Part shown: positions 1-64,000 of the stretch, piece after piece
Layout of the letters: each line of letters begins with the position of its first letter
Numbering within the stretch: position 1 is the first letter of the stretch
Assembly: GCF_025231485.1 (NCBI RefSeq)
Contig: NZ_CP104003.1
Span: forward strand, 3,735,960 to 3,799,959
Length of the DNA: 64,000 nucleotides
Source of the DNA: Salinirubellus salinus
GTDB taxonomy: Archaea; Halobacteriota; Halobacteria; Halobacteriales; Haloarculaceae
Direction: 5' to 3'
Notes under the pieces: generated by a model
What the model was told of the DNA's origin: nothing
What the model saw: the letters and a program-made list of their open reading frames with translations, nothing else
Databases searched by the model: none
Made by a program: the position numbers and the translations under genes

Positions 1-58
1 CCTCCACGAGCGGTCCACCGACCAGGCACCCGGAGACGTCGGGGGAAGTTCGAGGGTC

Positions 59-67
59 CTAACAATA
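59..67 (+). promoter_or_regulatory. CTAACAATA box upstream of the sulfatase-like gene
   Basis: One copy of the recurring (A/C)TAACAA(A/T) element. It lies 75 nt before the ATG at 143, so if it is a basal promoter box the mRNA would have a leader of about 45 nt. Nothing else recognisable lies in bases 1-142. Confidence 0.35.
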
Positions 68-142
68 GGTGTGGGACGGGCAGTGTAGCGGAATGCGTAC
101 GACGACCCGCACCGCCGACTGGCAGGAACTGTGGTGGGACCC

Positions 143-1456
143 ATGACCGACGGGCGGCCGAACGTGGTTCTCGTCTCCATCGACAGTCTCAGGGCCGACC
201 ACTGCGGCTACGTGGGTGCCAGCCCGGAGTCCGGACTGACCCAGACGCTCGACTGTCTCGCCGCCGACGGTGTCGCGTTCCGGAACGCCATCGCGCCGGG
301 GCCACAGACCTTCTCGTCGATGCCAGCCACGTTCACCGGGGTCCCGCGAGCGCCGGCCGCGGTCGAACGCCACGGGGACGCCTACGGCTGGGAACGCCGA
401 CTCACCACCATCGCGACGCACCTCGAGCGGTACCCCTCGCTCGCCGAGCGGTTGCACGATCGGGGGTACACGACCGCGGCGCTCACCCCGAATCCGTGGA
501 CGTCGACCGCCGCTCAGTTCGAAGCCGGGTTCGACCGGTTCCTCGACCGATCGGCGACCGGCCAGCATAGCCGTCTCTCGAACTTCATATCACGAATCCC
601 ACAGGTCGACGTCGACACCAAGCCGCTGGAACTGGGGCTGAACATGTTGACCAACCAGTCGTTCTTCTCGAACTGGGAGTCGTTCTACGACGACCTGCTG
701 GACCTTCGCGCGGGGCTCCGAGAGCCGTACTTCCTCTGGGTGTTCCTCATGGACACGCACATCCCGTATATCACCAGGCGAGCCCATCGCCAGGAGAACT
801 CGGTGCTCGAGATGTACTACGGCGTTCTCAGGTCGGAGGGAGCGATGCGCGGCCGTGCCGAGTCGGTCCCTCCCTCCGCGGTCGGACCGCTCGAACGGAG
901 CTACCGGGACACCGTCCGTGCCGTCGACGCGTTTCTGGCTCGCCTCCGGTCGGACCTCGCGGCGGATGACCCGGTCTGGGTCGTCCACTCAGACCATGGT
1001 GAGTCGCTCGGGGAGCACGGCAACTGGGGCCACCACCACCGAAATGTCTACGAGGAGAATCTACACGTCCCCTTCGTCGTCGCCAACGCTGGCGTCCAAG
1101 AGGTGGTGGACGAACCTGTATCGCTGACGGCTGTCCCGGACCTCGTCGAGACGCTCGCCCGCGGCCGCCAGTTCGTGCCGAGAGCGATGACGTCGCCGTT
1201 CGTGTTCGCGAGTAGCGAGTGTGGACGCTTCCGAACGGTTCGCGGGCGTCGGTTCAAGTACGTGGACGGGGACGGCGACGCGGCCCTCTACGACCTGTCG
1301 AACGACCCCGACGAACGCCGGGACGTCGCTCCCTCGTTCCCGGCAGTCGCCCGCGAACTCCGCCGTCACCTGGACGGGGTCGAGCGCCACCGGTCCGAAC
1401 AGGACCGCATCGAGCGCGCGGCGGCCGTCGCGGCGGCGGAAGACCCGACCGCGTGA
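143..1456 (+). CDS. Sulfatase-like / alkaline-phosphatase-superfamily hydrolase
   Basis: A 437-residue member of the sulfatase / phosphoglycerol-transferase branch of the alkaline phosphatase superfamily. The N-terminal motif NVVLVSIDSLRADHCG supplies the first metal-binding Asp (about residue 14), and the motif HSDHGESLGEHG near residue 283 supplies the C-terminal metal ligands. The nucleophile segment, around residues 56-59, reads TFSSMPATFTG. It has Ser/Thr and not the C-x-P-x-R sulfatase signature, so a formylglycine sulfatase is unlikely; phosphodiester or phosphoglycerol transfer on a glycan is possible. There is no signal peptide or membrane segment, which argues for cytoplasmic action. 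I chose ATG 143 over an in-frame GTG at 131 because the conserved motif begins soon after. It converges with the FemAB-like gene 9 bp downstream. Substrate unknown. Confidence 0.85.
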   Translation: MTDGRPNVVLVSIDSLRADHCGYVGASPESGLTQTLDCLAADGVAFRNAIAPGPQTFSSMPATFTGVPRAPAAVERHGDAYGWERRLTTIATHLERYPSLAERLHDRGYTTAALTPNPWTSTAAQFEAGFDRFLDRSATGQHSRLSNFISRIPQVDVDTKPLELGLNMLTNQSFFSNWESFYDDLLDLRAGLREPYFLWVFLMDTHIPYITRRAHRQENSVLEMYYGVLRSEGAMRGRAESVPPSAVGPLERSYRDTVRAVDAFLARLRSDLAADDPVWVVHSDHGESLGEHGNWGHHHRNVYEENLHVPFVVANAGVQEVVDEPVSLTAVPDLVETLARGRQFVPRAMTSPFVFASSECGRFRTVRGRRFKYVDGDGDAALYDLSNDPDERRDVAPSFPAVARELRRHLDGVERHRSEQDRIERAAAVAAAEDPTA

Positions 1457-1465
1457 CGCTACACG

Positions 1466-2470
1466 CTACCGGCGAACGGTGGTCGCGAGACGCCTAGCGG
1501 CCCGCATCAACAGCGTTCCGGACTCCATCTCGGCGTACGGCTCGAGGTGGGGGGCGAACTTGGCCTTGTATCGGCTGATGCTGCGTTCGTTCGCCCCCAC
1601 GAGGTCGTAGCGGGTCAATCCCCGCTCGGCCGCGTCGCGGATGATGCGCCAGTCCACGAGGTCGTTGACCGGCAGGTCGCTCTCCGGTTTGGCACCCCCT
1701 TGCCACCGGTAGACGGTGTCGCCCGACTCCAGCGTGATCATCCCGCCGGCGAACTCGCCGTCGACGGTACAGGCGTAGGGGCGGACCGTCCCCTCGGGGA
1801 GCGCCCGCCACAGGTCCGTCACGAACGCCGTGGAGACCGGATACGGCTCGTCCTGTGCCTCGTGGCGCGCTCGCACCTGCTCGACGATGCGCTCGACGGT
1901 CTCGGCGCCGCCCTCGGAGATCTCGTACCTGTCGTCGTGGCCGTTCCGGACGTTCCGGCGCGCGTCGCTGCTGAACTCGTCGATGAGCGCGTCCGGTCCG
2001 GGCGTCAGGTCCACGACGTAGGTGTACCGCGAGCGCACGTCGAAACCGTTCCACGCGAACGCCCGTGTGTCGATGTACCGTGAGCCACATCGGACGTGGG
2101 TGTAGTTCGGCGAGAGGTCCTCCTCTAGCGTCTCCAGACAGCCGTCGACGAACCGCGTCGTCCGGCCCTCCCGCTTCCGTCGCTTCAGCTTCTCGAGGTT
2201 GACCAGCACCGGCCCCTGGTAGCTCACCTTCAGGCGCGGTGGTGGCGAGAACAGCGCGGTCAGGCCTCCCTTCGAGAGTTCGAACACCGGCAGCAAACCG
2301 ACCGGTTCCTGGCCCTTGTAGCCGACGAGCGGGTGCAGGGTCGTCCCCGAGTGTTCGGCCATGACGTCCAGCGCGGCCCGCCGGTGGAACGGGGTCCCCT
2401 GCGGTGAGCGCGTCACGATGTCGTCCCAGCGTTCCATGTCGTCGTCGTCCGCGAATCTCACGTCTACCAT
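1466..2470 (-). CDS. FemAB/GNAT-like acyltransferase (copy 1)
   Basis: A 334-residue protein of the GNAT superfamily in its double-domain FemAB/BioF2-like form. Visible hallmarks are an N-terminal half with the pattern GTPFHRRAALDVM and VGYKGQEPVGLLPVF, a middle segment with a predicted helix DEFSSDARRNVRNG, and a C-terminal half with MITLESGDTVYRWQGGAK and YDLVGANERSISRYKAKF. In bacteria such proteins move aminoacyl groups onto peptidoglycan precursors. Haloarchaea have no peptidoglycan, so a role in acylating a surface-glycan precursor is inferred from context. It follows the phosphodiesterase-like gene with only 4 bp between them and probably shares its transcript. A paralogue lies at 23929-24948 with the same closing motif (YDLVGAN...YKxKFGA/P). 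Confidence 0.8.
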   Translation of the reverse strand: MVDVRFADDDDMERWDDIVTRSPQGTPFHRRAALDVMAEHSGTTLHPLVGYKGQEPVGLLPVFELSKGGLTALFSPPPRLKVSYQGPVLVNLEKLKRRKREGRTTRFVDGCLETLEEDLSPNYTHVRCGSRYIDTRAFAWNGFDVRSRYTYVVDLTPGPDALIDEFSSDARRNVRNGHDDRYEISEGGAETVERIVEQVRARHEAQDEPYPVSTAFVTDLWRALPEGTVRPYACTVDGEFAGGMITLESGDTVYRWQGGAKPESDLPVNDLVDWRIIRDAAERGLTRYDLVGANERSISRYKAKFAPHLEPYAEMESGTLLMRAARRLATTVRR

Positions 2471-2474
2471 GGTG

Positions 2475-4115
2475 TCACTCCAGATACCCGAGGTCGGTCA
2501 GCCGTCGCGCGACGGCGTCGGTTCCCGTCGACGCCTCTGCCGCTCCTGCCTCGAACTGACCGTAGGGGGCCGTCCCCACCGGGTCTACGACCGGGAGCGC
2601 CCGGCCGTCCATCCGCTCGGTCGCCGGGAGTCCGAGCGTCGCCAGCACGGTCGGTGCCACGTCGAAGATGTGGGCACCGTCGAGCGACGCCGTCTCGTCG
2701 ACGGCCGCTCCAGCGGCGGCGACGATACCGAATCGCTTGTGCTCCCACGGTTCGGCCGGTGGGCCGAACTCCGAACCCAGCAGCGACGCCGCCGGCAGGT
2801 GGTCGAACCCGTCGGGGACCGTGACGATGTCGGGGCCGTGGTGGCGGTACGGGCCCTCGAACACCGCCTCGTTCGGGAGGACGGCCTCGAAAACGGGATC
2901 GCCGTCCGGGGTGCGGGCGGCCGAGAGCAACTCGATCAGGTCGCTCCGGACCGTCTCGTACTGGTCTCGGGGGACCACCCCGTCCGGTTCGCGGCCGGCG
3001 AGGTTCAGCCTGACACCGAGTTCCAGCCTTGAGCGCATGTAGGCCGCCGAGGCGGTGAAGTCCACCTGTTCGGTCCCGGTGCGGATGACGCTGGTCGGAA
3101 CGTGGCTGACGACGAACTCGTCCAGCCCCACGTGGGCAAGGAGTCGTTCGAGGCGCTGACTCGTCAACCCGCCACGGGCCGCGAGTGCGACCACCTTCTC
3201 CAGCCACGCCGCGGACCGGCGCTCGGACGTCTCCTCGCTGCCGTTCTCGCTCCGTATCGCGGCCGTCCACGAGGGAGTCCCCCCGCCGTGCGGCGTGGTC
3301 TCGACGTAGCCGTGGTTCCGGAGGTACTCGTTCACCCGGAAGCCGTAGCCGTCGATAGGACCGATGCCGTGGTCGCTCACGAGGACGACGTTCTTGGGTC
3401 GACACTGCTCGAGAACCCGCTCGAGTTCGTCGTCGACGGCCTCGTACACCGCCCTGATGGCCGTCTCGTTCTCCGGTATCTCGTGGAACACCGTGTCCGT
3501 CTGCTGGAACTGGACGAAGCCGAAAGAGGGGTCGAACCGGTCGACGAGATAGCGGAACGCCTCGCCGCGCATCCGGATCAGTTCCCGGTACTCCGAGATG
3601 CGCTCGCGGTCGCTCGGATCCGCCGGTGTCGAACCGTAGACCCGGTACGCACCGAGTTCTGCCTCGATGTCCTCGAGCAGTCCCAGCGGGTGACAAGTCG
3701 GGCGGTCGGGGGCGACGTAGCCTGGTACGAGCGCCCCGTCGAATGGACGGGGCGGGTGTGTCACCGGTACGTTCACGACGACGCTCGACAGTCCTCGCTC
3801 CGAGAGGAGCTCCCAGAGCGCGTACTCGCGGACGTGGCTCCGGTTGACTACGTCCCAGTCGTAGCCGTCGAACATCAGAAAGTCGAACACACCGTGTTTA
3901 CCGGGGTTCACGCCGGTGTAGATGGAGGGCCACGCGCTCGCGGTCCACGGCGGCAGTTGCGACTCCAGCACCCCGCCGACGCCGCCCTCGAACACATCCC
4001 TGATTGTCGGGGCGACACCGGCGTCGAACAGCGATTCTAGGAGGTCCGGACTGGTCCCGTCCAGGCCGACCAGCAGCGTCCGGAGGCCACCTGCGCTCGC
4101 GTCGTCGCTCGTCAT
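2475..4115 (-). CDS. Type I phosphodiesterase / nucleotide pyrophosphatase-like protein
   Basis: A 546-residue alkaline-phosphatase-superfamily protein of the nucleotide pyrophosphatase/phosphodiesterase type. LLVGLDGTSPDLL near residue 16 gives the first metal Asp, PPWTASAWPSIYTG places a Thr nucleophile near residue 58, and VSDHGIGP near residue 246 gives the second Asp/His pair. Three further metal-site segments follow (for example HKRFGIVAAAG). It ends in RLTDLGYLE, a tail common in this superfamily. No signal peptide is visible. The ATG at 4115 is preceded by a GTG three bases earlier and by an AATAACAAT box 26 nt upstream. It is the first gene of a two-gene unit with the FemAB-like gene. 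A likely role is hydrolysis or transfer of a phosphodiester-linked decoration on glycan intermediates; the substrate cannot be read from sequence. Confidence 0.85.
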   Translation of the reverse strand: MTSDDASAGGLRTLLVGLDGTSPDLLESLFDAGVAPTIRDVFEGGVGGVLESQLPPWTASAWPSIYTGVNPGKHGVFDFLMFDGYDWDVVNRSHVREYALWELLSERGLSSVVVNVPVTHPPRPFDGALVPGYVAPDRPTCHPLGLLEDIEAELGAYRVYGSTPADPSDRERISEYRELIRMRGEAFRYLVDRFDPSFGFVQFQQTDTVFHEIPENETAIRAVYEAVDDELERVLEQCRPKNVVLVSDHGIGPIDGYGFRVNEYLRNHGYVETTPHGGGTPSWTAAIRSENGSEETSERRSAAWLEKVVALAARGGLTSQRLERLLAHVGLDEFVVSHVPTSVIRTGTEQVDFTASAAYMRSRLELGVRLNLAGREPDGVVPRDQYETVRSDLIELLSAARTPDGDPVFEAVLPNEAVFEGPYRHHGPDIVTVPDGFDHLPAASLLGSEFGPPAEPWEHKRFGIVAAAGAAVDETASLDGAHIFDVAPTVLATLGLPATERMDGRALPVVDPVGTAPYGQFEAGAAEASTGTDAVARRLTDLGYLE

Positions 4116-4141
4116 CACGCCGATACTCTGATTGTTGGCAT

Positions 4142-4150
4142 ATTGTTATT
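4142..4150 (-). promoter_or_regulatory. AATAACAAT promoter-like box
   Basis: On the minus strand AATAACAAT ends 26 nt before the ATG at 4115, the TATA distance expected for a leaderless haloarchaeal mRNA. The 4119-4316 intergenic stretch has no other feature that I can see. Confidence 0.5.
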
Positions 4151-4316
4151 AGTCGGTTTACACGAACGCGCCCTCGATCTCGGTTTCGGCTGTGTCCGCC
4201 GCGCGAACGTACGCCCGGACTAGCGCCGCAGTGTTACGGTGCTCGGCTCACCGGTCGTCCCTCCGAATCAGCCTCGCGAGCCAGGGGAAGAGTGACGTAC
4301 GACCGACAGGACGTTC

Positions 4317-5267
4317 CTACTCCCTTCGAGGAGTCGAGGATTCGGTCTCCGGACCGTGGTGGTTTTCACGGGGTTCCCCCGTTCCTGTCCGAATCTCCGA
4401 CGGCCGGTCGGCACCCAGGTCGAGGCGGTCGTAGAGGTCGCCCGGCGGCCCGACCCACGCGCCCATCTCGATGGCGCGCTCGACGAGTCGGCGATAGGTC
4501 TCGCCGTAGCCGGGGTAGTCCCGCTCGCTGAAGCAGCTCTGGTGCCACAGCACCGTCATTACGGCTCCGTGCTCGGCCGCTTCCGCGAGCAGGCTCTCAC
4601 ACTCCTCCCAGACCCGTCGCTCGTCTCGCCCTTCGACGAGCGCGTTCTCCATGACCGTCAGTGGGAAGACGAGGAACTCGTCGTCGAAGGGTCGGAGTGG
4701 CCGGTAACCGTGGTGGAATCCGTAGCGAGTCGACGAGCCGAGGCTCGTGTCGTACCGCAGTCCGATTCGTGCGTGGTAGCGCCACGTCTCCGGGATCTCT
4801 AGGTTCAGGTAGTGCTGTCGGCCCCCGACGACAGGGTGGCCGAGCACCGACTCGAGGGCCGTCTTCTCGTCGCGGAGCCGTTCGACCGAGGTGTACGACT
4901 CGAACGAGCCGTGGAGTCCGACCTCCCAGCCGCCGTCGTCGAGCGCACGCACCACGTCGACGACGGCCGGGTCGCTCAGGCGGTATCGGCCGGCGTAGCG
5001 TCGCCACGTCCGGGGGCTGAGCCACGTTCGGAGTGGCCGGTCACGGAGACGGTCCTCCCGCAGGAAGTAGAACGCCGACCGGACACCGAGCTCTTCCTCG
5101 AGGGCCATGACGTCCTCGAACCGCCAGTAGGGGTTCTGTCCGGGTAGCGCGGTGCGCAGGTGGTAGGGGCTCCGCTCGGTCACCGCGCGGTAGAGCCCAC
5201 GGTAGTTCTTGTACGGCCGGTCGACGTCGTGTGTGAGACACAGCGCGAACGGGTGGCCGTCAAGCAT
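4317..5267 (-). CDS. Polysaccharide deacetylase-like (NodB/CE4-fold) protein
   Basis: A 316-residue cytoplasmic protein with the CE4/NodB signature: ALCLTHDVDRP near residue 8 (catalytic Asp and metal Asp), then GLHGSF near residue 130 in place of the usual H-T-x-x-H/P motif, GGRQHYLN near 160, and VLWHQSCF near residue 260. It belongs to the family often annotated as polysaccharide deacetylase-like in surface-glycan clusters, which would remove N-acetyl groups from a sugar intermediate. The start overlaps the stop of wecB by 8 bp, so it is the last gene of the minus-strand operon that runs from about 10.6 to 4.3 kb. The C-terminal 40 residues are hydrophilic and probably disordered. A second and a third deacetylase-like gene lie at 10672 and 41397. 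Confidence 0.8.
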   Translation of the reverse strand: MLDGHPFALCLTHDVDRPYKNYRGLYRAVTERSPYHLRTALPGQNPYWRFEDVMALEEELGVRSAFYFLREDRLRDRPLRTWLSPRTWRRYAGRYRLSDPAVVDVVRALDDGGWEVGLHGSFESYTSVERLRDEKTALESVLGHPVVGGRQHYLNLEIPETWRYHARIGLRYDTSLGSSTRYGFHHGYRPLRPFDDEFLVFPLTVMENALVEGRDERRVWEECESLLAEAAEHGAVMTVLWHQSCFSERDYPGYGETYRRLVERAIEMGAWVGPPGDLYDRLDLGADRPSEIRTGTGEPRENHHGPETESSTPRRE

Positions 5268-6327
5268 CCTCGAGGACCCTCACGATTCGGTCGGCGGCGT
5301 CCCCGTCTCCGAAGGGGGTGGGCTTGCGGTCCGGATCGAGGTCGAACGGGCGCGACAGCGCCTCCCGAATGGCCGACCCGTCTGCGCCGACGAGCACGTT
5401 CCACCCGCAGTCGACCGTCTCCGTCCACTCCGTCTCCTCGCGCAGTGTCACGCAGGGGACGTCGAGGAAGAACGCCTCCTTCTGGACGCCGCCGGAGTCG
5501 GTCACCACCCGCTCGGCCCCGGTGAGCAGTCGGACGAAGTCGAGGTAGCCGACGGGGTCGACGAGGCTGATTGCGTCGGCCACCTTCCCGAATCGGCCCA
5601 GTTCGTGCAACCGCTCGACGGTCCGTGGGTGGGCCGGGAACACGACGGGCAGGGGACTCTCCGCGAGAGCGGAGACGATCGTCTCGAGGCGACTCCCGTC
5701 CTCCGTGTTCCGCTGGCGGTGGACCGTCGCCAGAACGTACTGCCCGTCCTCGAGCCCCAGTTCGTCGAGGATGCCGGACCGATCCGTGGCTCGCTCCCGT
5801 GCCCAGCACATCGCGTCGTACATCACGTCGCCCACGTCGTGGACGCCCGTGGTGATGCCCTCTCGCCGGAGGTTCCGGACCGCGCTCGCAGTCGGAGCGA
5901 ACAGGAGGTCCGAGACGTGGTCGGTGACGATGCGGTTGACCTCCTCCGGGATGGAGCGGTCGCCGGCCCGGAGGCCGGCCTCGACGTGTGCGAGACGTGG
6001 CGGGAGTTTCGCCGTCGCCATCGCTGCCGCGACGGTCGAGTTCGTGTCGCCGTAGGTGAGCACCACGTCGGGCTCCTCAGCCGCGATGGGCTCTTCCAGC
6101 GCGGCCAGCATCCTCGCTGTCTGCTCGGCGTGTGAGTGTGAGCCCACACCGAGGTTGTAGTCGGGGGTGGGGAGGTCGAGTTCCGCGAAGAAGTGTCCCG
6201 AGAGCTCCTCGTCGTAGTGCTGGCCGGTGTGGACCAGCACCTCCTCGTGTGTCGACCGGAGCACGCGGGAGACGGTGAACCCCTTGACGAACTGCGGTCT
6301 GGCGCCGACGACTGTCAGGACCTTCAC
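5260..6327 (-). CDS. wecB: UDP-N-acetylglucosamine 2-epimerase (non-hydrolysing)
   Basis: A 355-residue WecB-family enzyme that interconverts UDP-GlcNAc and UDP-ManNAc, or the 2,3-diacetamido equivalents (WbpI-like). Family landmarks: VLTVVGARPQFVK at the N-terminus, HTGQHYDEELSGHFF near residue 33, YGDTNSTVAAA near 90, HVEAGLRAGDRSIPEEVNR near 115, TVHRQRNTE near 205, and TDSGGVQKEAFFL near 270. I chose GTG 6327 because it forms a GTGA overlap with the stop of the upstream gene and has a GGAGGTG ribosome-binding sequence just before it; a GTG at 6336 is the alternative. It can feed ManNAc-type sugars to the dehydrogenase at 15190. Confidence 0.92.
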   Translation of the reverse strand: MKVLTVVGARPQFVKGFTVSRVLRSTHEEVLVHTGQHYDEELSGHFFAELDLPTPDYNLGVGSHSHAEQTARMLAALEEPIAAEEPDVVLTYGDTNSTVAAAMATAKLPPRLAHVEAGLRAGDRSIPEEVNRIVTDHVSDLLFAPTASAVRNLRREGITTGVHDVGDVMYDAMCWARERATDRSGILDELGLEDGQYVLATVHRQRNTEDGSRLETIVSALAESPLPVVFPAHPRTVERLHELGRFGKVADAISLVDPVGYLDFVRLLTGAERVVTDSGGVQKEAFFLDVPCVTLREETEWTETVDCGWNVLVGADGSAIREALSRPFDLDPDRKPTPFGDGDAADRIVRVLEDA

Positions 6328-7433
6328 TCCACCCACCTCCCGAGCAGGTCACGGACCCACCCTGCGACGCCACGCTTCCCGGCCGGCCGCCGGCGTGCGC
6401 GCTCGCCCTCCCGTTCGAGCACAGACACGACGTGGCCGGCCACGTCTATCTTGTCGGCCAGCAACGCCTCGCGCCGGCGGCGCCACTCCGCCTTCGAGGA
6501 CGGGTCAGCGGCGAGTTCGAGCGCCCGGTCGACCGCGGCGCCCTCGTCCGGGATAGAGTGGAGCAGGCCGTACTCCTCCTCGAGTTCGACGAAGTTCGAC
6601 ATGTCCCCGTCCCCAGCGAAGGAGTTCGAGCGGACGGCGGGGGTCCCGAGTATGGCAGCCTCCGTCGCCATCGTCTGTGAGTCGCCGACGTAGAGGTCGG
6701 CGTAGTAGAGCAGGTCCTGGAGGAGGTGTGGCGGGACGGGGAGTCGGTACTGCTCGAACTCGTCCGGGAGGTCGGCCTCGGTGGAGACGTAGACGTTCCC
6801 GCGACGCTCCAGCTCCGCGACCAGCCGCCGTTTGGCCGCTGGTGAGAATCCGGCCTGCCCGACGTCGTGGTGTGCGTTCCAGGCGACGAACCGGAGGACG
6901 AAGTACCGGTCGTCCGGGTCGACGCCGGCCGCTCTGAGGCGGTCGGGGTCCGGCTCGAACCGGTCCGGGTGGAGGTACGACAGTTCGTGGTAGCCGTCGT
7001 AGTACCGCTGGTGTGTCCCTCGGTCTGCGGCGAAGGCGCGGGGAGTCCAGACGGCGTCGAGTGACGGTAGCGTGATGCGACGGGAGGGCGTCCACTCGCT
7101 GTCGTCGAAGGCGACACTCCGGGCACCGACCAGCGGTGCCACGTGCGATATCTCGAGGCCGCCGACGGACGTCATGACGTGTGGCCGGAACCGCCAGGCC
7201 TCCCGGAGCAGGCGGTACTCGTACCGGAGCTGCATCAGCGGGAGGCCGCCGACGGAGTTCGGACTCCGGGCGAGGACCCGGTAGGGGATGTCGAACGCGT
7301 CGAGCAGGTCCGTGGTGACGTCCTTGTCCCTGACGAGGACACGTACATCGTGTCCCCGGTCACGCAACTCGCTGACGGGGTGTCTGTAGAACTGCGCCTG
7401 TGCCGGGTGCTGGATGGTGACCAGATACTTCAC
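6324..7433 (-). CDS. DUF354 family protein (GT-B-like fold)
   Basis: A 369-residue DUF354 protein, a family with a GT-B-like fold related to WecB and MurG whose members recur in archaeal glycan clusters without a proven reaction. It starts KYLVTIQHPAQAQFYRHPV and contains DSEWTPSRRITLPSLDAVWTP-type central segments, a RFVAWNAHHDVGQAGFS segment, and a GDSQTMATEAAILGTPAVRSN motif near residue 275 that resembles the nucleotide-binding end of WecB-like proteins. GTG 7433 is preferred because the upstream in-frame residues are Arg/Pro-rich and look non-coding. It overlaps wecB by 4 bp (GTGA), so the two are translationally coupled. It could be a glycosyltransferase or an epimerase-like enzyme. Confidence 0.8.
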   Translation of the reverse strand: MKYLVTIQHPAQAQFYRHPVSELRDRGHDVRVLVRDKDVTTDLLDAFDIPYRVLARSPNSVGGLPLMQLRYEYRLLREAWRFRPHVMTSVGGLEISHVAPLVGARSVAFDDSEWTPSRRITLPSLDAVWTPRAFAADRGTHQRYYDGYHELSYLHPDRFEPDPDRLRAAGVDPDDRYFVLRFVAWNAHHDVGQAGFSPAAKRRLVAELERRGNVYVSTEADLPDEFEQYRLPVPPHLLQDLLYYADLYVGDSQTMATEAAILGTPAVRSNSFAGDGDMSNFVELEEEYGLLHSIPDEGAAVDRALELAADPSSKAEWRRRREALLADKIDVAGHVVSVLEREGERARRRPAGKRGVAGWVRDLLGRWVE

Positions 7434-7668
7434 GGCACCCACCCCCAGTCTCTGGCCGCGGTGGCGCCGACTCGTCCGGTCCGGGTCACGCACATCGTGC
7501 CAACGCTGGTCGATGGAGTGTGTTTGTAATGTCACCTCTACTCCGGGTGGCGGCGACGGGACGGCCGCTGCTCCCGACGGATCGCGGGGACCCACCACGC
7601 CGGCCGTCGAGGAACCCGACGGCGGCCACCGGGATCAATCGACTCGGGAACGATTCACCTACCGAACG
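7434..7668. other. Intergenic region inside the WecB/ATP-grasp gene group
   Basis: A 235-bp gap between the HAD gene stop and the DUF354 gene start, both on the minus strand. It contains a T-rich/TTACAAAC segment near 7519-7530 on the minus strand that may act as a promoter for the downstream DUF354-wecB-deacetylase genes, so the region may hold two transcripts. No convincing ORF. Confidence 0.3.
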
Positions 7669-8358
7669 CTAGGTAGTGTCTACGGGCTGGCCCAGCCGCT
7701 CCAGCAGGTCCGGGAGGGTGGCGAGGCGGTGTATCTCGTGGTCGGGGGCGGCCGCCGCGCTCCCCGGTTCGAGGTCCGTGTACCGACCCCGCCGGACCCT
7801 GACCGTCCGCATCCCGAGGTCGTTCGGGACCCGGAAGTCGACGCGCGGGTCGTCGCCGACGTAGACGGCCCGGCCGGGCCCCACCCCGAGGTCGTCGAGC
7901 ACGCGCTCGAACGGCTCGACCTCGTGTTTCGACGAGCCGATGGTCGGTGTCACGAGCACCGCGTCGAACCGCCCGTCGAGACCGAGTCTCGTCAGTTTCT
8001 GGCGCCCGTTCCGGCCGTCCGTGACGAGTCCGAGGTCGTGTGTCCGGCCGACCCGCTCGAGGACCGCGGGGGTCTCGTCGTAGGGCGAGAGGTCGGCGGT
8101 CGCACCGTGGTACGCCTCGACCAGTTCGTCGACCAGCTCGGCCGATAGGCCGTGACGCTCTAGTAGTCGGTCGAACGTCCCTTCGGTCACGTCGGCCTCG
8201 AAGTAGAGCCACTCCAGCTCGGTGTGGAGGCCACGCCCAGTCCGGGCGGCGAGGCGGTCGGCGGCCGCTCGGAGCCCGGTCCGGGCGTACTCGGCGTAGG
8301 GGTAGAGCGTGTCGTCGAGGTCGAAACACACCGCCTGCAGCGGGTCGGTCCCACTCAT
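7669..8358 (-). CDS. HAD-superfamily hydrolase
   Basis: A 229-residue HAD phosphatase. Motif I is AVCFDLDDTLYP (two catalytic Asp residues, near residue 12), motif II is LVTDGRNGRQ near residue 116, and motif III/IV are SKHEVEP...AVYVGDDPRVDFRV near residues 145-172. The cap domain is helical, as in the subfamily of sugar-phosphate and nucleotide phosphatases. ATG 8358 overlaps the stop of the ATP-grasp gene (ATGA), so the pair is coupled. HAD plus ATP-grasp pairs occur in surface-glycan loci; here the HAD enzyme may dephosphorylate a sugar phosphate or a ligase product. The longer in-frame extension upstream is Arg-rich and was rejected. Confidence 0.85.
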   Translation of the reverse strand: MSGTDPLQAVCFDLDDTLYPYAEYARTGLRAAADRLAARTGRGLHTELEWLYFEADVTEGTFDRLLERHGLSAELVDELVEAYHGATADLSPYDETPAVLERVGRTHDLGLVTDGRNGRQKLTRLGLDGRFDAVLVTPTIGSSKHEVEPFERVLDDLGVGPGRAVYVGDDPRVDFRVPNDLGMRTVRVRRGRYTDLEPGSAAAAPDHEIHRLATLPDLLERLGQPVDTT

Positions 8359-9479
8359 CGCGTCACCGGGAGCAGGTCCCGACCGTCGGGTCCGACGTGG
8401 AACGGCCGACCGTCGGGCGTCCGGAACACCTCCTGCCAGTAGCGGGTCATCCGGGTGCCCCACGCCACGTCGACCGGCGGCGGTTGCTCGCCGAGCGCGT
8501 ACTTCACGCCGCGGTACGGGAGGTTCACGCCGGCGCCGACGCAGGCGACGATGGTGCCGGAGACACGGGGGTTGATCTCGATACACTTCGGTTCGCCCTC
8601 CTCGTCGTAGCGGAACTGGAGGTTGAGGTTGTACTCGAGGCCCAGTCCACGACAGATCTCGGCCGCCTCGCGGATCAGGTCCTCGCGCTCCTCTACCACC
8701 GCCTCGAAGGAGATGCCGGCACGGGTCCGAGCGCGCTCGCGCGGCACCACCGGTCCGACCTCCTCACCCATCCCCAGCACGTCCACGCTGTACTCCGGAC
8801 CGGGGAGGTACTCCATCACGACGAGTTCGGGGAACTCGTCTGCCGAGGCCAGCACCGGTCGGACCTCCTCGAGGGTGGTGACGGCGTTCGTCGGCTTCTC
8901 CGAGAGCAGCCGCGTCAGGCGGTCGGTGTTCGGGTCGAGCACCCGGAACCCGCGCATCCCGCTGGCGACGGGCCGCTTGAAGCAGACCGGCACGTCCGGG
9001 TACCCCAGCGACTCGACGGCCGCGACGAACTCGTCCTCGGTCGAGACCCGCTCGAACGCGGGCGCCGAGGCGAACTCGCCGTTCGCGAGGAACTCGTACA
9101 GGCGACCCTTGTCGTTGGCGACGGCGAGCGCCGGCGCCTCCGAGACCATCACCGTGGCGTCGAACGCCTCGCGGTTCGCCGCCAGCGGTTCCAGTTCGGC
9201 GGTCGTCAGCGGGAGGACCACGTCGGCCCGCTCCCGCTCGGCGACGTCTACCATCCGAGAGAGGTAGTCGTCGTCGGTCCCGTGGGGGACCGTCTCGTGG
9301 TCGTCGACGAGCGCGAAGCCGTAGGCGTCGGGGTCGGCGTCGACGCCGACGATGTGGACCGGCCGCTCGTCGTTCGCGCGCAGGCTCTCGACGATGCCCG
9401 ATGCACCGGGTGCGCCCGCGCCGGTCAACAGCACGGTCACCGCTCGATCCGTCGTCCGTCCGCGTGGGTCGTGGCTCAT
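8355..9479 (-). CDS. ATP-grasp domain protein (carboxylate-amine ligase type)
   Basis: A 374-residue protein with a carbamoyl-phosphate-synthase/PylC-like ATP-grasp fold. It begins with a Rossmann-like preATP-grasp domain (VLLTGAGAPGASGIVESL), followed by the nucleotide-binding segments VAVAND-KGRLYEFL, VPVCFKRPVASGMRGF (near residue 165), VVMEYLPGPEYSVDVLG (near 220), and the metal-binding LNLQFRYDEEGEPKCIEINPRVSG near residue 282. These enzymes join a carboxylate to an amine or other nucleophile through an acyl phosphate. In a glycan locus it could amidate a uronic acid or attach an amino acid. The stop overlaps the HAD start; the start lies 1 bp after the GT2 stop. Confidence 0.87.
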   Translation of the reverse strand: MSHDPRGRTTDRAVTVLLTGAGAPGASGIVESLRANDERPVHIVGVDADPDAYGFALVDDHETVPHGTDDDYLSRMVDVAERERADVVLPLTTAELEPLAANREAFDATVMVSEAPALAVANDKGRLYEFLANGEFASAPAFERVSTEDEFVAAVESLGYPDVPVCFKRPVASGMRGFRVLDPNTDRLTRLLSEKPTNAVTTLEEVRPVLASADEFPELVVMEYLPGPEYSVDVLGMGEEVGPVVPRERARTRAGISFEAVVEEREDLIREAAEICRGLGLEYNLNLQFRYDEEGEPKCIEINPRVSGTIVACVGAGVNLPYRGVKYALGEQPPPVDVAWGTRMTRYWQEVFRTPDGRPFHVGPDGRDLLPVTR

Positions 9480-9480
9480 G

Positions 9481-10614
9481 TCAGTCCTCTCTAGTGGTCA
9501 CGCTGTCAGTCAGTTCTGGTCGGTCACCGTTCCGCTCGACGTGCGCCCCGGTGTGCGGGGCTGTCGTGGCCTGCGCCTCGCGATCCGCCGCTCGCTCCTC
9601 GTGGCTCTCAGAGTCGACGTCCCCGGCGTCGAGGTGCGCCTCGAGGTGGCGGTTCGCGGCCGCGTCGAGGTCGACGGCCAGCATCCAGCACACCACCCCC
9701 GCGAGGACGCGCCGCAGCCACCGGTCGACGCTGTCGCCCTGCTCGCGGAGCGACGTGAGGAGTCCGAGGAGTCCCTGTCCGACCAGTGCGCTCCCCAGCA
9801 GGTAGCCCGCGGGGACCGGGTACGAGCCGTCGTGGAGGTAGGTGCCCCGGAGACGTCGCAGGAATCCACGGAGCAACATCAGCGAGACGCGCGGGACGTA
9901 CTCGCCGTAGTCGATGTGGCTCTTCCACTCGCCGCTGTAGGCGTACTCGGCCGACCGGGGGACGTCTGCGATACGAATGTCGGCCTCGTTGAGACGCACG
10001 AGCAGGTCGTTGCAGTAGCCGTAGTACTCGTACATCCCCTCGACGTCGGTCCGCTCGAGCGCCGCCAGCGAGATGGCCGTGTAGCCGTTCTGCGAGTCCA
10101 TCGACCCCCAGTAGCCGCTGGCGAGTTTCGTCAGCCACGACAGGAGGAGGTTGCCGAGCAGCCGGAACCGTGGCATCCCGGCGCGGTCCTCGGGCCGAGC
10201 GAAGCGGTTCCCCTTCGTGTAGTCGGCGACGCCGTCGACGACGGGGTCGAGGTACCGGGTGAGCTCGTCCGGGTCCATCTGGTTGTCGCCACCGAGAACG
10301 GCCGTCACGTCGATACGCTCCTCGCGGGCGCGGAGGTACGCCGTCTTGATGGCGCCGCCGACCCCCCGGTTCTCGTCGTGCTGGATGGGGACGACGAGGC
10401 GGTCGAACGCACCCTCGCTGTCCTCGCTCGGGTCGTGGCGCGCGTTCCGCCGCTCGGCGTGCCGCCGTATCTCGCTCCACGTCCCGTCGGTCGACCCGTC
10501 GTCGACCACGTACACCCGGTCGGCGTAGTCGGGGACGGCGTCGATTACCTCGCCGACGTACCCTTCCTCGTTGTACGCGGGGACGGCGATGGCCACCGTG
10601 TGGTCCCTATACAT
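9481..10614 (-). CDS. GT2 glycosyltransferase, dolichyl-phosphate-sugar synthase type, with membrane tail
   Basis: A 377-residue GT-A enzyme. AVPAYNEEGYV opens the nucleotide-binding domain, VVDDGSTDGTW gives the first Asp pair near residue 36, and VLGGDNQMDPDEL near residue 104 is the DxD-like metal/acceptor motif usual in polyprenyl-phosphate hexose synthases. One or two hydrophobic segments follow (GYLLGSALVGQGLLGLL near 280 and VLAGVVCWMLAVDL near 312), so it is probably membrane-anchored and transfers a sugar onto dolichyl phosphate. The last 60 residues are hydrophilic and low in complexity. It sits at the head of the ATP-grasp/HAD run and is 57 bp from the deacetylase gene. Confidence 0.87.
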   Translation of the reverse strand: MYRDHTVAIAVPAYNEEGYVGEVIDAVPDYADRVYVVDDGSTDGTWSEIRRHAERRNARHDPSEDSEGAFDRLVVPIQHDENRGVGGAIKTAYLRAREERIDVTAVLGGDNQMDPDELTRYLDPVVDGVADYTKGNRFARPEDRAGMPRFRLLGNLLLSWLTKLASGYWGSMDSQNGYTAISLAALERTDVEGMYEYYGYCNDLLVRLNEADIRIADVPRSAEYAYSGEWKSHIDYGEYVPRVSLMLLRGFLRRLRGTYLHDGSYPVPAGYLLGSALVGQGLLGLLTSLREQGDSVDRWLRRVLAGVVCWMLAVDLDAAANRHLEAHLDAGDVDSESHEERAADREAQATTAPHTGAHVERNGDRPELTDSVTTRED

Positions 10615-10671
10615 CGGCGCCCACCCGGCGGGGTCGCCCGTCGTCTCGCGACGCCTCGGCCACCGTGGTCA

Positions 10672-11409
10672 TCAGCCGTCTCCCTCCTCGAGGTACTGGT
10701 CGACTGCCCACTGGCCGAGTGAGACACACGCCTCGGTGACGGCGCTCTCGACTCGCGAACGGAACGAGGCGTCCGTCTCCCCCCAGAGACCGGGGTGGAC
10801 GAGGACCTGTGCGGCCGCGGTGTCGCCGTCGGCCAGCGGCGGAGCCGAGCGCCACCGCTGGCCCGAGTCCGCCGCGTAGGTGGGCGTCTCGAAGTACGCC
10901 GGTTCGTACGTGCTCGTGAGGCCGTCGAACGACTCGCCGAGCACCCAGTCGGGTGGGACGTGGAACGATACGGGCGAGAGCGGGGCCTCAGCGAGCGTCG
11001 CGAGGACGGACTGTTCCTCACGGACCCGCTCGGCCACCGCCTCGTCTCCCGGCCGCGTCGCTCCCGACCAGTACTGGTGCGTGCTGAAGTGGAGCCCGAC
11101 CGCGTGGCCGAGCGACTCCAGTTCCCCTATCACCTCCCGACACGCCTCGTTCAGCGGGTTGTAGAGTGGCGACCCCAGCAGGAAGAAGTACGCCGACCGC
11201 ACGTCGTGGTCGGCCTCGACGCACCCCATCCGGAGGGCCGCCGACGGAGAGAGGTCGACGTCGTGCCGGAGTATCACCTCGCCTTCGGTCGGCGGAGTCG
11301 CGATGCTCCCGAACTCGTACCCCGACGAGCGGAGTCGATTCAGGAATCCCTCGTACCACTCGTAGGTGAACTCCACCGCGTGCTGTCGGCGAGCACTCGT
11401 CTCCTCCAT
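10672..11409 (-). CDS. Polysaccharide deacetylase-like protein (short form)
   Basis: A 245-residue protein of the short polysaccharide deacetylase-like family of archaeal glycan clusters. The motif GEVILRHDVDLSPSAAL near residue 38 carries the catalytic/metal Asp pair, and VGLHFSTHQYWSG near residue 105 supplies the metal His residues. The C-terminal half (LSPVSFHVPPDWVLG and LVHPGLWGE) matches the rest of the NodB barrel. I chose ATG 11409; an in-frame ATG at 11481 would add a Trp/Gly-rich stretch that looks non-coding. It lies 57 bp upstream of the GT2 gene on the same strand and is probably the first gene of that operon. The reaction (N-deacetylation of a sugar) is inferred. Confidence 0.75.
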   Translation of the reverse strand: MEETSARRQHAVEFTYEWYEGFLNRLRSSGYEFGSIATPPTEGEVILRHDVDLSPSAALRMGCVEADHDVRSAYFFLLGSPLYNPLNEACREVIGELESLGHAVGLHFSTHQYWSGATRPGDEAVAERVREEQSVLATLAEAPLSPVSFHVPPDWVLGESFDGLTSTYEPAYFETPTYAADSGQRWRSAPPLADGDTAAAQVLVHPGLWGETDASFRSRVESAVTEACVSLGQWAVDQYLEEGDG

Positions 11410-11523
11410 CTCGACCGGCAGAGGCCACCACACACCATTTGTAAATCGCCACGTACCGGGCCCTCTCCCGAAGTAGTACACGCTTACGTCCTCGAGGGCT
11501 ATCGGACGCGACCACGGGATGTC

Positions 11524-12108
11524 CTACCGCTCGGTCCCACGCCGGGGGTAGACGACCCTCACCAGCACGCCCGGGCCTGGCGCCCCGTCGGCCACCCACA
11601 GCAGCATCGCCGGGAGCGGCACCAGCAGGTAGAGCAGTTCGGGACTCGACGGGTCGAGCGTCGCCACGTCGCCGGGGAACCGCGCGAGGTAGACCAGCAC
11701 CCGGCGGAGGCCGATGTCGCTGCCGTACGGGTCGCCCTCGACGAGCGGCCAGAGCACCCGACCGAGTTCGGGCGTGTAGCCGGCACGCAGCGGGTTCAGC
11801 ACGTCACCAGCGAGGTGTGACCAGTAGCCGAGGACGAACGCGCCTCCAGCGACGGGGTGCCCGGCACGACGTGCCCCCCACAGGAGGAGCGTACCGACCG
11901 GGAGCGCGACCAGCGCGCTGTGACCCACCGCGTAGCCGGTCGGGAACACGCCGAGCCCCCACGAGAGCGGCTTGTCGACGAGGTCCGGGAACTGTGTCCC
12001 GGCCCCGAGGACGATCGCTTCGGGGCCGGTCGGTGGGCGCTCGCGGAGTGCGCGGACGCCGATCGAGAGACACAGGTAGCCGACGGCGAGGTGTTCCCAG
12101 GGCCACAT
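11524..12108 (-). CDS. Metal-dependent hydrolase-like membrane protein (YdjM/DUF457 type)
   Basis: A 194-residue membrane protein with about four to five hydrophobic segments. The polar motif set is that of the YdjM/DUF457 family: MWPWEHLAVGYLC at the N-terminus, GTQFPDLVDKPLSWG near residue 36, VGHSALVALPVG near residue 58, and GYWSHLAGDVLNPL near residue 96. The His and Asp residues at membrane faces probably bind a metal. No reaction is established for the family. A relative is at 40866-41369. The longer in-frame extension to 12231 has no hydrophobic or conserved content and was not used. Confidence 0.78.
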   Translation of the reverse strand: MWPWEHLAVGYLCLSIGVRALRERPPTGPEAIVLGAGTQFPDLVDKPLSWGLGVFPTGYAVGHSALVALPVGTLLLWGARRAGHPVAGGAFVLGYWSHLAGDVLNPLRAGYTPELGRVLWPLVEGDPYGSDIGLRRVLVYLARFPGDVATLDPSSPELLYLLVPLPAMLLWVADGAPGPGVLVRVVYPRRGTER

Positions 12109-12248
12109 TCGTCCATCGGTGCGTGCTCCGGCCCCCTCGTTATGTAGCTCGTACTCGGGTTGCGGAGTGGTGGGACGGCTGCGGAGCGGCCCGCTGGCGG
12201 CACCGTCCACAGACCATCCTGTCCGGTGCACTCTCGTATCTTAGTCGG

Positions 12249-12256
12249 TATATTAT
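12249..12256 (+). promoter_or_regulatory. TATA-like box of the 51-aa gene
   Basis: The sequence TATATTAT, in an A/T-rich patch within GC-rich DNA, lies about 30 nt upstream of the ATG at 12286, which fits a leaderless or short-leader transcript. Confidence 0.5.
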
Positions 12257-12285
12257 CATTACGTTGTCCGCCCACGTTCGACTGT

Positions 12286-12441
12286 ATGTCGGGGCGAACG
12301 ACGGAGACGGAACTGGCACGCATCGGCCTCTCGGAGAGCGACCTCGACCGCATCGCGACGTTCGCGTCGACGCCGCGCTACGCGCGTGACCCAGAGATGC
12401 TGCTCCCGGACGACCACGAGAAACCGTCGAGTGAGCGCTAG
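12286..12441 (+). CDS. Small conserved-looking protein, 51 aa, unknown function
   Basis: A 51-residue, acidic, soluble protein with no recognised domain. The codons are GC-ending, as in its neighbours, and a TATA-like box lies about 30 nt upstream, so I regard it as a real gene. The composition (Ser/Glu/Asp/Arg, helix around GLSESDLDRIATF) suggests a short helical protein. Its TAG stop lies in a CTAG palindrome that is also the stop of the convergent HTH gene, so the two reading frames overlap by 4 bp. Confidence 0.6.
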   Translation: MSGRTTETELARIGLSESDLDRIATFASTPRYARDPEMLLPDDHEKPSSER

Positions 12442-12758
12442 ACGAGCCCTTCGGACACGAGCTTCTCCCAGAGCAGCCGACCCGTGTCGGTGATGCCGTA
12501 GACGCGGCCCTTCCGCCGGTCCTCGGAGACGAGCAGGTCGACCAGTCCCCGGTCGCGGAGCTGTCGGAGCGCGCGCGAGACGTTGGCGATGGCGTGGCCG
12601 GTGTCGTCGGCGAGCTGCGAGGGGGTGGCCGGCCCGGCGTAGAGCTGGCCGAGGACCATCCGTCGGTACTGGGAGCTGATGACGTAACTGACGTCGTCCC
12701 AGTCCGGCTCCTCGGGCGTGATCGTGTCCCCGTCGGACTGGTCCTCTGGTGGTGGCAT
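12438..12758 (-). CDS. Winged-helix transcriptional regulator (MarR/ArsR-like)
   Basis: A 106-residue DNA-binding protein. A short acidic N-terminus is followed by a winged helix: VISSQYRRMVLGQL (helix 1), TPSQLADDTGHAIANVSRALRQLRDRGLVDLL (helix-turn-helix, about residues 45-76) and the wing RKGRVYGITDTGRLLWEKL. This is the small haloarchaeal wHTH type often found next to the genes it controls; it might regulate this glycan cluster, but no target is shown. ATG 12758 fits the domain; an in-frame GTG at 12869 would add 37 Pro/Arg-rich residues. A CTAACAAAA box lies at 12877-12885. Confidence 0.82.
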   Translation of the reverse strand: MPPPEDQSDGDTITPEEPDWDDVSYVISSQYRRMVLGQLYAGPATPSQLADDTGHAIANVSRALRQLRDRGLVDLLVSEDRRKGRVYGITDTGRLLWEKLVSEGLV

Positions 12759-13063
12759 CGGTCTGGTGTGGTCAGGGCTGGTCGGTGGCTCGCGCGCTGG
12801 GGTGGGTACCGACGCCGTGGTGTCGGCTCGCCCGACGCCACGACCGGCCGTCGAAGGGGGGTACCGCACACGGCGGTTTTGTTAGAGTGTACTTGTGTAC
12901 AGACAGGTGACACGTACCCTCACGTAGACGGGGCGTACTCAACTCACTATCGCTCGCCAGACGGGGCCGGCGAGTGGTCGTCGCTCTCCGCGAGTTCGAC
13001 AACGAGAGGCTACCGCCGACAGACGACGTATAACAAAATTCACACGATTGGCAGGAGTCACCC
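12759..13063. other. Divergent promoter region between the wHTH gene and the sugar-nucleotide operon
   Basis: A 305-bp intergenic region with a CTAACAAAA box for the minus strand at 12877-12885 and an ATAACAAAA box for the plus strand at 13030-13038, so both divergent units carry the same element. Apart from these boxes I see no repeats or convincing ORF. Confidence 0.5.
13030..13038 (+). promoter_or_regulatory. ATAACAAAA promoter-like box of the sugar-nucleotide operon
   Basis: The box ends 25 nt before the ATG of a 28-codon ORF at 13064 and 108 nt before the aminotransferase ATG. The spacing suggests that transcription begins at or near 13064, with the small ORF as the first reading frame of the mRNA. 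Confidence 0.5.
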
Positions 13064-13150
13064 ATGTCCGAGACGGAAGTCCGACCGACAGACGAGGTGT
13101 CGAGCGCCGGCACCGGAGCCGGTGACCCTGTGCGGTGGTCGTGCCGATGA
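13064..13150 (+). CDS. Possible 28-aa leader ORF coupled to the aminotransferase gene
   Basis: ATG 13064 starts a 28-residue frame (MSETEVRPTDEVSS at its beginning) that stops at a TGA overlapping the ATG of the aminotransferase gene in an ATGA junction. It follows an ATAACAAAA box by 25 nt and begins with an acidic, haloarchaeal-looking composition. It could be a real short protein, a leader for translational coupling, or chance. Supported only by position and composition. Confidence 0.35.
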   Translation: MSETEVRPTDEVSSAGTGAGDPVRWSCR

Positions 13151-14223
13151 TCGACGTCGCTTCCCCCTCGGTCGGCGAGCGGGAACTGGCCGCCGTCCGC
13201 GAGGTCCTGGAGAGCGGGTACCTCGCCGACGGCCCGGAGGTCCGTGCTTTCGAGCGTGAGTTCGCCGACACCGTCGGTGCGGGTCACGCCGTCGCGACGA
13301 GCAACGGGACGACCGCGCTCCACGCGGCGCTCCACGCCCTCGGCATCGGCGACGGTGACCGCGTCGTGACGACGCCGTTCTCGTTCGTCGCGACGGCCAA
13401 CGCCATCCGCTTCTGCGGTGCCGAACCCGTGTTCGCCGACGTGGACCCGCGGACGTGTAACCTCGACCCGGCCGCGGTCGAACGGGTCGTCCAGCGCGAG
13501 CCCGTCGACGCCATCCTCGCGGTCCACCTCTACGGCCTGCCGGCCGGGATGGACCGCCTGCGTCGGCTGGCCGACCGCCACTCGCTGCTCCTCGTGGAGG
13601 ACGCTGCGCAGGCCCACGGCGCGACCTACCGCGGCGAGTCGGTCGGCGCTCTGGGCGACGCAGCGGCGTTCTCGTTCTACCCCACGAAGAACATGACCAC
13701 GGGCGAGGGCGGGATGGTGACGACGGACGACGAGGCGGTCGCCGAGCGGGCCGCCCGCTTCGTCAATCACGGCCGGAGCGACGCCTCGACTCACGAGGCG
13801 CTCGGGCACAACTTCCGGCTGACGAGCGTCGCGGCCGCCATCGGCCGGGTCCAGCTGGAGCGGCTCCCCGAGTTCGTCGAGGCGCGGCGTGCGAACGCCC
13901 GTCGGCTCGACGAGGCCGTCGCGGAGACGGCGCTCGTCGGTCCGCCGGACCCACCCGGAGTCCGACACGCCTACCACCAGTACACGGTCCGCTCGGACGA
14001 CCGCGAGCGGCTCGAGCGGCACCTCGAAGACGCCGGCGTCGGGACGGGCGTCTACTACCCGAGGCCCATCCACGAACAGCCGGCGTACGACCACGTCGAC
14101 GCCTCGCTCCCGGTCGCCGAGCGCCTCGCCGAGGAGGTGCTCTCGGTGCCGGTCCACCCGGCGCTCGACGAGCACGAACTCGAGACCGTGGCCGACGCAC
14201 TCGGGGGGTACGACCATGCCTGA
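13147..14223 (+). CDS. DegT/DnrJ/EryC1 (WbpE-like) sugar aminotransferase
   Basis: A 358-residue PLP-dependent aminotransferase that transfers an amino group to a nucleotide-linked keto sugar. Landmarks: MIDVASPSVGERELAAV at the start, SNGTTALHAALHALGIGDGDRV near residue 53 (cofactor phosphate), VVTTPFSFVATANAI, VLVEDAAQAHGATY near residue 157 (Asp contacts the PLP pyridine) and FSFYPTKNMTTGEGG near residue 177 (Schiff-base Lys). In the UDP-2,3-diacetamido-uronic acid pathway this is the WbpE step that installs the 3-amino group. ATG 13147 fits the family start and overlaps the short upstream ORF; the stop overlaps the next gene by 8 bp. Confidence 0.92.
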   Translation: MIDVASPSVGERELAAVREVLESGYLADGPEVRAFEREFADTVGAGHAVATSNGTTALHAALHALGIGDGDRVVTTPFSFVATANAIRFCGAEPVFADVDPRTCNLDPAAVERVVQREPVDAILAVHLYGLPAGMDRLRRLADRHSLLLVEDAAQAHGATYRGESVGALGDAAAFSFYPTKNMTTGEGGMVTTDDEAVAERAARFVNHGRSDASTHEALGHNFRLTSVAAAIGRVQLERLPEFVEARRANARRLDEAVAETALVGPPDPPGVRHAYHQYTVRSDDRERLERHLEDAGVGTGVYYPRPIHEQPAYDHVDASLPVAERLAEEVLSVPVHPALDEHELETVADALGGYDHA

Positions 14224-15193
14224 GCCGGTGCGTGTCGGCGTCGTCGGCGTCGGGAGCATGGGTGCCAACCACGTGCGGGTCTACCGTGAACTCCCCGAGG
14301 CCGACCTCCGGGGGGTCGCCGACGCCGACGCCGACCGGGCGGCCGAGGTGGGCGACCAGTACGGGACGAGGGCTGTGGCACGCGAGGCGCTGCTCGAGCA
14401 GGTCGACGCGGTGTCGATCGCGGCCCCAACGCGATACCACTACCCCCTGACGCGGGCGGCCATCGACGAGGGGGTCGGCGTCCTCGTCGAGAAGCCGTTC
14501 GTCGAGGACCCACACGAGGGGCAGCGACTCGTCGCGCGGGCGGCGGCCGCCGGGGTGCCCCTACAGGTGGGGCACATCGAGCGGTTCAACCCGGCCGTCG
14601 AGGTGCTCGGCGAGGTGGTCTCGGGGCGGGACCTCATCGCGGTCGAGGCCCGCAGACTCGGCCCGCCCGTGGGCCGCAACATCGGCGACGGCGTCGTCCT
14701 CGACCTGATGGTCCACGACCTCGACGTGTTGCTCTCGCTGGTCGACAGCGAGGTGTGTCACGTCGACGCCGCCGGCACCCGCGACAACCAGTACGTCGCG
14801 GCGAACGTCGGCTTCGAGGACGGCACCGTCGGCACCCTCACGGCGAGTCGTCTCACGCAGCAGAAGGTCCGCGAACTCTCGGTCACCACCGAGGACTCGC
14901 AGGTGAACCTCGACTACATCGACCAGTCGGTCCACATCCACCGGAACTCGGCGCCCGCGTACGTCGAGTCGGACGAGAGCGTCCGCTACCGGAACGAGAG
15001 CGTCGTCGAGCGGCCGATGGTCGAGAGCGGGGAGCCGCTGCGGCGTGAGCTGGCCGCGTTCGTCGAGTGTGTCCGCACCGGCGAGCGTCCGGCCGTGACC
15101 GGAGAGGACGGCCTCGCCGTGCTCGAACTCGCCCGTGAGATAGACGGCCTGGCCGCGGAGAACGCGGTCGACCCCATGGTGAGGACCGCATGA
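14216..15193 (+). CDS. Gfo/Idh/MocA oxidoreductase (WbpB-like sugar 3-dehydrogenase)
   Basis: A 325-residue NAD(P)-dependent oxidoreductase. The Rossmann motif VGVVGVGSMGANHVRVY is at residues 5-21, VLVEKPFVEDP near residue 90 is the family EKP motif with the catalytic Lys, and the C-terminal beta-sheet domain follows (GHIERFNPAVEVLGEV near 120, VLDLMVHDLDVLLSLV near 162). Next to a DegT aminotransferase it fits the WbpB-type enzyme that oxidises C3 of the UDP-sugar uronic acid before amination. Start and stop overlap both neighbours (8 bp and ATGA), so the three genes are strongly coupled. Confidence 0.9.
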   Translation: MPEPVRVGVVGVGSMGANHVRVYRELPEADLRGVADADADRAAEVGDQYGTRAVAREALLEQVDAVSIAAPTRYHYPLTRAAIDEGVGVLVEKPFVEDPHEGQRLVARAAAAGVPLQVGHIERFNPAVEVLGEVVSGRDLIAVEARRLGPPVGRNIGDGVVLDLMVHDLDVLLSLVDSEVCHVDAAGTRDNQYVAANVGFEDGTVGTLTASRLTQQKVRELSVTTEDSQVNLDYIDQSVHIHRNSAPAYVESDESVRYRNESVVERPMVESGEPLRRELAAFVECVRTGERPAVTGEDGLAVLELAREIDGLAAENAVDPMVRTA

Positions 15194-16569
15194 GTCACGA
15201 ACGCCCACGCGAGGTGCGCTCGCTCTACGGCAGCGACGCCCCGCCGGCGGTCCAGCGGGCGTCACTCACGTCGGGGGCGGTCCCGGTCGCCGTCTACGGC
15301 CTCGGGAAGATGGGCCTGCCGCTGGCGGCCGTGCTCGCCGAGACGACCGGGAACGTCACGGGCGTCGACATCGACCCGGCCGTCGTCGAGCGCGTGTCGG
15401 CTGGTGAGTCACCAGTCGACGGGGAGCCGGGACTCCCGGAGCTCGTCTCGGAACTGGTCGCCGCGGGCGACCTCCGCGCGACGAGTGACCCGGTCGCGGC
15501 CGCCAGCGACGCGAGCGTCCACGTGGTCATCGTCCCGACGGTGCTCCGCGGGACCGACCCGGACCTCTCGAGCCTCGCGGCCGCCGTCGAGAGCATCGGC
15601 GCCGGCCTCGACCCCGGTGACCTCGTCCTCGTGGAGTCGACGGTCCCGCCCGGTACCTGTGCGGACGTGGTCGAGCCGACGCTCGCCGCGGAGAGCGGGC
15701 TGTCGACCGACGCGTTCGGCCTGGCGTTCTGCCCGGAGCGGACCAAGAGCGGGCGCGCGCTGGCCGACATCCGCGGGACCCACCCGAAGATCGTCGGCGG
15801 GCGGGACATCGAGAGCACGCGGGCCGCCCGCGTCGTCTACGAACCCGTCACGAGCAACGACGTCCTCGTGGCCCCCGACGTCACCACCGCCGAGTGCGTG
15901 AAGGTGTTCGAGGGGGTCTACCGTGACGTGAACATCGCGCTGGCGAACGAACTGGCGCGGCTCGCCGACGAACTCGCCGTGGACGTGAACCGGGCCATCG
16001 ATCTCGCGAACACCCAGCCGTTCTGTGACATCCACGACCCCGGCGTCGGCGTCGGTGGGCACTGCATCCCGTACTACCCGTTCTTCCTCCTCTCGAGGCT
16101 GGAGACGCCGCTCCCCCTCACTCGGCGCGCTCGGGGCATCAACGACGCGATGCCGTCGTTCGCCGCCCGGACCCTCGTCCAGGAACTCGACGAGCGGGGC
16201 GTCCCGGCCGACGAGGCGCGTGTCCTCCTCCTCGGGCTGGCCTACCGGCCGGGCGTCGCCGAGACGCGCAAGTCGCCAGCGGGACCGCTCGCGACGGTGC
16301 TCTCGGAACTCGGCACCACGGTGTACGGGACCGACCCGGTGCTCGACGAGTCGACCGCCGGCGAGTTCGACCTCACGCCGGTCGCGCTCGAGGACGTGCC
16401 CGAACTGGACCTCGACGGCGTCGTCCTCGTCACCGCGCACCCGGAGTTCGACGGCCTCGACTGGGGGGCACTCGAGGAACTGGTCGTGGTCGACGGTCGG
16501 GACGCGCTCGACCTCTCCGGTACCGACCACTGGGTCTACACCATCGGCTCGGGCGTGACGAACGGGTAG
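15190..16569 (+). CDS. UDP-sugar 6-dehydrogenase (UDP-ManNAc/UDP-GlcNAc dehydrogenase family)
   Basis: A 459-residue nucleotide-sugar dehydrogenase of the UDP-glucose/UDP-ManNAc family; these oxidise C6 to a carboxylate with two NAD+. VAVYGLGKMGLPLAAVL near residue 36 binds NAD, VESTVPPGTC near 146, FCPERTKSGRAL near 180, and PGVGVGGHCIPYYPFF near residue 285 contains the catalytic Cys (about residue 292). A C-terminal UDP-binding domain follows (LLGLAYRPGVAETRKSPA). It could act on UDP-ManNAc, UDP-GlcNAc or their 3-acetamido forms; sequence alone does not decide. The start overlaps the oxidoreductase stop (ATGA). Confidence 0.9.
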   Translation: MSHERPREVRSLYGSDAPPAVQRASLTSGAVPVAVYGLGKMGLPLAAVLAETTGNVTGVDIDPAVVERVSAGESPVDGEPGLPELVSELVAAGDLRATSDPVAAASDASVHVVIVPTVLRGTDPDLSSLAAAVESIGAGLDPGDLVLVESTVPPGTCADVVEPTLAAESGLSTDAFGLAFCPERTKSGRALADIRGTHPKIVGGRDIESTRAARVVYEPVTSNDVLVAPDVTTAECVKVFEGVYRDVNIALANELARLADELAVDVNRAIDLANTQPFCDIHDPGVGVGGHCIPYYPFFLLSRLETPLPLTRRARGINDAMPSFAARTLVQELDERGVPADEARVLLLGLAYRPGVAETRKSPAGPLATVLSELGTTVYGTDPVLDESTAGEFDLTPVALEDVPELDLDGVVLVTAHPEFDGLDWGALEELVVVDGRDALDLSGTDHWVYTIGSGVTNG

Positions 16570-16593
16570 GCACGCTCACCCTCCTCCCCGGTC

Positions 16594-17172
16594 CTACCGC
16601 TGGTTCGGCGCGTCGAGCGACTCCGGGAGCGGCTCGTGTCGCGCCGGCGCGCCCACCGCAAGCGTCTCGGCCGGCACGTCCGTGGTGACCACTGCTCCCG
16701 CCGCGACGAACGCCCCCTCGCCCACGGTGACACCGGGGAGGAGCGTCGCGTTCGCGCCGACGGAGACGCCGTCGGCGAGGGTCGGCCCGACGAGGTCGAC
16801 CTCGCGTCGGAGCGGGTAGGGGTCGTTCGTCAGGACCGCGCGCGGCCCGACGAACACCCGGTCGCCGATGGTCGTCTCGCGCGGGACGTAGACGCCGGTC
16901 TGGAGGCTCACCTCGCTGCCGACCTCGGTGGCCCCGTCGATGACCGTCTGGGTCCCGACGAGCACGTCGTCGCCGATGGTGGTCTCCTCGCGGACGAGCA
17001 CGTCGTGCCCGGTGACGAACCGGTCGCCGCCGACGACGTCCGGGTAGATGATCGTGCCCGAGCGGACGACGGCGTCGTCGCCGAGCACCGGGGGGACCTG
17101 CCCGTCTCCGGGTTCGCGGAAGGTCACGCCCGTGTCAACCGAACAGCCGTCGCCGAGTCGGGGGGTGCTCAT
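16594..17172 (-). CDS. Left-handed beta-helix acyltransferase (WbpD-like N-acetyltransferase)
   Basis: A 192-residue hexapeptide-repeat protein. Repeated [LIV]-G-x-x-x-x units run from about residue 7 to 165 (for example TTIGDDVLVGTQTVIDGATEVG), which predicts a trimeric left-handed beta-helix acetyltransferase. The insertion VFVGPRAVLTNDPYPLRRE near residue 122 is the usual loop of UDP-2-acetamido-3-amino sugar N-acetyltransferases such as WbpD, which acetylate the amine installed by the DegT enzyme. It lies convergent to the dehydrogenase, 24 bp away, under its own promoter (CTAACAAAG box at 17230-17238). ATG 17172 is preferred over an in-frame upstream start at 17262. Confidence 0.88.
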   Translation of the reverse strand: MSTPRLGDGCSVDTGVTFREPGDGQVPPVLGDDAVVRSGTIIYPDVVGGDRFVTGHDVLVREETTIGDDVLVGTQTVIDGATEVGSEVSLQTGVYVPRETTIGDRVFVGPRAVLTNDPYPLRREVDLVGPTLADGVSVGANATLLPGVTVGEGAFVAAGAVVTTDVPAETLAVGAPARHEPLPESLDAPNQR

Positions 17173-17679
17173 CGGCGCCCCGCGTGTCCGTTTGATCGCA
17201 TGGTCTAATCCGTAGTAGGAGGTGACCGGCTTTGTTAGAAGAGTGATAAACCCGGTCGGCATCTCCTACCGGCTGGTCGCGACTCCTCGTCGAGCCCCGT
17301 CGAGCATCACGGTAGCCACCTGTTCTCCGTGGCCAGCGTGCCCCGACGGTACTACCGTTCGGCGGTCACGTCGCTCGCGGATCCAGCAGCGAGAAGGGAT
17401 ACGTCGGTCTCCCGACCCGACGTTCCACTTTCGGATCCTCCCCTCGTGGCCCTCCGTCCGGGGGTACGCCGAGCCGCGGCTCCCTGGGGGCGGTACCGGC
17501 TCCAGGGTCCCCACGGCGCGACCGGTGAGTAGTAGCGGTATAACAATGTGCGGACTCCGCATGACTGCTCCCGATGCCTCTATCCACGATTCGCCCTTGT
17601 CTCGACGTGTCGGTCGGGGGGACCCGTGTCGGGCCGATCGGACGCGTGGGTCGCGGTCCAGCGATGGTGGTGGTGGCCG
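17173..17679. other. Divergent intergenic region with two (A/C)TAACAA boxes
   Basis: A 507-bp region between the acyltransferase (minus) and the DUF1616 gene (plus). CTAACAAAG lies at 17230-17238 on the minus strand, ATAACAATG at 17540-17548 on the plus strand. A 45-codon frame (17546-17683) starts at the second box and ends in an ATGA overlap with the DUF1616 gene, but its Arg/Gly-rich content looks non-coding. Confidence 0.4.
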
Positions 17680-18660
17680 ATGATATCTGACTCGGTCAGG
17701 TCGACACTGGCCGCGTACGTCCGGTCGCTCCTCTCCCCCCCGGCCGACCTCGCCGTGGGGCTGGTGGCGGTCTCGGTCACCGCCGCCGCGGCACTGCTGC
17801 TCGAGGGGCCGCTCGGCACCGCCGCCGGCCTCCCACTCCTGCTGTTCATTCCCGGCTACGCGGTGGTCTCTGCCCTCTTCCCCAGGTCGGCCGATGCCAC
17901 CTCTCGCGTCGCGCCAGTCACGTTAGTCCAGCGGGCCGGGCTATCCTTTGGCCTGAGCGTCGCGCTGTTACCGCTGCTGGGGCTTTCGCTGTTCCTCCTC
18001 GGCCTGTCCGTCGACGCCCTGTCGGTCGTGGTACTCCTCGCTGGTGTCTCGGTCGTCGGACTGGTGATGGCCGCATACCGGCGGTGGCAACTCCCTGCAG
18101 ACCAGCGGTTCGTCGTCCCGTACGACCGCTGGTGGCGGACAGCGCGGGAGTCAACGTTCGGGAGCGACTCGCACGCCGACACCGCGCTGAACCTCGGGCT
18201 TGGCCTCGCCGTGGTCGTCACTCTCTCGCTGCTCACCTACGGCGTCGTCGCCTCAGGTGCCGGACCGGCTTACACCGAGAGTTCGATCGTCGTCGAGAAC
18301 GAGTCCGGAGCGCTGGTCGCGTCCGGCTATCCTGATGAACTCAACCCCGACGAGAGCGAACCGTTCGTCCTCGAACTGACGAACCACGAGGGCGTGTCTG
18401 TCCAGTACACGTACGTCGTCGAACTCCAGCGGGTCGACCAGTCTGGGACCATCGTGGAGCGGGCGCCGTTCGACCGTGGGTCCGCGCTGGTGGCCGACGG
18501 GGAGACGTGGCGAGGTGCGATTCGCGGGTCGCCGGGCCTCACTGGCGAAGACCTGCGTCTCACCGTCTACCTCTACGAAGGGTCGGTACCAGCGACGCCG
18601 CGGGCCGCGTCCGCGACGAACCACCTGTTCATCTGGGTCGACGTCCCGGTATCCCAGTGA
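17680..18660 (+). CDS. DUF1616 membrane protein
   Basis: A 326-residue protein of the DUF1616 family, frequent in haloarchaeal surface-glycan clusters. Four hydrophobic segments occur in the first 190 residues (ADLAVGLVAVSVTAAAALLL, AAGLPLLLFIPGYAVVSALF with the family-typical Pro-Gly-Tyr, and two more near 90-130), then a membrane segment near residue 172 and an extracellular beta-rich domain (SSIVVENESGALVASGYPDE and LELTNHEGVSVQYTYVVELQ). The end of the domain resembles an Ig-like fold. The activity is unknown. The stop overlaps the next gene (GTGA), so the pair is coupled. Confidence 0.82.
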   Translation: MISDSVRSTLAAYVRSLLSPPADLAVGLVAVSVTAAAALLLEGPLGTAAGLPLLLFIPGYAVVSALFPRSADATSRVAPVTLVQRAGLSFGLSVALLPLLGLSLFLLGLSVDALSVVVLLAGVSVVGLVMAAYRRWQLPADQRFVVPYDRWWRTARESTFGSDSHADTALNLGLGLAVVVTLSLLTYGVVASGAGPAYTESSIVVENESGALVASGYPDELNPDESEPFVLELTNHEGVSVQYTYVVELQRVDQSGTIVERAPFDRGSALVADGETWRGAIRGSPGLTGEDLRLTVYLYEGSVPATPRAASATNHLFIWVDVPVSQ

Positions 18661-19547
18661 TCGACCCTCGTCGACCGACCTCCGTCCCGGCAGCCCTCCG
18701 CTCGGTCGGGCGATACGTCGCCTCGGGGCTCCTGCAGGTCGAACACTCGCTGCGGTCGGCCGGGGCCGCGTTCGTCGACCGCTGGCCCGCGCTCACGACC
18801 CTACTGGTGAGTACCTGGTACGGCTACACGCACCTCTACTGCTGGGGGACCGGCGTGAAGAACTCGCTCGTCCACCCGGCTGGGATAGACCCGTTCGAGA
18901 TACAGCGGGTGCCGCTGGACCCGCCCATCCCGTGGCTCGACCTCACCCCCTCCGGTCCCGTCACGTCGCAGTTCTCGCGCTCGAAGTTCAAGTACGCTGG
19001 CCGGGTGATGGACGGCGACTGGGACCAGCACACCGTGCCCTTCCAGGAGACAGCGGTCTACCGTGGATTCAAGGCACACTTCGAGCGGAGCGTCGACTGG
19101 GCCGAGACGGAGTTCTTCGCCGACGTGATGGACCGAATCGACGACGGGAATCCGATGTGGGGGTGTCGCTCGCGGGCGGCATTCGAGCGGCGCTGCGAGC
19201 GTATCGACGAACTCTACGCGAGCATCGAGGCGCACGGTTACCGGATCCAGGCTGAACTCGCGGGAGATGAGGTGGACGACCCGCTAGCGGCCCAGCGTGT
19301 CCCGTCCGCCCGACACACCATTCACGACGAGATGACCGTGCTCATCGGTCGTGACGGCGAGTACATCTTCGTCGACGGCCGCGACCGACTGGCTATCGTT
19401 CTCCTCCTCGACCTCCCCTCGGTACCGGTCTGGGTACTTGCCCGACACGAACGGTGGCAGCGACTGCGCGACGCCGTCGCCTCCGGGCGGGTGGAGCAGT
19501 GTGACCTCCCGCCGCGACTCCGCGACCACCCCGACCTGTCGACCTGA
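18657..19547 (+). CDS. Uncharacterised protein with ParB/sulfiredoxin-like C-terminal motif
   Basis: A 296-residue protein. The C-terminal third contains MTVLIGRDGEYIFVDGRDRLAI followed by PVWVLARHERWQ, which resembles the ParB/sulfiredoxin-like pattern (strand, G-x-H/D-R, alpha-helix) that haloarchaeal glycan clusters often carry. In ParB proteins this segment binds CTP; no such activity is claimed here. An N-terminal hydrophobic patch (ALTTLLVSTWYGYTHLYCWG) might be a membrane-associated segment. GTG 18657 gives a GTGA overlap with the DUF1616 stop, so expression is probably coupled. I do not recognise a reaction. Confidence 0.7.
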   Translation: MIDPRRPTSVPAALRSVGRYVASGLLQVEHSLRSAGAAFVDRWPALTTLLVSTWYGYTHLYCWGTGVKNSLVHPAGIDPFEIQRVPLDPPIPWLDLTPSGPVTSQFSRSKFKYAGRVMDGDWDQHTVPFQETAVYRGFKAHFERSVDWAETEFFADVMDRIDDGNPMWGCRSRAAFERRCERIDELYASIEAHGYRIQAELAGDEVDDPLAAQRVPSARHTIHDEMTVLIGRDGEYIFVDGRDRLAIVLLLDLPSVPVWVLARHERWQRLRDAVASGRVEQCDLPPRLRDHPDLST

Positions 19548-19562
19548 GTCGGTCCCATCGGG

Positions 19563-21047
19563 TCACGTGAGGAACGACCTGAGCCGTTGGACGTCCAGCC
19601 GACCGCTGAGGACGGAGAGTGCCATCCAGACAGCGCCACCGAAGAGGACGACCGCCACGAGCGAGACCAGTCCGGAGACTAGCGGAAGCGTCACCCTCAC
19701 CATCGCCGCCATCCCGAGCGCGATGCCGGTGACTACGACGAGATGCGTGAGCAGTCCCCGGATGTCGAGCGAGAGCTCCTGGTGGATGATGACGACGTTG
19801 AAAAGCGTGTACGCGGTGTACGTGACGCCGGTGGCGGCGGCGGCGCCGACGACACCGAAGACGGGGATGAGGAAGACGTTCAGCAGGGCGTTCGCCACGG
19901 CCATCGCGCTCTTGCCAGCGGCGCGGGCCTTCGCCCGGCCGAGGTAGTCCAGTGCGTCGCTAGTAATCTTGTTCACCGTGTAGACGATGAGGACTACGCA
20001 AAACACCTGTAACACCGGCGCGGCTGGGAGGTACTCGGTGCCAAAGACGAACCGGATGGCGGGTTCCGCAACGAGCGCGAGGCCGGTGGCCGCAGGGACG
20101 TACAGCAGGAGGACGTACTTCAGTGACTCCTCGTAGAGCCGGGCGGCCCGCCCGTCCGAGTCGATCGCGCGCTGTCGCCCGATGGTGGGTGAGAGCGTGA
20201 ACCCGAACGAGGCAGCCGGCGTTGCGAGCACCGTGTATATCTGCCCGGCGATGACGTAGTACGAGACTGCTGCCGGGTTCAGCAGCACGCCGACGAGGAT
20301 GGTGTCGACCTTGTTGTCCAGCGCCCCGGCCCCCTTCGTCAGCGTGAGGGGGAGGCTGTAGCGGAGCAGTCGCCGCGCCAGGCCGCGCTCCACCTCCTCG
20401 GTCGGTCCGAACTGCCGGTGGTAGATTCGGTAGAGGACGACCCCCCCGGCCAGTACGGCGAGGGCGTAGCCCGCGACGTAGCCACCGAGGGCGCCGATGG
20501 CGCCCGCGCCGGCCACGACGAATCCGACGGCGAAGACGAGACGACCCACCCCCGAGAGCCCGGTCAGCGCGGCGCTCATCTCCACGCGGTCGAACCCCTG
20601 GAACACCACCGACAGGTGGGTCGTGAGCGAGTAGGTCACCACGTAAACACCTCCGAGTACCAGCATGGGGGCGACCGATGGCTGACCGAGGAGTCGCGCG
20701 AGCGGGTCGCTGACGAGGGCGAGGCCGACACCCACGACTGTGGTCAAGAGGCCGAACGTGAGCAGCGAGGTGCGGAGGATGTGTCGAATCTGCGAGGGAT
20801 CGCGCTCGAGGTACTCGGTCAGGTAGCGTGCGGTGGACTTCGGGAGGCCGAGCGTCCCCAGCAGCGCGGCGACCCCCAGCACGGAGAGGGTGAAGTGGAG
20901 GCTGCCGAACTGCTCCGGGGAGAGGAACGCCCGCGCGAGCAGCACCATCAGGGCGGCGTTGGAGGCGATGTAGACGATTCGCCCAGCGAACAGCGCCTTG
21001 AGGCCCGACGCGAGGTGTTCGCCCAGTGACTCCTCACCGTCAGCCAT
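19563..21047 (-). CDS. Wzx-type polysaccharide flippase (MATE/PST family)
   Basis: A 494-residue polytopic protein with about 12-14 hydrophobic segments. The N-terminal segment SGLKALFAGRIVYIASNAALMVLLARAFLSPEQFG is typical of lipid-linked oligosaccharide flippases, as is the short loop TLGLPKSTARYLTEYLERD. Such proteins move polyprenyl-linked glycans across the membrane. The last residues (RLDVQRLRSFLT) are cytoplasmic. It overlaps the stop of the upstream 606-aa gene by 1 bp (TGATG), so the two form one unit. A second, different flippase is at 54234. Confidence 0.88.
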   Translation of the reverse strand: MADGEESLGEHLASGLKALFAGRIVYIASNAALMVLLARAFLSPEQFGSLHFTLSVLGVAALLGTLGLPKSTARYLTEYLERDPSQIRHILRTSLLTFGLLTTVVGVGLALVSDPLARLLGQPSVAPMLVLGGVYVVTYSLTTHLSVVFQGFDRVEMSAALTGLSGVGRLVFAVGFVVAGAGAIGALGGYVAGYALAVLAGGVVLYRIYHRQFGPTEEVERGLARRLLRYSLPLTLTKGAGALDNKVDTILVGVLLNPAAVSYYVIAGQIYTVLATPAASFGFTLSPTIGRQRAIDSDGRAARLYEESLKYVLLLYVPAATGLALVAEPAIRFVFGTEYLPAAPVLQVFCVVLIVYTVNKITSDALDYLGRAKARAAGKSAMAVANALLNVFLIPVFGVVGAAAATGVTYTAYTLFNVVIIHQELSLDIRGLLTHLVVVTGIALGMAAMVRVTLPLVSGLVSLVAVVLFGGAVWMALSVLSGRLDVQRLRSFLT

Positions 21048-22867
21048 CAGCGGACGAGATAGAGCGTGAAGCCGTCACCACTCTGGACTCTGTCGATGCC
21101 GGGCGTCCACCTCAGCGAGTGGAACCCGTCCCCCGGGTACCGGAACCCGCGATAGAGGACTGTCTCACGCTCTTCGTCGGCCGCGGTGACCGGGAGGTAC
21201 ACGGATTCTTCATAGTAGTCTGTCAGGTTCGTGCCGAACACCGCCGTCGGCACTGGGTCCCGTACCGGAAACTCCGCTCTGGTCTCCGAGTGGGGGCCGT
21301 AGACGGCGTCGACGTACCGCTCGGTCCCACCCCTGACACCGGTGAACGCCATCTCCGCCTGTCGGTGGTCGAACGCCGTCTCGTACCCCTGGAACTGCTG
21401 CTCCGTGATCTGACCGGACCCCTGGTATATCCACGGGGACGGGTGGAATGAGAGTGCAACCAGCGGTAGCAGGAAGACGAACAGCACCACGACGACGACC
21501 CGGAACCACTGGTGCTGCCAGTGTGAGATCGGTGCCGAGAGGCCGTGGTAGAGCGCCACCGCCCCGAGGATAGTGACGATCGTCATGAGGAACCCGAGGA
21601 GTCTGAAGTAGTGGTCGCCGAAGTTGGCGAGGAAGATGACGCCCACTGCGGCGGTGAGTGGGACGAACGACACGGCGAGATACTTCGTGTACGCGTTGCG
21701 CTCGGGGAGTTCCTCGTCCAGTTTGCCCAGTACGCTCAGGAGCAGCAGTTCCCCCGCCAGTACGGAGAAGACGAGCGCGGGGAGGAAGAGTTTGACGAAC
21801 AGTTCCTCGAGACTGCCCCCCAGCGCGGCCAGCGACCCCGACCGTGCGGCCACCTCCGCCCCTGGTGCCCCGCCCGCCGAGCCGCTGGAGACGAAGAGGC
21901 TCTGGTAGAGTCCCGTGATGCGACTCATCACCCGCTCGTCGCCGTACGACCACAGTGTGAACACGACCGCGAGGAACCCCGTCTGGAAGTAGAGCGAGTG
22001 GTGTTCGGCGATGCGACTCTCTGGCCTGAAACGCTGGACGACGACCTGCGTGAGGACGACGCTCCCGAACACCATGAGCACGTTCAGCGCCTGCTCCGGG
22101 TGGACGAGGACGATGGCCGCGGAGACCAGCGCGAGGGCGACACCCAGCGCCGTGAACCGTCGGGTGTCCGGGTCCGTGGGCTGACGGAGGTATCGAAACA
22201 GTAGGTAGAGGACCAGCGGCGTGAACATGACCGCCTGCGACGACGGGTGGGCGGGGAGGTGGATGGCGACGTTGTTGAGCGGGAGGAGCAGGAGCGCGGC
22301 GAACAGGCCGACGACGGCCCCTCGGTCGTCACCCGTGAGGTGACGGACACAGAGCACGACGAAGACGATGAACACGGCAGGGAACAGGAGCGCGACGAAC
22401 ACGAGTGCCCGCTCGAACGGGAGACCCCCCGCCCGACTCACCAGTATCGACGTGAGGTGGACGCCGGGGTGGATGAGGTCGAACGGACTCGCTGCGCCGC
22501 TGGCGAACGACTCGACGAACCCGAGGTGGCTCAGTGCGTCCCCGCCGCCGTAGAAGTAGTAGCTCCGGAGGAGTGGGAGCGCCAAGATGGACCACACGGC
22601 GGTCCCAGCCAGCAGGACTCCACCCTCTCGGACCGGGCGGGCGACTCTCGGCCAGAGTGTGACGACGAGCGACGCGAGCACCGCGAGGGCCGTCCCGACC
22701 CAGAACGCGGCCGGAGTCGCGCGGTAGATGGAGAGTTCGAACCCGGTCGCCGGGGCGCGGATGGCGGCGACCAGCGCGCCTGCCATCGCGCAGAAGCCGA
22801 CCAGCAGGAGTAGTCGCTGCCATCGGTTCTGACTCGCCCGCTCGACCGACTGTGTCTGGTGCGTCAT
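21047..22867 (-). CDS. Large polytopic membrane protein, probable GT-C or polymerase-like
   Basis: A 606-residue protein with about 12-14 predicted membrane helices in its first 500 residues and a C-terminal extracellular domain of about 110 residues. The first large loop has YYFYGGGDALSHLGFVESF and HPGVHLTSILVSRAGG; acidic and His residues at this position are typical of GT-C enzymes and Wzy-like polymerases. It lies directly upstream of the flippase gene and overlaps it by 1 bp, which supports a role in polymerising or finishing the lipid-linked glycan outside the membrane. I cannot assign a family with confidence. ATAACAAAA lies 61 nt before the ATG. Confidence 0.7.
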   Translation of the reverse strand: MTHQTQSVERASQNRWQRLLLLVGFCAMAGALVAAIRAPATGFELSIYRATPAAFWVGTALAVLASLVVTLWPRVARPVREGGVLLAGTAVWSILALPLLRSYYFYGGGDALSHLGFVESFASGAASPFDLIHPGVHLTSILVSRAGGLPFERALVFVALLFPAVFIVFVVLCVRHLTGDDRGAVVGLFAALLLLPLNNVAIHLPAHPSSQAVMFTPLVLYLLFRYLRQPTDPDTRRFTALGVALALVSAAIVLVHPEQALNVLMVFGSVVLTQVVVQRFRPESRIAEHHSLYFQTGFLAVVFTLWSYGDERVMSRITGLYQSLFVSSGSAGGAPGAEVAARSGSLAALGGSLEELFVKLFLPALVFSVLAGELLLLSVLGKLDEELPERNAYTKYLAVSFVPLTAAVGVIFLANFGDHYFRLLGFLMTIVTILGAVALYHGLSAPISHWQHQWFRVVVVVLFVFLLPLVALSFHPSPWIYQGSGQITEQQFQGYETAFDHRQAEMAFTGVRGGTERYVDAVYGPHSETRAEFPVRDPVPTAVFGTNLTDYYEESVYLPVTAADEERETVLYRGFRYPGDGFHSLRWTPGIDRVQSGDGFTLYLVR

Positions 22868-22928
22868 GCTGGATGCTCACTCCCTCGAATCCGTAGGGCT
22901 ACTACCCACACGTGGTGCCGCTCAGTAG

Positions 22929-22937
22929 TTTTGTTAT
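22929..22937 (-). promoter_or_regulatory. ATAACAAAA box upstream of the polytopic membrane protein gene
   Basis: On the minus strand CGTATAACAAAA, with the same flanking CGT as the copy at 13030. It lies 61 nt upstream of the ATG, which would give a leader of about 30-35 nt. Confidence 0.45.
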
Positions 22938-22987
22938 ACGCTATCGAACGGGGAGTAGGCGGCTATTACGGCGGTCTGGCGCCGACG

Positions 22988-23932
22988 TCATCGGTCGGCC
23001 ACGCGCCCGTAGACGCCGCGTATCTGCTCGCCCATCCGTTCCAGACTGAGCGACTGGACGCTCGCGCGCCCATCCGAGCGTCGGGGGGTCCCGAGCACGT
23101 CCACCAGTCCGTCGACGAGTTCCTCGTCGGTCTCGCCGACTGCCGAGGGATCGACGCCGTCGAGGCGCAGCGACACGTCGCCGACGTCCGTGGCGACGAT
23201 GGGGAGGTTACAGCCGAGGGCTTCCTTCACCACGTTCGGCGAGCCCTCGTGTCTCGAGGTGAGCAACAGGGCGTCGGCCGCGTTCATGTACAGCGGCATC
23301 CGGTCGTGGGGGACACCGGAGACCGTCTGCAACTCGACGTCACTGTCGAGCCGCTCTCTGGCGGCCGCCACGACCCGCTCGGCTCTGGGGTAGTCCTTCA
23401 CGTCGGCGTCGGGCGGGTAGGGAAACAGTACGTGGCGGGCGTCGGGTCGCCAGTCGAGGGGCTCGCGGGCTTCTGCCGTCGGGATGGGGTGGAACAACGA
23501 CAGGTCGACCCCGTGGGGGATGACCTCGCAGTCGTCGTCCAGCGCCGCCGCCATCTCGTCGCTCATCACGATGACGGCGTCGGCGTGGTGTGCGCATAAC
23601 CTGCTGAGGCGTCCGAACGTGCCGAGGAGGTCGGACCCCCAGAGCGAGACGACGACGGGGTGGTTCGGCTGTGCCAGCGCCGCCGGCGCGGTCAGGCCGT
23701 AGTTGGCGTGTACGAGGTCGTACCTGCCGAAGGAGTGGCGAAGCGCTCGGGGATAGAGCCGGAGGTAGTCGACCAGCGACCGAGTGTCGTCCCCGGAACG
23801 CCACGGCAGGCTTTCGGTCGGGACGGCGAGCGTCGTGGTCTCGACACCCTGTCGCTCGAGAACGTCGACCTGCTGTCTGTAGAACCTCGCCTCGTCGTTG
23901 GTGACAAGATTCAGGACCCGGTGCGCGCTCAT
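22988..23932 (-). CDS. GT4 family glycosyltransferase
   Basis: A 314-residue GT-B fold enzyme of the GT4 type. The C-terminal motif HEGSPNVVKEALGCNLPIVATDVGD near residue 236 has the conserved E-x7-E pattern that binds the nucleotide sugar. The N-terminal half has a shortened acceptor domain (LNLVTNDEARFYRQQVDVLE, then NYGLTAPAALAQPNHPVVVSLWGSDLLG). It is 314 residues, a little shorter than most GT4 enzymes. The start overlaps the stop of the FemAB-like gene (ATGA, bases 23929-23932), so both are one transcript. Donor and acceptor are unknown. Confidence 0.87.
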   Translation of the reverse strand: MSAHRVLNLVTNDEARFYRQQVDVLERQGVETTTLAVPTESLPWRSGDDTRSLVDYLRLYPRALRHSFGRYDLVHANYGLTAPAALAQPNHPVVVSLWGSDLLGTFGRLSRLCAHHADAVIVMSDEMAAALDDDCEVIPHGVDLSLFHPIPTAEAREPLDWRPDARHVLFPYPPDADVKDYPRAERVVAAARERLDSDVELQTVSGVPHDRMPLYMNAADALLLTSRHEGSPNVVKEALGCNLPIVATDVGDVSLRLDGVDPSAVGETDEELVDGLVDVLGTPRRSDGRASVQSLSLERMGEQIRGVYGRVADR

Positions 23933-24948
23933 CGTTTGACGAACTCGTAGGCTCGCTTGGCCAGTCGCATCCTCGCACCGCCCGACTCGACGGTGTAGTA
24001 GGGCACGAGGCTCGCACCGAACTTGCTCTTGTACCGGCAGAGCCGCTCCGTGTTCGCGCCGACGAGGTCGTACCGCGTGACGCTCTCGCGGGGCGGGTCC
24101 TCTACGAGATCCTCGACGACCCGCCAGTGCAGGAGGCTGTTGATGCTCACGTTCTCGTGCGTCGTGCGCGTCCCACCCTGCCAGAAGTAGGCCGCGTCGT
24201 TCGAGTAGAGTACGGTGATGCCGCCGAGGAACGCCCCGTCCTCGTCGCGTGCGACGTAGATCCGACAGCGGTCGTCGGCCCCCAGCGCGCGGGTCAGGTC
24301 ACGAACGTACTCCCACGGCAGTGGATAGCCCCGGCCTTGCTCCTGGTAGCGTGTCCGGGTCTCCTCGTGGACGCTGGCGGCGGCCGATACGTCACTACCG
24401 TCCAAGACTTCGACAGTCAGGTCCAGTTCCTCGCCGTCGCGTATCTCCCGGCGGAGGCTCTTGCTGAACGACGCGAGGAGGTCGTCCGTCGAGCGCCCCT
24501 CGACGCCGAGCGAGTAGGTAAACGAGGCGTTCACGTCCAGCCCCTTCCAGCTGTAGGGGCGTGGGTCGGCGTAACTCGGCGAGCAGACGACGCGAAACAT
24601 CGTGCTGGCTCTGTCGACATCCAGTCGCTCGAGGACGCCCTCGGTGAACGTCCGATTGAGGCGCTCGTGTTTCCGTCGCTTCGGACTCGCCGGCATCAGG
24701 AGCGGTCCCAGTCGCGGGACGCCCATCGAGGGGGGCGGCGAGAGCAGGACCGTCCCCACCGCCGGTCGACGGACCACCACCGGGAGCAGGGCCGCAGGTC
24801 GTTCACCTTTGTAGCCCGCGAGGAGGTGCAGTTCGCCGGATGTGTGCGCGTCGAGCACATCGAGGGCCGCCGGTGTGTGGAACACCTCGAACCCCTCGGC
24901 CGGGAGTGCACGCTCCCACGCCGTCCGATCGATCCGTTGTATCTCCAT
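23929..24948 (-). CDS. FemAB/GNAT-like acyltransferase (copy 2)
   Basis: A 339-residue paralogue of the gene at 1466-2470, with the same architecture: FEVFHTPAALDVL, LLAGYKGERPAALLPVV and PPPSMGVPRLGPLL in the N-terminal half, and the closing motif RYDLVGANTERLCRYKSKFGASL. Aminoacyl or acyl transfer to a glycan precursor is the best inference. It is coupled to the GT4 gene through an ATGA overlap. An ATAACAAAA box lies 31 nt upstream of its ATG at 24980-24988, so the mRNA probably begins close to the start codon. Confidence 0.8.
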   Translation of the reverse strand: MEIQRIDRTAWERALPAEGFEVFHTPAALDVLDAHTSGELHLLAGYKGERPAALLPVVVRRPAVGTVLLSPPPSMGVPRLGPLLMPASPKRRKHERLNRTFTEGVLERLDVDRASTMFRVVCSPSYADPRPYSWKGLDVNASFTYSLGVEGRSTDDLLASFSKSLRREIRDGEELDLTVEVLDGSDVSAAASVHEETRTRYQEQGRGYPLPWEYVRDLTRALGADDRCRIYVARDEDGAFLGGITVLYSNDAAYFWQGGTRTTHENVSINSLLHWRVVEDLVEDPPRESVTRYDLVGANTERLCRYKSKFGASLVPYYTVESGGARMRLAKRAYEFVKR

Positions 24949-24979
24949 CTGTCTCTGGGGGAGTGGCCCCGCCCGGTGA

Positions 24980-24988
24980 TTTTGTTAT
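24980..24988 (-). promoter_or_regulatory. ATAACAAAA box of the FemAB/GT4 unit
   Basis: Minus-strand ATAACAAAA ending 31 nt before the ATG at 24948, at the TATA position of a leaderless transcript. The rest of the intergenic stretch up to the RHH gene (25122) has no other feature. Confidence 0.5.
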
Positions 24989-25121
24989 CTCGCTCCTACG
25001 CGCAGTTCCACCCGTAGTTCCGGGCCATTTCGTCGACCCGGCGTCCACCGTCCGGTCGCGGTAGTAGCCGTTTAGGCGGACGACTGCGACTGGATACGGT
25101 CCGGTACCGCACGGCTCGCCG

Positions 25122-25352
25122 TCAGAGGTAGCCCAGCGACTCCAGTCGGTCGCGAACCTCCTCGTCCGAGGGAGCCGTCTCCCCCATCGGGGGCCCCGCC
25201 TCCTCGCGCTCCAGTTCGCGCAGGAGCCGCGTCATGCAGAACGTGACGTAGGCGTCCGTCGATTCGAACTGGGTCGCGGCCAGACGCCGCTCGACGCTGG
25301 CGGCGAGCGACGCCGGAATCTCGACCGTCTGTGTCTCCTCCTCGTCGGCCAT
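25122..25352 (-). CDS. Small ribbon-helix-helix-like protein
   Basis: A 76-residue acidic protein. TVEIPASLAASVERRLAATQFESTDAYVTFCMTRLLREL has the beta-strand/helix/helix pattern of a MetJ/Arc-type ribbon-helix-helix domain. The C-terminus (EEVRDRLESLGYL) is a short tail that recurs at the end of alkaline-phosphatase-fold proteins such as that at 2475. Another in-frame ATG at 25379 would extend it by 9 residues. It lies 45 bp downstream of the FkbM methyltransferase stop on the same strand. It may be a regulator or a protein-protein module; no target is known. Confidence 0.65.
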   Translation of the reverse strand: MADEEETQTVEIPASLAASVERRLAATQFESTDAYVTFCMTRLLRELEREEAGPPMGETAPSDEEVRDRLESLGYL

Positions 25353-25397
25353 CTCGTGTCGACTGGTCGGCGCTGTCATGGTTGTCGTGGGTGTTGG

Positions 25398-26243
25398 TCA
25401 GGTCGGCTTCCGAGCGAGTATCGTCGGCGACTCGGTGCTGCGCTCCCCGGCGAGTGTGACGTGGTCGACACGGAAGCCGAGGTCGCGGATTCGTTCGACG
25501 AGCGTCTCGTGGTTGCCGTGGGGCTCGACACAGAGCACGCGGCAGTCCTCGTAGGCCAGCGTCGCCTCCAGTCCGTCGATGACCGACGGTCCTGCTCCCT
25601 CGACGTCGATCTTGACGACGTTCGGCGGTGGAATCCGCCCCTCCTCGACGAGGCTGTCGCCGGTGACGGCGTCGACGTCGACGACGCTCACCGAGCGGTC
25701 GGTGTCCGCGTACGCCGGGTCGATGGAGGACTCCTGTGTCCCCGGCGCGGTCGAGTCCAGCACGTGCAGCTGGACGCGGCCTGCCGTCGACGAGAGCGCG
25801 ACGGGGAGGACGTCCACGTCGACGCGGTTCAACTCGGCGTTCCGCCGGATGCGTTGTCGGTTCGGACCGTACGGTTCGAAGGCGACCACTTGGCCGCCGT
25901 CGATAGCCTTCCCTACCACGCAGGTGTAGGTCCCGACGTTGGCCCCGACGTCGTAGAACACGTCGCCGGGCTCCAGTTCCTCGCGAAGCGCCTCGATGAC
26001 GGGGCGTTCGGCCCCGCCCGCGACGTTCACCACGTGGTACTCCTCGTAGCTGGTGACCTCGAACGTCGCGCTTTCGTCCCCGAACTCGACCGTCTCGGTG
26101 CCCCCGGACAGGGCGAAGTAGAGCCGGAAGTACGCTCGTTTGAGGTGGGCACTGAGTCCCGTCGCTACGAGCGCCCGCTTGAGGGAGCCCCGGTAGAGGT
26201 ACCGGGGGAGCCGTTTCAACAGCGCGGCCGGACTCTCGCTCAT
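25398..26243 (-). CDS. FkbM family SAM-dependent methyltransferase
   Basis: A 281-residue class I methyltransferase. The motif VFYDVGANVGTYTCVVG near residue 90 binds SAM, VVAFEPYGPNRQRI holds the acidic strand-2 residue, and VVKIDVEGAGPSVIDGL near residue 217 is the FkbM-family K-I/D-V-E-G signature. FkbM enzymes usually O-methylate sugars or polyketides, so methylation of a surface glycan is the likely role. ATG 26243 was chosen over an in-frame start at 26387 because an ATAACAAAG box lies 24 nt upstream and the longer N-terminus is Arg/Pro-rich. Confidence 0.88.
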   Translation of the reverse strand: MSESPAALLKRLPRYLYRGSLKRALVATGLSAHLKRAYFRLYFALSGGTETVEFGDESATFEVTSYEEYHVVNVAGGAERPVIEALREELEPGDVFYDVGANVGTYTCVVGKAIDGGQVVAFEPYGPNRQRIRRNAELNRVDVDVLPVALSSTAGRVQLHVLDSTAPGTQESSIDPAYADTDRSVSVVDVDAVTGDSLVEEGRIPPPNVVKIDVEGAGPSVIDGLEATLAYEDCRVLCVEPHGNHETLVERIRDLGFRVDHVTLAGERSTESPTILARKPT

Positions 26244-26267
26244 CGGTCCATCACCCCGCGGTACCGT

Positions 26268-26276
26268 CTTTGTTAT
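26268..26276 (-). promoter_or_regulatory. ATAACAAAG box of the FkbM gene
   Basis: Minus-strand ATAACAAAG ending 24 nt before the ATG at 26243, at the TATA distance of a leaderless mRNA. A plus-strand variant (CTAACAACG) at 26381-26389 lies before the divergent lipoprotein gene. Confidence 0.5.
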
Positions 26277-26429
26277 GCATGAGTTGTGCCACCACATCGG
26301 GTACCGGCGGCCCCGTCGCGGTCCGGGCGCGCCGGTCGGTATGATGTTCCTGTCCCGGGGGCGGGCGTCGTATGTGCCAACTAACAACGTGGTTCAACCG
26401 GCTTTACCATGGTACCGGCACTGGAAATC

Positions 26430-27797
26430 ATGAATCGAAGAGGATTCGTCTCGTCGCTCTGTGTGGGCGGGGCGGCGTTGCTCGGTGGCTGTTCCGGGCT
26501 TCGCCAGGGGACACGCGGGAAACCGGGCACCGACGACGAGGAGGGGCCGGTGCAGGACCCGGTCCCCTCGCCGTCGCCGACGCCCGGACCACCGTACGCC
26601 GACCAGTTCGACCGGGTCGTGAACGTGGTTCGCGCGGGCGCCGATCCGGAGGGTGGCGAGAGCATCGTCTCGCTGGTGAAGGAGGAACTCCGTGACGACA
26701 CGCTCCTCTACTTCCCGGCGGGCGAGTATCTGGTAGACGACCGTATCCACCAGCTGGAGTTCTCGAACGTCGGCCTCGTCGGGCGGGACGCGACGTTCGT
26801 CCCGGAACCGGGGATGGAGGTGGCTATGTTCGATTTCGGGCGGGCGAACCGGGCGTCGGATATCCTCCTCGACGGCCTGACGTTCGACTTCACGGCACCG
26901 AACACCGGGCCGCGACCGTTGAACGTGCAGGCGGGCGGGCAGATGGTCGTCCGCGACGTCTGGGTCCGCGGCACGCAGGACATCGGGGAGGGGATGATGC
27001 GCTTCGACGTGACCCACCCCGACGGTACCGGTGTCGTGGAGCGACTGCGACTCCCCGACGGGTCGACACGGGAGGTGGACTCGGCCGGCTGTCTGGTCGG
27101 TGACAACCACCGGGGGCGGATACAGTTCCTCGACTGCCACGTCGAGGGGTTCTCCAACAACGGCCTCTACGCTGGTCCGGAGCGGGGGACGGTGCAGGTC
27201 CACGGTGGCTACTTCGCCAACTGTCGCATCGCCAGCCTCCGGGTCGGCTCGAACAGTTACGTCAGCGGCGCTCACGTCCGGTGTGATCGGAGTCCCGACG
27301 ACTTCGGGAACATGCGGGGGCTCCGGCTCCGGCAGGGCCGGAACATCCTGATAGAGGACACGCTCATCGAGATGGTGAACGTGAGCGGCAGTGAGGGGGG
27401 GTTGGTCCTCGCGCCGTGGCTGGAGGAGGCGACCATCCGGAACACGAGCATCAAGGTGGAGTACGACGACATTCCTGCAATCAGGCTGAAAGGTCCTGCC
27501 GACGCCATTGGCCTTCCCGGTGGTCGAGTACGGTTCGAGGACATCTCCATCGTAGGCGCGGCCGCAGGGGGAGCGGCTGTCAACGTGACCCGCCGGGATG
27601 GGGTGCAGTTCGAGGGGATCCTCGTCGAGCAGTCCGGGTCGAACCGGGACGGGTTCGTGTTCGACCAGACGAACGGCGCCACCGTCAGCGACGCCACCAT
27701 CCGGGTCACGGGGGAGCCGATCGTGCGGCGGAACTCGACGGTCAGGACGGTGAACGTCCGCTACCCCGGCCCGCGGGACCAGCCACCACTGCCCTGA
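26430..27797 (+). CDS. Tat-exported lipoprotein with right-handed parallel beta-helix
   Basis: A 455-residue secreted protein. The N-terminus MNRRGFVSSLCVGGAALLGGC has the Tat twin-Arg motif and a lipobox ending in Cys near residue 21, so it should be lipid-anchored outside the cell. A Pro/Ser/Thr linker follows, then about 370 residues of short repeated turns and strands (such as DCHVEGFSNNGLYAG and GGYFANCRIASLRVGSNSY) typical of right-handed parallel beta-helices of the pectate-lyase type. Activity is not identifiable, but glycan binding or lyase activity fits the locus. An in-frame ATG at 26409 is possible. The copy at 28123 has closely similar core motifs. Confidence 0.85.
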   Translation: MNRRGFVSSLCVGGAALLGGCSGLRQGTRGKPGTDDEEGPVQDPVPSPSPTPGPPYADQFDRVVNVVRAGADPEGGESIVSLVKEELRDDTLLYFPAGEYLVDDRIHQLEFSNVGLVGRDATFVPEPGMEVAMFDFGRANRASDILLDGLTFDFTAPNTGPRPLNVQAGGQMVVRDVWVRGTQDIGEGMMRFDVTHPDGTGVVERLRLPDGSTREVDSAGCLVGDNHRGRIQFLDCHVEGFSNNGLYAGPERGTVQVHGGYFANCRIASLRVGSNSYVSGAHVRCDRSPDDFGNMRGLRLRQGRNILIEDTLIEMVNVSGSEGGLVLAPWLEEATIRNTSIKVEYDDIPAIRLKGPADAIGLPGGRVRFEDISIVGAAAGGAAVNVTRRDGVQFEGILVEQSGSNRDGFVFDQTNGATVSDATIRVTGEPIVRRNSTVRTVNVRYPGPRDQPPLP

Positions 27798-27897
27798 CAG
27801 GTCGTATCCCTTGAGTGACCCGTCGGTGAGTAGTGACTGGATAGCTTTGACTCAGCCCCCAGGCCAACGAAGTCGGAGTGGATTGGGCGCGCGCCGC

Positions 27898-28110
27898 CAC
27901 GACGGGGGTAGAACGGGGATAAATTAACAGCGAGTAATAACTTTTTTCTGGTACAATTAATATAATAGGATTGATACTGGGGAATGCAATACGAAATGGT
28001 AAGTATCTGATAACCAAAAGATGAACAAACATCCGGAAAGTTATGTAGTTATTTGTGTTTAGCGTTTTATCAGCCACTGATTCCATCGAGAGCATTAATG
28101 TACCGGCGAC
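27898..28110. other. AT-rich intergenic block upstream of the second beta-helix gene
   Basis: Roughly 210 bp with many A/T runs, including a T6 run at 27948-27953, between the two beta-helix genes. The rest of the 27798-28122 gap contains no ORF. It could combine a transcription terminator for the first gene with the promoter of the second (TTAATG at 28095-28100 is about 25 nt before the ATG at 28123), or mark a junction of acquired DNA. Confidence 0.45.
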
Positions 28111-28122
28111 GAGCGGTCGGGT

Positions 28123-30582
28123 ATGGTTGGAAGCCATGACGGTAGAGATGACCGAACCGAAAATGATTCTGACACAGATACTGTCGGAATCGATGAAGTA
28201 AACGAGGCTGACGAAACGGAGGGATCCCCGCAGTTCACGCGGCGGTCCATGCTCCGGACGGCGGCGGCGGCCGCGACGGCCGTGGGCCTCGGGTCCGTCT
28301 CCGGCTCGACGCTGGCGACGGCTGCGCCGGGGAACCGCGTCGACCTCGGTGACGTGGGGCTCAGCCCCGGCGACGACATCACGCCGTACTTGGAGGACTA
28401 CTGCGTCGGCGGGAACGAGGTCCACATTCCAGAGGGAAAGTACCGGTGGGACGGGCGGAGCGGCCTCGGCGGTACCTACGACGGCAGCATGTTCCTCATC
28501 GGCGACGGGAATGGTGCCGTACTAGACATCGGCGACGGGAACGCCTGCGACTTCGACATCCGGACGGGGTCCTCGGCCGGTGCCATCCACGTCAAGTTCC
28601 AGAACATCACGCAGGTCGGCCGCATCGGCGCCGACGGCTCTCGAATGAGTGTCGCCGCGGAGGCGGACGACTCCCTCATCGAGTTCAACCGGTTCGACCG
28701 TCCGGACGGGTGTGAGTTCGACACCGACGCCACGGGTGCGTACGTCCCCTCGGGCCACGCAGGCACGATCCGATTCCTCAACTGCCACTTCGAGCACTTC
28801 TCGAACAACGGTCTGTACGCCTCCTCGCCCGGGCAGGGCGACGGCGGCGACGGCGACGGTACGATCGAAGTCCTCGGTGGGCTCTGGAAGAACAACAACA
28901 TCGGGAACATCCGCATCGGGACGACGGACAGTATCATCGAGGGTGTCACCATCTACAACGACGGGTCCGGTCCCGGGATCTCGGGCGGGAGCAGCAACGA
29001 GATGTCGGTCTACATCCGCGAACCGGGCGTCAACATGCGCATCAACGACTGCGACATCACCACCGTCGGGTCCGCGGCGAACTGCGTCCGCATCGCCGAC
29101 TCGCGGTTCAACAACTCGCGGGACGGCGACCTCACGGTCACGAACACCCGTATCCGCCACGACCAGTCCCCGTCCGTGGTCAACGTCTCAGGCTCGTTCG
29201 GCGTGGGCGGCGACACCATCGACCTGACGGGCGACGGTGACCTCTCGCTCGACGGGGAGGGGCCGTGGGACGGCGTCTGTCGGAACTCCGGCTGTGCAGC
29301 GCCGACGACGGAGCGACGCTGGTACGACTCCGACGGCAGTGACTCCGGTGGCTCGACGGGCGGGTCGAGCACCGCAGTCGAGACGGCCCCCGCGACGGAC
29401 GTGGGTGAGTCGGGGGCCACGCTCGAGGGAAATCTGAACGACCTCGGTGACGCGGCGTCAGCCGAGGTGGGCTTCGAGTACCGCGAGAGCGGCGCGAGTT
29501 CGTGGACGGCGACGGCGACGGAGAGTCTCACGTCCACGGGCGCGTTCAGCCAGTCGGTGACCGACCTCACGTCCGAGACCGAGTACGAGTACCGTGCGGT
29601 GGCGACGACCGGCGACGGCACCACGGTCACCGGCTCGGCGGTGACGTTCAGCACGCTGATGGCGAGTCTCGAGAACCACCTCGTCGTCCGGACGTTCGAC
29701 GACTCGGGGCTGTCCTACGCGTTCACGACGACCGGCCTCGCACGGGCCGGCCCGGAGTCGGAGATCGGGAACAACGACTCCGTCACGGACAACGGCGACG
29801 GGACGTACACCGTCGAGGGTGCCACCGGGAGCGGCTTCACGGACGACTGGTACTTCGACGGCGGGGTCACCGCGTGGGCCGACGAACCGGACCCCGACAA
29901 GGCGACGGGGGACTTCGAACTCGTCCTCAACGGGACCGTCGTCAGCGTCGACGAACTCCTCGGCGACACGGAGGCCGTGGTCGAGACGGGTGCAGCGACG
30001 GACGTGGGCGAGGCCAGCGCCACGCTCGAGGGGTCGCTCACCGACCTCGGCGACGCGGCGTCGGCCGACGTCGGCTTCGAGTACCGCGAGAGCGGCGCGA
30101 GTTCGTGGACTGCCACGGCCACCGAGAGCCTCACGTCCACGGGGACGTTCAGCCGGTCTGTGAGCGACCTCGCCTCTGAGACCGACTACGAGTACCGCGC
30201 AGTGGCGACGGCCAGCGACGGCGACACCGGCACCGGGTCGGTGGCAACGTTCGCCACGGGAGCGGCCGCGGACCCGAGCACCGGGCCGGTCGTCGACCGA
30301 TTCTCGGTCACCGAGGGAGGGTCGCCGAACCCCCACGCCGACATCACCGCTCGGTGGGCCGTCTCCGACAGCGATGCGGACCTGCACTGGGTCCTCGTTC
30401 AGGTCCTCGATCAGAACGACAACGTCCTCGACGCCTCGCGGACCGTCGTCTCCGGGGACAGCGCTTCGGACTTCGACTACTTCCGAATCAAGCGCGCGGA
30501 CGGCCAGACGTTCCAGGTCCGTATCTACGCCGTGGACATGGCGGGCAACTGGACGGAGGACGGCGACACCGTGACCGAGTGA
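28123..30582 (+). CDS. Tat-exported beta-helix protein with two Fn3-like repeats
   Basis: An 819-residue surface protein. Near residue 38 the motif RRSMLRTAAAAATAVG is a Tat signal with a long polar N-terminal extension. Residues 60-395 form a beta-helix homologous to the neighbouring lipoprotein (shared CHFEHFSNNGLYA). Two nearly identical ~90-residue repeats follow at about 420-510 and 620-710 (each with VGFEYRESGASSWTATATES and YRAVAT), separated by a domain near 515-610, and a final beta-sandwich-like domain near 725-819 (ITARWAVSDSDADLHWVLVQV). There is no lipobox or C-terminal anchor, so it may be released or bound to the S-layer. Confidence 0.85.
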   Translation: MVGSHDGRDDRTENDSDTDTVGIDEVNEADETEGSPQFTRRSMLRTAAAAATAVGLGSVSGSTLATAAPGNRVDLGDVGLSPGDDITPYLEDYCVGGNEVHIPEGKYRWDGRSGLGGTYDGSMFLIGDGNGAVLDIGDGNACDFDIRTGSSAGAIHVKFQNITQVGRIGADGSRMSVAAEADDSLIEFNRFDRPDGCEFDTDATGAYVPSGHAGTIRFLNCHFEHFSNNGLYASSPGQGDGGDGDGTIEVLGGLWKNNNIGNIRIGTTDSIIEGVTIYNDGSGPGISGGSSNEMSVYIREPGVNMRINDCDITTVGSAANCVRIADSRFNNSRDGDLTVTNTRIRHDQSPSVVNVSGSFGVGGDTIDLTGDGDLSLDGEGPWDGVCRNSGCAAPTTERRWYDSDGSDSGGSTGGSSTAVETAPATDVGESGATLEGNLNDLGDAASAEVGFEYRESGASSWTATATESLTSTGAFSQSVTDLTSETEYEYRAVATTGDGTTVTGSAVTFSTLMASLENHLVVRTFDDSGLSYAFTTTGLARAGPESEIGNNDSVTDNGDGTYTVEGATGSGFTDDWYFDGGVTAWADEPDPDKATGDFELVLNGTVVSVDELLGDTEAVVETGAATDVGEASATLEGSLTDLGDAASADVGFEYRESGASSWTATATESLTSTGTFSRSVSDLASETDYEYRAVATASDGDTGTGSVATFATGAAADPSTGPVVDRFSVTEGGSPNPHADITARWAVSDSDADLHWVLVQVLDQNDNVLDASRTVVSGDSASDFDYFRIKRADGQTFQVRIYAVDMAGNWTEDGDTVTE
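29380..30265 (+). repeat. Two near-identical Fn3-like repeat units inside the beta-helix gene
   Basis: The units near 29380-29660 and 29980-30262 share long identical stretches (both contain the codons for FEYRESGASSWTATATES) at an offset of about 600 bp. The identity at the DNA level suggests a recent internal duplication. Confidence 0.75.
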
Positions 30583-30781
30583 GGCCGACCGGGTAGCCGT
30601 CACTTCCGCGTCCCGTCGTTCGGGGCACCGTCCCTGGAGGTTCGGACGCCGCCACGCCAAAGCCCCTCCACCCGGTAGCAGCATCGTGCGAACTCGTGGC
30701 ATCCGCCGACACCCCAGCCCCGTCCTCACTCGTCGCTCGCTTCACCGACCGGCTGGGAGGCCGGCGTCGAGGGGCTGACCC
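30583..30781 (+). other. Intergenic stretch upstream of the oxidoreductase remnant
   Basis: About 200 bp after the beta-helix gene. A 68-codon frame (30696-30902) has no recognisable content. An in-frame stop at 30776-30778 closes the oxidoreductase frame to the left. I see no start-codon context or promoter that would serve a full gene. Confidence 0.35.
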
Positions 30782-31747
30782 CCGGACACGGACCCCGGTG
30801 GGCTGTACCTCCAGAAGCGGCTGTTCGGCAACTTCGGGACGCTCGATCGACTCGGGAGTGCGACCGTGCCGGTGTCGAACCTGCTCGCGGGGACGGCCCT
30901 AGTGCGGGGGCTGCTCGAACGGGCGTTCGGGGTGGACCGCCGCCGGGCGCTCCCCGAGTTCCGGCGCGAGACGTTCCGCCAGTGGTTCGCCGACCGAGGC
31001 TCGCGAGTCGCTACCCCCGACCGCGAGGCCGTCCTGTTCCCCGGCCTCTACACGAACCACGTCCACGTCGAGCGGGGGCAGGCGGCGGTCCGGGTGCTGG
31101 AGGCGCTCGGCGTCGGGGTGACCGTCGCGGACGTGAGCGCGAGCGGTCGCGTCCCGCTCTCGCAGGGGATGGTCGCCACCGCGCGCGATTCGGCCGAGCG
31201 GGTGGCCGACACGTTGCTCGGGCACGTCGACGCGGGCCGCGACGTGGTCGTGGTCGAGCCGAGCGACCACGCGGTGTTCCAGCGCGAGTACGAGCGCCTC
31301 CTCCCCGAGGCTAAGTACGAGCGACTCGCGGCGAACAGCTACGAGGTCCTCGAGTACGTCTACGGCCTGCTGGAGAACGGCGCCGACCCGTCGGCGCTCG
31401 CGGCCCCGGCGGATAGGACCGGCGACGGGCGGCTCGCCTACCACGGCCACTGCCAGCAGCGGACACTCGGCGTCGACCGCTACACCGAAGCCGTCCTCAC
31501 GGACCTCGGGTACGACGTCGAGACGTCCGACGCCGAGTGCTGCGGGATGGCCGGAAGCTTCGGCTACAAGCGGGAGTACTACGACGTGAGCCGCGCCGTC
31601 GGCGAGGACCTGACCGACGGGTTCGCGGCCGACGGCCGGCCCGTCGTCGCCAGCGGCACCTCCTGTCTGGAACAGCTCTCGGACCTGCTGGCGCGGCCGA
31701 CCCGGCACCCCGTCGAGGTGGTCGACCCGGCCCAGCGGCGGGGGTAG
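30782..31747 (+). pseudogene. C-terminal remnant of an FAD/Fe-S oxidoreductase (GlpC/YdiJ-like CCG domain)
   Basis: About 320 codons homologous to the C-terminal Fe-S (cysteine-rich CCG) part of FAD-linked oxidases such as YdiJ or GlpC. RETFRQWFADRGSRV is followed by VLFPGLYTNHVHVERGQAAV, YHGHCQQRTLG and the typical SDAECCGMAGSFGYKREYYDV motif. The expected N-terminal part (FAD-binding domain and ferredoxin-type cysteines, several hundred residues) is absent: the frame is closed by a stop at 30776, while coding-like sequence begins immediately after it (GLYLQKRLFGNFGTL). A GTG at 30866 could restart translation, so a shortened protein may still be made. Confidence 0.7.
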
Positions 31748-31851
31748 TGACTCACCGACGGGACTGTCTCCCAACCCTGATTCATAACTCTGTGTGTAGT
31801 ATTTCGATTCTCGTGCGAGGTTGAACAACAAACCCCGCGTCGGGTGCGGTG

Positions 31852-31986
31852 ATGGCACACGACGACATCGCCTCGTACCTGGCAGCGCATCCGAAGATGG
31901 CCGGCGTCCTGTTCACGGCGCTCCTGTTGCTCACCCAGACCGGCTCCGCGATGGCGGCGGTCGGGTCGACTTGCCCCGGCCCCTGA
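31852..31986 (+). CDS. DUF7503-like small membrane/secreted protein, 44 aa
   Basis: A 44-residue protein: MAHDDIASYLAAHPKMAG followed by a hydrophobic segment (VLFTALLLLTQTGSAMAA) and a short polar tail ending CPGP. It resembles the small haloarchaeal family DUF7503 (acidic N-terminus, one membrane segment), which I recognise by pattern and have not checked in a database. Function unknown. The gene lies 30 bp from the convergent CHAT gene. Confidence 0.65.
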   Translation: MAHDDIASYLAAHPKMAGVLFTALLLLTQTGSAMAAVGSTCPGP

Positions 31987-32016
31987 CCGCGGCAGCACGC
32001 CCGACACCCAGACGAC

Positions 32017-34308
32017 TCACTCCTCGGCCGCGAGCAGGTCCGACAGGTCCGCGGCCGTGAGTTCGTCGCTCCACGCCAGCCCGGTCCGTCCGGGCACGCG
32101 GACCGGGATGTCCTCCAGCGCGAGCACCTCGTCCAGTTCCGCCGCGGTCACGCGGAACGTGTCGAGGCGCCCCGTGTTGAGGTAGGCCCGCCGGTTCGAC
32201 CCGACGTAGGGGACGTAGAACGATCCCATCCCGAGCCGGTGGGTGGGGTAGGCGCTCATGGTGGCGTCGAACGACTCGTTCGGGCTCGACTCGACCTCGA
32301 GCAGGACGGGCGTCCCGGAGGCCGCGGTGACGAGTTCGGCGTTCCCGTCGCCGAGGACGACGTAGTTGCTGGCGGAGAACAGGTCCTCGCCGAGGACGTC
32401 GACGGCGAGCTGGAGCGGGTAGCCGGCGTTGAGGATGCGCGCGAGCGTCCGTCCCACGACCGTCGCGGAGCGACTCACCACGTCCGAGAGCGTGACGACG
32501 CCCGCGAGCGCCCCCTTGTCCACGAGCGTCTGGCCCGGTCGGTACGACCGGCAGGCGTTGAGGAAGAACGACTCGACGCCCACGCGGCCGATGCTGTCGG
32601 CGGCGAGGAAGCCGTCGGCACACTGCAGGCCGCGCTCCTCGACGTGGCCGATGTAGTGGACGAAGTCGAGGTCGGACTCGAACACCGAGGCGAGCGTCTC
32701 GCGGTCGGTCAGTTCGTACCGCTCCACGTCGAACGTCACGAGGTCGCGCGCGCCGTAGATGTCGCCCACGACGAGTTCCTCGCGCATCTCGGCGTCGTTA
32801 CAGACCACCGCCATCGAGATGCGGCTGTCGCGCTCTCCGCCGACCCGCGTGGCCCGCTCTAGGTGCCGGGCGTACGACCGGAGGGTGGCCTTCGAGGCCC
32901 CGCGCGGGATGCCCTCGCCGAGCCACGCCTGACTCAGGCTCTCCGGCGCGGGCGGGACGTCGACCACGTCGGCGTCCGCCCAGCCGTCGACCCCCGACCG
33001 GGTGCCCGACCTCGCGGTCGCGCTCGACTCGCCGCCCCCCTCGGCCTGCACGAGCGCCGGCTCCGGGCCGCCCGTCACCGCCGGCGTGGGCGAGGTCCGG
33101 ACCAGCGCGAGGTCCGCCGCGAGGAACGGGAGGTGTCGAGCCGTCTCCGGCACCGCGGGGGCCGTCGCGGTGAGTCGCCAGCGAGGCCACGCCGGCGCGG
33201 TCACGGAGAGCGGCACCGCGAGGTACGCGGCGGTCCGCTCGGCCAGCGGCGCGTCGTAGGCCGCGCGGAGCGACAGCGGGAGGTGCCGCTCGATGGCCTC
33301 GCGCTCGGCCAGCGCCACGTCGTAGTAGCCGACCGTCCGGACCACCGTATCGAGCAGGAACAGGTGCCTGAAGACGTCCCTGACGGCCGTCTCGTACCGG
33401 CCCAGCGGGTCGGCCGGGGTCGACTCCGGCCGGTGGGCCGTGACCCGCGGCGACTCGTCGACGGCGTCGAGCGGGTAGGTCCGGCCCGCCGCGTGGAGCG
33501 CCGGGTCGCCGGGTTCGACGCGCGCGCCGAGGTACGACGCGAGCGACGCCAGCGGGTAGACGTACTCGTAGGCCGGCGGACAGGTGAGCGTCGGCGCGTC
33601 CCCGACCGGCTCGAGGTCGGCAGGCACGTCGAACGCGTCGCCGAACGCGAGTAAGGGTGGGTGCCCCCGCAGCGTCGGGAACGACCGCTCCGGTGACCGG
33701 GTCTTGAGCGCCGACCCGAACACGGAGAGGCCGTCCATCACCCCCGTGGGCGTGCGGGGGACGGTGACGATACCGGCCGGTCGGGAGTGGTGTGACCGGA
33801 CGCCGACCGCGACGTCGACGGGGTCGTCGTCGGCCGTCTCGGCCGCCCCGTCCGTGCCAGTAGTGCCGAACGTGATGGTCGTCTCGTGGGTGGCCGGCGT
33901 CACCGTCACGGGGGCGTCGACGGCGAGGTAGAGTTTCAGGCCGGTGACGTCGAGTTCGAGGTTCCAGCGCCCAGCCGGGACCGTTGCGCCGTCGCGGTTC
34001 GACGACTCGGCGACGAGCGTGGCCTCGGGGTCGCGGACCCGGACGTTCACCCGGCGTGGGACGGTCAGCGAGGGGGTCCGGACGGTGACGGCGGTGGTGA
34101 CCGGGAAGGTGAACCGGGCGTCGCGCGCGGCCTCGTCGAGCGCGGTCGGGTCGAGTGCCACCGGGGCGCGGAACACCGCCGCCCCGCCCTCGATGGGGTC
34201 GTGGACGCGGACGCCACGGCCGCCGGGGAGCGCCGTCACGGTCGGCGTCGCGGCGTCGGCCGCGAGGGTCTCCGGGTCGAACACGAACGGCTCGTCGGAC
34301 CCGCCCAT
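32017..34308 (-). CDS. CHAT-domain (caspase-like) protein
   Basis: A 763-residue protein with a CHAT domain in its last 230 residues. LDFVHYIGHVEERGLQC places the catalytic His near residue 555, and GVESFFLNACRSYRPGQTL places the catalytic Cys near residue 586, as in CHAT and caspase peptidases. The preceding ~500 residues are beta-rich and not recognised; they may sense a ligand or partner. In bacteria CHAT proteases act in cell-suicide and defence complexes such as the TPR-CHAT of Craspase, and in archaea they are poorly described. ATG 34308 is preferred over a GTG at 34323. No partner gene with TPR or gasdermin content lies beside it. Confidence 0.78.
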   Translation of the reverse strand: MGGSDEPFVFDPETLAADAATPTVTALPGGRGVRVHDPIEGGAAVFRAPVALDPTALDEAARDARFTFPVTTAVTVRTPSLTVPRRVNVRVRDPEATLVAESSNRDGATVPAGRWNLELDVTGLKLYLAVDAPVTVTPATHETTITFGTTGTDGAAETADDDPVDVAVGVRSHHSRPAGIVTVPRTPTGVMDGLSVFGSALKTRSPERSFPTLRGHPPLLAFGDAFDVPADLEPVGDAPTLTCPPAYEYVYPLASLASYLGARVEPGDPALHAAGRTYPLDAVDESPRVTAHRPESTPADPLGRYETAVRDVFRHLFLLDTVVRTVGYYDVALAEREAIERHLPLSLRAAYDAPLAERTAAYLAVPLSVTAPAWPRWRLTATAPAVPETARHLPFLAADLALVRTSPTPAVTGGPEPALVQAEGGGESSATARSGTRSGVDGWADADVVDVPPAPESLSQAWLGEGIPRGASKATLRSYARHLERATRVGGERDSRISMAVVCNDAEMREELVVGDIYGARDLVTFDVERYELTDRETLASVFESDLDFVHYIGHVEERGLQCADGFLAADSIGRVGVESFFLNACRSYRPGQTLVDKGALAGVVTLSDVVSRSATVVGRTLARILNAGYPLQLAVDVLGEDLFSASNYVVLGDGNAELVTAASGTPVLLEVESSPNESFDATMSAYPTHRLGMGSFYVPYVGSNRRAYLNTGRLDTFRVTAAELDEVLALEDIPVRVPGRTGLAWSDELTAADLSDLLAAEE

Positions 34309-34392
34309 GCCACGTGGAGTCACGGGCCGGTTATGTCGTTGTCGCTCGCGGGGTCGGCGGCGCTGTTTCTCGGAGACGGCGGGGAGGAACGG

Positions 34393-34812
34393 TCAGTCCT
34401 CGGAGACTCGCTGGACCGGGCGTTCGCGTCGGCTGTCGACGGTCCGGACGAGCCGGGCGGCCAGCACCCGGTAGTGGTCGGTCCCCGTGCGCTTGCGATA
34501 GCAGTCGACCGCGCCACACTCGATGGCCTCGATAGCGACGCTCGCGTCGTCGACGCCCGTGAACAGGACGACCGGGAGGTCGGGGCGGGTCTGGCGGATA
34601 CGCTCGAGGAGTTCGATGCCGTTCATCCCCGGCATCTCGTAGTCAGAGAGTACGCAGTCGAACGACTCCGTCTCGACGCGCCTGAGCGCCGCGTCCGGGT
34701 CTGACTCGGTGGCCACGCGGAGCCGGTCGTTCGACCGCTCGAGGAAGGTCGCCACGATGTCGAGGAGGGCTTCGTCGTCGTCGACGTGGAGGACGTCGAT
34801 GGGCCCGTCCAT
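34393..34812 (-). CDS. Response-regulator receiver-domain protein
   Basis: A 139-residue CheY-type receiver domain. VLHVDDDEALLDIV near residue 6 forms the acidic pocket, CVLSDYEMPGMNG near residue 52 carries the phosphorylated Asp, VVLFTGVDDASVAIEA near residue 77 gives the conserved Thr, and YRKRTGTDHY contains the conserved Lys. No output domain is present beyond a short basic tail, so it may work by protein-protein contact. It lies 84 bp downstream of the CHAT gene start on the same strand; its start overlaps the stop of the zinc-ribbon gene by 1 bp. Confidence 0.85.
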   Translation of the reverse strand: MDGPIDVLHVDDDEALLDIVATFLERSNDRLRVATESDPDAALRRVETESFDCVLSDYEMPGMNGIELLERIRQTRPDLPVVLFTGVDDASVAIEAIECGAVDCYRKRTGTDHYRVLAARLVRTVDSRRERPVQRVSED

Positions 34813-34964
34813 CACCGGGGTGTGAGCGACTCGCCCGTCTCGGCCTCGATGGCCTCGCGGCACTCGTCGCAGAGCGGGACCGACTCGTGTTTCGTGCTCC
34901 GGAGCAGGAGCTCGTAGCGCTCCTCCGCCTCCCCCCGGCAGTTCACGCACCTGTCGTGGCTCAT
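34812..34964 (-). CDS. 50-aa zinc-ribbon-like protein
   Basis: A 50-residue protein with two CxxC pairs (Cys 6 and 9, Cys 32 and 35), the pattern of a small zinc ribbon. It starts MSHDRCVNCRGEAEERYELL and includes LCDECREAIEAETG. Its TGA overlaps the ATG of the response regulator by 1 bp (TGATG), so it is probably the first gene of that operon and might be its interaction partner. Confidence 0.65.
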   Translation of the reverse strand: MSHDRCVNCRGEAEERYELLLRSTKHESVPLCDECREAIEAETGESLTPR

Positions 34965-35040
34965 ACATCACCGTAGGAGAAGGGGGTACAAAAGTCTGCA
35001 GTTCGGATTCTCGAACTGTGGAACCGGGCCGGTCGCCCGT

Positions 35041-35451
35041 CTACGCTGACTCGATGGCCTCGCGCCACGCGTCCGGAATCGGCTTCGACTCGCCCGCCTC
35101 GCGGTCGTAGACCACCTGCACCGTCTCGGCCGTCGCGGCCACGGTCCCGTCCTCGCGTCGGATCTCGTAGTGCATCGGAATCGAGGCGGTGCCAAGTTCC
35201 GGTATCGTCAGCGCCACGGTCACCACGTCGTCACCCTCGACGGGTGCGCGGAACTCAATGGCGATGGACGCGAGCACGCTCCCCACCTCGCTGAGCGACT
35301 CGCCGACGACCTCCCGGAAGTAGTCGGCCCGCGCCTGTTCGAGGTAGGTCGCGTAGACGGCGTTGTTGACGTGGCCCATCGCGTCGATGTCGCGGAACCG
35401 GACCCTGAACTCGGTCTCGAACTCGTACTCCGTCTCGGCTTCGTCGGTCAT
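35041..35451 (-). CDS. Hotdog-fold acyl-CoA thioesterase (4HBT type)
   Basis: A 136-residue protein of the 4-hydroxybenzoyl-CoA thioesterase superfamily. FRVRFRDIDAMGHVNNAVYATYLEQARADYF near residue 16 is the long helix and catalytic Asp motif of this family, followed by the strands VTVALTIPELGTASIPMHYEI. It hydrolyses acyl-CoA thioesters. It stands alone between small genes, with no link to the glycan genes. Confidence 0.85.
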   Translation of the reverse strand: MTDEAETEYEFETEFRVRFRDIDAMGHVNNAVYATYLEQARADYFREVVGESLSEVGSVLASIAIEFRAPVEGDDVVTVALTIPELGTASIPMHYEIRREDGTVAATAETVQVVYDREAGESKPIPDAWREAIESA

Positions 35452-35546
35452 ACGCCCGGTCCACACCGACCCGGGATGTACCCTGCGGAGACGGGTCGAC
35501 CCGCCGCGGGTGGCAGGGTCAAGAGCCCGGACCCCGTAGGTGGGGT

Positions 35547-35639
35547 ATGGACACCGCCGACCGGTTCATGCTCGTGGGACTGGCCATCGTCTTCGCCCTC
35601 ATCGCCGTGGGGCTGGTGGTCGCGTACGTGGTGGGCTGA
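35547..35639 (+). CDS. 30-aa single-membrane-helix protein
   Basis: A 30-residue ORF starting MDTADRFMLVGLAIVFALIA with one hydrophobic helix and a short polar N-terminus. Such single-helix proteins are easily missed by gene callers. Function unknown. Evidence is composition only, and chance is possible. Confidence 0.45.
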   Translation: MDTADRFMLVGLAIVFALIAVGLVVAYVVG

Positions 35640-35846
35640 GGCGTCCCGTACCGCGAGACTCGTCGGTGCCGGCCCGAATGCGCGTCCGGGGGTGCCTGCG
35701 CGTGCCGGCAACGGAGTCAGGGCCGGCGCGCCACTGACTCCCGACGCTATGCGAGCCACACCGACTCCGAGGTACGGTCGACCGGGCACGGTCGACACGA
35801 CGAGCGGGACCGAGACGACGACCGAGCGCGGCCGCGGGGGTCGCCC

Positions 35847-36044
35847 GTGACGCTCCCGCTGCAGGCGCCGCTCGTCCCCCTGCTGTTCTCGGGGGACTTC
35901 CTGTACGCGGCGGTGGTGCTGTTCGTCGTCGCGCTGGTGGCGGGCCTGTTCGGGTTCCGCGGCATCGCGGGCATCTCGATGGAGGTGGCGCGGCTGTTCG
36001 TCGTCATCTTCCTCGTGCTCGCCGTGGTCGCGCTGATACTCTGA
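35847..36044 (+). CDS. DUF1328-like small membrane protein
   Basis: A 65-residue protein with two hydrophobic segments (LYAAVVLFVVALVAGLFGF and ARLFVVIFLVLAVVALIL) separated by GIAGISMEV, the pattern of DUF1328 proteins. It starts at a GTG and lies about 90 bp before the amphi-Trp gene. No function is established for the family. Confidence 0.72.
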   Translation: MTLPLQAPLVPLLFSGDFLYAAVVLFVVALVAGLFGFRGIAGISMEVARLFVVIFLVLAVVALIL

Positions 36045-36136
36045 ACGGCCCTCCCGCTTCGCTCCGCTTCCCGACCGGTACTGGCGAGTGCAGGCGAAAG
36101 CGGTGGTCCCCTGCGGGGTGTATCGGGAGGTGTCGT

Positions 36137-36493
36137 ATGACGGAACTCGACGCGGTTCAGGAGTCGACGCGGAACGAAGTCGCACAGTACCTCCGCGAGT
36201 TCGCGGACCAGCTCGAGACCACCGACCGGCCGATGGGGACTCCCCTGCCCGAGGGTGGTGACACCACCGAGGCGTCCACCGACGGTGAGCGTCGGGTCGG
36301 CCCCGACGGGAAGGTGACCCTCGTGGTCGGCAACGATAGCGCGACCATCAACCCACCCGAGACGGTCGGCTTCACCGTCCGGGTGGACGACGACGACCCG
36401 CTGGTCGGCGGGGAGTCCGAGCGCCGGCTCGAGTTCACCCTCGAGTGGGCCGCCGAGGCCGTCGAAGCGGACGGCTCGCTGGAGATCGAGTGA
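36137..36493 (+). CDS. Amphi-Trp domain protein
   Basis: A 118-residue haloarchaeal amphi-Trp domain protein. The N-terminal helix (QESTRNEVAQYLREFADQLE) is followed by a Pro/Gly/Thr-rich linker and a beta-rich C-terminal part (VTLVVGNDSATINPPETVGF and RRLEFTLEWAAEAVE). The biochemical role is unknown. It follows the DUF1328-like gene by about 90 bp. Confidence 0.75.
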   Translation: MTELDAVQESTRNEVAQYLREFADQLETTDRPMGTPLPEGGDTTEASTDGERRVGPDGKVTLVVGNDSATINPPETVGFTVRVDDDDPLVGGESERRLEFTLEWAAEAVEADGSLEIE

Positions 36494-36647
36494 CACGGTC
36501 GGCGGCATCGTACGGGCCGACCTTCTCTGCGCAGTTCACGCCGGGCGAGCGGCTGCTGTGGACGCTGCGGCCGCTCACGAGACGGTCGCGTAGCGGGTCG
36601 GTCCCGTCGGTGACGGGTCGAGGAGGGCGGTGCGGACTGGCCGGCCG
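36494..36647. other. Convergent intergenic region
   Basis: 154 bp between the amphi-Trp gene (plus) and a hydrophilic membrane protein gene (minus). A short plus frame (36445-36651) is not supported by codon pattern. No terminator hairpin stands out. Confidence 0.3.
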
Positions 36648-37079
36648 CTAACCGCTGGTGTCCGTGGTGAAGACGGCTTCGCCCTGACTCTCGGCGCCGG
36701 CGACCGCGGTCGTGTCCGAGCCCGAGGCCCCGCGCTCGCGGCGGTACTGGACGAACGCCGCCAGTGCCGCGAGCGAGACGAGCGCGGCCAGCCCGAGCAG
36801 GCCGCGACGGCGCCGACTGCGCGAGTCGCCGTCCTCCGGACTGACCGACCCGTCCCCGCCCTCGCCCTCGGCGTCCGTCGCCGTGTCTCCGTCGTCCGAT
36901 GCCACCCCGTCGGCGTCACGCCACGACTCCGCGCCCGGATCGTCCGTGACGACCGTCACCGAGGCCTCCGCGAGCGCCTCGTGGACGGCCTCCTTGACCG
37001 GCCGCTCGACGACTGCGGCAACGGCGTTCGGGAGTCTGCGCTTCTCCGACACCGACCGTGTCGATGGTGATTCACTCAC
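36648..37079 (-). CDS. Small single-span membrane protein, unknown
   Basis: A 143-residue protein with one hydrophobic segment (GLLGLAALVSLAALAAFVQYRRERG) near residues 92-115 and long acidic/polar flanks. Its N-terminal helix (NAVAAVVERPVKEAVHEALAEAS) may be amphipathic. No family recognised. It starts at a GTG (37079) and lies 66 bp downstream of the bat-type regulator gene on the same strand. Confidence 0.6.
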   Translation of the reverse strand: MSESPSTRSVSEKRRLPNAVAAVVERPVKEAVHEALAEASVTVVTDDPGAESWRDADGVASDDGDTATDAEGEGGDGSVSPEDGDSRSRRRRGLLGLAALVSLAALAAFVQYRRERGASGSDTTAVAGAESQGEAVFTTDTSG

Positions 37080-37145
37080 GACTGGAACTGTGGGCCACGT
37101 CGTCCCGGGCGTTCTGCCTTCGCTCGCAAGGCCCCATCCCCAGCG

Positions 37146-37814
37146 CTACCCGCTGCCCGCCTCCGAGACCGGCCCGACGAGGAGTGTGTCCTCGACGAGC
37201 GACCCCGTCGCCCGGCGGAGCCGCTCCGAGAGCGCCTGGTGGGAGATGTCGAGTTCGCTGGCGAGTTCCTCCATCGTCGTCTCGCGCGGGATCTCGAAGA
37301 AGCCCCGGCGGGTCGCCAGCACGAGCGCCTCGTACTGGTCCTCGCTCAGCCCGAAGCGGCCCGCCGGCTCGCCCTCCAGCTCGCGGATGGACTCGACGTC
37401 GAACGTCAGGCCGTGGGCCTCGGCGAACTCGTGGGTCCGCGAGAAGTGGTCGCGGTCGGGGTAGAACACCCTGAGCTGCCACCGGTTGCCCTGGCCGTAG
37501 GCGTCGAGGACGGTCGCCTCCGCGTTCGTCAACAGCTGCAACAGGAGGTCGACGTGGTCGACCCAGTTCATCCGGTAGAGCGTCTCGTCCTCGAACTCCG
37601 AGAGGCAGGTCACGTCGTCGACCGTCGGGTCCGCCTCGAACGACCGCTCGACGGCCTCGCGGTCGACGTGGCGCATCCACAGGAGCGGCATCACCGACGA
37701 CTCGCCGCTCCGGATGATGCGCTCACACTCCACCTCGGCGTCGGGGTACGCCCCGAGCGTGCGTGCCAGCGCGAACTCCTCGGCGGGTACCGTCCCCCGC
37801 ACGATGGTAGCCAT
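37146..37814 (-). CDS. Bacterio-opsin-activator-type HTH regulator
   Basis: A 222-residue protein of the haloarchaeal bacterio-opsin-activator (bat) type. An N-terminal regulatory domain is followed by the bat-type HTH: FGLSEDQYEALVLATRRGFFEIPRETTMEELASELDISHQALSERLRRATGSLVEDTLL from about residue 155 to 213. Members control diverse genes; the ligand is unknown. It is transcribed away from the NifU-like gene, with a 259-bp shared upstream region. Confidence 0.87.
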   Translation of the reverse strand: MATIVRGTVPAEEFALARTLGAYPDAEVECERIIRSGESSVMPLLWMRHVDREAVERSFEADPTVDDVTCLSEFEDETLYRMNWVDHVDLLLQLLTNAEATVLDAYGQGNRWQLRVFYPDRDHFSRTHEFAEAHGLTFDVESIRELEGEPAGRFGLSEDQYEALVLATRRGFFEIPRETTMEELASELDISHQALSERLRRATGSLVEDTLLVGPVSEAGSG

Positions 37815-37987
37815 ATCCGGGGTCGTCGCCTCTCGTTGAAGAATCTATGTGAGCCACGCGAGAAGGTGGGCGGCGGCTGGACGAACCCCGACCGTGCCGC
37901 GCCGGTCGTCGTCGCCCGCCGCCCGTCGGGACGTGTTCGTGCCGGATGAGCGCACGTTATGTGCCCACTTAACCAAATATGTGGTCT

Positions 37988-38034
37988 TTTAGGCGCTCCA
38001 AACACTCGTGTGTTTGGTTTAGGGGTGCCAAACA
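37988..38034 (+). promoter_or_regulatory. Two operator-like TTTAGG-N4-CCAAAC sites before the NifU-like gene
   Basis: The pattern TTTAGG-N4-CCAAAC occurs at 37988-38003 and again at 38018-38033, exactly 30 bp (about three helical turns) apart. The second copy lies just upstream of a TATA-like TATATGG (38042-38048). Both resemble the palindrome at 38889-38904. Between them is an inverted repeat CCAAACAC/GTGTTTGG. These look like binding sites of an iron-type regulator, which is inferred. Confidence 0.5.
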
Positions 38035-38073
38035 GGACAAGTATATGGTCGTAGCGACCGAAGCGGGAGGTGT

Positions 38074-38400
38074 ATGAGTGCCGAAAGCCTCGAACGACGG
38101 ACCCGGAACTACCTGAGCAGCAGCGTCCCGCAGATTCAGGACCACGGCGGCAACTTCCAGATAGAGGACGTGGACGAGGAGTCCGGCGAGATCACCGTCG
38201 CCATCGGCGGGGCCTGCTCGGGCTGTGGTATCGCGCCGATGACGATGCGGGCCATCGAACGACGGCTCCCCGAGGAGGTCGACGAGGTGACCAGGGTGAC
38301 GGTCCGACGGACGAGTGGGCCGCGCGCGGCCGTGATGCCCGACAAGACCGAAGAGATGGAGACGATGGAGGAGTACCAGGACTACGAGCCGCCGTTCTGA
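38074..38400 (+). CDS. NifU C-terminal domain Fe-S scaffold protein
   Basis: A 108-residue NifU C-terminal-type protein. The scaffold Cys residues are in GGACSGCGIAPMTMR (Cys 48 and 51, C-x-x-C). An extra C-terminal tail of about 20 residues ends DYEPPF. It probably helps assemble or carry Fe-S clusters. A GGAGGTG ribosome-binding sequence lies a few bases before ATG 38074. The two operator-like sites upstream suggest iron-dependent control. Confidence 0.88.
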   Translation: MSAESLERRTRNYLSSSVPQIQDHGGNFQIEDVDEESGEITVAIGGACSGCGIAPMTMRAIERRLPEEVDEVTRVTVRRTSGPRAAVMPDKTEEMETMEEYQDYEPPF

Positions 38401-38419
38401 GCGGGCCAACGAGGCCTCC

Positions 38420-38818
38420 CTAGCCCTCTGCGCCCTCCGACGGTGACACCTCGCCGTCGGGTGGGTCGTATGGAAGTAGCGCCACCAGTCGCTCGGCCAC
38501 CACCGGGCTGAGCACCCCCGCCATCTCCATCGCCTCGCGTTCGTACTCGTCGAGGTCAAGGACGCTCCGGAAGAACCACGAGAGGGTCACGTACGTCTCG
38601 TGGAGCGCCGCGGCGCGCTCGCGGCCCGCCTCGGTGAGTTCGACACCCTGGTACGGCTCGTACTCCACGAGCCCTTCGTCGTCGAACCGGTGGAACACCT
38701 CGACGGCCGTCCCTGGCGTCCGGTCGAGCAACTCGGCGACGACGCCGGGTGAGACCGGCGGGGACTCCCGGTGCTGGGCGACGTAGAGCGCGAGCAGGTA
38801 CTGCGCTCGGTCGGTCAT
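38420..38818 (-). CDS. DtxR/MntR-family metal-dependent regulator
   Basis: A 132-residue protein of the DtxR/MntR family: an N-terminal winged helix (MTDRAQYLLALYVAQH and SPGVVAELLDRTPGTAVEVFHRFDDEGLVEYEPYQGVELTEAG) and a helical dimerisation domain. The segment usually carrying metal ligands (C/E/H in E-A-C-x-x-E-H) reads EREAMEMAGVLS, with Met, Ala and Gly at the expected ligand positions, so metal sensing may be weakened or changed. A TTTAGGC/GCCTAAA palindrome lies 70 bp upstream (38889-38904), suggesting autoregulation. Family members repress iron or manganese uptake genes. Confidence 0.82.
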   Translation of the reverse strand: MTDRAQYLLALYVAQHRESPPVSPGVVAELLDRTPGTAVEVFHRFDDEGLVEYEPYQGVELTEAGRERAAALHETYVTLSWFFRSVLDLDEYEREAMEMAGVLSPVVAERLVALLPYDPPDGEVSPSEGAEG

Positions 38819-38888
38819 CGCCGTGGCGTCCGCCGGCCGGCCCGCCGCCGTCTCCGCCCTCCATCGCGATCACGCATACTCTGTAGTG

Positions 38889-38904
38889 TTTAGGCAAGCC
38901 TAAA
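38889..38904. promoter_or_regulatory. TTTAGGC-AA-GCCTAAA palindrome (DtxR-type operator)
   Basis: Seven-base arms TTTAGGC and GCCTAAA with a 2-bp spacer, at 38889-38904. The site lies between the divergent DtxR-family gene (start 38818) and the aminotransferase gene (start 38989). Its pattern matches the iron-regulator boxes described in haloarchaea. Followed by AAAAAT on the plus strand. Confidence 0.65.
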
Positions 38905-38988
38905 AAATTCCCGGGTCGCCGTCGTCCGTCGCCGCTCGCCGTTCGCCGCGACGCCCACGCTTTTGCCCACCTCGGGACAACGACGCGT

Positions 38989-40131
38989 ATGGTATCGGAC
39001 CGCGCCGACGAGACGACGCCGTTCCTGGCGATGGAGGTGTTCAGGCGGGCCAGCGAACGCGCCGACGCCGTCCACCTCGAGGTGGGCGAACCGGACTTCG
39101 AGCCACCGGGGTACGTCGTCGACGCGGCCGTCGACGCGCTCCGACGTGGTGACACCGGCTACACCGCCGCGGCCGGGAAACTCGGCCTCAGGGAAGCCAT
39201 CGCCGACTACTACGACCGGACCTACGGGGTGGACGTCTCGCCGGAGCGGATCCTGGTGACGCCGGGGTCCTCGCCCGGGCTGTTGCTGGCCTGTCTGGCG
39301 ACGCTCGACCCCGGCGACGAGGCGGTGCTGACCGACCCGCACTACGCGTGCTACCCGAACTTCGTCCGGCAGACCGGCGCCACGGTACGGACGGTCGAAC
39401 TCGACGCGACCGAGGGGTTCGCGCTCCGGCCCGACCGGTTCGCCGCCGCGCTGGAACGCGACCCCGAGGTGCTCCTGCTCAACTCGCCCGCCAACCCCAC
39501 CGGCGCGGTGATGGACGGTGACACGCTCCGCGAGGTCGTGGAGCTCGCCGAGACCAGGGGGACGACCGTCGTCGCCGACGAGATCTACCACGGGCTGGAC
39601 TACGACGTGGAGGCCCGCTCCGTCCTCGAGTTCACCGACGAGGCGTTCGTCACCGACGGCTTCTCGAAGCGCTACGCAATGACCGGCTGGCGGCTCGGCT
39701 GGGTCGTCGTCCCCGAGTCCTACGCCGACGTGGTGAACCGCCTCGTGCAGAATCTGTTCATCTGTGCGCCCTCGTTCGTCCAGGAAGCCGGGCGGGTGGC
39801 GCTCGAACGCGAGGACGACCACCTCGACCGCGTCAGGGAGACCTACCGCGAGCGCCGGGACCTCCTCGTCGACGCCGTCGCCGACTGGGGTCACGGCCTC
39901 GACCTCGGCTACACCCCCGGTGGCGCGTACTACCTCCTCGTGGATGTCTCCGAACTCGGTGACGCGTTCGACGTGGCCGACCGCCTGCTCGACGAGGCGG
40001 GCGTGGCGACGACACCCGGCGTCGACTTCGGCCCCGCGGCCGCGGACTACCTCCGGCTCTCCTACGCGACCTCGATGGACCGGCTCCGCGAGGCCGACCG
40101 CAGAATCTCGGTGTGGCTGGCGGACGTCTGA
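38989..40131 (+). CDS. Class I/II PLP-dependent aminotransferase
   Basis: A 380-residue fold-type I aminotransferase of the aspartate/aromatic class. VHLEVGEPDFEPPGYVV opens the family, TPGSSPGLLLACLATLDPGDEAV binds the cofactor phosphate, LLLNSPANPTGAVM and VVADEIYHGLDYD bind PLP, and TDGFSKRYAMTGWRLGW near residue 222 carries the Schiff-base Lys. The amino-acid substrate is not determined. It starts 171 bp from the DtxR-family gene, divergent, with the iron-type palindrome between them. Confidence 0.9.
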   Translation: MVSDRADETTPFLAMEVFRRASERADAVHLEVGEPDFEPPGYVVDAAVDALRRGDTGYTAAAGKLGLREAIADYYDRTYGVDVSPERILVTPGSSPGLLLACLATLDPGDEAVLTDPHYACYPNFVRQTGATVRTVELDATEGFALRPDRFAAALERDPEVLLLNSPANPTGAVMDGDTLREVVELAETRGTTVVADEIYHGLDYDVEARSVLEFTDEAFVTDGFSKRYAMTGWRLGWVVVPESYADVVNRLVQNLFICAPSFVQEAGRVALEREDDHLDRVRETYRERRDLLVDAVADWGHGLDLGYTPGGAYYLLVDVSELGDAFDVADRLLDEAGVATTPGVDFGPAAADYLRLSYATSMDRLREADRRISVWLADV

Positions 40132-40336
40132 GTCGCCACGGGCGTCTCCGGCTCGTACACCCACATTGCGGGTGCTGGTCTACCAGCTCACCGCGTCGTT
40201 GACGATCCCACCGAGAACTAGACCCCTGAACAACGGGCGAGTCGATATGAGCAACCCGAATGGGGCGCACCGGTAACAGTGAGGGTACCCGTGGCAGGGG
40301 ACGAAGAACGAAGTAGAACGCCTCGCATACCCCTGC
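40132..40336. other. Intergenic region after the aminotransferase
   Basis: About 205 bp with no clear ORF or structured element. It has more A/T than its surroundings and may contain the promoter for the 40337 gene. Confidence 0.3.
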
Positions 40337-40873
40337 ATGCGCCGATCAGTAGCCGTCCGGATTGCGGTACTTCTGGTGCTCTTGGGCGCGTACGTCTCAC
40401 TCCCCGTCTTTTACGATACGGTAAGGAGCACGGAGCCCGTACTCTCGGGACAGCAGGTACTCTTTGCCAACCCACAGGCGTTCGTCGGAGAGGAAGTCGT
40501 CGTCAGCGGCTCTGTCGTCGACGAAGAGCCCGTTCGTGTCCGTGTCACTGGGCCGGGAGACAGCACGGTGACCGTGACCCTCGTCGGCGGGACCTGCTGT
40601 CCTGAGACCGGGAGCCTCAGCCACTCGTACGGCGTCTTGGTCGACGAGCGAACGGTCGACGTGATACGCATGATCGTGGTCCCGTGGTGGGGCCTGTTCT
40701 ACACGTACGCCGTCTCGCTCGTGGCTGGCGTGTGGGTCCTGCTTCTGGGGATGCGTACGTGGAGTTTCGACGTCTCGAATCTGGAACTGGTTCCTCGTAG
40801 TGCACCCCGGTGGGCCAAGCAGGATACGGATTCCGGGCTCGTGGACAAAACGGAGGAGGATTCGGATGCCTGA
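40337..40873 (+). CDS. Membrane protein of unknown function with an OB-like segment
   Basis: A 178-residue protein. A signal-anchor-type helix (VAVRIAVLLVLLGAYVSLPVF) is followed by a beta-rich segment from residue 35 to 110 that looks like an OB fold (FVGEEVVVSGSVVDEEPVRV and STVTVTLVGGT), a second membrane segment near 125-145 and an acidic tail. No family recognised. It overlaps the next gene by 8 bp, so the two are coupled. Confidence 0.65.
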   Translation: MRRSVAVRIAVLLVLLGAYVSLPVFYDTVRSTEPVLSGQQVLFANPQAFVGEEVVVSGSVVDEEPVRVRVTGPGDSTVTVTLVGGTCCPETGSLSHSYGVLVDERTVDVIRMIVVPWWGLFYTYAVSLVAGVWVLLLGMRTWSFDVSNLELVPRSAPRWAKQDTDSGLVDKTEEDSDA

Positions 40874-41369
40874 CTGGCTCACCCACGTCCTGATCGTATA
40901 TTCGGTATGTCTGATTCTCTCCCGAAGATGTGTCTGGCTCTCGCCACCGTACGTAGCCGTCGCCATGGGAGGTGCACTCCTCCCGGACGTCTCTAAACTG
41001 AATCTCCTCGTCTCCCCGTACGCAATCCGACAGACGCTTGATATTCCGTTCTCGTGGACTGGACTTCACACGACCGGTGGGGTGGTACTCGGCAGCCTCG
41101 TCGGAGGCGTACTGACGAGTGCGGAGCATCGCTCGCGAGTGGTCGCGCTCCTCTTGCTCGGCGGAGCCTCGCATCTCGTGGCCGACGCATTCCTCAGAAC
41201 GCCCACAGGCGGTTCCTACCCGCTGCTCTGGCCCATCACTGACTACGCGCCTCAGACTCCGGGGTTGTACCTAAGTACGGACCCTGCCCCCACGGCAGTG
41301 GCTCTCGGTATCGCGGTGGCTCTGACTCTGCTCGGTCGAGACGACAGCGATGGCACGGACGACCGGTGA
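40866..41369 (+). CDS. Metal-dependent hydrolase-like membrane protein (YdjM/DUF457 type, copy 2)
   Basis: A 167-residue relative of the protein at 11524, with the same polar pattern: MPDWLTHVLIVYS, GGALLPDVSKLNLL, TGLHTTGGVVLGSL and GGASHLVADAFLRT, each next to hydrophobic segments. Metal binding is probable and the reaction unknown. It is coupled to the upstream gene by an 8-bp overlap. Convergent with the deacetylase gene, 27 bp downstream. Confidence 0.72.
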   Translation: MPDWLTHVLIVYSVCLILSRRCVWLSPPYVAVAMGGALLPDVSKLNLLVSPYAIRQTLDIPFSWTGLHTTGGVVLGSLVGGVLTSAEHRSRVVALLLLGGASHLVADAFLRTPTGGSYPLLWPITDYAPQTPGLYLSTDPAPTAVALGIAVALTLLGRDDSDGTDDR

Positions 41370-41396
41370 GTCGAGGATGTGGCCTGTATCGTCGCA

Positions 41397-42380
41397 CTAG
41401 GGTGGATCGACGGGACCTCGATACTGACCGATCAGATTCTCCGCCGGGCCGAAGCTGAACTTCGAGAGGAGCTTCTCCAGTTTGGTAGCCATCCCTCCGA
41501 TTCCCCGATACGAGATGAACCGCTTGTGGAAGGGGATGTCCTGCCGGACGACGTCCTCGTTGAACTCCCAGGGGTGGAAGTAGATGGTGGCTGGGATGTG
41601 ACGGGCGTTCAGATTCCTGATACCCTGGTGGACGATCGAACTGGGGAGCAAACGCGCGTAGAACCCGCCAGCTATTGGGACCGGGAACCGTGGGTGGAAC
41701 ACTGCGGGCGGCAGTTCGAGTATCGTCCCGTGTCTCGCCATCGGTTCCGGTGACATCAGCCGCACCGGACCCACACCATCGGCTACCGAGACTTCTCGTA
41801 CGTGTCCGTTCGACCGCGGGCTGTCAAATCTCGATTCGACCGGCTGGTCGACGAACGGGGTGTCCGAGCAGGCGAGATACGGCCGCTTCGGCGCGTTCGA
41901 CACCCCGTACATCGGCGTCCGGACGGGGAAGATACTCGAATCGTACGCGAACCCGTACTCGACGAGCGTCTCTATCGCCCAACGGGTCTTCGGCGTTATC
42001 GAGAAGTTCGGGGCTCGGAATCCAACGACCTGCTCACCGGTGGCTGCCTCTATCGCCTCTACGCTCCGACAGATCTCCTCACTGAACGTCTCCCGCGTCA
42101 GGTCGAAGAGCGGCGTGTGAGTGTGGCCGTGCGACGCGACCTCGTGTCCCTCGTCCGCGATACGTCCGACGAGACCAGGGTGTTCTTGGGCAACCTCTCC
42201 GACGACGAAGAACGTCGATTTCGCGTCGTAACGTGCGAGTATCTCCAGCACCGTCTCCACCGACTGCTGGATGTGTGTCGTCGGGTCAGTGACCGCATCC
42301 GTCAGGAGCGTCGCGGAGTACCAGTGCTCGGTGTCGAACGTGAGGACGTTTTGGATTTCCTCTTCGGTTGTCTCTTTCAC
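41397..42380 (-). CDS. Polysaccharide deacetylase (NodB-type CE4)
   Basis: A 327-residue polysaccharide deacetylase of the CE4 type. NVLTFDTEHWYSATLL near residue 11 gives the first Asp (family pattern TFDT/DED), EVASHGHTHTPLF near residue 95 gives the metal His pair, VGFRAPNFSITP near residue 138 the Arg/Pro barrel motif, and YFHPWEFNEDV near residue 270 the closing His. GTG 42380 has a GGGAGGAG ribosome-binding sequence 3 nt upstream, so I use it; GTG 42464 and GTG 42557 are in frame and would add residues without matching content. A 19-codon frame begins at ATG 42564. Confidence 0.85.
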   Translation of the reverse strand: MKETTEEEIQNVLTFDTEHWYSATLLTDAVTDPTTHIQQSVETVLEILARYDAKSTFFVVGEVAQEHPGLVGRIADEGHEVASHGHTHTPLFDLTRETFSEEICRSVEAIEAATGEQVVGFRAPNFSITPKTRWAIETLVEYGFAYDSSIFPVRTPMYGVSNAPKRPYLACSDTPFVDQPVESRFDSPRSNGHVREVSVADGVGPVRLMSPEPMARHGTILELPPAVFHPRFPVPIAGGFYARLLPSSIVHQGIRNLNARHIPATIYFHPWEFNEDVVRQDIPFHKRFISYRGIGGMATKLEKLLSKFSFGPAENLIGQYRGPVDPP

Positions 42381-42565
42381 TGTCTCCTCCCTCGATTCGG
42401 GCTCTGTGGAGTCGGGTTCAGTACGGGTGACTCCTCCCAGCCCGCCGATCACGAAGTCGGTCACCCGTGGTGCCGGTCCCCTCGACGAGACTCCCCGTCG
42501 CCGTTTACGGGTCGGCCTCTGACAGTTGCCCGTCCTCTCCTCGCCTCCGGGTCGCACTAGACATC

Positions 42566-42748
42566 TGTAGTTACTATAGTATATGATAAGGGTTTTTCAT
42601 TTTTGCATGTATTTCTATTGGTAAATGAATGGGGAAGAATATGTCTGCTATCCTCGCTCCCCGGAGTAGGATATCCAACACTCGTAGCGCAGAGGATGCG
42701 CCAGACTGCCACGAGACACTGTATCTCCACCGAGCAGGTGAGTCGTCG
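42566..42748. other. AT-rich divergence-like region downstream of the giant gene
   Basis: The first 80 bp (42570-42650) are very A/T-rich for this genome and include TATAGTATATGATAAGG near 42576, a plausible promoter for the deacetylase on the minus strand. The remainder is not open in a convincing frame. Confidence 0.4.
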
Positions 42749-45700
42749 TCAGCTACTGGTGTCGAGGTAGGTATCTTGGAGGTACTGTTGGACCTGTTGG
42801 CGTTCGGTGTCGGTGAGAGCGCGGTCATAGACCAGCACCGCGGCGACTTGCATGTCGAGGTATGGGGGTGCGTCGAGTTCCGCGCCGAGGACAGCCTGAC
42901 CGGTACCGGTGTCGAAGGTGTGGGTTCCGGTGCCGATTTGGGTGCCGTCTTTGTAGTGGGTGAACTGGTCGTTCGCGAGGACGACCGATTGAGTCAGCCA
43001 CCCGGCATCGGTCCCCGTGACGCCTGCGGGGTAGTCGTTGGGGCCGCCCCAGCCCTGGAGCATCAACTCGCCGTTGTCGTCGACGGTGGTGCCGAAGGCG
43101 CGGTTCGGTGAGTGGTCACCCCAGGCGAAGCCGCCGAAGCCGACCGACTGGTAGCTCGTGACGAGGAAGACGGTCCGATTCTGGTTGCTGGTCGGGAAGC
43201 CGTTGAGGCTGGTCCGATTCAGGGTGTCGTCGGTGCCGTCGAAGCTCACCGCCGCCGCTCCCGAAGGCGTCGCACCGGTCACCAAGGTGGGGGCGCCCTC
43301 GGCCGAGAGGTCGTTGTCCTGGCCGGACTGGTCGGCCCAGCTCGTCACTGCTCCGTCGGTGGTCGAGAGGCCGGTGTCGGACTCGAGGTGCAACACCAGC
43401 CCATTCGTCACGGGGAGGTCCGTCGTGCCGCTCGCGGTGACGTCGATGGAGACTGTGGCCTCGTTGGACGTCGCTCCGTCGTCGTCGTCGACGGTGTAGG
43501 TAAACGAGTCGGTCGTGGTGGTCGAGCCGTCGTGAGTGTAGGTGACGATGCCGGTCGACGTATTCACCGAGGCCGAGCCGTTCGACGGGGCGGTGACGAT
43601 AGTGACTGAGGACGGTCCGAGGGTTCCGTCGCTATCCGAGTCGTTCGCCAGGACGTCCACCTCCGCTGATTCACCTTGGGGAACGGACGCGGAGTCGTCG
43701 TTGGCTGTTGGCGCCGTATTCGAGGAGGTCACATCGATGGAGACGGTGGCTTCGTTCGAAGTCGCTCCGTCGTCGTCGTCGACGGTGTAGGTGAACGAGT
43801 CGGTCGTGGTGGTCGAGCCGTCGTGAGTGTAGGTGACGATGCCGGTCGACGTATTCACCGAGACTGAGCCGTTCGAAGGTTGGCTCACGATGGTGACCGA
43901 GGAGGGGTCGAGCGTGCCGTCTGAATCGGAGTCGTTGGCGAGGACGTCCACGTCGACCGAGTCACCTTGTGTGACCGAGGCGGCGTCGTCCAGTGCGGTC
44001 GGCGCCGTGTTGCTGGTCGTGTCGAGGTAGGTGTCTTGGAGGTACTGTTGGACCTGTTGGCGTTCGGTGTCGGTGAGAGCGCGGTCGTAGACGAGGACGG
44101 AAGCGACTTGCATGTCGAGGTATGGGGGTGCGTCGAGTTCCGCGCCGAGGACAGCCTGACCGGTGCCGGTGTCGAAGGTGTGGGTTCCGGTGCCGATTTG
44201 GGTGCCGTCTTTGTAGTGGGTGAACTGGTCGTTCGCGAGTGTGACGGACTGGGTGAGCCACCCGGCATCGGTCCCCGTGACGCCTGCGGGGTAGTCGTTG
44301 GGGCCGCCCCAGCCCTGGAGCATCAACTCGCCGTTGTCGTCGACGGTGGTGCCGAAGGCGCGGTTCGGTGAGTGGTCACCCCAGGCGAAGCCGCCGAAGC
44401 CGACCGACTGGTAGCTCGTGACGAGGAAGACGGTCCGATTCTGGTTACCGGTCGGGAAGCCGTTGAGGCTGGTCCGACTCAGGGTGTCGTCGGTGCCGTC
44501 GAAGCTCACCGCCGCCGCTCCCGAAGGCGTCGCACCGGTCAGTAGCGTCGGAGCTCCTTCCGCAGCGAGGTCGTTGTCCTGGCCGGACTGGTCGGCCCAG
44601 CTCGCGACGGTTCCGTCGGTGGTCGAGAGGCCGGTGTCGGACTCGAGGTGCAACACCAGCCCATTCGTCACGGGGAGGTCTCCCGTCGTGTTGCTCGAGG
44701 TGATGTCGATGGAGACCGTGGCCTCGTTCGATGTCGCGCCATCGTCGTCGTCGACCGTGTAGGTGAACGAGTCGGTCGTGGTGGTCGAGCCGTCGTGGGT
44801 GTAGGTGACGACGCCAGTCGTGGTATTGACCGAGGTCGAGCCGCTCGACGGGGCGGTGACGATCGTCACGGAGGATGCGTCGAGGGTACCGTCGCTATCC
44901 GAGTCGTTGGCCAGGACGTCGATGTCGACGGATTCTCCCTGCGTAACGGACGCCGAGTCGTCCAGTGCGGTCGGCGCCGTGTTGCTACTCGTGTTTAGGT
45001 AGGTGTCCTGGAGGTACGTTTCGACCTGTTGGCGTTCGGTGTCGGTCAGGGCGCGGTCGTAGACGAGGACGGCGGCGACTTCCATGTCGAGGTACGGCGA
45101 GCGGTTCAATTCTGCTCCCAGCACCGCCTCGTTGGTGCCCGTATTGAACGTGTGAGTCTGGGCGTCGATTTGAGTGCCGTCCTTGTAGTGGGTGAACTGG
45201 TCGTTGGCCAGCACGACGGACTGGCTGAGCCAGCCGGCACCCGTTCCGGTGACGCCTGCGGGGTAGTCGTTGGGGCCCCCCCAGCCCTGAATCATCAAGA
45301 CGCCCTCGTCGTCGACGGTGGTGCCGAAGGCTTCGTTTCCGTTCACGTCGCCCCAGGTGAACCCACCGAAGCCGGTCGATTGATAGCTCGTGACGAGGAA
45401 GACAGTCCGGTTCTGGTTGCCAGTCGGGAAGGCGTTGAGTGTCGACCGTGAGAGTGCGTCGTCGGTGCCGTCGAAGCTCACCGCGGCGGCTCCCGACGGC
45501 GTCGCGCCGGTGATGAGGGTGGGGTCTCCCTCGGCCGAGAGGTCGTTGTCCTGGCCGGACTGGTCGGCCCAGCTCGCGACGGTTCCGTCGGTGGTCGAGA
45601 GGCCGGTGTCGGACTCGAGGTGCAACACCAGCCCATTCGTCACCAGCTGGTCGCAGGCACCGACGGCTTCGTACGTCGCGGTGTAAGTGGTGTCCGTCTC

Positions 45701-48700
45701 GGGGACGGTGATATCGTGTACACGAGCGCCGCCGTCGGACCAACTCTGGAATGCGTACTCCGTCCCGTCGACACACTGCGTCTCCGGTGCTTCGATAGTG
45801 TGTGTGAAGTTGATGGCGGTGTCGTGGGTGTACGGCGTGTCTCGAGTGATCGAGTCGAGTTTGAACGACAGCCCTGACGGTTCGGTGTCGAACGTGAGGT
45901 TGACCTTGTCTGGGAAGACGAACACCGAATCCGTAGCGGTCAGTCCGTCGGAGTCCGTCACCGTGACCGTCGCCTCGTAGCCAGTGTCGCTGCTGTAATC
46001 GTGGCCTTCCGTCGGAACCGTGTAGTTCGCCGTGTCTCCGTTAACGTCGTCGAAGCCAGGGTGGGTGTGCTCGTCGTGCAGGAATGTCAGCGTCCAGTCG
46101 TACTGCGAGTCGGAGAGGGTTCCGTCCTCGGGGTCCGAGGCGTTAGCGACGAAGTTGATCGTCTCGCCCGCCCGGAACAGGGACTCGTTGGCCGGGGCCG
46201 TGATGTTCACGCTCGGTGGACTCCCGACCTGAATCGTGATACGTGCGGACGTGACCGTATTAGACCCGTCCGTCACCTCCAGGTACGCGTCGTAGCTTCC
46301 CGGCGAGCCGTACGTGTGAGTCGCGTCCTTCCCGCTCGCCTGTGTCCCGTCGCCGAACACCCAGGTGTACGAGAGGGCATCGCCGTCGGGGTCGGTCGCG
46401 TTCCCGGTGAACGCGACTGTCTGGGGCGAGGGCCCCGACGTCGTATTCGCGGTCGCCTCCGTTATCTCGGGTGGCTGATTGTCGGTGTAGCTGATTCGAT
46501 AGACGTTACCGTCGACGATACCAGTGTAGTAAAGCGACCCGTCCGGTCCCTGTCCGACGAATACGATGGCGTCGCTCGAGCTGTAGAAGTCCTCGCTCGT
46601 CTGGACGTCACCAGTACTGTCGAACGTCAGGTACTTGATCCAGCCCCGTACGTAGTCGCTGTAGAACAGTGTCTCGTTGTACGTCGACGGGAACTGTTGT
46701 CCCCGATACAGCGGACCGACGGTCACCGACGCCCCGGTCCCGTCGTGCGGGTAGGCGTAGATGGGGTCGGTGTAGTCCGGGTTGTCACAGTAACCTTCAC
46801 ACTCGGGCCAGCCGTAGTTCGCGGCGCTCTCACCTAGGTTGATGTCCTCGTAGGCGGTGCTGTCGTTGTTTCCCCCGACCTCGCCGATGAAGAAGCGCGA
46901 GGTCGGTTGGTCGAAGTTCGCACGGTAAGGGTTCCGGAGCCCGTAGGCGTAGATGGAATCCAGGGCGTCCGGGTCGTCGACGAACGGATTGGTGCTCGGG
47001 ATGGAACCGTCGCGGTTCACCCGGATGATCTTGCCGTTGGCGTTCGAGAGGTCCTGCGCGGCCGAGCCGTTGAACTGTTCACCGGTCGTGAGGTAGATCC
47101 GTCCGTCAGGGCCGACGTCGAGGCCACCACCGAAGTGACAGCACCGAGAGACGTTCGTCTGCTCGTTCTGCCAGACGACTGCCTCGCTAGCTGGGTCCCC
47201 CGCACTCTCGATGCCACCGCTGTTCTCGACGTGCTGGAACCGGGAGATGCGGTTCTTGTCGACCGTGTCGTTCGTGTAGTAGACGTAGAAGTACCCGTTC
47301 TGACCGAAGTCGGGGTCCAGCGCGATGTCGAGGAGACCCTGCTCACCCCTCGTCCGGACGTTCGACACCGTCATGTACGGCTCGGCCACCGCGGGCGACT
47401 CGGTGGCGTTGGCGATGAACATCTCGCCGTTCTTCTGGAGAAGTATCATCCGTCCGTCTGGAAGGAACGTGAAGGCGACTGGTTGGTTGTACCCCGTGAG
47501 TATCCTGACCGCCGAGAAGTTCGAACTGGTGGAGAAGCTAGCGGTGGACGTGTCCTGGGTCGTGCTCAGACTCTTGGTCTGGGTGTCGTCACCGATCGTG
47601 CTCGTCGACGACGGATCGACGACGCCTCTACGGCCTCGAGGAGCGTCCTTCGTGACCTCGAAGGTGACCGTGGCGATATTGGAGAGGTTCCCGTCGTCGT
47701 CGGCCACACGGTACGTCAGCGTGTCCTCGTACCCGGCGAACAATCCGTGAGCGTACCGTATCCTCCCGGAGTTGCCGAGGACTTGCAGCGTGCCGTTGGA
47801 CGGCCGCTCTACGATATCGAGACTCGACTGGTCGAGGGTTCCGTCGGGGTCAGCATCGTTCGCCAGAACGTCGACGACCACGGTCGTTCCGGGATACAGC
47901 GCGACCGCATCGTCGCTCGCTGTCGGCGGTTCGCTCGTCTCGATGCCCGTCACGTCGATGGAGACGGTGGCCTCGTCGGAGGTAGCGCCGTCGTCGTCGT
48001 CGACGGTGTAGGTGAACGAATCGGTAGCGGCCGTCGAGCCGTCGTGGGTGTAGGTGACGGCTCCCGTTGTCTCGTTCACGGTCAGTGTCCCGTTCGATGG
48101 TCCGCTCACGACAGCGACCGTCGAAGCGTCGACGGTCCCCTCCGTGTCGGAGTCGTTGGCCAGCACGTCGACGGCGACCGACTCACCCTGCGGAACGGAC
48201 GCGGAGTCGTCGTTGGCTGTCGGCGCCGTATTCGAGGACGTCACATCCATGGAGACAGTCGTCTCGTTTGAGGTGGCGCCATCGTCGTCAGCGACGGTGT
48301 AGGTGAACGAGTCGGTCGTGGCGGTCGAGCCGTCGTGGGTGTAGGTGACGACGCCGGTCGTCCCGTTGACTGTCACCGTGCCGTTCTCGGCCCCACTCGC
48401 AACGGTGACCGACGAGGGGTCCAGCGTCCCGTCGAAATCGGAGTCGTTGGCCAGCACGTCGACAGTAACAGACTCACCCACTGGCACGCTGGCTGAGTCG
48501 CCGTTGGTGTTCGGAGGCTGATTCGGTTCCGCTGTGGACCCGATGTAGGTGGTGTCCAGGTCCTGCTGTAGCTCCTCGCGTTCGGCGTCCGAGAGTGCCC
48601 GGTCGTACACTAGGACCGCTGCGACGTCCATCTCGGTATAGGGTGGTGCGTTCGGGTTCGCCCCCAGTACGATCTCGTCGGCCGCTGTATCGAAGGTGTG

Positions 48701-49696
48701 CGTCGCGACGTCGATCTCGCTCCCGTCGGAGTAGTGAGACAGCCGACCGTCGTTCAGGACGGCGGTCTGCGTCAGCCAGCCGGCCCCCGTCCCGGGAGTC
48801 TCGGAGACGAAGTCGCTGGAGCCACCCCACCCCTGGATTGCCAGTAGTCCGTCTCTGTCGACCACCAGTCCGAACGCCTGGTTCCCCCGGGGAGCACCGT
48901 AGCTGAACCCCCCCGTCCCAGTAGAGCGGTATCGAGCGACAAGAACGACAGTCCGGTCTTCGCTCCCCGTCGGAAGGCCACTCGTCCCGTCGCGGCGTAG
49001 CGCGTCATCGTCACCGTCGAATCGGAGTGCCGGCATATCGGTCGGAGTTCCGGACCTGAGTAGCGCTGGTCGACCGGTCGCGGAGAGGTCGTTCCCCCCC
49101 GACGTCTGGTCCTGCCACGCCGTAGCCGTCTGACCGTCGGTGACGACGCCCTCGTCGGCCGTCAGCGCGAGGACGAGACCATCGGTCACCGGCACGGACA
49201 TCGATTCGCTCTCCGTCGGTGTTGGTGTTGGCGTTGGAGATGGTGTTGGTGTTGGCGTTGGAGATGGTGTTGGTGTTGGCGTTGGAGATGGTGTTGGTGT
49301 TGGCGTTGGAGATGGTGTTGGTGTTGGCGTTGGAGATGGTGTTGGTGTTGGCGTTGGAGATGGTGTTGGTGTTGGCGTTGGAGATGGTGTTGGTGTTGGC
49401 GTTGGAGATGGTGTTGGTGTTGGCGTTGGAGATGGTGTTGGTGTTGGCGGGACGTTCGTCGGGGTCGGCGTCGAGGTAGATTCTGGCGTCGAAATCGGTT
49501 GGGAAGAGGGGGTCGGTGTCTGCGTCTCAGAGACGTTTGGGGTAGTGCGTTCGAGCCCGTCGCTCACGGAGACGAGGTCGGTGCCGTCCCCACCGGCCTC
49601 TGTGGGCTTCGGGGTGATCGCTGTCACCCCCGATAGGCTCGCCGCGATGACCAGAAAGAACGCAACCAGGACCGTGGAGAGTTGGTGAAACGACAT
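42749..49696 (-). CDS. Giant mosaic surface protein: LamG x4, cadherin-like x6, sugar-dehydrogenase propeller, PKD
   Basis: A 2,315-residue secreted protein. Residues 1-30 ([20 protein letters not shown]...) form a Sec-type signal or N-terminal membrane segment. Residues about 84-163 are a Ser/Pro/Thr tandem repeat. LamG-like domains lie near 169-392, 1348-1566, 1671-1891 and 2089-2315 (motifs [13 protein letters not shown] and LVYDRAL). Cadherin-like repeats ([31 protein letters not shown]) fill 393-686, 1566-1669 and 1891-2086. A glucose/sorbosone-dehydrogenase-like propeller spans about 723-1073 ([30 protein letters not shown]), followed by a PKD domain. No C-terminal anchor is visible. 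It is probably an adhesin or S-layer-associated enzyme. Confidence 0.88.
42780..43423 (-). repeat. Fourth LamG module, near-identical to bases 44040-44683
   Basis: This block aligns with 44040-44683 at a constant offset of 1,260 bp and with no indel seen by eye; substitutions are few (for example GTATCTTGGA versus GTGTCTTGGA). A recent duplication or gene conversion inside one gene is the simplest reading. Confidence 0.8.
43451..44030 (-). repeat. Two tandem cadherin-like repeats, 291-bp unit
   Basis: Units near 43451 and 43741 are offset by 291 bp (97 codons) and share long identical stretches such as the codons for [19 protein letters not shown]. They make the third inter-LamG block longer than the block at 44690-45000, which holds only one repeat. 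Confidence 0.75.
44040..44683 (-). repeat. Third LamG module, near-identical to bases 42780-43423
   Basis: The partner of the 1,260-bp offset duplication. The corresponding module at 45010-45655 is clearly more diverged, so the last two LamG modules are the most recent pair. Confidence 0.8.
49213..49449 (-). repeat. Nine-copy 24-bp tandem repeat encoding SPTPTPTP
   Basis: Nine units of 24 bp (each contains GTTGGAGAT on the plus strand, at 49237, 49261, 49285 and so on to 49429). Each unit encodes one octapeptide of Ser, Pro and Thr, so unit gain or loss keeps the frame. The region is a likely O-glycosylation stalk between the signal segment and the first LamG domain. The opposite strand is also open, but only as a shadow of this repeat. 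Confidence 0.9.
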
Positions 49697-49722
49697 TCAC
49701 CTGTCTACCCCATGGCAAATAA

Positions 49723-49731
49723 GATTGTTAG
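49723..49731 (-). promoter_or_regulatory. CTAACAATC box of the giant surface-protein gene
   Basis: On the minus strand CTAACAATC ends 26 nt before the ATG at 49696, the distance expected for a basal box of a leaderless mRNA. The remainder of the 49697-49908 gap is A/T-rich and without a convincing ORF; it must also hold the promoter of the divergent methyltransferase gene. Confidence 0.5.
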
Positions 49732-49908
49732 ATACATGCTAGACATTGTCGTGATCGGAGATGTCTCGTGCTTAGAAACATCAATAATCAATGACTGTCT
49801 TATCTCGACTACTGTCGCCGAGTAGACGGCCCAGTCTCAAGATGAACGTGCGGAATCCGCTTCCGATAGTGACACAGTAACCTATACGACCACGAGAAGA
49901 ATACGACT

Positions 49909-50751
49909 GTGAAATCACAACCCTCACCGGAACGTGGCCGACAGAGCGGCAGACCTCACGAGAGCCCCCCGGAACGAGACCACGAGAACTCGGCATCTTC
50001 AGAGGAGAAACAAGGCGTGCTCGACCGAGCTCTCAAGATCGCACGTGAGGACGGTATCCTTCAGCTGCTCCGCAGCACGGAACGCGTCGTTCGTGCGCGA
50101 CTGCTCTACGAACTCCAGAAGCACGAGATGACTCGTCAGTTGTACGAGTCGGCGTTTGCCTACACCGATTACTGGGAAAGTCGGTATGCGGCGGGTCGCC
50201 CCTCCGGCCCCGGGTCTGTGGGTGCTCACGCCCGATTCAAGGCCGACGTTGTCAACGAACTCGTGGCCGAGAACGATGTCGAGTCCGTCCTGGAGTTCGG
50301 CTGTGGGGACGGTTCCCAACTCGAACTCGCCGAGTATCCGGAGTACATCGGGCTCGAGGTGTCCGAGTCCGCCGTCCAACAGTGCGCCGAGCGATTCGCC
50401 GACGACCCAAGGAAGAGTTTCTTCCTGTACCGGCCGAGCTCGTTCGTCAACCGGGGTCCGTTCGACTCGGACGTGGTCGTCTCCCTCGAGGTGCTCTTTC
50501 ACGTAGTGGATCGCGAGACGTGGGAGAAGACGCTCTCGGACATGTTCAACGCGGCTCGCAGATACGTCGTTGTATTCTCGAGCAACCGTGACGACCCCGC
50601 GACCGACAAGATGCACATCCGACATCGGCGATTCACCGAGCACGTCGAACGGGAGTTCCCGGAGTTCGAACTGATCGAGGTCGTCGAGAACCCGTTCGAA
50701 GAGCGACACTCCGATTTCTACATATACGAACGGACCGCCCCAGAGGAGTGA
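49909..50751 (+). CDS. Class I SAM-dependent methyltransferase
   Basis: A 280-residue methyltransferase. SVLEFGCGDGSQLELAEYPEYIGLEVS near residue 127 forms the SAM-binding motif I and acidic motif II, and DVVVSLEVLFHVVDRETWEKTL near residue 190 motif IV. It has an N-terminal extension with a Glu/Arg/Ser-rich head (GTG start at 49909) and a helix KIAREDGILQLLRSTERVVRARLL near residue 45. In this locus it may methylate a sugar or lipid carrier. It converges with the toroid gene; the first gene of its own transcript. Confidence 0.85.
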   Translation: MKSQPSPERGRQSGRPHESPPERDHENSASSEEKQGVLDRALKIAREDGILQLLRSTERVVRARLLYELQKHEMTRQLYESAFAYTDYWESRYAAGRPSGPGSVGAHARFKADVVNELVAENDVESVLEFGCGDGSQLELAEYPEYIGLEVSESAVQQCAERFADDPRKSFFLYRPSSFVNRGPFDSDVVVSLEVLFHVVDRETWEKTLSDMFNAARRYVVVFSSNRDDPATDKMHIRHRRFTEHVEREFPEFELIEVVENPFEERHSDFYIYERTAPEE

Positions 50752-50810
50752 CCTCCCCTTGGTGATTCGACCGAGACAGCTTTCGCCCCGAGCTAGCGTC
50801 CACGCTCGAC

Positions 50811-52655
50811 TTACTGAGAGGCCGACGTTCGCCGCTGGTCGGCTACCGCCCTCGCCTTCTGTGAGTCGTCTGGCGCACAGTCGAACGGTCCGTCGAGCAG
50901 GTTCGTCAGGGCCATCAGGTACGAGCCGACCTCGTAGGCGCCCTTGAACATCTGGTCGGACACGTCCATCCGTCCGTCGACGGTGAGGAACCGCATCGGA
51001 ACCCCGATATCCGATTTCGTGTGTAGGTTCTCTCCAAGGACGTTGGCCCCGTAGATCCACTCCATCGCCCGCCGGACGACGTCGGAGTAGCGTCGGTCGC
51101 CGCCCGCACGATAGTACTCCCCGACGGCGTTGACGAAGAACGTCTGATGACACGAGTAGAGGAAGTCCCAGTGCGGCGGTCGGCGACCGAGTCGTTTCTC
51201 GATATCGTGGCGGAGTCTGACCCGGACCGGGAGGTCCTCCCAGACGAACGCCCCGCTCTCGAGCAGTCGTTCACGAATCGTGTAGTCGAGGACGCGTTCG
51301 GCAGTGGCGAGGTACCCATCCGCACCGAGGGCCCCTGCCGCCCGGCAGACTCCCCACAGCGTGTACATCTGGTTCTGGTGGCGTAGCGTCGTGTGGTTGT
51401 CGAACTCGAAGAGGTCGTCGTCGTTCAGCCGCTTGTTGACCGTCCAGAGCCCATCGGCCAGTGCGCCTCTGACCTCGTCGTCGCCGGTCTGCTCGTACAG
51501 GTGTGCCCAGCCGAAGAGGAGAAGCGAATCCTCCGCGTGCTCGAACTGGTAGGTGGCCTGCGAGTGCTCGAACAGTTCCCGGGCGGTCCGGACGTACACC
51601 TCCTCGTCGAAGGCGGTGGCCGCGAGCGAGAACGAGGCGACGAGTGGGCCGACACCGTAACTCGGCATCTCCGCACGGATGGTACCGTCCTCGACCCGAT
51701 CCCTGAAGTACTCCAGCTCTCTCCGTAGCTTCTCGTCGTACGTCGTGGTTCCCAGCCCGGACGTCCGCCATCGCAGCGCACCCACGAGCGCGAACGGTGC
51801 GTATCGCCACTGCAACTCGTTATCGACCCGCCAGATCGGCGACCCGTCGTCGTCGAACCGGTATCCGAGGCCCCTGGCGATTTTCCGTCCCCCTTCGTCC
51901 CAGAACCCGTTCTCCGCAGTCGGCCGGAAAAGCGCCTCTAGTGCGTCTGAGAGATACGACCGGTACGGGAGTGGTCGAACCGACAGGACGACCTGCGAGG
52001 CGCACTCCCAGCGTCCTCGGTCGGTAATCTGTTCGGTGCGCCGCGCCGCGAGCGACGCTGCAGTCTCCTGAATGTCCGTGGGAAGTCGGGTGAGGTACCG
52101 GTGCACTCGGTGAGGGAACTGATAGATGAGCGTCCGGTCGTGGAGCCACCAGTCCGGCGAGACGAGATCGAGTACCTCGTCGGGTTCGTAGTAGCGCATC
52201 CGCCCGCCGTCCATCGGGTAGTACGGAGAGCGGGTCGTCGGGACGGTCAGGACGACCGGGCCGGCACAGACCCGGTGAAGTTCGTCGGTCAGCGTCTCGA
52301 TGTCGAGGAACAGCCAGTCGTAAGGACCGACAGAGAGACCGCCGTCGAACCGCCCAGAGTCGAACTCGAGGACGGGGGCCGTCGGGTCTGTCACCACGTA
52401 CTCGTCGACCGAGTCCCCGAGAATCTCCTCCGCGCGAGCAGACGCGTCCCGGGAGAAGTCGAGTCGGGTGATCCGTTCCGCCTGAACGTCGGCAGTGACG
52501 TTCACCTCCGAGGCGACGTCGAGTAGGTGAGCGTCTCGACCGGTCAGTCCGGCGAGGCACTGCCGGGTCGCTCGTCTCTCCGCGTCCCGGAGGTACTGTA
52601 CTGTCGGGTTGGCTGGTGGCTGCTTCACCCAATCGACGAGTGTTGTTTCGTCCAT
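50811..52655 (-). CDS. Fusion of a degenerate methyltransferase-like domain and an (alpha/alpha) toroid
   Basis: A 614-residue protein. The first 200 residues resemble a class I methyltransferase, but the glycine-rich SAM motif is missing (LLDVASEVNVTADVQAERITRLDF); RFDGGLSVGPYDWLFLDIETLTDEL recalls motif IV. Residues about 230-600 show many paired helices with aromatic turns (WAHLYEQTGDDEVRGALADGLW, HQNQMYTLWGVCRAAGALG, WDFLYSCHQTFFVNAVGEYY), the pattern of an (alpha/alpha)6 toroid as in heparinase- or glycoside-hydrolase-like enzymes. A sugar-processing role fits the locus; catalytic residues are not identified. ATG 52655 is preferred over an upstream in-frame start. Confidence 0.7.
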   Translation of the reverse strand: MDETTLVDWVKQPPANPTVQYLRDAERRATRQCLAGLTGRDAHLLDVASEVNVTADVQAERITRLDFSRDASARAEEILGDSVDEYVVTDPTAPVLEFDSGRFDGGLSVGPYDWLFLDIETLTDELHRVCAGPVVLTVPTTRSPYYPMDGGRMRYYEPDEVLDLVSPDWWLHDRTLIYQFPHRVHRYLTRLPTDIQETAASLAARRTEQITDRGRWECASQVVLSVRPLPYRSYLSDALEALFRPTAENGFWDEGGRKIARGLGYRFDDDGSPIWRVDNELQWRYAPFALVGALRWRTSGLGTTTYDEKLRRELEYFRDRVEDGTIRAEMPSYGVGPLVASFSLAATAFDEEVYVRTARELFEHSQATYQFEHAEDSLLLFGWAHLYEQTGDDEVRGALADGLWTVNKRLNDDDLFEFDNHTTLRHQNQMYTLWGVCRAAGALGADGYLATAERVLDYTIRERLLESGAFVWEDLPVRVRLRHDIEKRLGRRPPHWDFLYSCHQTFFVNAVGEYYRAGGDRRYSDVVRRAMEWIYGANVLGENLHTKSDIGVPMRFLTVDGRMDVSDQMFKGAYEVGSYLMALTNLLDGPFDCAPDDSQKARAVADQRRTSASQ

Positions 52656-52801
52656 GGCTGTTGATTCTCGGTTCTGTTCGTGGGAACCGGAGCACGTGAA
52701 GTACCCCGGTCCCCACCGATACCGACAGCGGTCGTCGCCGCTGGCGGTCCCCACGACCGTCACCTCGCGGGAGTCGTAGCGACCCAAACGCGACTATGGG
52801 T

Positions 52802-52813
52802 AAAGTATTTATT
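52802..52813 (+). promoter_or_regulatory. TATA-like box of the GT4 gene
   Basis: AAAGTATTTATT lies about 30 nt before the ATG at 52842 and replaces the TAACAA-type box used elsewhere. The short gap 52656-52841 also holds the start region of the toroid gene. Confidence 0.5.
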
Positions 52814-52841
52814 CCTCGACATCTCGCTGGTAGAGGTGTCG

Positions 52842-54131
52842 ATGCACGTCTGTATGCTCTTGGAGGGGGGCTACCCACCCGACATCCGGGTGACCAAGGA
52901 GGCGACCGCTCTCGTGGCCGCCGGTCACAGGGTCACCGTCCTCTGCGAACGGGACGCGGCGGAGCCGGCGGACGAGTCACGCGACGGCATCGAGATTCGC
53001 CGTCGTCGGCTCCGGGAGGCACCAGACGGTGTCGCTGGTATCGTTCGCGGAGCCAAATTCCTCGCGTCCTACGTGAGACGGCCCTGTGTCTCGGGGATTG
53101 AGGACCTTCACGTGACAGACCCTATCGACGTCCTCCACGTCCACGACCTCCCGCTTGGCCGGTCGGCACTCGAGGCGAGCGAGCGACTCGACCTCCCCGT
53201 CGTTCTCGACCTCCACGAGAACTGGCCGGAAGCGGTCAGACAGTACCGCGGTACGGATACGTGGCGCAGATACGTGGAGACACCGAGCTACCTCGCGGGA
53301 CGGATTGCCATGCCGATCGCTCGCTGGAAGCGGATCGAACGAGACTGCGTGCAGCGTGCGGACCGAGTGATCACGGTCGCAGAGGAGGCGAAGCGACACT
53401 ACGTCGAGGACTGCGGTGCAGACCCCAGTGACGTCGTCGTCGTCTCGAACGTCGTGGACCTCGAACGGTTCGACCGAGATGTCGAACCGGCCACCGTCGA
53501 TGGTGAGTTCGTCCTCTCGTACGTGGGCACGCTCGGTGGACGGCACCGCGGTATCGAGACGGTGCTTCGAGCGATGCCGTCTCTCCTCGAGACGATTCCT
53601 GAGGCACACTTCCTCGTCGTCGGTGCCGGTGCGGCGTACGAAGACGAGTGCCGTGCGCTCGTGAGTGAACTCGGTCTTGAAGAACAGGTGGCCTTCACGG
53701 GTTGGGTCGACTTCGAGCAGATACCGGGCTACGTCGCCGCGAGCGACGTGTGCTTGGTTACCCACCGCTCGACGGGTCACACCGAGACGACAGTTCCGCA
53801 CAAGCTCTCGCAGTACATGGCGATGGGCAAGCCAGTAATCGTCACGGACGTCGGCCCGCTCGAGCGGATTATCTCCGAGTCGAATGCAGGGTTGGTCGTT
53901 CCAGACGGTGACTCAGATGCTCTGGCCCGGGAGGCGATCGAGCTCCACCAGCGCCCCAATTTTGCGGCAGAACTTGGCTCGAACGGTCGACAGGCCGTCG
54001 AGGAGAGGTACAACTGGGAACGTGGCTCTGCATCCCTGACGGCGATGTACGACGAGTTGGCCCGCGCCGAGTGCGACTCGACTGGATACAGGGACGCGGA
54101 ACACTACCGCTCTCCGGAAGCTTCGATGTAG
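52842..54131 (+). CDS. GT4 family glycosyltransferase
   Basis: A 429-residue GT-B enzyme. MHVCMLLEGGYPPDIRVTKEATAL is the N-terminal Rossmann domain with the Gly-rich loop, GTLGGRHRGIETVLRAMPSLLE near residue 228 starts the C-terminal domain, and TETTVPHKLSQYMAMGKPVIVTDVGPLERIISES near residue 320 has the Glu-x7-Glu-like donor-binding region (HKLSQYMAMGKPVI). It belongs to the WbuB/GT4 type common in capsule loci. Donor not predictable. ATG 52842 is preferred over an in-frame extension starting at 52680. Confidence 0.9.
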   Translation: MHVCMLLEGGYPPDIRVTKEATALVAAGHRVTVLCERDAAEPADESRDGIEIRRRRLREAPDGVAGIVRGAKFLASYVRRPCVSGIEDLHVTDPIDVLHVHDLPLGRSALEASERLDLPVVLDLHENWPEAVRQYRGTDTWRRYVETPSYLAGRIAMPIARWKRIERDCVQRADRVITVAEEAKRHYVEDCGADPSDVVVVSNVVDLERFDRDVEPATVDGEFVLSYVGTLGGRHRGIETVLRAMPSLLETIPEAHFLVVGAGAAYEDECRALVSELGLEEQVAFTGWVDFEQIPGYVAASDVCLVTHRSTGHTETTVPHKLSQYMAMGKPVIVTDVGPLERIISESNAGLVVPDGDSDALAREAIELHQRPNFAAELGSNGRQAVEERYNWERGSASLTAMYDELARAECDSTGYRDAEHYRSPEASM

Positions 54132-54233
54132 GACCGACCCTCTCTTCTGGTGGTCGACCCGTGTGACGAACACCTCCTCGACTGGAGATTCTAGTGCAGC
54201 GGCCCCGTCGCCTGCGCGTCCCTCGGATGCGAC

Positions 54234-55748
54234 CTAACCGCGGACGGTGCTGATCAAGGTGCGGACGTTGCGGGTGATCCCCCAGTCGAACAGGCTGTCG
54301 AGCAACGTCACCAGAACGAGGTACGCAATGCCTCCCAGGACGATGAGTGCGACGAGCTCGAGGCCGCGAAGAGCCGGTTGGAACTCCTGGCGTACCGTGA
54401 GGACGAGCGCTCCCATCAACAGACTGGCGACGATCGGGTAGACCAGCTCCCGAGCGACCTCGAAATAGCTGAGCTGGAGCAACGAAGCCGTGATGTACAG
54501 GCGGACCGGGATGGTGACGACGGTGACTCCTGCGACGACCGCAGCGACGCCTTCGATGCCGAACTGTACCGCAGCAGGATAGATGGCGGCAGCGAGGAGC
54601 GCGAGTTGGAGGATGCTCACCTTGCTCACGAGTTCGGGGCGTCCGACGGCCTTCCAGACCTGTTCGAACAGGACGGTTAAGGCCGTCACCCCACCGTATA
54701 CGGTGAGAATCTGCATGGTTGTGATTGCCGGCGTCCAGTCGTCGCCGAGGACCACATCGACGAACACTGGTGCGACGGCGACGATTCCAATCACCATCGG
54801 GAAGGACAGGACACCGACCAGCCTGAGTGTCTGTAGAAACGCATTACGTAACCGGTCGCGGTCGTCCTGGAGCTTCGAATACATCGAGAATACGACGTTG
54901 GAGATGGTCCGAGTGACCTCTGTCGCGGGAGCGGTTCCGACCCGGTAGGCGATCTTGTAGAACCCGAGCGCCTGCGCCGAGAGGAACACACCGACAGCCG
55001 CGTCGTCACCTTCCTCGAGGAAGAAGTTGACCACGTTGTTCGCGGTTATCCACTTTCCGTACCCCAGCAGCTGGCCGGCTTTCTCGAGGTCGAAGGAGAC
55101 ACTCGGGCGATATCCCTGCAGCCAGTACGAGAGGAGAAGCCGCGTCGCATCGGCCGCCAGATACCCGTACACCAGCGCCAGAACGTCCGGCGAGACGAGT
55201 GCATATCCGATCGCGACGACCGCCTCGACGATGCTCCCTCCCATCCGGAAGAGAAACTTCAGGTGGAAGTCGAGACGTTTTTCGAAGTAGACGACTCCTG
55301 GGTTCCTCACCGCCAGCAGGAGCGGTGAAACGGCGATCAGATGGAGCAGGGGGACGACACGACTCTCCCCGAAGATGCCCGCAACCAGCGGTGCCCCAAG
55401 GAACAAGAGAGTCGCGATGAGCGCTCCTCGAACGAGCTGAAGGACCCACGCGGTGTCCAGGTAGTGATCGACGTCGTCCTCGTGGCGGTGGATGAGCGCC
55501 TGGTTGACCCCGAGCCGCGAGAACCGGTCCAGTCCCGCGACCACCAACAGGACGATTCCCATGAGCCCGAAGTCCCGCGGCGACAGTAACCGCGCGAGGA
55601 CGAGGAGCACCAGCAACTGGAGGAGGCGACCGCCGACGTTCTGGAACGTCTCCCAGAGCCCGGAGTGGACCGTGCGGCTGTAGATGTTCCCACTCGGTGT
55701 GATGCGCCGAACGAGATCCCTCAGCTTCTGGAGCAGGCGCGAGATCAC
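54234..55748 (-). CDS. Wzx-type polysaccharide flippase (copy 2)
   Basis: A 504-residue polytopic protein with about 12-14 hydrophobic segments. The N-terminal GNIYSRTVHSGLWETFQNVGGRLLQLL and the loop VNQALIHRHEDDVDHYLDTAW are characteristic of the lipopolysaccharide/PST flippase family. It probably exports the lipid-linked glycan made by module II and is only distantly similar to the flippase at 19563. It lies 31 bp downstream of the alkaline-phosphatase-fold gene stop on the same strand, so both may be one transcript. Confidence 0.88.
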   Translation of the reverse strand: MISRLLQKLRDLVRRITPSGNIYSRTVHSGLWETFQNVGGRLLQLLVLLVLARLLSPRDFGLMGIVLLVVAGLDRFSRLGVNQALIHRHEDDVDHYLDTAWVLQLVRGALIATLLFLGAPLVAGIFGESRVVPLLHLIAVSPLLLAVRNPGVVYFEKRLDFHLKFLFRMGGSIVEAVVAIGYALVSPDVLALVYGYLAADATRLLLSYWLQGYRPSVSFDLEKAGQLLGYGKWITANNVVNFFLEEGDDAAVGVFLSAQALGFYKIAYRVGTAPATEVTRTISNVVFSMYSKLQDDRDRLRNAFLQTLRLVGVLSFPMVIGIVAVAPVFVDVVLGDDWTPAITTMQILTVYGGVTALTVLFEQVWKAVGRPELVSKVSILQLALLAAAIYPAAVQFGIEGVAAVVAGVTVVTIPVRLYITASLLQLSYFEVARELVYPIVASLLMGALVLTVRQEFQPALRGLELVALIVLGGIAYLVLVTLLDSLFDWGITRNVRTLISTVRG

Positions 55749-55779
55749 TCCCTTCCGTCCTCCAGCGCGTCGATCGCGG

Positions 55780-56697
55780 TCACGACCGGTATCCGAGGGC
55801 CCTCAGATGCTCCCCGAGGTCCTGTTCGCCCAGCCCCGTGGCGACGTGCTCCGGTTCGCGAACCTCGAAATCGTCTCGTCCGGCCCCCTCGGCCAGAACC
55901 CACGGGACCCGCTTGACCGCTGGGACCGGATTGTGTTTCGGGTGGCCGTAGACGAACCACTCACCCATCGCGTTGCCGTGGTCGGAGGTCACGACCACGG
56001 TTCCCTCGACGTTCCGGATGACGGTCTCGACCTCGTCGAGCACTCCCAAGAGGTTCTGGCCGTAGTCCTGCCAGATCTCGTCGCGTTCGTACCGGCCTTC
56101 TTGGAGGCCACGCCACACGTTCTGTGTTCCTCCCTCCCCACCGTTCCCGACCGAGTCGTACTTGCCGGGGCAGTGCAGGAAGGGGGCGTGTGGCTGTACG
56201 TAATGAATCACGTATCGGTCGGCGTCAGTCTCTCTGTACGACTTGATGGCCGCGTTCGTCACCGCGCCGGGACGGGTGACACCGTACTCCGGATCGACCG
56301 CGTAGCTCCACACCTCCTCGATTCCGTACAGCCGAGTGGCGTCGATCTCCGTGACGAATCCCGTGGAGGATATGTAGAACGTTCCCGAGACGAGCTCGTC
56401 CGGACCCCGGTCGAACGTCTTCACGAGCCACTCTGGTGTCGCACTGGCACACGAGTAGATGGGGACCACCGACTCGAACCGCTCGTACACGTCGTGTCGT
56501 GGCGCGAATTCCTCGAATAGGTCGTAGCGACAGGCGTCCAGTATGATGAGTACGTCCCACTCCTCGTCGTAGATGTTACGGCCGTAGCTGATTCGACGAC
56601 CGAGTGCTGACAGCCCGATGTCGTAGAAGTTCCGGGGGGCGTTGACCGGATCGGAGGCCAGCACTCGTCCGAACTCTACTATGTGACCCAACCTCAT
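55780..56697 (-). CDS. Sulfatase-like / alkaline-phosphatase-fold protein (copy 3)
   Basis: A 305-residue short member of the alkaline phosphatase superfamily. EEWDVLIILDACRYDLFEEF near residue 47 gives the first metal Asp, CASATPEWLVKTFD near residue 83 contains the nucleophile position (Ser or Thr, not C-x-P-x-R), and TVVVTSDHGNAMGEWFVYGHPKHN near residue 232 gives the second metal pair. It ends at about 305 residues and lacks the C-terminal domain of large sulfatases. Phosphoester or phosphoglycerol chemistry on the glycan is likely. No signal peptide is visible. Confidence 0.82.
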   Translation of the reverse strand: MRLGHIVEFGRVLASDPVNAPRNFYDIGLSALGRRISYGRNIYDEEWDVLIILDACRYDLFEEFAPRHDVYERFESVVPIYSCASATPEWLVKTFDRGPDELVSGTFYISSTGFVTEIDATRLYGIEEVWSYAVDPEYGVTRPGAVTNAAIKSYRETDADRYVIHYVQPHAPFLHCPGKYDSVGNGGEGGTQNVWRGLQEGRYERDEIWQDYGQNLLGVLDEVETVIRNVEGTVVVTSDHGNAMGEWFVYGHPKHNPVPAVKRVPWVLAEGAGRDDFEVREPEHVATGLGEQDLGEHLRALGYRS

Positions 56698-57009
56698 CCC
56701 GTTCTGAGGGTCGGTAGCTATCCAGTGATGAAATATTTTCCGGTGAGATGACCAATCTCTCCGACACTCGTGGGGTCGACCGCGACTGCCACTTGGTTAC
56801 GTTTGGAGCGCCAGAGAGCTTATGACCTTCCCGGAGCCTCGGGACCCTATGCAGTCGTCTGCCTCCGGTATCAGCGCTGTGGGTATCACGGGTGTCGGAC
56901 AACACGCTGGTAGTGACGCCCCTGACACGTTCAGCGAGCCCGAGTGCTGGGCGCTCGAACCAGGGATGTGGAGACACCACCGGCGGACGTCGTGGGGCGA
57001 GCCCCGTCT
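56698..57009. other. Divergent intergenic region upstream of the GT2 gene
   Basis: 312 bp between the alkaline-phosphatase-fold gene and the GT2 gene. It starts A/T-rich near 56720-56740 (ATGAAATATTTTCC), a plausible promoter for the minus gene. A 63-codon plus frame (56822-57013) ends in an ATGA overlap with the GT2 start, but its content does not look coding. Confidence 0.35.
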
Positions 57010-57987
57010 ATGAGCGATGGGGGGACGGAGAGTAGCCCGTCGGTCAGCGTCGTCCTACCGACGTACAACCGCCCTGCACGGCTCGTCGAGGCCGCAGAGA
57101 GCGTCGCCTCGCAAACCTACGACGATGTCGAACTGCTCGTCGTGGACGACCACTCCGACCGACCAGCCAGTGACGTCCTCCCCGCTGACTCGCTCGGGGG
57201 GTCAGTCACGGTCCGCCACCTCCGTCACGAAGAGAACCGCGGCGCGAACGCCGCACGGAACACCGGGATCGAGGCCGCGAACGGCGAGTTCGTCGCGTTT
57301 CTCGACGACGACGACCGGTGGGACCCGGAGAAGCTCGAGCGACAGGTCGACCGTTTCCGGACGGCCCCCCCGGACGTCGGCCTCGTCTACACCGGGACCC
57401 GATACGTCGGTCCCGATGGGGAGGAGCTGCTGGTGGAACCCGCGACTGAACACGACGACGCGACCCGTGCCATCCTCGTGGGCAAGCCCATCGGGGAGTT
57501 CTCGACCGTCCTCGTCAGGCGATCCGTGGTGGAGGCCGCGGGACTCCCGGACGAGCGGTTCCCGTCCTGGCAGGACCGCGAGTGGTACCTCCGTGTCTCT
57601 GAGCACTGCTCGTTCGCCGCGGTACCCGATGCGCTGATGTACCGGGGGATGGGATACGACGATCAGATCCACCAGAACTTCGAGGCCAAACGGGACGTGT
57701 CGTACCCGTTGTTCCTCGAGAAACACCGTCCGCTGGCGGCCGAGTACGGCCCCCTCGTGGAGCGACGCTTCGTCGCCACGCTCTCTCGGTCGCTCGGGAT
57801 GTCGGCTGTCTCGACGGGTAACTACGCCGACGCACGGCGCTACCTCCTCCGGGCGATTCGCTACTGGCCGGGGGAGACCAGAGCGTATCCGTACCTCCTC
57901 GCCTCGCTCGGCGGGGAGTACACGTACCGGGCTGGAAAGCGAGTGGCGGGTCTGGCCCGGGCGGCCCGGGAGACGCTCGGCGTCTGA
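57010..57987 (+). CDS. GT2 family glycosyltransferase
   Basis: A 325-residue GT-A enzyme. VSVVLPTYNRPARLVEAAESVASQTYDDVELLVVDDHSD opens the domain with the first Asp pair, and GEFVAFLDDDDRWDPEKLERQ near residue 95 is the DxD metal motif. VLVRRSVVEAAGLPDERFPSWQDREWYLR near residue 175 carries the acceptor-side aromatic/Glu segment usual in this family. It may transfer a sugar to a polyprenyl-linked acceptor. ATG 57010 gives the full family N-terminus. It converges with the SDR gene. Confidence 0.9.
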   Translation: MSDGGTESSPSVSVVLPTYNRPARLVEAAESVASQTYDDVELLVVDDHSDRPASDVLPADSLGGSVTVRHLRHEENRGANAARNTGIEAANGEFVAFLDDDDRWDPEKLERQVDRFRTAPPDVGLVYTGTRYVGPDGEELLVEPATEHDDATRAILVGKPIGEFSTVLVRRSVVEAAGLPDERFPSWQDREWYLRVSEHCSFAAVPDALMYRGMGYDDQIHQNFEAKRDVSYPLFLEKHRPLAAEYGPLVERRFVATLSRSLGMSAVSTGNYADARRYLLRAIRYWPGETRAYPYLLASLGGEYTYRAGKRVAGLARAARETLGV

Positions 57988-58027
57988 CGAGCCCCGGTTT
58001 CCGGCCCGTGCTCGCGAAACGCTCGGT

Positions 58028-59071
58028 CTAGAGCCGGAGCCTACGGACGAGGCCCAGCAGTCGTTGGCGTGGTGCGGTGCGGTGGACGCTCCCCGTCTCG
58101 GCCGTCGCCTCGATGTCCTGGGTCGCGTGCCAGTCGTAGGCCCGCTCGAACATCTCGAAGTTGCTGTCCTCTGGCTCCCAGCCGAGGACGTCTCTCGTCT
58201 TCGAGACGTCGAAGTAGTAGTCGCGAAAGACGCTCTTGTAGTGCCAGGGTGCCAGCGGCGACAGTTCGAGTCGGTCGAGGATACCGAGCCCGAAACTCGC
58301 CGGGGCCGCGGGGACGTAGACCACCGAAGAGTCCGAGTCGGCGTACTCGATGACGTGGTCTAGGTCCTCACCCAGCGTGTTGTACTCGAGGTTCCCGACG
58401 TTGAACACCTCCCCTCGAACGTCCGTGACGGCCGCCCGGTGTGACGCCGACGCGAGGTCGCGTGCGCTCACGAGCTGGAACTGGTTTGTTCCGTCACCGA
58501 GCATGAACACGAGGCTGTCGCGGTCCATCCAGTCGAAGAGGATCTCGTAGATGCCCGCCCGGCGCTCGTCGAGGACGGTTCGCGGCCGCAAGACGTTGAC
58601 CGGAAGACCCCGTTCGGCGTAGTCGAGCGCCACCTTGTCCCCGGCGAGCTTCGACCGGCCGTACGCGCCGATGGGGTCGAGTCGTGTCTCCTCGGTGACC
58701 GGCATCTCGTCGAGGCTGTAGACCGCGCTAGAGGAGATGTGTGAGACTCCCTCGACGCCGTGCTCTAGCGCGGCCTCCATGACGTTCTCGGTCCCGTCGA
58801 CGTTCACCTCCCAGAACTCCGTGCCTGCCTTCGTCAGCGGTACGAGCGCGACCGTGTGGTGGACGTAGTCGACCCCCTCCATCGCCTCGGCGATGCGGCG
58901 TGGCTCGCGCACGTCACCTTCGACGAACGTGACGGCCTCGGCAAGGTCAGTCCCGGAGATGTCGGGTTCGACGCGGTCGAACACCCGGACCTCCGCTCCT
59001 CGCTCGAGGAGGTGTTCTGCGATGTGACTGCCGACGAACCCGGAGCCGCCTGTCACGAGATGGGTTCCCAT
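58028..59071 (-). CDS. NAD-dependent epimerase/dehydratase (extended SDR, copy A)
   Basis: A 347-residue extended short-chain dehydrogenase/reductase. HLVTGGSGFVGSHIAEHLL at residues 4-22 binds NAD, HISSSAVYSLDEMPVTEETRLDPIGAYGRSKLAGDKVAL near residue 110 carries the catalytic Ser and the YxxxK pair. Nucleotide-sugar epimerisation or dehydration is the family role. It lies 89 bp downstream of the UPF0104 gene on the same strand. Confidence 0.9.
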   Translation of the reverse strand: MGTHLVTGGSGFVGSHIAEHLLERGAEVRVFDRVEPDISGTDLAEAVTFVEGDVREPRRIAEAMEGVDYVHHTVALVPLTKAGTEFWEVNVDGTENVMEAALEHGVEGVSHISSSAVYSLDEMPVTEETRLDPIGAYGRSKLAGDKVALDYAERGLPVNVLRPRTVLDERRAGIYEILFDWMDRDSLVFMLGDGTNQFQLVSARDLASASHRAAVTDVRGEVFNVGNLEYNTLGEDLDHVIEYADSDSSVVYVPAAPASFGLGILDRLELSPLAPWHYKSVFRDYYFDVSKTRDVLGWEPEDSNFEMFERAYDWHATQDIEATAETGSVHRTAPRQRLLGLVRRLRL

Positions 59072-59160
59072 AGCTAAGCGTCGATTGGTTGAACAATCAA
59101 GTTTGCGTCGGCGAGACGGATAGCCAGCGCGGGCCCCCGGCAGCCTACCGCCTCCCTGGC

Positions 59161-60114
59161 TCAGTCACTCCCGCCCGGCATCTGTCGCCGGTAGACGTAG
59201 TAGCTCGGGAGGGCCGCCAGCGCCAGCCCCGCAGAGAACCACAGGGTCACCGCCCGCGTGAGGAGTGTCGCACCTACGGCCACACTCCGGGACACGTCGA
59301 GTTCGACGAGTAGCAGCGTCATCGAGCCCTCTGTCGCACCAATCCCCCCTGGCAGGAGACTCAGTGCGCCGAGGATACTGGACAGCGCGAAGACGAAGGC
59401 CGACGCGAGGATGCCCGGGTCGACGCCGAACCCCGACAGGATGAGCCACAGTCCCAAGCACTCACAGAACCACGATACCACGCTCAATCCGATGGTCACG
59501 GTGAGCACGTCCGCACGTAGCAGTTCGTACGAGTTCTCGTACGTCCGCCGAACGCTCCCGACGTGGTCTCCTACCCTGGGGATCCGACCCAGCAGGTCGA
59601 AGAGGCGTTCACATGTCGGCCGGTGACGGAGCAGTGCGACGCCGACGAAGAGCGTCCCGAGCAACCCGACCGTGAGAACCACCGATCGCCCGAACGTGTA
59701 CACGCCCAACAGTGCGAGACAAATCACCCCGACGAGGTCGGTCAGTCGCTCCACCGCGACGACTGGACTCGACCGGCTGATCGGCACGCCGTGGTCGTCC
59801 CGGAGTAACCACGACTTCCAGAAGTCGCCGAGCTTCCCGGGTGTGAGTATCATCACGAGGGCACTCGTGAAGACGCCGAGACTGCCGAGGAGCGGGACGT
59901 CGATGTCGAGTTCGCGGAGCAGGTACTCCCACTTCACGAACCGGAGTGCCTGGTTCGTCAGCGTGAGGCCCATGGCCAGTGGAAGCAACCACCACTGGTA
60001 CCGACCGAGCACCCGTACGACCTCACCGACATCGGCGTACACCGTGAGCGCCAGCGAAACTACCATGACCAGCGCGACCGCGTACCAGACGTTCGAGGGG
60101 ATCGACCACCTCAT
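59161..60114 (-). CDS. UPF0104/LPG-synthase-type flippase-like membrane protein
   Basis: A 317-residue integral membrane protein with about eight hydrophobic segments, of the lysylphosphatidylglycerol synthase TM / UPF0104 family. Typical segments are VLGRYQWWLLPLAMGLTLTNQALRF, VVAVERLTDLVGVICLALLG, and SLLPGGIGATEGSMTLLLVEL with the family-conserved GGxGxxE motif. Members have been proposed to transport lipid-linked intermediates. The start overlaps the PHP gene stop by 4 bp (ATGA), so it is translated with that operon. Confidence 0.85.
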   Translation of the reverse strand: MRWSIPSNVWYAVALVMVVSLALTVYADVGEVVRVLGRYQWWLLPLAMGLTLTNQALRFVKWEYLLRELDIDVPLLGSLGVFTSALVMILTPGKLGDFWKSWLLRDDHGVPISRSSPVVAVERLTDLVGVICLALLGVYTFGRSVVLTVGLLGTLFVGVALLRHRPTCERLFDLLGRIPRVGDHVGSVRRTYENSYELLRADVLTVTIGLSVVSWFCECLGLWLILSGFGVDPGILASAFVFALSSILGALSLLPGGIGATEGSMTLLLVELDVSRSVAVGATLLTRAVTLWFSAGLALAALPSYYVYRRQMPGGSD

Positions 60115-60794
60115 CGGAGCGATCTCGCGAGTTTGACTACTTTCGTTCCCGCGTGGTTCACGAGCGACCCCCTCGTGCCGACCGCTCGGACCCGTCCATC
60201 ACGTATCGCCGTCTTCACACGGGGGAGGCGCTCTGCGACGGGTACGTCGTCGATGTCGACGTCGACCACCGTGTACGCGTTTCCAACTTCGCGGGCGAAG
60301 TGCGCGTCGCTCCCCCCGACGCCAGGGAGGCCCCACTCCCGAGCGAACGAGCGTGCGCGGTCGTTGTAGCTCGGACGGACACACCGGGCGTTGAAGACCT
60401 CGAACGCGTCGAGCGCGTCGGCGTACGCCGCCGGGTTCTCGAGTCCCTGTCGCAGTCGGTCGAACGGGTGGGGCGCGAACGCGAGTCCTCCTTGGTCGTG
60501 TATCGCGTCGATGACCGCTTCGGGTGGTTGCCACGGCCGTATCTCCTCCTCGACGAAGAGTCCGATGATCTGCCCTGCGGGGGTGTCGACCTCCTCCGCC
60601 GGGACGATCAGCATACCGTCGTCGGCGAGGCCGAGCGCCTCGTGCACACCTGCGACGGTGTTGTGGTCGGTCACGGCAACGCCGTCGAGGCCACGACGGC
60701 GTGCCATCGCGACGAGCGTCTCGACGGGCATCCACCCGCACGAGGGGGAGTAGCGGGTGTGCGTCTGCAGGTCCAGTCGGATCAGAGCGACCAC
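60111..60794 (-). CDS. PHP-domain phosphoesterase
   Basis: A 227-residue PHP-domain protein. LDLQTHTRYSPSCGWMPVETLVAMARRRGLDGVAVTDHNTVAG near residue 6 supplies the first metal motifs (HTR/H, D), VPAEEVDTPAGQIIGLF near residue 65 the Glu/Asp motif, FAPHPFDR near 107 and GVGGSDAHFAREVGN near residue 168 the remaining His/Asp ligands. PHP proteins are metal-dependent phosphoesterases. GTG 60794 is the nearest start to the conserved motif and overlaps the UbiA stop by 13 bp, so it is coupled to that gene; the start codon is uncertain. Confidence 0.8.
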   Translation of the reverse strand: MVALIRLDLQTHTRYSPSCGWMPVETLVAMARRRGLDGVAVTDHNTVAGVHEALGLADDGMLIVPAEEVDTPAGQIIGLFVEEEIRPWQPPEAVIDAIHDQGGLAFAPHPFDRLRQGLENPAAYADALDAFEVFNARCVRPSYNDRARSFAREWGLPGVGGSDAHFAREVGNAYTVVDVDIDDVPVAERLPRVKTAIRDGRVRAVGTRGSLVNHAGTKVVKLARSLR

Positions 60795-61687
60795 CCCGGC
60801 GGAACGACGTACAGCAGCACCAGCGTGGTGATACCCCACAGAAGGAAGTTGACCATCGTCGTGCGGTCCAGCAGCATCTCCTTCGGGTCGCTGATGTGGC
60901 CCTCGATAGCGAGGTAGACGTACCGGAAGACCGCCAGATACGCGAACGGGATCGTGAGCATCATCGCCAGGTCGCGGGCGAAGAACGTGTACAGTGAGTA
61001 CGCGAACAGGAGCATCGCCGCGACGCTGAGGAAGACGAACTCCAGAAAGTCGGTGGAGTACTTCGCGAGCGTCGTTCGGGCTTCGGCGGGGTCGTCGAGT
61101 CGTTCGAGTTCGGCCCAGCGTTTGCCACTTCCGAGCATGAGTGCCGCGAGGAAGGTCGAGAGGAGCAGCCAGGGGCTTATGGGCGACCCGATGAGCAGTA
61201 TCCCACCGATGGCCCGGAGGACGAAGCCGCTGCTGATGACCAGCAGGTCGACGATGAGCACGTCCCTGAGCGCGTAGTCGTAGAGGAGGTTCTGTGCGAC
61301 GTAGGCGACCAGTATGGCCGCGAACGTCGGTTCGACCACCCAGGCGGTCGCGAGACTCGAGACCGAGAGGACCACCGCCGTGACCGCCGCGGTCGTGATT
61401 CCCACTTGGCCGCTCGCGATGGGGCGGTGTCGCTTGGTCGGGTGTCTGCGGTCCTCCTCGACGTCCGCGATGTCGTTGGCGATGTAGATGCTCCCTGCGA
61501 CCGCGGAGAACAGGACGGCACCCATGGTCGCGTCGACCCACGCGTCGAGGTTGAGTGCGTTCATCGAGAAGACGACCGGGATGAACAGGATGACCTGTTT
61601 GTACCACTGGCCCGGACGGACTTCGCGGACGAGCCCATCGAGCGAACTCCAGTAGTCGCTCAGTCGCTCCCGTGTCCCGAAGCTCAT
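60782..61687 (-). CDS. UbiA-family prenyltransferase, DPPR-synthase-like
   Basis: A 301-residue integral membrane prenyltransferase with about eight helices. The first Asp-rich motif is IYIANDIADVEEDRRHPTKRHRP (Asn71, Asp72, Asp75, Asp79), the second region is LYDYALRDVLIVDLLVIS near residue 165. The N-terminus (VREVRPGQWYKQVILFIPVVFS) matches decaprenyl-phosphate phosphoribosyltransferases such as mycobacterial Rv3806c, which use PRPP to make polyprenyl-phosphoryl-ribose. Haloarchaeal members could act on dolichyl phosphate. It overlaps the epimerase gene (ATGA) upstream and the PHP gene downstream. Confidence 0.85.
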   Translation of the reverse strand: MSFGTRERLSDYWSSLDGLVREVRPGQWYKQVILFIPVVFSMNALNLDAWVDATMGAVLFSAVAGSIYIANDIADVEEDRRHPTKRHRPIASGQVGITTAAVTAVVLSVSSLATAWVVEPTFAAILVAYVAQNLLYDYALRDVLIVDLLVISSGFVLRAIGGILLIGSPISPWLLLSTFLAALMLGSGKRWAELERLDDPAEARTTLAKYSTDFLEFVFLSVAAMLLFAYSLYTFFARDLAMMLTIPFAYLAVFRYVYLAIEGHISDPKEMLLDRTTMVNFLLWGITTLVLLYVVPPGWSL

Positions 61688-62679
61688 AGGTGGCCCTGTT
61701 GACGTGCCCACTCGACGCTCTCCTCGATTCCACTGTAGAGGTCTGTGGGCGGTTCCCAGTCGAGTTCGTCCATGGCCTTCGACGGGTCGCACGCGATGTG
61801 CCGCGACATCTCGCCGGCGACGTGGACGTTCTGCTCGTACATCCCGAGGTTCCCGAGCGTCACGTCGACGATCTCCATCACCCGTGACACCGGCGTCGGG
61901 ATGTAGATCGGTCGTAGCGTGTCGGCGCCGAGACAGTCCGCGATCGTGTGGTAGATGTAGTCCGTCGTGTACGGCTGTCGGTCCGCGATCCAGTACGTCT
62001 CGCCCGCAGCTATGTCGCGACGGTCCTGGATGGTCAGCAACGCCTCGACGAGCTTGGGCACGTACGTCATGCTCCGGAGGTTCCGCCCGTTACCGAAGAC
62101 GAGCGGGTTCCCGCTCTGAATCATCCGCATCAGTCGGTTCATGCGGGCCGGCTGGCGAGGGCCGTAGTACCAGCATGGACGGACGATCGTGTAGTCGAGT
62201 CCGGTCTCCTCACCGTACCGACGCACCGCCTGTTCTGCCCGGTATTTCGAGAGCCCGTAGTCGCTCTCGGGTCGGCAGGGCATCTCCTCGGTCATCAGTG
62301 TACTCGGACTGTCGTTGAACCCCTGCGCGGCGTTCGAGGAGACGAAGACGAAGTGTTCGGCACCGGCGTCGCTGGCTGCGGCGAGCATGTGTTCCGTTCC
62401 ATGTGTGTTGACGTCGTAGAAGAGGTCGGCACCGAAGAGGTCGGGAGAGTGGACGAGGCCGGCACAGTGAAACACCGTCTGGACGTCGCCGTCGAACAGT
62501 CCCTCGAGCGAGTCGGGGTCACGCACGTCCCCCGTGTGAAACTCGACGTCGAAGGGATCGAGCGGGGCGGTGTCCTCGCCTTCGAGGACGAGACATCTCG
62601 TCGCCTGATCGGTACGGTCGAGTTCCTCGACCAGTCTGGTCCCCAGCCATCCAGGTGCCCCTGTGACGACGACCGGCAT
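61684..62679 (-). CDS. NAD-dependent epimerase/dehydratase (extended SDR, copy B)
   Basis: A 331-residue extended SDR. MPVVVTGAPGWLGTRLVEEL carries the NAD-binding motif, FVFVSSNAAQGF near residue 115 the catalytic Ser, and YGLSKYRAEQAVRRYG near residue 142 the YxxxK pair. Rather than a plain GxxGxxG it has GAPGWLG, a common variant. It is the first gene of an overlapping operon with the UbiA, PHP and UPF0104 genes, which suggests a role in processing a lipid-linked sugar, for example 2-epimerisation of a pentose as in DprE-type enzymes; that is inferred. Confidence 0.88.
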   Translation of the reverse strand: MPVVVTGAPGWLGTRLVEELDRTDQATRCLVLEGEDTAPLDPFDVEFHTGDVRDPDSLEGLFDGDVQTVFHCAGLVHSPDLFGADLFYDVNTHGTEHMLAAASDAGAEHFVFVSSNAAQGFNDSPSTLMTEEMPCRPESDYGLSKYRAEQAVRRYGEETGLDYTIVRPCWYYGPRQPARMNRLMRMIQSGNPLVFGNGRNLRSMTYVPKLVEALLTIQDRRDIAAGETYWIADRQPYTTDYIYHTIADCLGADTLRPIYIPTPVSRVMEIVDVTLGNLGMYEQNVHVAGEMSRHIACDPSKAMDELDWEPPTDLYSGIEESVEWARQQGHL

Positions 62680-62859
62680 GTCAACAGAGTCCCGACCTAT
62701 CGGTCTTAGTTGTATGCGAATTAACAGGTGGTCGGCCACGAGGGATAGTATCCACTCGAGACCGGCTGGCGGACGCCACCGGTCGTCACCGCGCCACGGG
62801 ACGTGTACGGTCGATAGACAATGAATAACTATTACCGTAGGTTCGCCTCCTCTTCACCG

Positions 62860-64000
62860 ATGGCTCTCGGCCCCCGGCTCCGCTCGGTGATGGTCGGGCA
62901 CAGACGCTTTCTCTCGGTTCTGATTGTCGGGTCACTGCTCCTCTTCACCGGCATCTGGAAACTTGACCCCCATCTGATGCTGGTCGACGAGTACGCCGCG
63001 GTCGGACGGAGTCTCCAGATGGGTGTTCAGCGCGACCCGTTTCCCGAGGCTGCTGTCAAGGGGGGGAACTTCCACCTGTACCTCCTCGCGTTCGCGTTCG
63101 CTGTGGGGTTCGTCTATCTCTTCCTGACGGGGAAGTTGGCCGACGTGGACCCTGGTGAAGTGGGCGGGACCGACGCCTGGAACCAGGTACTCGCCCGGCT
63201 CAACGAATCCCCCGCGTTCGCGGAGGTGTTCTACACCTTCGTGTTCGCCGGACGGCTCGTCTCGGTCCTCCTCGGAATCGGTACTATCGTCGCCGTCTAT
63301 CTGGCTGCCGACTGGGCCTACAACCGGCGGACCGCGCTGTTCGCCGCGGCACTGTTGGCGACCAGCGAGGGATTCGTCATGGCGGGTCACTTCGCGACCG
63401 AAGACGTCCTCATTACGCTACTCGTCGCGCTGTACTTTCTGACGTTGGTAGCCTACCACCGGAGCGAAGACGAGCGCCTCCTCCTCGGGCAGGCGTTCGT
63501 GATTGGACTCGCCGTCTCCGCCAAGGCCATCGGTGGGATACTCACTCTTCCGTTCGCGGCCGTACTCCTCTCGCGGTGGCGGCGGTCGGAGAGGTCCGTG
63601 CCCGGACTCGTGCGACTCGGGATGGTCCACGGGGCCGTCGCCGCCGTCGGGTACGCGCTGACGACTCCGACCGTCGTCGTCCATCCCCGGGGGTGGTGGG
63701 ACAGCATGATCGGGTCGTTCACCAGCTCGGTCTCGGGCTACACGAGTTTCGACCCCGAGACCGGTCCGGTACTGGCGGTCGGCCTCCTGATGGAGCAACT
63801 CGGACTGGCGACGTTCACGCTGGCCGCGCTCGGGTTCGGGTACGTCGCGTACCGGCTCCGCCGGAACCGGTCCCCGCCACTGGACTACTACCTCGTCGCG
63901 TTCGTTCCAGTCTACCTCCTCTTCGTGAGTTCCGTCTCGGGTATCCTCTCGTGGCGCCTGATTCCACTCATCCCGCTCCTCGCGATACTGGGCGGCCGTG
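62860..64000 (+). CDS. GT39-like (GT-C) membrane glycosyltransferase, truncated by the window edge
   Basis: An open frame of 380 codons from ATG 62860 to the window end without a stop. Repeated hydrophobic helices (such as FLSVLIVGSLLLFTGIWKL, LVSVLLGIGTIVAVYLAAD, LLLGQAFVIGLAVSAKAIGG) place it among GT-C enzymes. The first extracytoplasmic loop has LMLVDEYAAVGRSLQMG with the acidic pair expected for a GT39/ArnT/Emb-like catalytic site. It probably uses a polyprenyl-phosphate sugar as donor outside the membrane. It starts divergently from the SDR/UbiA/PHP operon, 180 bp away; the gap holds a TATA-like AATAACTATTA (62822-62834). Confidence 0.85.
   Translation, partial: MALGPRLRSVMVGHRRFLSVLIVGSLLLFTGIWKLDPHLMLVDEYAAVGRSLQMGVQRDPFPEAAVKGGNFHLYLLAFAFAVGFVYLFLTGKLADVDPGEVGGTDAWNQVLARLNESPAFAEVFYTFVFAGRLVSVLLGIGTIVAVYLAADWAYNRRTALFAAALLATSEGFVMAGHFATEDVLITLLVALYFLTLVAYHRSEDERLLLGQAFVIGLAVSAKAIGGILTLPFAAVLLSRWRRSERSVPGLVRLGMVHGAVAAVGYALTTPTVVVHPRGWWDSMIGSFTSSVSGYTSFDPETGPVLAVGLLMEQLGLATFTLAALGFGYVAYRLRRNRSPPLDYYLVAFVPVYLLFVSSVSGILSWRLIPLIPLLAILGGR

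Follow-up and report, generated by a model that had tools for sequence, protein, structure and literature searches.

Putative DtxR-type iron boxes precede a NifU-like gene and the gene of a DtxR-fold regulator in the haloarchaeon Salinirubellus salinus

The bacterial DtxR consensus is a palindromic operator of the TTAGG type, and the box described here resembles it. For the haloarchaeon Haloferax, Martinez Pastor et al. reportedly found in 2024 that TroR recognizes a conserved motif and acts as a repressor of Idr; under iron sufficiency, TroR reportedly represses uptake and induces storage. Idr, SirR, and TroR are the DtxR-family regulators that one Haloferax paper names, and there SirR and TroR protein did not change significantly on iron starvation (PMC11349517). 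Haloarchaeal DtxR regulators also come up in passages of two other papers, where no comparable motif is given (PMC11218638, PMC5605881). Our literature search returned no title on the motif, which may already have been published.

We analyzed 64,000 nucleotides of the S. salinus genome, a stretch that we call the window. A pattern search for TTTAGGN4CCWAAM found exact matches at 37988-38003, 38018-38033, and 38889-38904, which is where a preliminary description of this DNA had placed them. At zero mismatches these are the only sites in the 64-kb window, against an expectation of 0.00 (none in 100 dinucleotide shuffles). Two are on the forward strand before a NifU-like gene: the distal box (37988-38003; TTTAGGCGCTCCAAAC), an exact match 86 nt before the ATG, and the proximal box (38018-38033; TTTAGGGGTGCCAAAC), 56 nt before it. 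Their spacing is 30 bp from start to start, as had been described. The proximal box had also been said to abut the TATA-like element; it is close, but 8 nt separate it from the TATAT at 38042-38046 on the forward strand, an element recognized from the sequence and from the AT peak across 23 promoters. The third site (38889-38904; TTTAGGCAAGCCTAAA) lies between a DtxR-family gene and an aminotransferase gene, and what had been called a near-perfect palindrome is a perfect one, TTTAGGC/GCCTAAA around AA. Read on the reverse strand as the box of the regulator gene (TTTAGGCTTGCCTAAA), it follows a weak TATA-like stretch. All three sites look like operators of a haloarchaeal DtxR-type iron regulon.

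The preliminary description had suggested a genome-wide search for the motif. With at most one mismatch, the 4.38-Mb genome contains 19 forward and 18 reverse matches, compared with 3 and 5 when the pattern is written backwards. Across the order, TTTAGGN4CCTAAA was found in 241 of 243 genomes, while the backwards control gave zero in most and never more than four. Judged by its letters and its neighbors, this palindrome, enriched over the control and placed before iron genes, is a haloarchaeal DtxR-type iron box. In S. salinus, boxes precede, among other genes, Peripla_BP_2 binding-protein genes of the siderophore type (two at locus L031, one at L032), a ZIP transporter gene (L030), and an Fe-S_biosyn A-type gene (L029). 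Another is 3 nt before the ATG of a gene that we call sufC-like (L025), a name of our own where Pfam gives ABC_tran. Some sites fit poorly: one is near no obvious iron gene (L026), those at L027 precede a solute-binding protein gene and an RGP-like gene, and one precedes a gene whose sole Pfam match is weak (L028). We also considered a switch between the Suf and NifU systems. Since a box with at most two mismatches was found within 120 nt in only 7 of the 30 sufC promoters compared (30 of the 36 matches had loci), we claim no such general switch.

Exact boxes also occur in pairs, in 99 of the 243 genomes and never in the backwards control. Among the places listed, most pairs are spaced by 34-37 bp and have a gap that contains an AT-rich, TATA-like stretch, and smaller groups are found at 29 and 53. 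The 34-37 bp pairs appear to enclose the BRE/TATA of genes for iron uptake, like a double core-promoter lock (for example, L031:2937-2988, L031:5652-5703, and L032:2428-2479). A 29-bp pair is found before the RGP-like gene (L027:3568-3612), and pairs with this spacing and similar gap sequence appear in four other genomes (G133, G069, G093, and G118) among the places listed. The 30-bp pair before the NifU-like gene is unlike the 34-37 bp pairs in that both of its boxes are upstream of the TATA element.

The regulator gene (38420-38818, reverse strand) encodes a 132-aa protein that matches Pfam Fe_dep_repress (PF01325, E = 1.7e-8) and has no FeoA/SH3 domain; its match to the metal/dimerization domain (PF02742) falls just below the cut-off (26.3 bits versus 27). 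In an AlphaFold model (pLDDT 87), its closest solved folds are DtxR, IdeR, and MntR, and by this model it is a DtxR-family protein with a winged-helix DNA-binding domain and a dimerization domain. Orthologues with at least 45% identity, which we call window-type, occur in 73 of 243 genomes, and one further match is a fragment. We analyzed 70 loci from 69 genomes, leaving out four genomes (G068, G103, G122, and G238), the second copy of G154, and the fragment, which is in G213. Twenty-four sampled window-type proteins formed one group (support 98/99) in a tree with long branches that drew a warning from the tool. Ferritin-like genes are neighbors of the regulator at 28 of the 70 loci and NifU-like genes at 12 (13 by tblastn).

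At the positions of the canonical DtxR metal ligands, the window-type proteins have other residues: Y (70/70), S (61/70), and E or D (67/70) at 79, 83, and 98, and M (58/70), A or V (67/70), and G (64/70) at 102, 105, and 106. Alignments to solved structures put these positions at the same places, and the full-length, FeoA-bearing paralogue of the same genome (L033) keeps H, E, H, D, E, and H. By these alignments, all six compared positions are changed and the conserved metal ligands are missing from the clade. Since the ligand positions are changed, Fe(II)- or Mn(II)-dependent binding cannot be assumed, and the E/D and M at two of them could hold a metal in another way. Residue E40 of the recognition helix is present in 68 of 70 window-type proteins and is S in full-length DtxR. 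This is therefore a clade with a DtxR fold, often in an iron-gene neighborhood, but with its canonical metal site lost.

The NifU-like gene (38074-38400, forward strand) encodes a 108-aa protein with a NifU domain (PF01106, E = 9e-15) and the motif CSGCGIAP, whose CSGC supplies the CxxC. A subfamily of such 108-aa proteins with a C-terminal tail occurs in 23 of 243 genomes, in 26 copies. When these copies were aligned, the tail read GPxAAVMPxKTxxMxxMxEYxDYxPPF and was changed in one genome (G204). The distribution of the tailed protein follows that of the regulator: 22 of the 23 genomes also have a window-type regulator, compared with 51 of the 220 others (Fisher p = 4.5e-12), and 13 of 14 genera agree. 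An Fe-S protein subfamily is thereby tied to the regulator clade that has lost the canonical metal site. The genome with a tailed NifU and no window-type regulator is G240 (L175/L126), where the gene has an internal stop and an altered CxxC region, and its box is weakened. In the window, a BAT/HTH_10 regulator gene (37146-37814, reverse strand) diverges from the NifU-like gene and shares an intergenic region with it.

The proximal box is a recurring feature of these nifU promoters. When at most two mismatches are allowed, all but one of the 23 primary promoters have it at -56 to -58 (background, 0.0023 per such stretch), the miss being G204, and 7 of the 22 primary promoters other than that of the window have a box at -85 to -89. 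Second nifU copies in three genomes (G173, G222, and G129) have no box with at most two mismatches and were left out of the 23. The AT peak or TATA element of the 23 promoters is +23 to +28 from the start of the box, the opposite of the layout at the regulator gene. A box upstream of TATA suggests activation or another kind of control. At the ferritin-like genes near window-type regulators, a related pattern, TTTAGGN5CGAAA, is upstream of TATA at 28 of 28 loci when searched with the wider pattern; a narrower search left two loci (L086 and L087) without a box, and several start codons were misplaced. By analogy with these ferritin-like genes and with the storage induction attributed to TroR, we lean toward nifU being induced under iron sufficiency. 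The TTTAGGN5CGAAA variant was not found at the ferritin-like gene of this genome itself, which weakens the ferritin analogy here.

The exact form TTTAGGN4CCAAAC occurs 23 times in 20 of the 243 genomes, 11 of them before a tailed nifU. We considered whether its CCAAAC half-site could serve a heterodimer; since this position is taken by CCTAAA, CCAAAA, or CCTAAT in other nifU promoters, we keep CCAAAC only as a tolerated variant. By eye, an inverted repeat, CCAAACAC-TCGT-GTGTTTGG, lies between the two nifU boxes in the window; it is partial in G187 and absent from most of the others compared.

The regulator gene has its own promoter arrangement. A box with at most one mismatch lies within 300 nt upstream of the regulator at only 32 of the 70 loci and within 330 nt downstream of its stop, before the next gene, at 20; counted from the list, 47 loci have one on either side. 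The AT peak at the regulator genes is at -8 to -3 relative to the box, placing the box between TATA and start. Among the 32 loci with an upstream box, 23 have an ATG 3-4 nt beyond it, an arrangement in which the box would seem to span the start of a leaderless message. The layout at the window regulator is similar, but the TATA-like stretch is weaker there and 11 nt separate the box from the first ATG. A box between TATA and start suggests repression.

That first ATG opens a possible leader ORF of 20 codons (38815-38877, reverse strand), whose TGA overlaps the ATG of the regulator (ATGA). Of 34 leader clusters, we set aside eight in which the box is followed directly by the start of the regulator itself and four that had not been chosen as representatives; among the remaining 22, 18 have an ATG at most 5 nt from the box. 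For nine of these 18, the frame stops precisely at +4 of the regulator, where 3.5 are expected (p = 0.001), in a pattern that we noticed post hoc and with peptides that are not conserved between lineages. A leader ORF that begins after the operator and ends in ATGA at the regulator start in several lineages is suggestive. In Haloferax, four-nucleotide overlaps mark translational coupling (PMC7407949, PMC6728339). At three other loci (L094, L099, and L103), a similar small protein, about 55 aa long and carrying a CETCPG/CESSPG motif, begins 2-8 nt after the box upstream of the regulator, and the one tested had no Pfam match.

Taking the site positions, conservation, co-occurrence, promoter geometry, and ligand loss as observed, we infer the binder, the direction of control, and the signal. 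Our main reading, to which we give a probability of about 0.6, is that the three sites are operators of a DtxR-type iron regulon that would be read by both a 152-aa DtxR encoded elsewhere in the genome (L034) and its window-type paralogue, with the regulator gene repressed and nifU raised or retimed. Since the box at 38889-38904 covers the regulator's start region, a dimer bound there would block transcription, by cross- or self-repression. Since both nifU boxes are upstream of TATA and none is over the start, the same proteins would more likely raise nifU expression or time it differently. One box type, in two positions relative to TATA and with two likely outcomes, would provide a testable rule for haloarchaeal iron control. 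It is highly improbable, in our judgment, that the metal-blind paralogue and the tailed NifU further make up a two-part iron sensor, in which the Fe-S state of NifU, in place of a bound metal ion, determines whether the paralogue competes with the 152-aa DtxR at shared boxes or joins it there, and the leader ORF couples translation to the regulator's own promoter.

Three DtxR-family genes stand out in the genome, followed by weaker HTH matches. The preliminary description had proposed that the regulator at 38420 acts on its own gene, the Fe-S scaffold gene, and possibly the aminotransferase gene. We weighed this as a model in which the regulator, activated by Fe(II) or Mn(II), controls all three by itself. 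Boxes do flank the regulator gene and nifU does co-occur with it, but the box is also present in 168 of the 170 genomes that have no window-type regulator, so this protein is not the sole reader, and its canonical ligands are changed. What survives of that model, which we regard as quite improbable, is that putative operators, two at nifU and one at the regulator's own promoter, recur in other genomes; the choice of this regulator as their reader is not supported in that form. Its third target fares no better. The aminotransferase gene (class I/II; 38989-40131, forward strand; PF00155, E = 9.8e-58) diverges from the regulator gene, and the box at 38889-38904 is the sole exact one between them. 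By eye, however, this box is 85-100 nt upstream of the aminotransferase ATG, and a separate TATA-like stretch intervenes at 38960-38966, about 27 nt before that ATG. Within flanks of 1.5-2.6 kb, the two genes are neighbors at only 1 of 70 loci, that of the window itself. Control of this gene by the box is unlikely, and we leave it out of the regulon as probably independent.

The likelier main reader is the 152-aa DtxR (L034:1763-2221, reverse strand; L262-L281), which is near-universal and shares key residues of the recognition helix: it has matches in 241 of 243 genomes, as does full-length DtxR, and its helix reads SPASANEM, E40 included, in 21 of 21 rows compared (20 genomes). It too lacks four of the six canonical ligands. 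Four cysteines (in YC, in CPDC, and one near the C terminus) are present in 21 of 21 rows compared and possibly form a Cys-based iron or Fe-S site. Among the matches listed, 18 genomes have its gene at 3.7-5.2 kb from the sufC-like gene, whereas in G002, G022, G027, G032, and G039 it is not at that distance. Might it read the boxes alone, the window regulator being a target that binds elsewhere or nowhere? We rate this as possible but would sooner bet against it. The matching breadth of box and 152-aa protein (241 of 243 genomes each, with the window-type in just 73), the lost ligands of the window-type, and the motif binding and Idr repression reported for TroR all fit. Exact boxes, however, average 12.2 per genome with the window-type regulator (n = 73) and 6.7 without (n = 170; p = 1e-13), although each window-type locus itself adds one box or more to the count, and within 23 mixed genera the excess holds in 19, with three disagreeing and one tied. 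This roughly twofold excess is why both proteins may read the boxes; it may also reflect only more iron-uptake loci. The window-type protein moreover keeps the winged-helix fold and E40, and one genome (G239) has a window-type regulator and eight boxes but no match for the 152-aa DtxR. Two others (G233 and G047) have no match for full-length DtxR, yet five and eight boxes; all three absences are weak, as only 12 or 15 first-look candidates were scored there. As for nifU, the boxes might instead repress, a dimer on the proximal box hiding the TFB/TBP site, and we give this somewhat less than even odds. By eye, the upstream member of the 34-37 bp uptake-gene pairs is at a similar distance from TATA; in those pairs, however, another box covers the start, where nifU has none, and the ferritin-like genes of the 28 loci share the upstream-only layout of nifU.

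Returning to the main reading, the locus is like the Idr, SirR, and TroR systems of Haloferax in protein family, in kind of organism, and in having iron genes as targets. Gene order suggests that the window-type regulator may correspond to Idr (HVO_0538) of Haloferax and the 152-aa DtxR probably to TroR. Window-type orthologues are present in several Haloferax species, with a ferritin-like gene nearby at two loci (L092 and L093). Our analysis identified the NifU-like target, the two promoter geometries, and the loss of metal ligands, any of which may already have been published. Like bacterial DtxR, IdeR, and MntR, the regulator has the two-domain fold, which spans residues 1-116 and gives query TM-scores of about 0.6-0.76; unlike them, it has no SH3/FeoA domain, and H79, E83, H98, C102, E105, and H106 of bacterial DtxR are mostly Y, S, E, M, A, and G in the window-type proteins. 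The NifU-like protein, in turn, resembles the C-terminal domain of NifU and the Nfu Fe-S carriers in its CxxC-bearing NifU domain. Other haloarchaeal NifU matches, among those listed, mostly share about 50% identity with it along an aligned stretch of about 75-80 residues, and it differs from other NifU and Nfu proteins in forming a separate 108-aa subfamily, confined to 23 of 243 genomes, with a conserved C-terminal tail.
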